A program made the position numbers and the translations under genes. Positions 1 through 27,352 of a stretch of DNA of 27,352 nucleotides are shown here, piece by piece; position 1 is the stretch's first letter; each line of letters starts with the position of its first letter. Below the pieces are notes generated by a model. The model was not told the DNA's origin and made no database searches. It saw only the letters and a list, made by a program, of their open reading frames with translations. The stretch is from the IMG/VR virus record IMGVR_UViG_3300046011_003437, positions 1-27,352 of that record; one strand, written 5' to 3'. The stretch is from a virus.

Positions 1-930
1 ACCCCCCCAGCGTCTGAGGACTATATCACACCTGTTGATGTTGTGCATTTGGATTACGTTCAGAGAATCGGAGAGCGAAGGGAAACGACAAATGAACTGG
101 TAGTCGCAGCAGGTGACTTCCAGTTTCCTTTTGAGGACCCAGAGGTTTACTCTTCGTTCCTTACGTTCCTTGCAGCAGAGCGACCAGACCGCATTGTTCT
201 CACAGGCGACATCCTTGACCTCACAGCGGTCAGCGCCTACGACAAGGACCCGCGTCTAGGGATGCCAGTCCAAGAAGAGCTTGCGCACACGCATCGTCGT
301 CTCGCAGAGATCCGCGCATCGGCTGGTCCAGAGGCGCAGATCCTCTTCCTCTACGGCAACCACGAGGCTCGCCTCTCCAAGTGGTTAGCGAAAAAGGCTC
401 CTGATCTTGTCGGACTTACGGATGCCGACGGGCGCGAGATCCTTTCACTTGCCAACCTCCTGCGCCTTGAGGCGTTGGACATTCAGCCGTGCCTAGACGA
501 AGGCGTATCCTACAGCGGGCCAGAGCATCTGCGCTCGTACTACCAGATCGCACCAGACCTCATCGCCACGCACGGAACCTACTCGCGCTCGACTGGCGGC
601 GGGGCAAGCATTATGCCAATCGTCAAGGCATCGGGAGTCTCCGTCGTTGGAGGACACGACCACTCACAGGGCGTTGCCTTTGAGACCATCGGAGGATTCG
701 CTGGTCTAGATGCCAAGCGCACCGCCGCCATCTCCACGGGGATGATGTGCCGACGCACCGAACTGGGCTACCTCGCCCAGCACCAGGTCAGCCGCTGGTC
801 GGCTGGCTTTGCGGTGATAGAACTATGGGGTGAAGAGGCTGGCCAGTGGCAGCCTGACTTCGCTTCGTGGACAGGAACAGAACTTGTGTGGCGCGGCAAA
901 CGCTACGCGCCTAAGAGTGTGCTAAAGTAG
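1..930 (+). CDS. Calcineurin-like metallophosphoesterase, probably 5'-truncated
   Basis: Metal-dependent phosphoesterase fold. Counting from the GTG at 43, the family motifs appear in order: GDFQFPF (Asp25), GDILD (Asp56, Asp59), GNHE (residues 105-108), His177 in THGTY, and GHDH (His205, His207). These residues bind the two metals and the phosphate. The first motif is normally DxH; here it is D-F-Q, so one usual metal ligand is Gln27. The frame stays open to base 1 and reads as plausible protein, and the GTG at 43 lacks a clear ribosome site, so the true start is probably outside the window. Phage members of this family are found near replication genes; the substrate cannot be told. The fold call is firm, the start is not. 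Confidence 0.85.
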   Translation, partial: TPPASEDYITPVDVVHLDYVQRIGERRETTNELVVAAGDFQFPFEDPEVYSSFLTFLAAERPDRIVLTGDILDLTAVSAYDKDPRLGMPVQEELAHTHRRLAEIRASAGPEAQILFLYGNHEARLSKWLAKKAPDLVGLTDADGREILSLANLLRLEALDIQPCLDEGVSYSGPEHLRSYYQIAPDLIATHGTYSRSTGGGASIMPIVKASGVSVVGGHDHSQGVAFETIGGFAGLDAKRTAAISTGMMCRRTELGYLAQHQVSRWSAGFAVIELWGEEAGQWQPDFASWTGTELVWRGKRYAPKSVLK

Positions 931-954
931 CATAACGAAATACAGGAGGGTCAA

Positions 955-1797
955 GTGGTCGGAGTCATCGGGTCGGGACAGGTAGCTCAACACGTCATCG
1001 CAGAGTTGCAGCGTCGCAACCTGCGCTATAAGGTATACACACGCTTGCCTCAGCCCAGTGCTGATGCAAGCATTTTTGTTTGGTACGACATTTCCTCTCT
1101 CCCGCAGCAACTCAGGGATGACGACATTACATCGGTCATCAACTGCGCTGCATTAAGAGATATTAACCTTTGCGACAAGAACCCAACGGACGCAGTAAGT
1201 GCCAACGTCTTCTTGCCGTCAATCATCGGAGACACGGTGCGTCAACTCTATGTGTCAACGGACTATGTGTTTGACACCAACGAGGAAGACCGACCGCTGA
1301 ACGAAGAGGCGGTTAGCCGTGGTGCGTTGAGCATCTATGGGCAGACCAAGTTGGATGGCGAGAAGGAAGTCCTGAAGCGGGGCGGAGTGGTCGCTCGCAT
1401 CAGCAGCCCTTGGGGTCTCTACCCTTCGCCAATGAAGCCAAGCTTTGTGGATATGATCGTCTCCCACAACAGGCCGCTGGACTTGCCAACCGACCAGTTC
1501 TTCAGCCCGACCTACCTGCCTGACGTGGCAGAACAGATGGTCAGGCTGGCGGTCGAGCCGTCCAATGGAATCTACCACCTCGTCAATCAGGGCAAGACCA
1601 ACTGGTTGGAGTTCGGGCGTATGGCTCGCTCCCTCCGCAAGGTCAAGGGAAAGATCTCAGGCTCAATGCGCTGGGACAAGACGCGCCCACAGAACGGCGC
1701 ACTCATCAACACACGACTCCCGCGTTTCCGAACGTGGGCTGAAGCAATGCAGGAATACCTTAGTGGCGACATAGCAGAAGGAAGGATCAAACGATGA
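955..1797 (+). CDS. RmlD-like NAD(P)-dependent sugar reductase (SDR superfamily)
   Basis: Resembles dTDP-4-dehydrorhamnose reductases, which reduce a 4-keto sugar nucleotide with NAD(P)H. Seen: N-terminal Rossmann motif GSGQVA (residues 6-11), STDYVFD (101-107) with the catalytic Ser/Thr, and YGQTK with Tyr128 and Lys132 (YxxxK). At 280 residues it matches the family length. The GTG start at 955 follows a strong AGGAGGG at a spacing of about 5 bases. It overlaps the next gene by 4 bases (ATGA), so the two are translationally coupled sugar-nucleotide enzymes. The exact substrate is not determined; an RmlC-like gene lies about 3.6 kb downstream. Confidence 0.85.
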   Translation: MVGVIGSGQVAQHVIAELQRRNLRYKVYTRLPQPSADASIFVWYDISSLPQQLRDDDITSVINCAALRDINLCDKNPTDAVSANVFLPSIIGDTVRQLYVSTDYVFDTNEEDRPLNEEAVSRGALSIYGQTKLDGEKEVLKRGGVVARISSPWGLYPSPMKPSFVDMIVSHNRPLDLPTDQFFSPTYLPDVAEQMVRLAVEPSNGIYHLVNQGKTNWLEFGRMARSLRKVKGKISGSMRWDKTRPQNGALINTRLPRFRTWAEAMQEYLSGDIAEGRIKR

Positions 1798-2747
1798 AAG
1801 TATTAGTGGTCGGACATCGTGGCTTCATCGGCCCCCTTGTCGTTAAGCATCTTAAGCACTCAGGCGCACAGGTTCACGGCATTGACGAGTCGTGGTACGA
1901 CGAGAGCATCCGTGGTCTGAACGCAGAACACTTGCCTCACTCAGAGCGCACAGGCAAGAACGCCCGCTTCATTGACATTGACACGCTCGGCTCCTACGAC
2001 GTGATTGTCTGGCTCGCTGCGGTGAGCAACGACCATATGGGGAACCTTGATGAGTTCGATACCTACTGGTCTAACTACGAGTTGCCGAAGCTCAAGGCAG
2101 ATGAGTTCTGGTCGCGCAATCCGAACGGACGCTTTGTCTACATCTCGTCGGCTTCGGTGTACGGTGCCAACGGCGACATTGCCAAGGAAGATACCGAGAC
2201 CGATCCGCTGACTGCCTACTCTAAGAGTAAGGTAAGGATGGACGAGTGGCTCAAGCAGCAGGACCGCTCGTGGGTATCGCTGCGCCTCGGCACCCTGTGG
2301 GGTGTCTCACCGAATATGCGCCGCGACCTAGTGGTCAATGCCTTCACGTGGGAGGCGATCCACAAGAAGCACATCCACCCACAGTCGGAGGCCAAGCGCC
2401 CGATCCTCAACGTGGACGACGCTGGCTGGATCATCTCGCTCGCTGCAATCCTGCCGTCGGTGCAGGGAATCTACAACGCTTGCTCAGAGAACGTCACGGT
2501 CACGCAGTTGGCTGATCGCATCGGCAACGCAACTGGTGCCGAGGTCTCACCATACACTGGTAGCGACGGCGACAAGCGCGACTACTGGATGGACAACGGT
2601 CGGCTGCTCTACCACTTTGAGATCCGCGATGGCGAGTTGGCGAAGACCAGCAACCCAGCGGAGATCCTTGACGTGGAGCAGGCGCTGCTTGCCTACGGCG
2701 GCAACCTCCGCACGCGCACGGAGATCTACAAAGAAGGACTTGAGTGA
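1794..2747 (+). CDS. NAD-dependent epimerase/dehydratase (extended SDR)
   Basis: Extended short-chain dehydrogenase acting on a nucleotide sugar. Seen: GHRGFIG (residues 7-13, GxxGxxG), YISSASVYG with the active-site Ser near 118-119, and YSKSK with Tyr142 and Lys146. At 317 residues it is normal for UDP-/dTDP-sugar epimerases or dehydratases. The start ATG overlaps the upstream RmlD-like stop (ATGA), and the stop overlaps the GTGA start of the next gene, so it sits in the middle of a coupled operon. Whether it epimerises or dehydrates cannot be decided from sequence. Confidence 0.88.
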   Translation: MKVLVVGHRGFIGPLVVKHLKHSGAQVHGIDESWYDESIRGLNAEHLPHSERTGKNARFIDIDTLGSYDVIVWLAAVSNDHMGNLDEFDTYWSNYELPKLKADEFWSRNPNGRFVYISSASVYGANGDIAKEDTETDPLTAYSKSKVRMDEWLKQQDRSWVSLRLGTLWGVSPNMRRDLVVNAFTWEAIHKKHIHPQSEAKRPILNVDDAGWIISLAAILPSVQGIYNACSENVTVTQLADRIGNATGAEVSPYTGSDGDKRDYWMDNGRLLYHFEIRDGELAKTSNPAEILDVEQALLAYGGNLRTRTEIYKEGLE

Positions 2748-3421
2748 GCAACTTCTCTGGCATCCTTGACGGATACCTCGCCCGCAAGGCGGTGATCGGT
2801 CGCCCTGCTGTTGCCCGATGGCGTGGCTCGCTGCTCGGTGCCTGCGTGCGCCAGCAGTGGTACGCCGCCGAAAAGGTGGAGCCGAGCAACCCGTTCCCTG
2901 ACAACCTCTACCGCATCTTCGAGCGCGGTCACGCCGTTGCTGAGGTGCTGAACAAGGCGGGCAAGGATGCCCTTGCTGCTGGCGAACTGCTGGAGTTCCA
3001 AGAAGAGGTGCCAGTCCTGCTCCCAGAGTTTGACTTCTCTGGCAACGTGGACGCGCTGGTCAAGTGGCCTGACGGCAGGCGGGAGGTCTGGGAGTATAAG
3101 TCCACGACCAACCGAGGGATGCAGTATATCCGCGAGGTCAAGCCCGAACACGCAGTCCAGGCCTCGGTCTATGCCTACATCCTTGAGAAGGAGTTGGGCG
3201 AGCCAGTCGAGGCACGAGTCATCTATGCCGCCGCCGAAGACTTCAAGCTCCTTGAGTTCAGGCTAGACCGAGCGTGGCGAGACCGCGCCCTCCGCGTCCT
3301 TCGTGTGCTACAATACTACGGCAAGCGGAAACCGCCTCGCTTGCCGTCCCGAAGGGGGAAGGATATGAAGGCGGAGTGGCCCTGCAAGGGCTGCCAATGG
3401 TTGAAGGAGTGTAGAGGATGA
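2744..3421 (+). CDS. Cas4/RecB-like PD-(D/E)XK nuclease with Fe-S cysteines
   Basis: Predicted exonuclease of the Cas4/AddB-like type. Visible active-site set: His63 (RGHAVAE), Asp103 (GNVDALV), Glu117-x-Lys119 (WEYKS) and Gln139 (HAVQASVYA). Four cysteines, Cys34 near the N terminus and Cys214, Cys217 and Cys223 at the C terminus, match the arrangement that binds a 4Fe-4S cluster in Cas4-type nucleases. Length is 225 residues. GTG start, 4-base overlap with the epimerase gene; its stop overlaps the ERF gene. Pairing with an annealing protein suggests a role in making recombinogenic 3' single-stranded ends. No CRISPR array or Cas1/Cas2 is present, so a role in spacer acquisition is not implied. 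Confidence 0.85.
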   Translation: MSNFSGILDGYLARKAVIGRPAVARWRGSLLGACVRQQWYAAEKVEPSNPFPDNLYRIFERGHAVAEVLNKAGKDALAAGELLEFQEEVPVLLPEFDFSGNVDALVKWPDGRREVWEYKSTTNRGMQYIREVKPEHAVQASVYAYILEKELGEPVEARVIYAAAEDFKLLEFRLDRAWRDRALRVLRVLQYYGKRKPPRLPSRRGKDMKAEWPCKGCQWLKECRG

Positions 3422-3933
3422 CGCAGCCAGTCAAACTCGCCGCTAAGATTGCCAAGGTAATGGAAGCGGTCGGGTATGTAGCGAAGACAGGAACTAACTC
3501 AGCACAGGGATACAAGTTCGTGCAGGCATCGGCAGTTGCCGACAAGGTGCGCGAGCAGCTCGTGAAGTTCAATGTCTCAATGACACCGACACAGATCGAT
3601 GTCATCAGCGAGGGTCTGACACCAAGCGGCAAGCAGGCGTTGCTTACGCTCCGCTTCACGTGGACACTCACCGATGGTGATTCGGGTGAGACCATCTCGT
3701 TCCAGTCGGTCGGCACAGGCGCAGACTCAGGCGACAAGGCGGCATATAAGGCTGCGACTGGCGCACTGAAGTATGCGCTGCTCACAGGGTTCCTCATCCC
3801 AACGGGTGATGATCCAGAGGCTGACCTATCCACGGATCGCGTGGGCGAGGCGGCGAAGAAGATCTTCGGGGATACGGAGAAGGTCGCTCCTGCCCCAGCC
3901 AAGAAGCCCGACCTGAATGATTTGGAGTTCTAA
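3418..3933 (+). CDS. erf: ERF-family single-strand annealing recombinase
   Basis: Matches the ERF superfamily of phage single-strand annealing proteins. The N-terminal half is a helix-rich segment ending in QGYKFVQASAVADKVRE. The hallmark GTGADSGDKAAYKAATGA block is followed by LKYALLTGFLIPTGDDPEA. Length is 171 residues. It would coat single-stranded DNA and anneal complementary strands during replication or circularisation. It overlaps the Cas4-like nuclease gene by 4 bases (ATGA), a nuclease-annealase pairing typical of phage recombination modules. The short charged tail rich in Ala/Pro/Lys may contact single-strand binding protein (inference). Confidence 0.9.
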   Translation: MTQPVKLAAKIAKVMEAVGYVAKTGTNSAQGYKFVQASAVADKVREQLVKFNVSMTPTQIDVISEGLTPSGKQALLTLRFTWTLTDGDSGETISFQSVGTGADSGDKAAYKAATGALKYALLTGFLIPTGDDPEADLSTDRVGEAAKKIFGDTEKVAPAPAKKPDLNDLEF

Positions 3934-3934
3934 G

Positions 3935-4354
3935 ATGGCAGAATTTGCACGAGGTCCACAGGTAGCATACGACGTATGGCTCTCCGATAAGAAGGAGCCA
4001 AAGGAGAAGGAGTTCAAGACTGGCACGAAGGCCTTTGAGTTCTTCGCCTCCCGATCCACCAATGAGTACCAGCAGTGGAAGGCAGCCGACAAGGAGACAC
4101 GCGGTGCCGAGCCTGCTGCGAAGTATGTGTACCTAACGCTCACCGTCTTTGACAAGAAGACGCAGGAGCATATGTACAAGATCTACTACAAGGTATCCGA
4201 AGCCAAGACGAAGAACCCAGGCGAGAAGCGTCCGAACATCCACGTCACGGGCGAGTCCCGCAACGTGCGAGAGTACGAGGGCAAGGCGTATGAAGACGTG
4301 ACGGTGCGCGACGCATCGCCACTCATCTGGACACCAATGGAACCAAGGGAATGA
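3935..4354 (+). CDS. Conserved-looking hypothetical protein next to erf
   Basis: I do not recognise this 139-residue, lysine- and glutamate-rich protein. The middle (VYLTLTVFDKKTQEHMYKIYYKV) reads as beta-strands and could form a small barrel. I chose ATG 3935 over the in-frame ATG at 3917 because GGAG lies about 7 bases upstream and the other start would overlap the erf end. Its place directly behind a single-strand annealing gene makes a single-stranded-DNA-binding or recombination-accessory role possible, but no OB-fold signature can be claimed by eye. Confidence 0.75.
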   Translation: MAEFARGPQVAYDVWLSDKKEPKEKEFKTGTKAFEFFASRSTNEYQQWKAADKETRGAEPAAKYVYLTLTVFDKKTQEHMYKIYYKVSEAKTKNPGEKRPNIHVTGESRNVREYEGKAYEDVTVRDASPLIWTPMEPRE

Positions 4355-4584
4355 TTACCACGCCAGAGGACGCAGTAGCAGCCGCAAGCTGCGCACTGGC
4401 ACGCATCTCTACGTTCAAGTCCCAGGGTCGGCACGACGGTGGCTGCCAGTTCTGCAAGGTAGACCCACGGGAACTCTGTCGAGTGGTGGCGGTGTTTATG
4501 GACGACTCCGCGAACTCCGTCACCATTCGGCTCTACGAATCTGAGCAGGCCCAGAAGACGATGGAGTCTATGTGGCTGGGGTAA
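4351..4584 (+). CDS. Small hypothetical protein with Cys motif
   Basis: 77 residues, ATGA-coupled to the gene before it. A GGCQFCKVDPRELC stretch places Cys residues as CxxC...C, which might bind zinc or only be structural. The rest is short helices and a VTIRLYES strand. No family recognised. Coupling and codon use typical of the operon support it as a real gene. Confidence 0.65.
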   Translation: MITTPEDAVAAASCALARISTFKSQGRHDGGCQFCKVDPRELCRVVAVFMDDSANSVTIRLYESEQAQKTMESMWLG

Positions 4585-4763
4585 AAGCTCAAAAGGGTGG
4601 CAAGAGCGTACCCCCCAAGTGGACGGTGCGCCCCTGCATCAAGTGCGCCACTGCCATTGAGAAGCAGGCAGAATCTTACTGCGTACAGTCTATTGAGTTC
4701 ATTGGCGCAAGGAGAAGCACCGAATGGCACTGGGTACATAGAAAATGCTTAGATACGAAATAA
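4572..4763 (+). CDS. Small zinc-ribbon-like protein
   Basis: 63 residues with a GTG start inside the end of the previous gene. PCIKCATAI gives a CxxC knuckle, followed by a later Cys (SYC) and a C-terminal His-x5-Cys region (WHWVHRKC), a plausible zinc-binding set. Basic overall. Possible DNA- or RNA-binding accessory factor; no specific family recognised. Confidence 0.6.
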   Translation: MAGVKAQKGGKSVPPKWTVRPCIKCATAIEKQAESYCVQSIEFIGARRSTEWHWVHRKCLDTK

Positions 4764-5035
4764 CTCGCGGTGCGCGGATGATCGATGATGATCTGGACAT
4801 TGTCCAGAACGGAGACATCTGCTATCTCCTTGACGGCAGATACGGGAGGATCTGGGCTGGCCTGTCGGTACGCTATGATAGCGGGACTGCGCCAGAAGGA
4901 TGGTTCTTCCTTCGTGAAACCATTGAGAACCGAGTCCTCAACAAAGAGTTGATTGCCGCTGGGCTTGTTGAGCTTGGCGACAGGGTAGATGTGGGCAGGC
5001 GCACTGTCCAGTTAGCGAGGGTCAAGCGTGGGTAA
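4745..5035 (+). CDS. Hypothetical protein
   Basis: 96 residues, not recognised. The N-terminal half (DICYLLDGRYGRIWAGLSVRY) looks like beta-strands and the tail is basic. Two starts are possible: ATG 4745 (overlaps the previous gene by 19 bases) and ATG 4778; neither has a strong ribosome site. The end overlaps the GTG start of the Hjc-like gene by 8 bases, which supports expression within the operon. Confidence 0.6.
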   Translation: MLRYEITRGARMIDDDLDIVQNGDICYLLDGRYGRIWAGLSVRYDSGTAPEGWFFLRETIENRVLNKELIAAGLVELGDRVDVGRRTVQLARVKRG

Positions 5036-5399
5036 GATGAAAGACCTAGCGATCCAAGAGGTGAACGCCGAGCGTTCGTCTCGTGGCAAGCGTGCTAGGC
5101 AGCGAGGCAACTCGTTCGAGAGGGAGGTCGCCGCTCGCCTCAATGGCAAGCGGACAGGGATGTTCGGAGGGAAGAACGACGTAGAGGCTGGGTACTTCGT
5201 GATCCAGTGCAAGGTCGGGCTGTCCTACCCAGAACGCCTAGACAAATGGTTAAGAGAACTTAACCCAAAGGCTGACCAGTTGGCAGTCCTTGTGGTTGGA
5301 GATTCGCCAGGAGCAGGTACACGTCGGCGTGCCTTGGCAGTGATAGACTTCGACGACTTCGTACAGCACTATGGTAAGGAGGATCAAGGTGAGCGTTGA
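5028..5399 (+). CDS. Hjc-like PD-(D/E)XK nuclease (putative Holliday-junction resolvase)
   Basis: 123-residue nuclease with the archaeal-Hjc/phage-resolvase pattern: a basic RQRGNSFEREVAARL helix with Glu31, then Asp51 in GGKNDVEAG, then Gln60-Cys-Lys62 in VIQCKVG. This is the E...D...(E/Q)xK catalytic core that cuts four-way or branched DNA. GTG start at 5028, overlapping the gene before. It lies in the same operon as the annealing protein and the Cas4-like nuclease, and would resolve branched intermediates before packaging. A general VRR-NUC-type nuclease is the alternative. Confidence 0.75.
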   Translation: MGKMKDLAIQEVNAERSSRGKRARQRGNSFEREVAARLNGKRTGMFGGKNDVEAGYFVIQCKVGLSYPERLDKWLRELNPKADQLAVLVVGDSPGAGTRRRALAVIDFDDFVQHYGKEDQGER

Positions 5400-5943
5400 A
5401 CCAAAGATTATGCAGGCGAATGTCTACAAGGACAGCCGAGGATACTTCAGCGAAGTACTGAAGGGCTTCGGATTCAGCCAGATCAATATGTCGTGGAGCA
5501 TCGGCGGAACCTTCCGTGGCATCCACGCCCAGCGACTGATGGACAAGGCGATGTGGGTTGCCAGCGGCAAGGCCATCGTCTATGCGGTCAACCTTGACCC
5601 ATCATCTATTCTCTACGGCAAGGTCATCTCCGAAACGATGGAGGCTGGAGACGGTAAGGTTTTCTACGCCCCGTGGTGGTGGGGTCGGGGCTTCCTCGCT
5701 CTTGAGGACACGACCGTGACCTATGCCACGACCGATGTCTACCGAGCAGAACACGAAGTCGGCATCTCGTATGTCGGTCTAGCAGACATCGAGAGGGACC
5801 TAGAAAAGATCAAGGCGCAGCTCATCATCAGCGACAAGGACAAGGCTGCTCAGTCCATCAAGACTGACGGCACCTCGGAGAACCTTGCCAACTGGAAGCG
5901 TGCTGGCGACGACATTCTCCGAGACAGGATCGAGGAAGAGTGA
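5389..5943 (+). CDS. RmlC-like cupin (dTDP-4-dehydrorhamnose 3,5-epimerase-like)
   Basis: 184-residue cupin of the RmlC type. Seen: DSRGYFSEVL near the N terminus, QINMSWS, then GTFRGIHAQ with the conserved catalytic His46, and a VTYATTDVYRAEHEVGI segment matching the family's Y..t..Y....E.gI region. The usual PxGfaHGF segment is replaced by PWWWGRGFL, so that part of the active site is altered. GTG 5389 is chosen because AGGAGG sits 6 bases upstream; an in-frame ATG at 5371 has no such site and overlaps the upstream gene more. The C-terminal 50 residues are charged and helical, beyond the cupin. Likely works with the RmlD-like and epimerase genes at 955-2747. Confidence 0.8.
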   Translation: MSVEPKIMQANVYKDSRGYFSEVLKGFGFSQINMSWSIGGTFRGIHAQRLMDKAMWVASGKAIVYAVNLDPSSILYGKVISETMEAGDGKVFYAPWWWGRGFLALEDTTVTYATTDVYRAEHEVGISYVGLADIERDLEKIKAQLIISDKDKAAQSIKTDGTSENLANWKRAGDDILRDRIEEE

Positions 5944-6113
5944 GCATCCCATCCAAGAAGCGCAAGCCTGATGCCATTGTGGTGTCGCAGGTATGGCTTC
6001 ACATCTACAAGCTCATCCTAGACGGGCTAGATGGGCAACCGAACAAGGAGCAGTTGGCCGCCTATGCTGCCAACTCGATCATCAAGGAGGTGGACTTTGG
6101 CTACGCAACCTAA
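5940..6113 (+). CDS. Small hypothetical protein (57 aa)
   Basis: A short gene starting GTG and overlapping the RmlC-like stop by 4 bases (GTGA), with GAGGAAG just upstream. The product is basic at the N terminus (IPSKKRKPDAIV) followed by a helical segment (VWLHIYKLILDGLDG) and NKEQLAAYAANSII. No family recognised. The 4-base overlap and GC-rich third positions, like the neighbours, support it. Confidence 0.6.
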   Translation: MSIPSKKRKPDAIVVSQVWLHIYKLILDGLDGQPNKEQLAAYAANSIIKEVDFGYAT

Positions 6114-6300
6114 CGAGGAGAACGAGCAGATCGTTCCGTCAACCATCCGACAAATCATCACGGCACCAGTGGCTACGCAGCAGTCCAGAGGGACGCTGCT
6201 CTACGGTGCGGCGGCTGCCTTTGCTGCCTTCGCTCCGCTGCCCTTTGGTGCCATTGCTGCCGCGCTGGTGGCAATCCTCGCAGCAGAACGGAAGAAGTGA
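6097..6300 (+). CDS. Small membrane protein with TTG start
   Basis: 67 residues starting at TTG 6097, exactly 6 bases after AAGGAGG (6084-6090); that ribosome site decides the start over an in-frame ATG at 6031. The N-terminal 33 residues are soluble (QPNEENEQIVPSTIRQII). A hydrophobic stretch from LLYGAAAAFAAFAPLPFGAI onward forms one or two membrane segments, ending in charged ERKK. Function unknown; size and topology would suit a holin- or antiholin-like or membrane-stress protein, but this is not evidence of one. Confidence 0.65.
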   Translation: MATQPNEENEQIVPSTIRQIITAPVATQQSRGTLLYGAAAAFAAFAPLPFGAIAAALVAILAAERKK

Positions 6301-6500
6301 AACTTGGACTCGCGTGTAATCGGTGCAAAGGAAGACTCAAGGCAACACGAGATGCTCCGTATACACTTAGAGAGTATACGCTCAGGCTATTCAAGTGCGA
6401 AGCCTGCGGCAAGAAGGTCGCCGTCGCGTGGTTCATCGTCGGAGAATCAAAAGCCCGCTGGCTGGAAAGGCTCTATGAGGAACACACCGAAGGACTTTGA
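6297..6500 (+). CDS. Small zinc-ribbon protein
   Basis: 67 residues. Two knuckles, CNRC near residue 7 and CEAC near 34, form a classic four-cysteine zinc ribbon separated by about 24 residues, followed by a helical tail (ARWLERLYEEHTEG). GTG start overlaps the preceding membrane-protein stop (GTGA). Likely a nucleic-acid or protein interaction adaptor; no target can be named. Confidence 0.7.
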   Translation: MKLGLACNRCKGRLKATRDAPYTLREYTLRLFKCEACGKKVAVAWFIVGESKARWLERLYEEHTEGL

Positions 6501-6837
6501 GCAGTACTTCCAAGGACTCTACGACGAGGCGCGGGACATCCTTGTCCAGCGTCAGGCGCAGTATGGCCCAGCCAACATCGAGTCCCTCGGTATCCCAGGT
6601 GTGTTCTCTCGGATGAGCGACGACAAGATGAGCCGCATCAAGAAGGCGTTGAGCGGTGAGTTCATCAAGGGTCGCGTCGTCCTCTCGCAGGATTCCCTGA
6701 AGGAGCTTCAGCACCCGTCGGTGCGCGATGCCCTGATGGATGCCGCCAACTACTGCCTCATCCTTGTCTCCCTCATCGAGAGCGAGTGGTCTAACTTGGA
6801 GTTGGACTACGACCCTGGCGATGGGGTTGAGTACTAA
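6475..6837 (+). CDS. DUF1599/MazG-like protein
   Basis: 120 residues, all-alpha. YDEARDILVQRQAQYGPANI, GIPGVFSRMSDDKMSRIKKAL and SVRDALMDAANYCLILVSLI follow the DUF1599 pattern (YG...GL.gi..Ri.dK..R...D...D.anY), related to MazG-type nucleotide pyrophosphohydrolases. Such proteins may hydrolyse or sense nucleotides in phage infection. I use ATG 6475, with GGAAAGG a few bases upstream; the longer frame to 6304 is a shadow of the zinc-ribbon gene. Overlaps the zinc-ribbon gene by 26 bases. Confidence 0.7.
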   Translation: MRNTPKDFEQYFQGLYDEARDILVQRQAQYGPANIESLGIPGVFSRMSDDKMSRIKKALSGEFIKGRVVLSQDSLKELQHPSVRDALMDAANYCLILVSLIESEWSNLELDYDPGDGVEY

Positions 6838-7057
6838 TAAAGACCCCCTAGAAGCTTCCGTAGAATCGCTTCTAGAGGGTCTAGGAGCCACGGAGAGCCA
6901 CGTTTCCACCCTTGGTGGTGTCCTACCCCTACTTAGCCACGGCGAACGTCAGTTCGTCGCTCTCGGTGTATACCTAGCATTGGAGTTGATCCGCAATGAC
7001 GGACGAAGATCAGAAGGTTCGGGAACTCTTCCGCGAGGCCGCGAAGAAAGAGGGTAA
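6821..7057 (+). CDS. Hypothetical protein overlapping both neighbours
   Basis: 78 residues from ATG 6821, overlapping the previous gene by 17 bases and the next by 62. The middle (SHGERQFVALGVYLALELIRNDGRR) reads as a believable helix; the tail is low-complexity and lies in the overlap. The start has only a weak ribosome site, and a near-perfect hairpin (6841-6882) covers codons 7-21, so translation may be controlled or the frame may be incidental. Not recognised. Confidence 0.45.
   Translation: MGLSTNKDPLEASVESLLEGLGATESHVSTLGGVLPLLSHGERQFVALGVYLALELIRNDGRRSEGSGTLPRGREERG
6841..6882 (+). other. 15-bp stem-loop at gene junction (attenuator or internal terminator?)
   Basis: AGACCCCCTAGAAGC (6841-6855) pairs with GCTTCTAGAGGGTCT (6868-6882) with one mismatch and a 12-base loop. 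It begins 3 bases after the DUF1599-like stop and lies inside the 5' end of the next putative gene. No T-run follows, so an ordinary intrinsic terminator is unlikely; an mRNA-processing or translational-control hairpin fits better. Confidence 0.55.
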
Positions 7058-7202
7058 GTCCCTGCGCCAGTGGTGTCGGGATAACGGCATTGTCTACGAC
7101 ACGCTGATCGGTCGTGAGATTCCTTCAGACACTCCACTCTCCGCCATCCACGACCACGATGGTACGTACTTCGGTGTCTGTCCAGCCTGCGCAAAAGAAT
7201 GA
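6996..7202 (+). CDS. Small hypothetical protein, last gene of the left operon
   Basis: 68 residues: a charged helical N terminus (DEDQKVRELFREAAKKEGKS), a LRQWCRDNGIVYDTLIGREI segment that could be a helix-turn-helix, and a C-terminal CPAC. GGAG lies about 11 bases before the ATG. The stop is immediately followed by the hairpin at 7201-7232. A small DNA-binding role is possible but not established. Confidence 0.6.
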   Translation: MTDEDQKVRELFREAAKKEGKSLRQWCRDNGIVYDTLIGREIPSDTPLSAIHDHDGTYFGVCPACAKE

Positions 7203-7232
7203 ACCCCTGCTGGGAGGAGCCAGCAGGGGTTC
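7201..7232. terminator. Perfect 13-bp hairpin between convergent operons
   Basis: GAACCCCTGCTGG (7201-7213) and CCAGCAGGGGTTC (7220-7232) are exact reverse complements around a 6-base loop. It lies at the end of the rightward operon and 31 bases beyond the end of the leftward one. There is no T-run on the plus-strand side; read leftward, it is followed by a short TTCTTTT. A bidirectional transcription terminator is the natural reading. A weaker 5-bp stem (7239-7257) follows. Confidence 0.75.
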
Positions 7233-7263
7233 AGTAGTCGGGCAGGGGGACCGCCCGTCGGAG

Positions 7264-7506
7264 TTAGTCTAGCACATCTTCTAACGTCGTGCCGAGACGC
7301 ACATAGATTGGCGTGTACTCACCGACGTATGCGCCGACAACGTTGAACTCAAAGAACTCAATCGCCTCCTCGTCCGTCATCCCGTCGCGCTCCATCAGTA
7401 TCTGGATGCACTTGTCCTCATCGTAGATCACCAGGTTCTTATTGAACTGACGACCGATCCCGATGATCGCTTCGTCAAACCCGTCGGCTACCAATGTCTC
7501 GCTCAT
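7264..7506 (-). CDS. Small phage hypothetical protein downstream of dnaB
   Basis: 80 acidic residues. The pattern FDEAIIGIG...VIYDEDKCIQILMERDGMTDEEAIEFFEFNVVGAYVGEYTPI resembles a small protein family seen often in phage genomes, with no known function. It overlaps the helicase stop by 4 bases (ATGA) and is the last gene before the terminator, so it is co-expressed with DnaB. Confidence 0.75.
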   Translation of the reverse strand: MSETLVADGFDEAIIGIGRQFNKNLVIYDEDKCIQILMERDGMTDEEAIEFFEFNVVGAYVGEYTPIYVRLGTTLEDVLD

Positions 7507-8810
7507 ACTTCCTCCGTAAAGGTGGTCGTAGCCTTGACGAACGTCAAGTCAATCTCACCCGTCGGTCCATTGCGATGCTTCGCTAGGGACAACTTGATCT
7601 TCTCGGTTGCTTGCCCGTGTTCCTGTCCGTTGGGTCGCCATAGTAGCATCACAAGGTCAGCGTCCTGCTCAATCGCACCAGAGTCTCGGAGGTCAGCCAG
7701 TCGTGGTTGGCCTCCTTCTCTATGCTCGGCAGCACGAGACAACTGCGACAGCGCGATGACGGGAACGTTCAGCTCCCGCGCCATCGCCTTTAGCCCTCGG
7801 CTGATGTCGCTCGTCTCGACCACCCTATTGCCTTCCTTGGTCTGCTTGGTTGGCATCATCAGTTGGAGGTAGTCCACGATGATGAGGTCAAGCCCGCCGT
7901 CCGCAGATAGCCGACGCGCCTTAGAGCGTAGGTCTACGGGCGATGCTACGGGCGAGTCGTCAATGAAGATGCTCGCCGCCTCCAACTTGTGTACCGATGC
8001 TGCGATGCGGGCTAGGTTCATCCCCTCCACATCGCCACGCCTGATGCGGAAGATGTCCACGCCAGACACGCCCGCCATCAGACGGGTCGCCAACTGATCC
8101 TTGCTCATCTCCAGCGAGAACACCGCCACCCGCTTCTTCTCGTGGATGGCAGCGTGCTGCGCAATGTTCAAGGCAAGCGAGGTCTTGCCGACCGAAGGAC
8201 GAGCAGCAAGGATGGTGAGGTCAGACTTCTGCCACCCGCCAGTCATCTGGTCAAGTGTGCCAAGCCCAGAACCAACGCCTTCTGCCGACCCTCGGTTGTG
8301 CCGAGTCCAGTCCAACCGACTGATCGCATCGTCAATAAGACCACGCATCTCGGTGAAGTCGGACTTCTTGAGGGTGCGTGCCACCTTGTAAATCTCTGCC
8401 TCTGCCCTGTCCAGCGCCTCGTCGGAGTCAGCAGGGTCTTCGTAGGCAATCTCCGCAACGCGAGAGGCTGCGGTGATGAGGCGGCGCAAGGTCGCCTTCG
8501 TCCGTACCGAGTCGGCATACGACTTCGCGTTGGCACTCGTCGGCGTGGATGCCATAAACCCAGAGAGCGAGGAGTACCCGCCCGCCTCGTCAATGAGTCC
8601 CTGCCGAGCCAGTTCGTCGCCAACCGACACGATGTCCATCACGTCGCCACGCTTGGCAATCTCGGTGATGGCACGCCATACTGCCCTGTGCTGCGCCGTA
8701 GAGAAGTCGTCGGGGGCAATCTCACTCGCGTACGAGTACGCCTCATCGTCAATGAGGACTGACCCGATCAGCCCTGACTCGGCCTCTAGGCTACGAGGTG
8801 GTTGTCTCAC
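7503..8810 (-). CDS. dnaB: Replicative DNA helicase, DnaB family
   Basis: 435 residues, the usual DnaB length. N-terminal helical domain (SLEAESGLIGSVLID... to about residue 100) followed by the RecA-like motor: Walker A ARPSVGKTS near residue 207, FSLEMSKDQLATRL, Walker B DLIIVDYLQLM, and DLRDSGAIEQDADLVMLLWR. This hexameric 5'-3' helicase unwinds the fork during phage replication. The start overlaps the upstream gene by 20 bases and the end overlaps the downstream gene by 4. No primase or polymerase gene is in the window. Confidence 0.95.
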   Translation of the reverse strand: MRQPPRSLEAESGLIGSVLIDDEAYSYASEIAPDDFSTAQHRAVWRAITEIAKRGDVMDIVSVGDELARQGLIDEAGGYSSLSGFMASTPTSANAKSYADSVRTKATLRRLITAASRVAEIAYEDPADSDEALDRAEAEIYKVARTLKKSDFTEMRGLIDDAISRLDWTRHNRGSAEGVGSGLGTLDQMTGGWQKSDLTILAARPSVGKTSLALNIAQHAAIHEKKRVAVFSLEMSKDQLATRLMAGVSGVDIFRIRRGDVEGMNLARIAASVHKLEAASIFIDDSPVASPVDLRSKARRLSADGGLDLIIVDYLQLMMPTKQTKEGNRVVETSDISRGLKAMARELNVPVIALSQLSRAAEHREGGQPRLADLRDSGAIEQDADLVMLLWRPNGQEHGQATEKIKLSLAKHRNGPTGEIDLTFVKATTTFTEEV

Positions 8811-9387
8811 GATTCCCCTCCTTCTTCTTCAATCGGTAATAGAACGAATACTCCGCTGCCTTGCGCTTGTTCCTGTATCTCTTGTCCTGTCCGCGTACGA
8901 CTTCGGAGGGGCTGGGAGAATCATCCTCCCTGTCCCACGCCGAGTTAGGGTCAAAGGGCTTGCCAAAGGTCTTGTGTACGGCATCTGGGTCGCAGGTCGT
9001 AGCGGAGAACACCGCACCAGCCCGCTCCTCCTCAGAGAAGGGATCGCGCTTGTCTATGTGTCCAACGAATCCCCACAGGCGGCAGTCATCGCAGGTGTAC
9101 GCCATCTCGTTGGGGAGGTCAAGTATACCACGAGCGCGAGCGTGTCCGCTGCGCCGTAGTTCCATTACCTCCTCGGATGCCTCAACATACGCCCTGATCC
9201 ACGCATCACGATCACTCAGGTATGGTCTGCCGCAGAACTCCACGAGGTCGTTAGCCTCGTGGAATCTGCCTTGCCACGCCACATCTGGTCGCGTGTCCAT
9301 CCCGTCGTTCCAATGATCGTCTTGGCAACTCATCTCCTTGTCCACCACTTTGGCGGCAAGGATGTACCTGAAATCCACATCCTTCAC
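8791..9387 (-). CDS. Hypothetical protein upstream of dnaB
   Basis: 198 residues from a GTG at 9387; not recognised. It has CDDCRLWGFVGHIDK in the middle, a CxxC plus His that could bind metal, and a very basic C terminus (QDKRYRNKRKAAEYSFYYRL). The frame is open back to an ATG at 9513, but that start has no ribosome site and overlaps the preceding gene by 53 bases. The extra codons are AT-ending, unlike the rest, while another frame there encodes a hydrophobic peptide with normal codon use; hence the shorter start. The link to helicase suggests a replication accessory role only by position. Confidence 0.65.
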   Translation of the reverse strand: MKDVDFRYILAAKVVDKEMSCQDDHWNDGMDTRPDVAWQGRFHEANDLVEFCGRPYLSDRDAWIRAYVEASEEVMELRRSGHARARGILDLPNEMAYTCDDCRLWGFVGHIDKRDPFSEEERAGAVFSATTCDPDAVHKTFGKPFDPNSAWDREDDSPSPSEVVRGQDKRYRNKRKAAEYSFYYRLKKKEGNRETTTS

Positions 9388-9452
9388 TATGAGCCAGCCG
9401 CAGCAACGCCCATTAGGAAGATGATCACCATAAGTTTGGCGAAGTCCGTCAT
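9387..9452 (-). CDS. Possible 21-residue hydrophobic peptide
   Basis: Reading frame MTDFAKLMVIIFLMGVAAAG plus Ser fits one short membrane helix. It starts 9 bases after the upstream stop behind GAAAGAG, and its TAG stop overlaps the GTG start of the next gene by one base. Third positions are G/C-rich like the neighbours, unlike the competing frame. Too short to be sure. Confidence 0.4.
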   Translation of the reverse strand: MTDFAKLMVIIFLMGVAAAGS

Positions 9453-9460
9453 AAACTCTT

Positions 9461-9850
9461 TCACTTGACCACTTGATACTTCCTACCACCGAAGCGTAGT
9501 TCGGTGATGGCATCTGTCGGGATTGACTTGTACTCTGCCGACTTCGGCTCCCATACGATCATCAGTCCCAACTTCTCAGGGTCGTATGCCTTCTTTCCAC
9601 CCTTCAGGTGCTTGTGTACGCCGAGGCGGCAGGTCATCACCCGTCGCTCGCCCGTCGTTCGCTTGGTGAAGGCGATGGTGAAGAACTTTCCCATTGACTT
9701 CTTGATCAGGCGCACCGCCGCCTCAATGGTCAGCCTGTTGCTATGCTGCGCCGCGTTCGGGCAGGTGCGCGTCCAACTCTTATTGGGTTGGTATGCCTCT
9801 GCCTCAAACTGCGTACCGCAATCCCAACAATAGAACTCCTCGGTCTTCAT
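9461..9850 (-). CDS. Zinc-knuckle plus WYL_2/SH3-like phage protein
   Basis: 129 residues. The N terminus holds CWDC and a later Cys (RTCPNAAQH), a likely zinc site. The C-terminal part (FFTIAFTKRTTGERRVMTCRL, GVHKHLKGGKKAYDPEK, IPTDAITELRFGGRKY) matches the small SH3/Sm-like beta-barrel family common in phages (WYL_2 type). That family is presumed to bind nucleic acid or protein, but its role is not established. ATGA overlap with the gene before it. Confidence 0.7.
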   Translation of the reverse strand: MKTEEFYCWDCGTQFEAEAYQPNKSWTRTCPNAAQHSNRLTIEAAVRLIKKSMGKFFTIAFTKRTTGERRVMTCRLGVHKHLKGGKKAYDPEKLGLMIVWEPKSAEYKSIPTDAITELRFGGRKYQVVK

Positions 9851-10059
9851 CGTCCCTCCTCCTTATTTCTCGCCGCCTCAATCGCGGCATCTTCTAGGCT
9901 CCAAGTGAAGGCATCTGCCTTCGCCTCCTCGTTATACTTATCGTCGCACCAAGTATGCGCCAGACCTTCGTCTGTATCTCGTGCGTTGTCCATACCCTCA
10001 ACCACATACTCCCCGCAATAGCAGCAGGAAGATACGGCTAGACCATAGTCCTCACTCAC
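9847..10059 (-). CDS. Small Cys-containing hypothetical protein
   Basis: 70 residues, GTG start overlapping the upstream stop (GTGA). SCCYCGEYV near the N terminus and HTWC around residue 35 give a CxxC...HxxC set that may bind zinc. The C-terminal half is an acidic helix. No family recognised. Confidence 0.65.
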   Translation of the reverse strand: MSEDYGLAVSSCCYCGEYVVEGMDNARDTDEGLAHTWCDDKYNEEAKADAFTWSLEDAAIEAARNKEEGR

Positions 10060-10304
10060 TTCTCCACCTCATCATCTTCATCGGTGTACTGGTGCGAATC
10101 GCACGCATACCCGTCATCACAATCCTGCTTCTTCACGGAGTCAAGAATCTCCTCCCCGCCTCCATCGGCAGCCTCGCCAATGCGGTACACCCGCTTATCG
10201 TTGTGGTCTACGACCGCCACCGACACATCCAACTGCTCGCCCGTATCAAACGATACGCCGACCACTGAACCGCTAAGAACCTCAATCACCAATAGCCTAC
10301 TCAT
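10056..10304 (-). CDS. Small acidic hypothetical protein
   Basis: 82 residues, strongly acidic toward the C terminus (YTDEDDEVEK). The first 45 residues alternate beta-like stretches (LLVIEVLSGSVVGVSFDTG, LDVSVAVVDHNDKRVYRIGE). ATGA overlap on both sides. Not recognised. Confidence 0.65.
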   Translation of the reverse strand: MSRLLVIEVLSGSVVGVSFDTGEQLDVSVAVVDHNDKRVYRIGEAADGGGEEILDSVKKQDCDDGYACDSHQYTDEDDEVEK

Positions 10305-10504
10305 TTGTATACCCCCCTTCCATCACATCCACACGCTCCGTCTTGGCACATCGCACCTTCGGATACAACCATCGCGCATCCATACTTCATTGAGCGGTTG
10401 TCCTCGCACTCGGCGCAATACCACTCAATCTCGCCGCTCGCGTTGTTGTCCGCGAACCACACTCCTTCTTCTCCGCACTCGCAGTTGCTATACATTACGC
10501 TCAT
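10301..10504 (-). CDS. Small Cys-rich hypothetical protein
   Basis: 67 residues with about nine cysteines (CECG, YCAEC, CQDGACGCDG), likely metal-binding. ATG 10504 is chosen over an in-frame ATG at 10528 because AAGGAGG lies 6-7 bases upstream. It overlaps the preceding gene by 17 bases and the next by 4. It resembles zinc-ribbon adaptors but no family can be named. Confidence 0.65.
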   Translation of the reverse strand: MSVMYSNCECGEEGVWFADNNASGEIEWYCAECEDNRSMKYGCAMVVSEGAMCQDGACGCDGRGVYK

Positions 10505-10850
10505 CTTCGTCCTCCTTGTCGTAGTCATCTGGGATGTCGCTCGTGCTATACGAAGCGTCTGCCTCCCTGTCTAGGTTGTAGACAAACACTTCTACATCCA
10601 ACTCCTTATCCAAGAATCGCAACTCCTTGACGAGCGAGGCGCACCACTCTTGGTGGAACACATCGTAGGACACGCTGTATCCTCGCACCTCGTAAATGTC
10701 CCCTGATTGTAGCGACGAGCGGCGGTAGTTCTCACCGCTAATGAAGAACCCCGCACCCGACAACCACTTGTCTACGATCTCTGGGTACCTGTTCGGACTC
10801 TTATCCTTGTCCGCCGTGATCGTGAGATACACCTCTGCGCTTGCGCTCAT
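10488..10850 (-). CDS. Hypothetical protein with acidic tail
   Basis: 120 residues; start at ATG 10850, preceded by AAAGGAGG at 4 bases, rather than the upstream in-frame ATG at 10901 that lies inside another gene. The body looks alpha/beta (AEVYLTITADKD, EVRGYSVSYDVFHQEW, DVEVFVYNL) and the last 25 residues are Asp/Glu-rich, a pattern seen in DNA mimics but also in many ordinary proteins. Not recognised. Confidence 0.65.
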   Translation of the reverse strand: MSASAEVYLTITADKDKSPNRYPEIVDKWLSGAGFFISGENYRRSSLQSGDIYEVRGYSVSYDVFHQEWCASLVKELRFLDKELDVEVFVYNLDREADASYSTSDIPDDYDKEDEDERNV

Positions 10851-11008
10851 AGCACCTCCTTTATTGCTGCTTTCACACATAGATCGCAACCACAATGCCA
10901 CTCGTTATAGCACTCCTCGCATAGCGGTTTGCCGCTCCACTCAATCGTTTCACTGAACTCGTCCCCGCAGTTTCCGCAGGGCTTATACCCCTCGTCCTCT
11001 GGCATCAT
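10847..11008 (-). CDS. Small zinc-ribbon protein (53 aa)
   Basis: Short gene joined by 4-base overlaps at both ends (ATGA each). The product has PCGNCGDEF (CxxC), then KPLCEECYNEW (CxxC), then HCGCDLC, so two complete zinc knuckles within 45 residues, as in treble-clef or ribbon mini-proteins. Its own 3' end encodes the AAAGGAGG ribosome site of the next gene. Strong junction evidence makes it real; function unknown. Confidence 0.65.
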   Translation of the reverse strand: MMPEDEGYKPCGNCGDEFSETIEWSGKPLCEECYNEWHCGCDLCVKAAIKEVL

Positions 11009-11169
11009 ACCGACAACCTCCCCACACTAAACCCAAGCAGGAAGATAGATAGCAGGGTGAAGGCGATAGTCGCACGCCACCAGAACTGCTGCGCCTTCCT
11101 GCGCTTGCTCTCTGCCGCCAGATAGCGGAACAGATACGATTCCGATAGTTCCCGTCCGTACTTGCTCAT
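11005..11169 (-). CDS. Small single-pass membrane protein (54 aa)
   Basis: Starts ATG 11169 with a near-ideal AGGAGGTGA 5 bases upstream; both ends overlap neighbours by 4 bases. The N-terminal 32 residues are charged and basic (YLAAESKRRKAQQFWWR), followed by one membrane helix (TIAFTLLSIFLLGFSVG) and a short tail. The charge pattern predicts the N terminus in the cytoplasm. Function unknown. Confidence 0.7.
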   Translation of the reverse strand: MSKYGRELSESYLFRYLAAESKRRKAQQFWWRATIAFTLLSIFLLGFSVGRLSV

Positions 11170-11606
11170 AGTTTCACCTCCTCATCAAACTGATAGTTCA
11201 CATTGACCCCTGTCCACTCAATCATCTTGCCATCCTCAAACATCCACTTCCACTTTTCCCCGTCCTCGCCCGTCCACTCAAACTCTCCCGATAGATACGG
11301 GGCGGCAGCGGAAAAGAACCACTTCTCGTCCCCAATCTTGGAGTCGTAGGCGAAGATGAGGATGCCACCATCATCTTCGTCCTGAACCTCAAACCCTAAC
11401 GTTAGGAAGACCTCCTTCGCGTTCGGGATGGTACGCAAGTCTTCTGGCATCCACGCAAAGAACTTCGTTGTTCTCTCTGCGCTATACGAACCTCCCCCCA
11501 TCAGGTCGGTGCGCTCTTGGAGTGCCATCATCGCCTCGTACGCCTTACCGAGATCATCCTTCTTGATCCGTACATTACCGCTTCCGCTTACATAGTACCC
11601 CATCAT
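11166..11606 (-). CDS. Hypothetical protein
   Basis: 146 residues, acidic, rich in Trp and Phe. It begins with a possible strand pair (YYVSGSGNVRIKKDDLGKAYEAM) and ends with repeated Trp motifs (EFEWTGEDGEKWKWMFEDGKMIEW). GGGGGAG directly precedes two consecutive ATGs (11606, 11603). No family recognised; similar acidic Trp-rich proteins occur in phage accessory operons. Confidence 0.7.
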   Translation of the reverse strand: MMGYYVSGSGNVRIKKDDLGKAYEAMMALQERTDLMGGGSYSAERTTKFFAWMPEDLRTIPNAKEVFLTLGFEVQDEDDGGILIFAYDSKIGDEKWFFSAAAPYLSGEFEWTGEDGEKWKWMFEDGKMIEWTGVNVNYQFDEEVKL

Positions 11607-11612
11607 CTCCCC

Positions 11613-11903
11613 CTATCCAAATAGGATGCGGCGGTGTGCCACATCTCTAAAACTAATGTGATCATAGTCAAGGATGGCATCCTCAACCTGCTCATCTGTC
11701 ATCGCGTCCACCTCGGAAACCTCAAAGTCCGTCCCGCCCATCTCCTCAATGAGCCACGCACGAGCCGCTTGGCGAGATTCGTCTGCCGTATCGTGAGCCT
11801 CGTAGACGATGCCGTCATCGCTTACCACGATGAACTCATACACCACGAACACATCCCACTCACCACTCTCTACTCGTGTGCCGTCCTCTTTCTCGTATGC
11901 CAT
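11613..11903 (-). CDS. Hypothetical acidic protein
   Basis: 96 residues, acidic. It shows a central strand pair (WDVFVVYEFIVVSDDGIVYEA) and helix (DESRQAARAWLIEEMGG). GGGGGAGTT precedes the ATG at 11903. No family recognised. It lies between the Trp-rich protein and the RlpA-like gene. Confidence 0.65.
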   Translation of the reverse strand: MAYEKEDGTRVESGEWDVFVVYEFIVVSDDGIVYEAHDTADESRQAARAWLIEEMGGTDFEVSEVDAMTDEQVEDAILDYDHISFRDVAHRRILFG

Positions 11904-11920
11904 AACTCCCCCCTTCTCTA

Positions 11921-12322
11921 CTATCGTGCGCCCAAGTAGCGCACGCTTACCTTAGCGACACCTTCGCCAAGTGTCAAGCCTAACGCCAAGAACGCCATAG
12001 GGCTGAGGTCAATCAACACCCTTCCCTGATCGCACGCTCGGCAGTAATCCCTCACAATGACCCGCACCTCCTTGCCTGTCTTCTTACTCCTCACAATCAC
12101 CGCAACGGGCTTCATCCCATACCTGAACCACGCCGTTGCGCCGTATAGCCAACGCTCCCCGCCCCGCCCGCCGTTGCGCTTCGCAACATAGGGCGAGCAG
12201 GTATCGGTACGCCCCAAGAACGACACCCCCGCAGGGCATCGTGCGCCATACCAAGTAGCGCGGTCGGTAGGTGCGGCGGGCGTAGCCGCCAACACCACCG
12301 AGAGCGCGAGCGCGGCGATCAA
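11921..12322 (-). CDS. Secreted RlpA-like double-psi beta-barrel protein
   Basis: 133 residues from TTG 12322, with GTGGAGG 4 bases upstream. An N-terminal signal peptide (IAALALSVVLAATPA, probable cleavage after TPA) is followed by RATWYGAR (the family's A-s-W-Y-G start), YGATAWFRYG, VRSKKTGKEVRVIVRDYC with Asp92, and RVLIDLSPMAFLAL with Asp105, the conserved core of RlpA-type barrels. RlpA binds or cleaves glycan strands in peptidoglycan. It is not beside the holin, so it may act on the wall or envelope early, or be displayed outside. Cys94/Cys97 (YCRAC) could form a disulphide after export. Confidence 0.8.
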   Translation of the reverse strand: MIAALALSVVLAATPAAPTDRATWYGARCPAGVSFLGRTDTCSPYVAKRNGGRGGERWLYGATAWFRYGMKPVAVIVRSKKTGKEVRVIVRDYCRACDQGRVLIDLSPMAFLALGLTLGEGVAKVSVRYLGAR

Positions 12323-12420
12323 AGAGCCTCCACGCCCAGACCAGATAGCAACACCGCCGCCGCGATAATCACCGCGAGCAAAATGATGCGATAGTCCTCG
12401 TCCGTGTATTCTCTACGCAT
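12319..12420 (-). CDS. 33-residue membrane peptide coupled to RlpA-like gene
   Basis: Short frame from ATG 12420 whose TGA overlaps the TTG start of the RlpA-like gene (TTGA), while its start overlaps the upstream gene by 8 bases. A charged N terminus (RREYTDEDYR) is followed by one membrane helix (IILLAVIIAAAVLLSGLGV). Codon use matches its neighbours. It may be a partner of the secreted protein; function unknown. Confidence 0.6.
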   Translation of the reverse strand: MRREYTDEDYRIILLAVIIAAAVLLSGLGVEAL

Positions 12421-12802
12421 TATCCGCCACCCTCTCCGCGTACGCCGCACGCTCGGCGCGGTAGGCGGGGATGCTAGCCCGCAACGCTTCTAGGGTGTAG
12501 CGGTCATCACCGCGCCCCGCCGCCATCCCCTCGCGGTAGGCGTGGATGAGGTGATACACCTCCCGCTTCGTGCCGTAGCCGCTCGTGATGCTACGCACCC
12601 CGCCGCCCTCGTTGACGATCTGCTGCAACTGGTAGCCGCCATACGCCCCTGCTAGGGTGTAGCGTCCAACCATCGCCCTATTCTGCCCATCCTCGCCCCG
12701 CGTCCATAGCGGCGCGTCTGCCTCCGCCTCGGAGAATCCCGCTATGCGGTTGAGTCCCCGCACCGCGCCGTTGAGGTCTGCCATCGTGTACCTGTACGCC
12801 AT
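12413..12802 (-). CDS. Phage hypothetical protein with GAYGGY motif
   Basis: 129 residues. YTMADLNGAVRGLNRIAG, VGRYTLAGAYGGYQLQQIVNEGGGVRSI and KREVYHLIHAYREGM resemble a small conserved protein I associate with actinobacteriophage genomes; its function is unknown. GGGGGAG-ATT precedes ATG 12802, the same leader as several other genes in this block. Coding sequence is very GC-rich with many CTAG sites. Confidence 0.75.
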   Translation of the reverse strand: MAYRYTMADLNGAVRGLNRIAGFSEAEADAPLWTRGEDGQNRAMVGRYTLAGAYGGYQLQQIVNEGGGVRSITSGYGTKREVYHLIHAYREGMAAGRGDDRYTLEALRASIPAYRAERAAYAERVADNA

Positions 12803-12829
12803 AATCTCCCCCTAACTAACTATTGGCTA

Positions 12830-12852
12830 GGGGGCGGCTATCTGCCGCCCCC
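12830..12852 (-). repeat. Intergenic hairpin H1 (GGGGGCGGC stem)
   Basis: GGGGGCGGC (12830-12838) and GCCGCCCCC (12844-12852) form a perfect 9-bp stem with loop TATCT. It lies 11 bases beyond the stop of the 12864 gene and about 28 bases before the next start. First of five related hairpins in this operon. No T-run follows, so mRNA stabilisation or processing is as likely as termination. Confidence 0.75.
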
Positions 12853-12863
12853 CGCCGTATACT

Positions 12864-13058
12864 TTACGCCGCCAACCTACTCATTGGCAAGAGCGCAGAA
12901 TAGGCTACGCGCTCCAAGAATACGCGCCGCCATTGCGGCGGTAGCGTTGCCGCTTCTGCGCGGATAGCATCAACGGCGGCGGCTTCTACGCCATCCCGCC
13001 GCGCTACTAGCCAACGGCTAGCCGCTTCTCGTGCTTGTGCTTCTATCTGCTTCTCCAT
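12864..13058 (-). CDS. Small Ala/Arg-rich hypothetical protein
   Basis: 64 residues, almost wholly helical (QIEAQAREAASRWLVARRDG, DAIRAEAATLPPQWRRVFLE). GGGGGAG-ATT precedes ATG 13058. Flanked on both sides by the GGGGGCGG hairpins, so it is a separate cassette in the operon. Not recognised. Confidence 0.65.
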   Translation of the reverse strand: MEKQIEAQAREAASRWLVARRDGVEAAAVDAIRAEAATLPPQWRRVFLERVAYSALLPMSRLAA

Positions 13059-13082
13059 AATCTCCCCCTATGCTATGGGCTA

Positions 13083-13104
13083 GGGGGCGGCTAACGCCGC
13101 CCCC
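13083..13104 (-). repeat. Intergenic hairpin H2 (GGGGGCGGC stem)
   Basis: GGGGGCGGC (13083-13091) and GCCGCCCCC (13096-13104) form the same 9-bp stem as H1 with loop TAAC. It begins 10 bases after the stop of the 13115 gene, reading leftward, and lies 24 bases before the start of the 12864 gene. Confidence 0.75.
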
Positions 13105-13114
13105 CGCCATCGTG

Positions 13115-13300
13115 CTACTTTCCCGCGTAGTGTTCTGCTAGTCTGGTGTTGATCTCATCGGCTACGCCGTAGACCACAACCAAAACCCCTAGCCCCGCAA
13201 ACGCGCCAACAACCGCCCCCGCGATACCCGCGAAGTGTTGACCCGCCCCCGCGCCGATAACAACCGCCGCGAAGATGAGAAACTTATCCGTTGCGCTCAT
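13115..13300 (-). CDS. Small membrane protein
   Basis: 61 residues. FLIFAAVVIGAGAGQHFAGI and AGAVVGAFAGLGVLVVVYGV are two closely spaced glycine/alanine-rich membrane helices, ending in a charged tail (ADEINTRLAEHYAGK). It follows its own promoter (13343-13371) with a leader of about 35 bases and a GGGGGA ribosome site. Holin-like in size, but unlinked to a lysin. Confidence 0.7.
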   Translation of the reverse strand: MSATDKFLIFAAVVIGAGAGQHFAGIAGAVVGAFAGLGVLVVVYGVADEINTRLAEHYAGK

Positions 13301-13342
13301 ACCATCCCCCTATTCTGGCGGGATTCTCCCGCCCTACGCCAT

Positions 13343-13371
13343 ACCCTAACCCCTAGCGGGGCGGGTGTCAA
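13343..13371 (-). promoter_or_regulatory. Leftward promoter P2 (TTGACA-17-TAGGGT)
   Basis: Read on the minus strand, TTGACA (13371-13366), a 17-base spacer and TAGGGT (13348-13343). The -35 is consensus and the -10 fits TAnnnT. It sits 43 bases before the start of the membrane-protein gene at 13300. The -35, the preceding CTA and the -10 are identical to promoter P1. Confidence 0.65.
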
Positions 13372-13373
13372 TA

Positions 13374-13398
13374 GGGGGCGGGCTATACACCCGCCCCC
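13374..13398 (-). repeat. Intergenic hairpin H3 (GGGGGCGGG stem)
   Basis: GGGGGCGGG (13374-13382) pairs with CCCGCCCCC (13390-13398), 9 bp, loop CTATACA. It lies between the stop of the 13407 gene and the -35 of promoter P2, the arrangement expected of a terminator that insulates one unit from the next promoter. Confidence 0.75.
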
Positions 13399-13406
13399 CG
13401 TAGCGG

Positions 13407-13745
13407 CTACCCGCGCCGCTTATACTCCGCGAGTAGTAGCGTCATCTCACCGCGCCCCTCCGCGCCCGTATAGCAGGGGCGGCACGCCGTAGCGGTATCG
13501 TCTAGGTATGCCCCGCCCTCATCCCGCCACGGGAGGGGCCAAGCGTCTAGCGTTGCGACAATCGCCCCGCACGCCGCGCAGGTATGCGCCTCGCACGCCG
13601 TCCCCTCATCGGGGTAGTATAGAATCGCCGCGCAACCCTCGGCGGCGCACTTATGCGGCGCGTACTCCGTACCGCATACGCACTCCGCGTAGTATTGTCT
13701 ACACCCCTCGCAGGTGTCTATGCTTGCCATCCTTACCCCTGCCAT
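13407..13745 (-). CDS. Cys-rich probable zinc-binding protein
   Basis: 112 residues with about fourteen cysteines arranged in pairs: CEGC, ECVCG, a Cys pair in HKCAAEGC, HTCAAC and CRPC. This suggests two or three zinc sites. GGGGGAG-ATT precedes ATG 13745. The C-terminal 25 residues are helical. Possibly an adaptor binding DNA or host RNA polymerase, as some small phage zinc proteins do; no direct support. Confidence 0.65.
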   Translation of the reverse strand: MAGVRMASIDTCEGCRQYYAECVCGTEYAPHKCAAEGCAAILYYPDEGTACEAHTCAACGAIVATLDAWPLPWRDEGGAYLDDTATACRPCYTGAEGRGEMTLLLAEYKRRG

Positions 13746-13764
13746 AATCTCCCCCTATCCTATC

Positions 13765-13789
13765 GGGGCGGGGGTATCTCCCCCGCCCC
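13765..13789 (-). repeat. Intergenic hairpin H4 (GGGGCGGGGG stem)
   Basis: GGGGCGGGGG (13765-13774) and CCCCCGCCCC (13780-13789) make a perfect 10-bp stem with loop TATCT, the same loop as H1. It lies 20 bases upstream of the 13745 start and close to the predicted transcription start of promoter P3, so it would form in the 5' leader of that transcript. Confidence 0.7.
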
Positions 13790-13793
13790 CTAT

Positions 13794-13822
13794 ACCCTAC
13801 CCCCTCGCGGGGGGATTGTATA
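13794..13822 (-). promoter_or_regulatory. Leftward promoter P3 (TATACA-17-TAGGGT)
   Basis: On the minus strand TATACA (13822-13817, 4 of 6 matches to TTGACA), a 17-base spacer and TAGGGT (13799-13794), the same -10 as P1 and P2. Located between the 13826 and 13407 genes. Weaker than the other two by its -35. Confidence 0.45.
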
Positions 13823-13825
13823 CCC

Positions 13826-14137
13826 CTAGAATCGGCTAGCCGTGCGGCGTTGCGATAACGCCTCATCAATCGCACGCCCCGCCCCGTAGGTACCGCCGCC
13901 GCTAGCGGCTAGCGTTGCCCGCGTACGGCTAGCAGATACGGCTACCGCGTCAAGGAAGCGGCTACCATCATAGCGCGGGCTACTATCGGCTAGGCTATCG
14001 GCTACGGCTAGGGCTACGCGATACGCCGCCCCCGCCGCCCGTATACCCTCGCCGCCGCTGTCCGCTACCGCTTCCACCGCAACCGCACGCCCTAGCGTAG
14101 CGGCTATCGCTTCATAGTCCCGCTTGCTCATTGCCAT
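13826..14137 (-). CDS. First gene of the leftward operon, hypothetical
   Basis: 103 residues, Ala/Arg/Ser-rich and largely helical (AIAATLGRAVAVEAVADSGG, AYRVALAVADSLADSS). GGGGGA lies 4 bases before ATG 14137. It is the promoter-proximal gene behind P1 (14202-14231). CTAG occurs repeatedly in its coding sequence. Not recognised; early position could fit a host-takeover protein, without evidence. Confidence 0.6.
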   Translation of the reverse strand: MAMSKRDYEAIAATLGRAVAVEAVADSGGEGIRAAGAAYRVALAVADSLADSSPRYDGSRFLDAVAVSASRTRATLAASGGGTYGAGRAIDEALSQRRTASRF

Positions 14138-14177
14138 CGTATCCCCCTATCGTACGCGCCTCGTGCTACCCATCAAG

Positions 14178-14274
14178 CGGCTAGCATCCCGCGCTAGTAG
14201 TACCCTACACCCCCCCGCGCTAGGTTGTCAATAGGGGCGAAGGTTGAGAATCCATAACAATCGGCTAGCATCCC
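14178..14274. repeat. 13-bp direct repeat flanking promoter P1
   Basis: CGGCTAGCATCCC occurs exactly at 14178-14190 and 14262-14274, 84 bases apart, each followed by a nearby CGCTAG. One copy lies just downstream of the P1 -10 and the other about 30 bases upstream of its -35. Paired sites around a promoter are typical of regulator binding. Confidence 0.6.
14202..14231 (-). promoter_or_regulatory. Leftward promoter P1 (TTGACA-18-TAGGGT)
   Basis: On the minus strand TTGACA (14231-14226), an 18-base spacer and TAGGGT (14207-14202). It is oriented into the 13826 gene, about 60 bases before its start. Same -35 and -10 hexamers as P2, both preceded by CTA. Likely the main early promoter of the 7-kb leftward operon. 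Confidence 0.65.
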
Positions 14275-14279
14275 CCCGC

Positions 14280-14335
14280 TAGGGGTAGGGGTAGCATACC
14301 CGCCCCCGTAGGGGTATCCATCCCGTAGGGGTATC
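14280..14335. repeat. TAGGGGTA short repeats
   Basis: TAGGGGTA occurs four times (14280, 14286, 14309, 14326), the first two sharing a TA. The last two are part of a 14-base exact direct repeat CCCGTAGGGGTATC (14305-14318 and 14322-14335) with a 17-base period. It lies 50-100 bases upstream of P1. Confidence 0.6.
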
Positions 14336-14430
14336 GCCCCCCCTCGCCCCGCCTACCCCGCCCCTATCTCCCTTGATACCCCCCCTGCCCTAGCCCGAAG
14401 GGTATACCCCCCCCTAGTATCGCCCCGCTA

Positions 14431-14453
14431 GGGGGCGGATTATTGCCGCCCCC
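14431..14453 (-). repeat. Hairpin H5 (GGGGGCGG stem) in control region
   Basis: GGGGGCGG (14431-14438) and CCGCCCCC (14446-14453), 8 bp, loop ATTATTG. Same family as H1-H4 but with no leftward gene immediately upstream, which suggests a remnant of a lost gene junction or a role beyond transcript ends. Confidence 0.6.
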
Positions 14454-14584
14454 CTCCCCCCCAAGCGTATCTGCGGGGGTTGCAGTTTTGGGGAGGAACA
14501 CCCAGCCCCGCAATGAACACCCCTTCTGATAAGGCCGCGGGGGGTAGCCACTGAAAAGAGACCGTTTACACCCGTCTCCCTAGG

Positions 14585-14621
14585 TTAAGACTTCATTAAG
14601 AGATTATTAAGAAACCTTAAT
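14585..14621. repeat. Three TTAAGA repeats with 11-bp phasing in an AT-rich island
   Basis: TTAAGA occurs at 14585, 14596 and 14607, exactly 11 bases apart, followed by a related TTAATC at 14617. The spacing is one DNA turn, so all copies face the same side of the helix. The island is AT-rich within a very GC-rich region, as expected of an origin's unwinding element or an operator array. Confidence 0.6.
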
Positions 14622-14640
14622 CTGCAACTTTGTGCAAAAA

Positions 14641-14751
14641 CCCCCCCAATTTCTGGTTATATGGGGGGAGATAAAGAGGGGGGAAACGAACCCTACCTCC
14701 TAGAATTAGATCTCACTCTTAAATTGGGTTCGTATCCAGCCGCTAGGCTGG
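14641..14751 (+). other. Structured leader upstream of the late operon
   Basis: Three potential stem-loops in series: C6/G6 (14642-14647 with 14663-14668), an 8-bp ACGAACCC/GGGTTCGT stem (14686-14693 with 14726-14733) enclosing 32 bases, and CCAGCC-GCTA-GGCTGG (14736-14751) followed by TTTAG. The last could be a weak terminator. The next gene starts at 14794. No clear promoter was found on this strand. Confidence 0.45.
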
Positions 14752-14793
14752 TTTAGTAAAGGGTAACCCCCTAGGAGAAAGAGGGACATAATA

Positions 14794-15051
14794 ATGCCAC
14801 GAGGTTCAGGATACGACGGTATGAACGATTGGTCGGATAAGCGCGGAAAGCGAAAGAGGCCAGCACCAGGTGGCCCGCAGAAGAGGCCAGCACCAGGTGG
14901 TAAGCAGCCAAAGCCAGGGAAGATCCAGCCAATCGTTGGTCGAAAGCCAGGTAAGCCTCGTGACCCAGGGTTCGTCCCTACCCCACGAGTACCAAAGAAT
15001 CCAGATCGTAAGACCATTATGCCTGTAAGGCCAAAGAAGAGGGGACTGTAA
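14794..15051 (+). CDS. Small basic Pro/Gly/Lys-rich protein
   Basis: 85 residues, highly basic and low-complexity, with an internal repeat (KRPAPGG twice) and many PxxP segments. Probably disordered. AGGAG and AGAGGG lie within 20 bases of ATG 14794. First gene of the late operon and followed by other basic proteins; a DNA-condensing or internal head protein is possible by composition and position only. Confidence 0.65.
   Translation: MPRGSGYDGMNDWSDKRGKRKRPAPGGPQKRPAPGGKQPKPGKIQPIVGRKPGKPRDPGFVPTPRVPKNPDRKTIMPVRPKKRGL
14854..14900 (+). repeat. 20-bp in-frame tandem repeat
   Basis: AAGAGGCCAGCACCAGGTGG is present exactly at 14854-14873 and 14881-14900, a 27-base (9-codon) period that duplicates the KRPAPGG motif in the basic protein. 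Confidence 0.8.
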
Positions 15052-15053
15052 AA

Positions 15054-15746
15054 ATGGCAGTAGATCGAGGATATGGGTCAGGGAAGCCACGCTCGGCGGC
15101 CAACTCGTCAATGCGACGACGTGTTGCCGCTGGCCAGACGCCTAAAAGCAAGAAGAAGATGGCGCCATTGGGTTCTGGTGCGTCGCAGAGCCTAAAGGCT
15201 GAAAAAAGCCGACTTTCTGGAAATCTTCTTGAGGCATTTACTGGATTTAATAAGAAGGACGGCGTAGACGCTGGGGACGTCGCTGGGCTTGCACTAGCAA
15301 TCCCTGCTGGCATCGGTGGGGCAGTTCTCAGGGCTGGATCACGACTTGTTCCTGCTGGTGTTCGCATTGCCAAGGCAGCAACACGAGTTTCTAGGGTTGC
15401 CAGAGGAACCAGGCGTAATCTTTCCGAGCCACTTGCGGCAGCAAGAAAGAAAGTTTCTTCGGAACTTGACAATGTTAAAATGGCTGGAAGCGATGCCTAT
15501 TCTAATTACTACGCAATGGAAAGACGTATTGGCTCTGGCCCGACAGATATGCTGTATGGATCTGAGGGGAAATACATTCAGCGCGCTAAGGACGCAGCAT
15601 ATGTAAATGTTAATAAGGCTGGGGAAAAAGCGGTCAGACTAGGGAGACTTGCAGAGCGAGCGGCAGAGCGATCAGATGTAGTTAGCGCCGCCGATGAAAT
15701 TAAGCGTCGACTTGCTGCACTTAAGCGAGCAAAGAGAAACCGATAA
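15054..15746 (+). CDS. Basic virion-region protein with shared 28-residue N-terminal tag (paralogue A)
   Basis: 230 residues, strongly basic. Residues 1-28 (MAVDRGYGSGKPRSAANSSM then RRRVAAGQ) are repeated with one change at the start of the 16200 gene, while the rest differs. A hydrophobic stretch (VAGLALAIPAGIGGAVLRAG) lies near residue 80, followed by Arg/Ala-rich helices to the end (LGRLAERAAERSDVVSAADE). A shared tag on different bodies suggests a common targeting or assembly signal, for example into the capsid. No family recognised; third positions are more AT-rich than in the left operon. Confidence 0.7.
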   Translation: MAVDRGYGSGKPRSAANSSMRRRVAAGQTPKSKKKMAPLGSGASQSLKAEKSRLSGNLLEAFTGFNKKDGVDAGDVAGLALAIPAGIGGAVLRAGSRLVPAGVRIAKAATRVSRVARGTRRNLSEPLAAARKKVSSELDNVKMAGSDAYSNYYAMERRIGSGPTDMLYGSEGKYIQRAKDAAYVNVNKAGEKAVRLGRLAERAAERSDVVSAADEIKRRLAALKRAKRNR

Positions 15747-15805
15747 AAAGTTACAACGCGACCGTTTCAGTGGGGGATGCAGTTTAAGACCATTTCGGAG
15801 GTAGT

Positions 15806-16198
15806 ATGCGGGAGAAACGACTCAAAGACTACCTTGACCGTGCAAAGCGCATCCTCAACTTGAGCCACTGGGAGATTAAAGTCTCCTCAGATCCGCCTCC
15901 AGATGATGCTTGGGCCGATGTCGAGGTGTCTCAGAACCTTTATGCAGCTACTATCCGCTTCTCCCCAGGACTCTGGAAGGAGAAACCAGAAGAGATTAGG
16001 CGTGTGATTGCACACGAATTGATTCATTGCCACTATGCGGGGGTCGAACGCCTAGTGGAAGTGGTCCAGGATGCCCTCGGCACGACTGCTGGGGAGATCG
16101 TGGAGAAGATATGGGACGTGGAGTCCGAACGGGGAGCAGATTCGCTCTCAACTGCGGTAGCAGAACTTCTACCATTACCAACATTTGGAGATAAATAA
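15806..16198 (+). CDS. Zincin-like putative metallopeptidase
   Basis: 130 residues. The HELIH motif (His70, Glu71, His74) in RRVIAHELIHCHYAGVERL is the zinc and catalytic signature of zincins; Glu106 or Glu108 in the next helix could be the third ligand. The N-terminal region (LSHWEIKVSSDPPPDDAWAD, ATIRFSPGLWKE, PEEIR) follows a layout common in small phage zincins. GGAGG precedes ATG 15806. It sits between the two tag-sharing paralogues, so cleavage of virion proteins is a testable idea, but such genes are also common with no known substrate. Confidence 0.75.
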   Translation: MREKRLKDYLDRAKRILNLSHWEIKVSSDPPPDDAWADVEVSQNLYAATIRFSPGLWKEKPEEIRRVIAHELIHCHYAGVERLVEVVQDALGTTAGEIVEKIWDVESERGADSLSTAVAELLPLPTFGDK

Positions 16199-16199
16199 G

Positions 16200-16718
16200 A
16201 TGGCAGTCGACAAGGGTTACGGATCAGGGAAGCCACGCTCGGCAGCGAACTCGTCAATGCGACGACGTGTTGCCGCTGGCCAGTTGAGCAAGAGAAAGTT
16301 GACTAATAGCGAACAGTTTGATCGTTCACGAAAAAAGCTGGCAGCATCTCCGCTTGGTCAGTTTGCTGATACTCTTCTAGGATTTGCCCTGCCAGTTGGC
16401 AAGGTAAAAGCTGCGGCTGCTGCCTTTAGATCGCGTGGGTCTGGGTTTGCTATGAGCCAACTTGAATCTAGGGTTATGGCAAAGGAATTTGGAAAGCAAA
16501 GGGCAAAAGAGATCGCCTCTGGTGTTCCTGCATCAAGCACTTATAATTATGGGCTTGGACCAATTTCACGAGTAGCCTCTTCTAATTTGTATCCAAAATA
16601 TTCGCCGCCGAAGCCAACAACGCCTGCGCAAAGAATTGTTGACAACCCACGATGGGGAAGGTCAACACGCCCAAAGGTTAAGCCGCTTCCAATTCCAAAG
16701 GGAAGGGGCGGTCGATAA
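16200..16718 (+). CDS. Basic virion-region protein with shared N-terminal tag (paralogue B)
   Basis: 172 residues from ATG 16200, chosen because the homologous tag begins exactly there (an in-frame ATG at 16185 lies inside the zincin gene). Residues 1-28 equal those of the 15054 protein except Lys for Arg at position 5. A hydrophobic stretch (LGQFADTLLGFALPVGKV) lies at about residues 53-70; the C-terminal part is Pro/Arg/Lys-rich. The stop overlaps the next ATG (TAATG). Function unknown. Confidence 0.7.
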   Translation: MAVDKGYGSGKPRSAANSSMRRRVAAGQLSKRKLTNSEQFDRSRKKLAASPLGQFADTLLGFALPVGKVKAAAAAFRSRGSGFAMSQLESRVMAKEFGKQRAKEIASGVPASSTYNYGLGPISRVASSNLYPKYSPPKPTTPAQRIVDNPRWGRSTRPKVKPLPIPKGRGGR

Positions 16719-17032
16719 TGGCAGCGGTTAGACGTCAAAAGGGCGACAAGACAAAGGTGTCCGCTAACGGTAACCTTGTTGTAACGCGAGCAAATGGTAA
16801 CGTCGTAAGAATTAATCCAAACAAAGGGATCGTTGTTCGGATGAAGGCAGACGGTACCAAGGTAACGCAAAAGTGGACACCTACGCCGACTAAGGCTGTT
16901 GGAAAGACTGGATCCACATACAGCGCAAGCGGCGGTGTTGCAACCAAGTGGAATATAGAGTCTATGCCTAGGAAGCAAAGTCTTACAAATTCACAACCAA
17001 AACCTTCACGAACACAAGACAGGAACCGATAA
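16718..17032 (+). CDS. Basic hypothetical protein
   Basis: 104 residues. The first 50 alternate short strands with Asn/Gly turns (ANGNLVVTRANGNVVRINPN, GIVVRMKADGTKV), resembling a small beta-sheet. The rest is Ser/Thr/Lys-rich and probably disordered. TAATG junctions on both sides. Not recognised. Confidence 0.65.
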   Translation: MAAVRRQKGDKTKVSANGNLVVTRANGNVVRINPNKGIVVRMKADGTKVTQKWTPTPTKAVGKTGSTYSASGGVATKWNIESMPRKQSLTNSQPKPSRTQDRNR

Positions 17033-17205
17033 TGCCAGGCAAGATGATTCCCGTAAAAGGTCGTGGTCCAAAGGGCGCTACCAAGAAGCCGAAGGGCAAG
17101 GGTATGCCTGGTGACCAGTACAAGCCAGACTCAAAGAAGCCAACGCCAAACCGACGGCGCTTCCTTGAGCAACTCAACGAGATGAATAAGAAGGCGGGTT
17201 ACTAA
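17032..17205 (+). CDS. Small basic protein (57 aa)
   Basis: Short gene whose ATG overlaps the previous stop (TAATG) and which ends one base before the next start. Lys/Pro/Gly-rich N terminus (VKGRGPKGATKKPKGKGMPG) and a helical end (RRRFLEQLNEMNKKAGY). Composition matches the neighbouring small basic proteins. Not recognised. Confidence 0.65.
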   Translation: MPGKMIPVKGRGPKGATKKPKGKGMPGDQYKPDSKKPTPNRRRFLEQLNEMNKKAGY

Positions 17206-17206
17206 T

Positions 17207-17425
17207 ATGCCGAAGGTAGGCGGGAAAGAGTTCCCATACACCAAGAAGGGTATCGCTGCGGCAAAGAAGGCTGAGAAGGGCCTCTACGCCAACATCAACG
17301 CCAAGAAGAAGCGGATTGCCGCTGGCTCTGGCGAGAAGATGCGCAAGCCAGGGAGCAAGGGCGCACCTACTGCTAAAGACTTTAAGGAATCAGCCAAGAC
17401 AGCAAAGGGTCGTAAGGGGAAGTAA
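17207..17425 (+). CDS. Small lysine-rich phage protein
   Basis: 72 residues. The start MPKVGGKEFPYTKKGIAAAK is a pattern I recognise from small basic proteins in aquatic phage genomes, often near structural genes; function unknown. Almost a quarter Lys. The stop overlaps the fibre gene start (TAATG). Confidence 0.7.
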   Translation: MPKVGGKEFPYTKKGIAAAKKAEKGLYANINAKKKRIAAGSGEKMRKPGSKGAPTAKDFKESAKTAKGRKGK

Positions 17426-19041
17426 TGGCAACATTTAAGTTCGGACGAACGGTCGACATCCACTGGCAAGGCTACGAGATTGTTGGGCCAGCGGAAACGG
17501 TCTTCTCTATTCCAGACCAGCTCTATGAGGAGTTTGATGCCGACATCGCTCCAGTAGAGCCGACCCTTGTATGGCTTGACACGAACGAGTTCCTCACCCT
17601 CTCCAACTCCGTCTCGGTCAGCACCCTTGAGGCCACCTTCCCAATCTCCGTCACCACGACGACATCGGGTAGGAATGTCTCCATCTCGTCGTCAACCAAC
17701 CCAGCGGGGTATACGATTGTTGCGGACGGTACTGGTGGGGTCATCTTCCAGGCTGGATCTACTGGCGCACTAACCTCCGTTGTTGGCGTATCGCCAATCA
17801 GCGCAATCATTGCGGGCAATGCCGCTTCGGTAAGCATTGACCAAAGCCTCATCACTGGGGCTACCGCTGCCAATAACGCACAGGTCGTCCGCTTCCTCGT
17901 GAAGAACACGACTGGCACCACGATCCCGAAGGGTTCTGCGGTGTATGTGTCTGGTGCGACTGGCGACAATGCACTCATCTCCCTTGCTTCGGCAACCTCC
18001 GATCCATCTTCGTCCAAGACGCTCGGCATTACCGCTGAAGCGATTGCAAACGATGCGTTCGGGTATGTCATTGAGGCTGGGTATCTCACCGACATCGATA
18101 CCTCAGCAACCACCGCTGGCGCAGCCGTCTGGCTAGGGAATACCCCTGGCTCGCTCGTATTCGTCAGTCCTCCAGCAGAGCCAAGCCACTCCGTCTACCT
18201 AGGTGTTGTGGTTCGGGTGCAGTCAAACAACGGCTCCATCCTTGTCAAGGTACAAAACGGATACGAGCTGGATGAACTCCACGACGTATTCGTCGGCGGT
18301 GTCAGCACGGCCCTGCCACTTGTCTACAACAGCACCTCTTCTGGTTGGGTCGCCCAGGCGCTGACCTCGGTCGGAATCGCAGACAATGCCGTTGTTGGCT
18401 CAAAGATCATTGACGGCGCGGTTACTTCTGGAAAGATTGCGGATGGATCAGTCACATCTTCCAAGATCGTTGCTGGTGCTGTCGATTCATCCATCCTTGC
18501 AGACAATGCGGTTGTGGCAGCAAAGATCGCCGCTGGTGCGGTTGGTTCTGCTGCTATCGCCGCTGGTGCAGTTGTTGCTGGGGACATTGCTGCCAATGCA
18601 GTGACCAGCGGAAACATTGCTGCTGGTGCAGTTGGCACGGCAGCACTATCTTCTGGCGCTGCGGCCAACGGAACTGTACTGACGGCAAACGGATCTGGTG
18701 CCGCGTCATTCTCCGCCATCTCCGCGCCAAGCCTTACGGTCGCCCAGAACGCCCAGACAGCCTCGTACACCCTAGTCCTGACAGACCAGGATAAACTTAT
18801 CGAGATGAATGCCGCAACAGCACTTAACATCACAATTCCGCCAAACTCTTCGGTGGCGTTTCCAACTGGGTCGCAGGTCCACGTCCTCCAGGTTGGGGCT
18901 GGCCAGGTGACGGTTGTGGCTGGGGCTGGTGTGACGGTAAACTCTTCCGACGGACTAAAGCTACGAACACAGTGGTCTCCAGCCACCCTAATCAAGCGTG
19001 CGACAAATACCTGGGTACTGATGGGAGATAACACTCCGTGA
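17425..19041 (+). CDS. Fibre-like virion protein
   Basis: 538 residues. The N-terminal part is beta-rich. A middle domain (VRFLVKNTTGTTIPKGSAVY ... LGITAEAIANDAFGYVIEAG) is of a kind seen in phage fibres and decoration proteins. From about residue 315 to 415 there are repeats of the form DGAVTSxKIADGSVxxxKI, a fibrous trimer-type repeat. The last 95 residues (SYTLVLTDQDKLIEMNAATA ... NTWVLMGDN) resemble a C-terminal module of many phage appendages. Likely a tail or head fibre involved in host attachment; the exact position on the virion is unknown. Confidence 0.75.
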   Translation: MATFKFGRTVDIHWQGYEIVGPAETVFSIPDQLYEEFDADIAPVEPTLVWLDTNEFLTLSNSVSVSTLEATFPISVTTTTSGRNVSISSSTNPAGYTIVADGTGGVIFQAGSTGALTSVVGVSPISAIIAGNAASVSIDQSLITGATAANNAQVVRFLVKNTTGTTIPKGSAVYVSGATGDNALISLASATSDPSSSKTLGITAEAIANDAFGYVIEAGYLTDIDTSATTAGAAVWLGNTPGSLVFVSPPAEPSHSVYLGVVVRVQSNNGSILVKVQNGYELDELHDVFVGGVSTALPLVYNSTSSGWVAQALTSVGIADNAVVGSKIIDGAVTSGKIADGSVTSSKIVAGAVDSSILADNAVVAAKIAAGAVGSAAIAAGAVVAGDIAANAVTSGNIAAGAVGTAALSSGAAANGTVLTANGSGAASFSAISAPSLTVAQNAQTASYTLVLTDQDKLIEMNAATALNITIPPNSSVAFPTGSQVHVLQVGAGQVTVVAGAGVTVNSSDGLKLRTQWSPATLIKRATNTWVLMGDNTP

Positions 19042-20096
19042 TCCCTGGACTTACCGCACATAACGTTTTCAAGGGAGACCTTGTGGTTCTTGGACACGAC
19101 CAATCTCCAAATTTGACAGTATACCGATGGGATAACGGATTTGGTGCAAGGATTACAACCCCAACTGGAATTTTCCCAGTTAATGGTGATGTATATGACA
19201 TTGCATTTAGGTCCGACAAGAAAAGATTTTATACAGCCAATCGGGCAACAAATAATTATGACACCTTTCGGACACGAAGGTTTGCTAACGGTGTATTAGA
19301 CATTGGGTCAAGCACTATGACAACTCCAGGATTTGCCGATGCCTGTGACCTCCGCCCACAGAACGACTGGTATGGATGGGCGCACAATAACACGCCAGGT
19401 GTAAGTTTCAAGCCAGCAGATATTGATGGATTTGGCGCTGGTGCAAGGGCTGCAATGACTTCATACAACGGCGGTTCGGATGTTAAATTCTCTAGCACTG
19501 GCGATGATGTGGTAATGTCTATTGATCCAACACCATACGTATTTGCTGGTCCGTTTACAAGTTCTGGACCAGGGACAAAATATACCGATATGGCGTCAAT
19601 TCCAAACCCAACAGACGTATTTAACGTTGCCTGGTCGGCAACTGATAGCCAAGTTGCCCTTGGATCAGGAAATAATTCACTAACAAATACTATTCAGGCG
19701 TACAGATTCACCCCTGGAACTGGCTGGGGAACAAAGTTTACCGCACCAGTTCTTGCTAATAGACCAACTGGTATATGCAGCGGAATTGTATTTAGAAAAG
19801 ACAATGACGTACTTGTTATTAATAATGGAACTGCAAGCGCCGCAATTATTGCCTATGCCTGGAGTACCGCTGGCTTTGGGACAAAGTTTGCAAATCCAGC
19901 AACACTTCCAGCCGTAGGGTCAGATAGTAACAGTCGCGGTAAATCAAGGTTTACTAAGGATGGAAATAATTTGATTGTTGGCGCCCTTACCACACCATTT
20001 GTTCACGCTTGGGCGTGGTCTGCTGGGTTTGGAACAAAATATTCGGACCCATCCAATCTTCCACCTGACCGAGTAAACGTAGTAAAAGTAGTATAG
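19038..20096 (+). CDS. Beta-propeller-like repeat protein, probable virion appendage
   Basis: 352 residues from GTG 19038, overlapping the fibre stop by 4 bases. About six copies of a loose repeat occur, marked by G(F/W)GTK(F/Y)xxP followed some residues later by a hydrophobic strand and a (Y/W)xW pair, as in WD40/YVTN-type propellers. Codons are clearly more AT-rich than in the fibre gene, suggesting separate acquisition. Position directly after the fibre suggests receptor binding or a lid on the appendage. Confidence 0.65.
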   Translation: MIPGLTAHNVFKGDLVVLGHDQSPNLTVYRWDNGFGARITTPTGIFPVNGDVYDIAFRSDKKRFYTANRATNNYDTFRTRRFANGVLDIGSSTMTTPGFADACDLRPQNDWYGWAHNNTPGVSFKPADIDGFGAGARAAMTSYNGGSDVKFSSTGDDVVMSIDPTPYVFAGPFTSSGPGTKYTDMASIPNPTDVFNVAWSATDSQVALGSGNNSLTNTIQAYRFTPGTGWGTKFTAPVLANRPTGICSGIVFRKDNDVLVINNGTASAAIIAYAWSTAGFGTKFANPATLPAVGSDSNSRGKSRFTKDGNNLIVGALTTPFVHAWAWSAGFGTKYSDPSNLPPDRVNVVKVV

Positions 20097-20105
20097 GGAG
20101 TAATT

Positions 20106-20504
20106 ATGGCAGAAATCATTAGCGACAACCAGATTGTAAGCGACCTTGCAAATGCGTTTGTAAGTAGGACGCAGGAAGTGTATTCCTACGATGCAAACAT
20201 TCAGAACTACACGCAAATCCTTGCAAGCAGCGCGGGTGTATTGCCAGAAAGGCTTTCATACCTATCTGCCCTTGGGGATGAGCAGGCAATGATTGAATGC
20301 CCGATTGAAGACCTGCCAATTCTTGCCGAGGTACATCAGCACAAGAGGGTGTCGTACCTGATCCGAACGGAGGCAATGGAACGTGCCAAGGCTCAATCAA
20401 TCCTTACCGCAATCGGAGCGCAACTTGACAGTCTCCTTGATGCAGAGCAGAAGGAACTTGTTATCCAAGAGGCGCTAGACAGATTGCAGGGTATCTCAGC
20501 TTGA
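20106..20504 (+). CDS. Hypothetical helical protein
   Basis: 132 residues, helical and acidic (NQIVSDLANAFVSRTQEVYS, LIRTEAMERAKAQSILTAIG, LLDAEQKELVIQEALDRLQG). AGGGAG lies about 7 bases before the ATG. Overlaps the next gene by 4 bases (TTGA). Chaperone-, assembly- or scaffold-like by shape only; not recognised. Confidence 0.65.
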   Translation: MAEIISDNQIVSDLANAFVSRTQEVYSYDANIQNYTQILASSAGVLPERLSYLSALGDEQAMIECPIEDLPILAEVHQHKRVSYLIRTEAMERAKAQSILTAIGAQLDSLLDAEQKELVIQEALDRLQGISA

Positions 20505-20974
20505 CCGAGCTGGCACCAGTCCTAACTGGCTGCCACGTCTGCCGTAGCCCGCTGGTCGAGACCATCAACAAGAAGATGCGTGACGGAGTTCCTGATCTAA
20601 AGATCTCTGAATGGCTCGCAGAAAACGCCCAATACATCAGCCGAATCACACTCGGTAAGCACAAGCGTGAACATCTGACCGAGCCACACGAGCGTCTTCG
20701 ACAGCACGCCGTCAACGTGATGAAGAAGCAGGCGAAGACCATCAAGGCAACAGGCGACCTCGCTGGCCTTGTCCGCGACTACGTTCACTCCGCAGTGGAG
20801 GAAGGGCTAATGACCCCCACGCTGGCAGAGGGGCTACGTGCGCAGGAGATGATTGACCGCCGACAAGAGAAGGGCGCAGATCGAGACATCGCCCTCACCC
20901 TCGCAGGCATCCTTGGCGGCGGAGCAACCTATGCGGTTCTTGAAGCCAAAGAGGTTAAGGAAATTGAAGGATAA
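20501..20974 (+). CDS. HTH protein, possible small terminase subunit
   Basis: 157 residues from TTG 20501. The N-terminal region has Cys11-x2-Cys14, then PLVETINKKMRDGVPDLKIS, WLAENAQYISRITLGKHKRE and HL. This matches a phage family with pattern CxxC...I...l..G.....ia.......s..t..rHk..Hl, which carries a DNA-binding helix-turn-helix. The rest is helical. Small terminase is a reasonable candidate because no other lies near the large terminase, but 2.5 kb and several genes separate them. A late-gene regulator is the alternative. Confidence 0.55.
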   Translation: MTELAPVLTGCHVCRSPLVETINKKMRDGVPDLKISEWLAENAQYISRITLGKHKREHLTEPHERLRQHAVNVMKKQAKTIKATGDLAGLVRDYVHSAVEEGLMTPTLAEGLRAQEMIDRRQEKGADRDIALTLAGILGGGATYAVLEAKEVKEIEG

Positions 20975-20994
20975 CGAAGAAGTTCTGGAGGAAT

Positions 20995-21567
20995 GTGGTG
21001 CCTAGGCTAAAGATTCGCTCGCAGCTCCCACTCGTAGAGAAGGGCGGCGTGCTTGATGACTGTGGACCGTCCTCGTGCGCAGCCGCATCCTCGTGGGTTC
21101 TCAGCAAGGAGATTACCGCTAGGGAGGGCGTAGCAGCCAAGGAGAAGGCAACTGGACGTAAGGATAAGCCTGGTGTCGCAGACAATGCCACTGACCTCTC
21201 CGAGATCATCAAGACCTGCAAGGTCCTCGGCGCAAACGGTCGATGGGCGCGGGACTGGGACGATGTGGTCAAGAGCCTTAAGGCTGGTGCCGCAGTCGTC
21301 ATCAACGTCCAGGCCGCTCGGTTCTACCCGCCACAGGCAATCAGCGCGTGGCACAAGCGGTTCGTCGGTCGGCACGCTGGCGCAACCTATGGCCATATGG
21401 CCGCAGCAGTCTGGGACAAGGAGTTCGGGTTCCAGTTCGCTGACCCAACATTCTCAGGTCTCAAGGCAGAGAAGTATTCCTGCATCGTCACAGAGAAGGA
21501 ATTGAAGGCAATCGCCTCAAGCAAGGGTGAGGCTCCGTACAAGCGGTGCGTCATCATTAAGAAGTAG
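20995..21567 (+). CDS. C39-like cysteine peptidase, probable endolysin
   Basis: 190 residues, GTG start behind TGGAGG. The catalytic triad can be read: Cys23 in VLDDCGPSSC, His134 in TYGHMAAAVW, and Asp150 in FQFADPTF, the order and spacing of papain-like C39-type peptidases. With no signal peptide, and followed 8 bases later by a holin-like gene, it is most likely the wall-cleaving lysin, cutting peptide bonds in peptidoglycan. A role in processing virion proteins is less likely. Confidence 0.7.
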   Translation: MVPRLKIRSQLPLVEKGGVLDDCGPSSCAAASSWVLSKEITAREGVAAKEKATGRKDKPGVADNATDLSEIIKTCKVLGANGRWARDWDDVVKSLKAGAAVVINVQAARFYPPQAISAWHKRFVGRHAGATYGHMAAAVWDKEFGFQFADPTFSGLKAEKYSCIVTEKELKAIASSKGEAPYKRCVIIKK

Positions 21568-21575
21568 GAGATATA

Positions 21576-21785
21576 ATGAGCAAGTCTACTCAGGCAGTAA
21601 TCGCGTCGTGGGGACGCTCGTTTCTCGCAGCCTGCCTCGCGCAGTTCATCGCCCTTGGCGGCGGTGCATTCAACTTTGACACCGATGGATGGAAGTCCAT
21701 CATCTCCGCTGGAATCGCTGCCGTTGTCCCAGTCATCATCCGCTGGTTGAACCCAGAGGACAAGGCGTTCGGGGTAAAGGAGTAA
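21576..21785 (+). CDS. Holin-like membrane protein
   Basis: 69 residues. Two membrane helices (SFLAACLAQFIALGGGAF and SIISAGIAAVVPVIIRWL) joined by a short polar loop, followed by NPEDKAFGVKE. This layout, ending in a helix and an 'R-W-L-NP-D-FG' tail, matches small phage r1t-type holins. A GGAGATATA leader precedes the ATG. Beside the C39-like peptidase it completes a lysis cassette. Confidence 0.75.
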   Translation: MSKSTQAVIASWGRSFLAACLAQFIALGGGAFNFDTDGWKSIISAGIAAVVPVIIRWLNPEDKAFGVKE

Positions 21786-21786
21786 T

Positions 21787-22269
21787 ATGGCAAAGAAGAA
21801 GATTGGTCGATATGCCGCGCAGGGCAAGGACAAGGCGGTTGGACAGACTGGATGGGACTCTGTTGCCCGTGATGACCTACGAGATGCGGTAAAGAGCAGC
21901 CTTCGCGGGTTTGACACTACCGTTCAGGTGAAGCCTGGAGCAGCAAAGAAGAACCGAGCATCAATCGCCAAGGCTCGATCTGCTGGTGTCAAGGTTATTG
22001 TCAAGAAGGGACAGCAGTTTTTCTCGTCTGCTGGGGCACGAGATTCTTCGACTGGTCTTCGTATTGGATACGTTGCTGGAACTTCTGCGCGAGCGCAGCG
22101 TGCCGTTGCAGAAGGGGCTGCAATCTCCAAGCGATTCGCTGGATACAAGCCACGACTTGAGGCCGCACGAAAGGCAAACCCAGACGCAAGAAAGATCAGC
22201 ATTGAGATGACCAAGGAAGAGAAGAAGACGCTTAAGGACTTCTACCGCAAGGGCAAATACAAGGGCTGA
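21787..22269 (+). CDS. Basic hypothetical protein
   Basis: 160 residues, Lys/Arg/Ala-rich. Blocks include IGRYAAQGKDKAVGQTGWDS, VKVIVKKGQQFF, and a C-terminal helix (KISIEMTKEEKKTLKDFYRK). Its stop overlaps the next gene's ATG (TGATGA context). Not recognised; composition matches the other small basic late proteins. Confidence 0.65.
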   Translation: MAKKKIGRYAAQGKDKAVGQTGWDSVARDDLRDAVKSSLRGFDTTVQVKPGAAKKNRASIAKARSAGVKVIVKKGQQFFSSAGARDSSTGLRIGYVAGTSARAQRAVAEGAAISKRFAGYKPRLEAARKANPDARKISIEMTKEEKKTLKDFYRKGKYKG

Positions 22270-22772
22270 TGAGCGCCTGGGTCTACGTGGGTGGAACATT
22301 TGACCTGTTCCATTACGGACACGCAAACTTCCTCAAGAGGTGCCGCGAGTACGGCAAGGTCATCGTCGCGCTAAACACCGACGACTTCACCAAGAGGTAC
22401 AAGCGAGAGCCGATCCTCTCACTCGGTGAGCGCATCGAGTCGCTAGAGGCTTGCCGATGGGTGGACGATGTGACGGTCAACATCGGTGACGAGAACAGTG
22501 GCGAGACCATTGACTCTATCCGAGACAAAGAGATTTCCTACATTGCACACGGGTCGGACTGGCAGGGGGACGACCTGCTCAAGCAGCTTGGAATTACCCA
22601 AGAGTGGCTAGATGCTAGGAACATCAAGATGCTTTACATCCCCTACACGCCAGGAGTATCAACCACAGACATCATAGGGAGAATCCGTGGCGACGTTCAC
22701 AGCAGTTGTGACTGTTCACGACAACGAGGCGGGAATGATTCGGACGGTTGCTGCGCTTCTTGCGCAGACTAG
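22269..22772 (+). CDS. Cytidylyltransferase (TagD/glycerol-3-phosphate type)
   Basis: 167 residues. GGTFDLFHYGHANFLKRC contains HxGH (His15, His18), and VSTTDII (130-136) is the second nucleotide-binding signature; these define the CTP-dependent nucleotidyltransferases that make CDP-alcohols such as CDP-glycerol. Enzymes of this family normally end soon after the STT motif; here residues 140-167 lie in an 86-base overlap with the next gene and are Cys-rich. It probably supplies an activated group to the glycosyltransferase-like protein that follows. Substrate not determined. Confidence 0.85.
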   Translation: MSAWVYVGGTFDLFHYGHANFLKRCREYGKVIVALNTDDFTKRYKREPILSLGERIESLEACRWVDDVTVNIGDENSGETIDSIRDKEISYIAHGSDWQGDDLLKQLGITQEWLDARNIKMLYIPYTPGVSTTDIIGRIRGDVHSSCDCSRQRGGNDSDGCCASCAD

Positions 22773-23223
22773 ACCTCCAGATGAAATTATTGTTCTGGCT
22801 TCTGATACTCCGCTTGAGATTGCTAGAAAGCTATATACTGGGGCTACGTTCTACGCGGAGCCAAACCTCAACGACTGGGGACACGCCAAGCGAGCCAAGG
22901 GGCTTGACCTGGCGACATCTGATTACACGGGCTGGTTCAACCACGACGACTCCTACGACAAGACCTACATCGAAAAGATGATGGCGCAGGACGGCAGCGA
23001 TGTCGTCTTCTGCGGATGGAGCAAGTCGGCTACCCCAAACTTCAGTGCTGGAAGTTCAACCTCTGGCAACTACATTGCGAAGACATCATACGCTCGGAGT
23101 GTTGGATATGAAGATCGACACTACGAAGCAGACGGAACATTCATCAACGGTCTTGCGGATCACGGTGGAAAGATCACAAGGGTCGCAGAAGTACTATATT
23201 TCCACAACGAGGTAAAAGAATGA
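22687..23223 (+). CDS. Small GT-A/family-2-like glycosyltransferase
   Basis: 178 residues from GTG 22687. FTAVVTVHDNEAGMIRTVAA, LAQTRPPDEIIVLASD and WFNHDDSYDKTYIEKM (DD at 87-88, the metal/nucleotide site) match the N-terminal GT-A fold of family 2. It is short, and the acceptor-binding half is reduced. It begins inside the cytidylyltransferase gene and ends with an ATGA overlap onto the DUF6321-like gene. Probably transfers a sugar to a virion or envelope target. Confidence 0.7.
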   Translation: MATFTAVVTVHDNEAGMIRTVAALLAQTRPPDEIIVLASDTPLEIARKLYTGATFYAEPNLNDWGHAKRAKGLDLATSDYTGWFNHDDSYDKTYIEKMMAQDGSDVVFCGWSKSATPNFSAGSSTSGNYIAKTSYARSVGYEDRHYEADGTFINGLADHGGKITRVAEVLYFHNEVKE

Positions 23224-23525
23224 AAACAGCAGCGTGGCAGCGTAAAGAGGGACAGAACCCAAAGGGTGGTCTCAACGCAAAGGGTCGGGCCTCGTACAAG
23301 GCGCAGACTGGCGGCACATTGAAGGCTCCAGTCAAGGGCGGAGACAATCCGCGACGCGCATCATTCCTCGCACGAATGGGAAATACTCCAGGTCCTGAAC
23401 GCGATGCGAAGGGGAAGCCGACCCGACTCCTTCTGTCGCTTCAGGCCTGGGGTGCAAGCAGTAAGGCGGATGCTCGCTCCAAGGCTAAAAACATCTCATC
23501 TCGCCTTAAGGCGAAGAAGTCTTGA
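23220..23525 (+). CDS. DUF6321-like small protein next to terminase
   Basis: 101 residues. TAAWQRKEGQNPKGGLNAKG, GDNPRRASFLARMG and LLLSLQAWGASSKADARSKA follow the DUF6321 pattern that is frequent in phage genomes close to terminase genes. Basic. Overlaps by 4 bases on both sides. Function unknown; location suggests packaging or capsid assembly. Confidence 0.8.
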   Translation: MKTAAWQRKEGQNPKGGLNAKGRASYKAQTGGTLKAPVKGGDNPRRASFLARMGNTPGPERDAKGKPTRLLLSLQAWGASSKADARSKAKNISSRLKAKKS

Positions 23526-25021
23526 AGCAGTTAACCAATGAAGTTGCTATTGACCTTGCTCGTGGTAGAGGCGACATTGAGTTCTTTGCTCGTCGCTGGC
23601 TTGGCATTGAAGGGAATCCTGGGCAAGTAGCCTGGTGGAAGGCGTGCAGTGAAAGAGACGAAACGGGTTATCGTCCTCGGTACATCACAACGGTGGTCTC
23701 CGCTGGGAACCGTGCAGGAAAGACTCTTGCTATGGCTGTTGTGTGCCTCCATCACGCGATATATAAACTAGGACTAGCCAACCCCACACAAGGCGATCCA
23801 GACTCCCACCGACGATGGTCGGAATCCCCATACGAGTGGTACCACGTAGGCATCCAGCAGGAAACCGCAGAGCTAGTCTTCCGAGAGATTGAGACCATCC
23901 TCTCTGGTGCGCACCCAGCGCAGCGTGGTCGCGGATGTGCTATAATCCAGGAACTCGGCAAGGTCATTGAGACCCAGAAGAAGTACCGAGGCGAGTATGC
24001 GTGGGTCAAGGTAAACCCAGTACTCGGTGGCGCAAGCATCCACTTCCGCACCACACAGGATCGAGCGAAGGCTCTCCTCGGTAAGGATATGAATGGCATC
24101 TCATTTGACGAGGCGGCGTTTGAGCCACACCTGTTGATGATTTACCAAGAGGTTCTCAACCTCCGCCGACTCTCCACTGGTGGACCACTCCACTTCATCG
24201 GGACACCAAGCGAAGGCATCAACGATTACGCGGAACTCTGGGAGAAGGGTAATCCTGAGAACCCAGGGAAGGATGAGAAGTTCATCAGCTTCCGACTCTC
24301 CACCCGCGACAACATTGGATACGGACTGACGCAGAACAACTTTGATGACGTTGTTCGCCAGCAAGCCGAATATCTTATTCCTCAGAACATTGACGGGTAC
24401 TTCATTGAAGCCCGCGATGCCTTCTTCTGGAGCCAGTCAATCCTTGCGTCTTACAGGACACTTGATGATGACGTGAAGCCAGAGCGGAATCACCGATACA
24501 TTCAGGGCGTAGACCCAGGCATCTCGCACGATGCGACGTGGGCCATCACGCTGGACATTACCAGCCGCAACAGGATTCGCGGTGTGCGGATCAGGAAGCG
24601 CGGCGGCAAGCAGAGCATCTCTGCGGTAGTGAATATGGTCCGCGAGGGGCATCTTCTCTACAGCCAAGACGGAGCCTTCTGCACCACCATCGTGGACTCC
24701 ACGGGGCTAGGTGGCAGGCTTTTCCAGCAAGAGTTCTCAATGATCCGCCCACTCCGAGGGTTTGACTTCGGAGGGACGAAGGCGAAGAAGGTGGAACTCC
24801 TCAACGACCTCAAGGCAGTAATCGATAAGGGTCAACTAGAACTTCCGATGGGCGGTCCTTGGGATGAACTCAAGAGACAACTCCTCATCTACAAGTTGGA
24901 CGACAAGAAGCTAGAGCAAGATGCAGTAATGGCATTGGCAATCGCAGTGCGACACGCATTGCGGAATCCTGAGAAGGGCGTAGAGAATCCGACCTTCACC
25001 TATTTTGGAGCAAGTGATTGA
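23522..25021 (+). CDS. terL: Terminase large subunit
   Basis: 499 residues from TTG 23522. ATPase half: Walker A SAGNRAGKT (60-68), Walker B NGISFDEAAF with Asp196-Glu197, and coupling motif FIGTPSEG (226-232). Nuclease half, RNase H fold: IQGVDPGISHDATW (Asp331), TTIVDSTGLGG (Asp392) and LEQDAVMALAIA (Asp467), a complete acidic triad. This motor cuts the concatemer and packages DNA through the portal. TTG start overlaps the previous gene by 4 bases; the stop overlaps the portal start. Confidence 0.95.
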   Translation: MKQLTNEVAIDLARGRGDIEFFARRWLGIEGNPGQVAWWKACSERDETGYRPRYITTVVSAGNRAGKTLAMAVVCLHHAIYKLGLANPTQGDPDSHRRWSESPYEWYHVGIQQETAELVFREIETILSGAHPAQRGRGCAIIQELGKVIETQKKYRGEYAWVKVNPVLGGASIHFRTTQDRAKALLGKDMNGISFDEAAFEPHLLMIYQEVLNLRRLSTGGPLHFIGTPSEGINDYAELWEKGNPENPGKDEKFISFRLSTRDNIGYGLTQNNFDDVVRQQAEYLIPQNIDGYFIEARDAFFWSQSILASYRTLDDDVKPERNHRYIQGVDPGISHDATWAITLDITSRNRIRGVRIRKRGGKQSISAVVNMVREGHLLYSQDGAFCTTIVDSTGLGGRLFQQEFSMIRPLRGFDFGGTKAKKVELLNDLKAVIDKGQLELPMGGPWDELKRQLLIYKLDDKKLEQDAVMALAIAVRHALRNPEKGVENPTFTYFGASD

Positions 25022-27345
25022 TGGCTAAGATCCGAAAGATCCCAGCGGCATACGAAGGTACACGAGGCGTACCAGCACAGTATACGACCGACCCTGATGT
25101 CGCCACCCCAGAGCAGGTCGCAGCCATTGGCTCCGCCCTTGACAAGGCTCGTAAGCTCAGCCGTGGTCAGCGAATCACCAAGTCAATGGTCGGCGCTGCT
25201 CCAGTCCCAACCACGCCAGTACGACTTAACCGCACCAGCGGCAGCACCCTCCGCTCCCCCGCTGGTGCGCCAAACATTGGCATCGGTGGCGGCGCTCCAA
25301 TCGCCACTGCTCCTGCCGCATTCAACGCTACCTCCAAGTCCCCACAACAGGCTGGCAACGGATTCTCTGCTGGCTTGAAGGGTGGTCGAGGGACGCTCCG
25401 CATCCAGCCAAACGTTGAGAAGTTGTCGCCGTCAGAGGCCGCATCGCTCAAGATGCTGGAGTCCTCACTCGTTGCGCAGGAACTAGACCCGAAGAACAGC
25501 GACGACTACACGCTGCTTCAGGAGATCCTTGGTCGCAAGCAGTTGGTTGACCCAGAGCAGAACCGCCTCAAGGCGCTGTTCCGCCGAATGGACAACCTCT
25601 ACCACCCAGAGACGATGACCCTTGGTGGTGCAGACCACTGGTCAGAAGACCCAAGCGCCCGCCTTGCTGGCCGCGCCCACGTCTCCGTCAACATCCACCA
25701 CGCCTACGTCCAGATCCCTGCGGCGATTCAGGCAGTACGACCAGTCATCAACTACGTGCCAACTGGCTCAACCAAGGAAGACCGCATTGCGGCATCCTAC
25801 CGTGAGCAGTTGTTCTTCCGTTGGTGGGAATCCAACGAGATGGACCTCCAGATGGAGCAGGCTGCGCTGCTCAAGGAACTCTACGGACACACGGCTGCCA
25901 AGATTTATTGGGACCCGATTGAGCGCGTACCGAAGATCTCTATCATCGAGCGCCCTGAGAACCTCTACCTTGGCTTCGGAAACAGCGACTACAACCGCCT
26001 AGACTGGGCGCTCTACACCTACGGGATGTCACCACAGTCCATCCAAGAGGACTACGGCGTTGACGTAATCCCTGTGAAGCAGGGCGAGAAGTGGTTCCCG
26101 TACACGAGCCGTGGCAGCCACGCTGACCCAATCGGCAACGTGTGGGCGAATGCCTTTGAGCGCAACCCACTCCGCCGCGAGACTGCCTACGAGCAGATGC
26201 AGGTGGAAGTCTACGACTACTGGTACAAGGTGCCAAAGGGTGCGGGCAAGGCTCCGCTCGTATACAACGCCATCTACGTGGGGAACACGCTCGTCAAGAA
26301 CGAAGCGCACCCAGAGTACGGCGGGCAGATCCCTTACATCCACCTACCAAACGGCAAGATCCCAGGCAGCCCATACGGCAAGCCTGCGCTCTACGATCCA
26401 GAGCAGCTCCTCCGCGAGAAGGACGAGCGCATCACCGCAATGGCGCAAATGATCCAGTCCATCGTGGGCGGACAGATGTGGCAGTTGGTCGGTGCTGAGG
26501 CTCCTGACGAGGTACCACCGAACGCGCTACCAAAGCCTGGTCGCGTGGCAACCCCTGGACCTGGCAACGAACTTCGTGCCATCCAGCCATTCATTCCTCA
26601 GTTCCAGATTGAGGCATACGTTGCACGAATCGACCGAGAGTTGACCGTTGCAACTGGCCTCAACGACCTGCTGCTCGGACTTGCTCCAGCACAGGTACTC
26701 GGATCATCCCGCGCCATCGCGGCGCTTATCGCTAACTACGAGTCACGACTCGCACCAAAGCGCAAGGTGTACTACGCCTGGCTCAAGAAGGTGTGGGAGA
26801 TGTGCGCTCGCATTTGGGAGGCAAAGGACCCAGGCGTCAAGTCGCTCATTGCGGGCGAATACCGCATTGAGATCGTTGCCCCAGAACTCACGCCACGAGA
26901 CACGCTGGAACTTGCCAGCACCGCAATCAACCTGGTACAGAACCGCCTCTGGTCGGCAGAGCGTGCGATGGACCGCGTGGGTGTGGAAGATCCGATGGGC
27001 GAGAAGGAACTCATCCGAGACGAGCAGACCGATGCAACGCTCAACCCTGCCGCAGTTGCCACGATGACCCAGGTCATTGGGCAGATGCAGCAGATGCAAA
27101 TGTCCCAGCAACAGGCTGGTCAGATGGCGCAGCAGCAGCAGCTTGAACAGCAGTTGATGATGACGCAGGCGCAGGCGCAGAACGCCCAGCGAACGCTTAC
27201 CTCACCAGTTCCTGGAGACCAGTCCTTGAACCAGCCTGAGAATCAGGCGCAACTCCCACCAGAGGCCAACGCGCAAAACGCAGCGGCTCCTGGGGCAGAA
27301 AACCTAGTACCATCCCTAACCGCGACAAACGAGGTACAAGAATAA
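25021..27345 (+). CDS. Portal protein
   Basis: 774 residues from ATG 25021 (TGATG junction; an in-frame TTG lies 3 bases before). The core matches large portal proteins: ADHWSEDPSARLAGRAHVSV, LKELYGHTAAKIYWDP, RPENLYLGFGNSDYNRLDWA, AQVLGSSRAIAALIANYESR and KVYYAWLKKVWEMCARIWEA. Residues 50-130 are Pro/Thr/Ala-rich and probably disordered, an unusual N-terminal extension. The C-terminal 90 residues are Gln/Met-rich. The dodecameric ring is the DNA gate of the capsid vertex. Confidence 0.92.
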   Translation: MAKIRKIPAAYEGTRGVPAQYTTDPDVATPEQVAAIGSALDKARKLSRGQRITKSMVGAAPVPTTPVRLNRTSGSTLRSPAGAPNIGIGGGAPIATAPAAFNATSKSPQQAGNGFSAGLKGGRGTLRIQPNVEKLSPSEAASLKMLESSLVAQELDPKNSDDYTLLQEILGRKQLVDPEQNRLKALFRRMDNLYHPETMTLGGADHWSEDPSARLAGRAHVSVNIHHAYVQIPAAIQAVRPVINYVPTGSTKEDRIAASYREQLFFRWWESNEMDLQMEQAALLKELYGHTAAKIYWDPIERVPKISIIERPENLYLGFGNSDYNRLDWALYTYGMSPQSIQEDYGVDVIPVKQGEKWFPYTSRGSHADPIGNVWANAFERNPLRRETAYEQMQVEVYDYWYKVPKGAGKAPLVYNAIYVGNTLVKNEAHPEYGGQIPYIHLPNGKIPGSPYGKPALYDPEQLLREKDERITAMAQMIQSIVGGQMWQLVGAEAPDEVPPNALPKPGRVATPGPGNELRAIQPFIPQFQIEAYVARIDRELTVATGLNDLLLGLAPAQVLGSSRAIAALIANYESRLAPKRKVYYAWLKKVWEMCARIWEAKDPGVKSLIAGEYRIEIVAPELTPRDTLELASTAINLVQNRLWSAERAMDRVGVEDPMGEKELIRDEQTDATLNPAAVATMTQVIGQMQQMQMSQQQAGQMAQQQQLEQQLMMTQAQAQNAQRTLTSPVPGDQSLNQPENQAQLPPEANAQNAAAPGAENLVPSLTATNEVQE

Positions 27346-27352
27346 TGGCACG
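27345..27352 (+). CDS. Start of the next gene, cut by the window end
   Basis: ATG 27345 overlaps the portal stop (TAATG) and reads Met-Ala before the sequence ends. The junction style matches the rest of the operon. By usual order this would be a protease, scaffold or capsid gene, which cannot be tested here. Confidence 0.6.

Follow-up and report, generated by a model that had tools for sequence, protein, structure and literature searches.

The DNA analysed here, referred to as the window, is an IMG/VR record taken whole and comprises 27,352 bases. Within its rightward late cluster two genes, for a 230-aa protein (p1) and a 172-aa protein (p2), lie on either side of a gene for a zincin, and both translations open with a 28-residue stretch, MAVD[R/K]GYGSGKPRSAANSSMRRRVAAGQ, which is here called the tag (Table 1). 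The p2 gene most likely starts at the ATG listed rather than at an upstream TTG (16185). Both proteins are basic, with net charges of +11.7 (p1) and +15.1 (p2) per 100 aa, and p1 has a single Gly/Ala-rich hydrophobic stretch at residues 76-94. Neither matched a known family in Pfam, PHROGs, PADLOC or NCBIfam, comparison with the PDB gave nothing convincing, and five tagged relatives searched against PHROGs were likewise without a match. The AlphaFold2 model of p2 (pLDDT 55) is not interpretable and was left out of the fold search.

Table 1. Features of the rightward late cluster around the two tagged genes (positions are those of the window).
Feature	Position	Strand	Basis or remark
85-aa basic Pro/Gly-rich protein, untagged; opens the rightward late cluster	14794..15051	+	ORF with ribosome-binding-like site; context only
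Tag copy 1, MAVDRGYGSGKPRSAANSSMRRRVAAGQ	15054..15137	+	27/28 identity to copy 2; homologous tags in 13 further phage lineages
p1, 230-aa tagged protein, body family C	15054..15746	+	ATG with ribosome-binding-like site
Zincin, 130 aa, gluzincin type, HELIH: H70-E71-L-I-H74 and E108-x-x-A111-D112	15806..16198	+	Alignment, model, structural matches
Tag copy 2, MAVDKGYGSGKPRSAANSSMRRRVAAGQ	16200..16283	+	Pairwise comparison with copy 1
p2, 172-aa tagged protein, body family A	16200..16718	+	Family A with tag in 9 lineages, without it in L006, L007 and G032
104-aa basic protein, untagged; net charge +16.3 per 100 aa	16718..17032	+	Context only
57-aa basic protein, start MPGKMIPVKGR	17032..17205	+	Start common to different proteins in relatives

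In the relative G007 (41 kb) replication genes are followed by a divergent block and then, reading rightward, by a tagged gene, a zincin gene and small basic genes; the rightward order continues with fibre, terminase, portal, two very large proteins, scaffold, major head protein and an SU10-type adaptor. Tagged genes usually lie in the late cluster that also holds fibre, terminase and portal genes, while those of G035, G036 and L085 adjoin the terminase gene outside the usual cassette. Elsewhere in the window (11600-14160) CCATAATCTCCCCCTAT is repeated on the + strand, and on the minus strand these repeats read as a ribosome-binding-like site, GGGGGAG, that uniformly precedes the ATG of the leftward small genes. 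Several longer PHROG families are matched in their C-terminal parts by the GLYANI...GSGEKM and GGLNAKGRASYK modules encoded at 17207-17425 and 23220-23525, which suggests that phage proteins widely have such short modules in common.

Conservation and distribution of the tag

The two tags of the window differ solely at residue 5 (Arg in p1, Lys in p2), and their 84 coding bases differ at ten positions, seven of them silent, as the initial annotation had recorded; the other three are in codon 5. Similarity stops at residue 28, beyond which the bodies of the two proteins have no detectable homology; an hhalign comparison of the bodies with the tag removed gave P 0.03, a value at which homology is not established, and a TG[IF]...LA-A-P segment is found at a similar place in both. 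The DNA upstream of the two ATGs is unrelated. If ten substitutions were placed at random, the probability that at most one residue would change is 5e-5. The differences are, however, clustered, with eight of the ten falling within the first 24 nt (P=5e-4) and silent differences in five of eight early codons versus two of 20 later ones (P 0.009). The last 60 nt of the tag may therefore have been recently homogenised between the two copies, and taken by itself the window pair gives weak proof of selection. The claim that the protein sequence is being kept was originally made from this pair, and it is from comparison across phages that it draws its support. For the nine tags that can be aligned gap-free, pS is 0.69, near saturation, and pN is 0.19; for the tags of G038a and G007 the values are 0.95 and 0.07. 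Silent sites are thus nearly saturated while residues are kept, which indicates selection on the protein sequence and not on the DNA.

Further copies of the tag came to light when other phages were searched, as had been suggested, and they stand on varied proteins. In all, 19 distinct tagged proteins were counted in IMG/VR. They come from a single uncultured podovirus-like group and, once near-identical records had been merged, represent 14 lineages (the window, G002, G006, G007, G012, G013, G032, G033, G034, G035, G036, G038, L084 and L085). Two tagged proteins each are found in five of these (the window, G002, G038, L084 and L085). The loci were gathered with the zincin as query, which gave 30 in IMG/VR, and more were added by scanning for the tag pattern. 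Its length of 28 residues is a local feature of the window; across phages near-invariance is confined to about ten residues, M-[AG]-x-D-[KR]-[GS]-Y-G-[ST]-G, followed by some 15 looser basic residues. Within this core M1, D4, Y7, G8 and G10 are the same in 19/19 tagged proteins, and the variable sites are limited to Ala or Gly at residue 2, Lys or Arg (Asn once) at 5, Gly or Ser at 6 and Ser or Thr at 9. Conservation is looser past residue 10 and poor at residues 23-28. The GYGSGK of the tag resembles the P-loop of a terminase (L068). A Walker A motif (GxxxxGK[ST]) was nevertheless rejected, as its leading Gly is Lys or Arg in the tags and K11 is missing from ten of the 19.

Among the cultured phages of INPHARED no match was obtained to the tag, p1, a family A protein, the zincin or the portal. 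A pattern scan of GTDB returned ten hits for the tag, one of them for example in an HtrA-like protease, and these look like chance. A protein of L087 that starts MGNDRGYGSG lies in an unrelated setting and was also judged to be a chance match to the pattern. Because the tblastn-type search overlooked the G013 tag, which is shorter, statements that a phage has no tag depend mainly on the pattern scans; these demand a fixed start, and more divergent tags could escape them. A 54-aa tagged protein in G012 (L066:4908-5072) has almost no body and is perhaps a truncated copy. In G007 a very basic 101-aa protein (L046:19022-19327) starts MAEDRGY; the unusual E3 that it has in common with the tag of G007 may mark it as a diverged second tag.

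Bodies behind the tag

At least four body families are preceded by the tag. Family A is found behind it in nine lineages, family B in G002b and G032, family C in p1 of the window, and several bodies have no relative in the set. It had been recognised at the outset that finding the tag only within one ordinary domain family would refute the proposed reading of it; the bodies are several and unrelated, and the tag is not confined in this way. Bodies also occur without it. Family A starts with a SEYL-type head (MAKSEYL) in L006 and L007 and with an LNPD-type head (MARRLNPD) in G032, and family C is untagged in G032 and G034, where its start, MAKRG[FL]TKGKKRE, resembles the linker behind the tag of G034 and G012. 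The tag is therefore not required for every member. In the cleanest case of a swap, that of G035 and L085, the body has been replaced while the flanks and the tag have been kept: DNA identity is 85% over about 1 kb upstream and over 626 bases downstream and 71% over a 140-bp tag region that begins just before the ATG, whereas no match is seen between the bodies. The tagged proteins, of 54 to 377 aa, have a net positive charge without exception (+5.7 to +22 per 100 aa), and in the genomes examined theirs are some of the most basic genes of at least 100 aa. These data support the view of the tag as a transferable N-terminal module under selection, placed on varied and strongly basic proteins of the late cluster.

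Other common starts were seen in the same group. A second short start, MPGKMIP[VR]K.R, opens different small basic proteins, namely the 57-aa protein of the window and others at L057:1312, L057:2994, L007:2862 and L009:1831, two of these proteins being in G032. A third, LNPD[NS]A..N (L057:620, L012:1264, L014:8378 and L016:8378), is found on body A in G032 and on unrelated small proteins, and 64-aa proteins with the LNPD head resemble the MPGKMIP-headed ones in their C-terminal part. In G013 the starts MARKGRFG and MARQGQFG (L050:19130, L049:4964) open a 252-aa protein and a large protein downstream of the portal, possibly a further common start.

The zincin and possible roles of the tag

The protein encoded between the two tagged genes of the window is predicted to be a gluzincin, having HExxH with a downstream Glu ligand in ExxAD. 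In an alignment of 20 members H70, E71, H74, E108 and A111 are invariant. Its AlphaFold2 model is confident (pLDDT 89.9) and the best structural matches include selecase (4qhf), abylysin (4jiu) and BepA (6ait), with VIA Z of 7.0-7.6 and rmsd of 3.1-3.5 A, although unrelated matches also reach such Z; for abylysin and selecase Z is 7.0-7.4, and BepA and others tie with them. The best Foldseek match was 4jiu (E 0.056, prob 0.96). The protein has the HExxH and ExxAD motifs in common with minigluzincins and M48-type zincins, and its predicted fold may resemble theirs, but its Z values are in a range common for unrelated matches and its sequence match, at E 0.11 against PDB chains, is not significant. 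Matches in BFVD were uncharacterised proteins of uncultured phages. Assignment to the SprT-like family (PF10263) was rejected, the window zincin scoring 21.2 bits against a Pfam gathering score of 25.6.

The distance between a tagged gene and the zincin gene is 0-1.6 kb in ten of the 14 lineages, and the order tag-zincin-tag occurs in three (the window, G002 and G038), whose zincins belong to two clades about 50% identical. The linkage is real, and dependence of one on the other is possible. This arrangement, together with the complete predicted active site, favours the idea that the neighbouring zincin docks on the tag or processes it and would so trim or activate the tagged proteins in or outside the virion. 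We regard this as unlikely, since the zincin is found with no tagged gene in many relatives, seven records of 39.9-42.9 kb among them. The tagged genes of G036 and L085 lie by the terminase gene with no zincin seen in these fragments; in the sequence at hand it is likewise missing from G033, which ends at the tagged gene, and from the fragments G035 and G037. Nor does the tag end in residues that point to a cut. Cleavage had been predicted at or near the GQ that ends at residue 28, but Q28 is present in four and G27 in seven of the 19 tagged proteins and positions 23-28 vary. The head protease of T4, gp21, is described as a serine protease and not a zincin (PMC9026906). Processing of the tag by the zincin, as first proposed, is possible but unsupported.

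Charge offers another route to function, in which the tag would be a general basic head that binds or condenses packaged DNA or RNA, with no specific protein receptor and no addressing. The net charge of the tag is +1 to +6 over the first 28 residues, the bodies are all basic and the neighbouring small late proteins are equally so. We nevertheless consider this improbable: the invariant residues are D4, Y7, G8 and G10, not Lys or Arg, and charge alone is therefore insufficient to account for the conservation of the tag. It is quite improbable that the tagged proteins instead work in infected cells, for example at the membrane or in lysis, and that the tag places them there. Several bodies have Gly/Ala-rich hydrophobic stretches and both of those in L084 look membrane-spanning, but in most members these stretches are marginal and often reached by shuffles, and the tag is polar and without the hydrophobic core of a signal peptide. 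That the common start is a by-product of recombination, a homologous stretch for body exchange or duplication kept by gene conversion and without function of its own, would agree with the patchy homogenisation suggested by the clustered differences of the window pair and with the two tagged genes of L085 versus one in G036, whose start matches both, but is very unlikely given that between phages silent sites are near saturation while residues are kept, which argues for constraint on the protein.

The reading that we prefer, and to which we give about an even chance, is that the tag acts as an address recruiting small basic late proteins into the virion, by analogy with the capsid-targeting sequences of T4. 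A constant phage partner would recognise the tag, that is the core and the 15 or so looser basic residues, and this partner would most plausibly be an inner-head or core component such as a scaffold, a portal or a DNA-associated protein. Whichever small basic protein stood behind the tag would then be recruited into the assembling particle; recruitment into the virion, the identity of the receptor and any delivery into the host cell are points that we infer. Since the address would be separate from the cargo, bodies could be exchanged in frame behind it and one phage could carry two tagged cargoes. Against this reading stand the untagged homologues of the bodies, the tagged genes that adjoin the terminase gene in G035, G036 and L085, and the lack of a conserved cut where the tag ends. 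In a broader version, which is highly doubtful, interchangeable heads (GYGSG, LNPD and PGKMIP) would recombine with many small basic bodies as a combinatorial cargo system and decide entry into the particle and location there, with the small zincin, rather than a serine-type head protease, maturing some of them.

Comparison with known systems

Exchangeable phage receptor-binding proteins have a conserved N-terminal anchor and a variable remainder. The tagged proteins likewise combine a constant N-terminus with a variable remainder, but their bodies are small, basic and Ala/Gly-rich, whereas receptor-binding proteins have fibre or enzyme domains there.

The internal proteins of T4 come closer. 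The propeptides of IPII and IPIII are identical, their mature parts are divergent and the proteins are basic, and ten residues suffice as the N-terminal address of IPIII (PMC9026906). The tagged proteins follow this pattern: different ones begin with the same short putative address, the bodies behind it are small, basic, divergent, poorly conserved and exchanged, and one phage may have several. No sequence relation between the T4 proteins and the tag was found. In T4 the tags are removed by gp21, whereas the 19 tagged proteins have no conserved cut site where the tag ends, and for this reason the tag is not classed as a T4-type capsid-targeting sequence. T4 also has a recognised prohead protease; no gp21-like enzyme was recognised in the subset of G007 proteins that was scanned, a comparison that remote homologues could escape.

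An N-terminal address exists outside T4 as well. In phage P1 the N-terminal 30 residues of DarB suffice for loading a reporter into the head (PMC9024508), a likeness to the role proposed for the tag. The Dar proteins have no common N-terminal consensus by BLAST (PMC9024508), whereas the tag has an explicit one, in a group for which no relative was found among 50,697 phage records. Should the tag indeed load proteins into particles, a capsid address would have been defined purely by comparing sequences; it would show phages exchanging cargo while the address stays, and would lead to new internal or delivered proteins of unknown function and to a directly testable loading motif of about ten residues.
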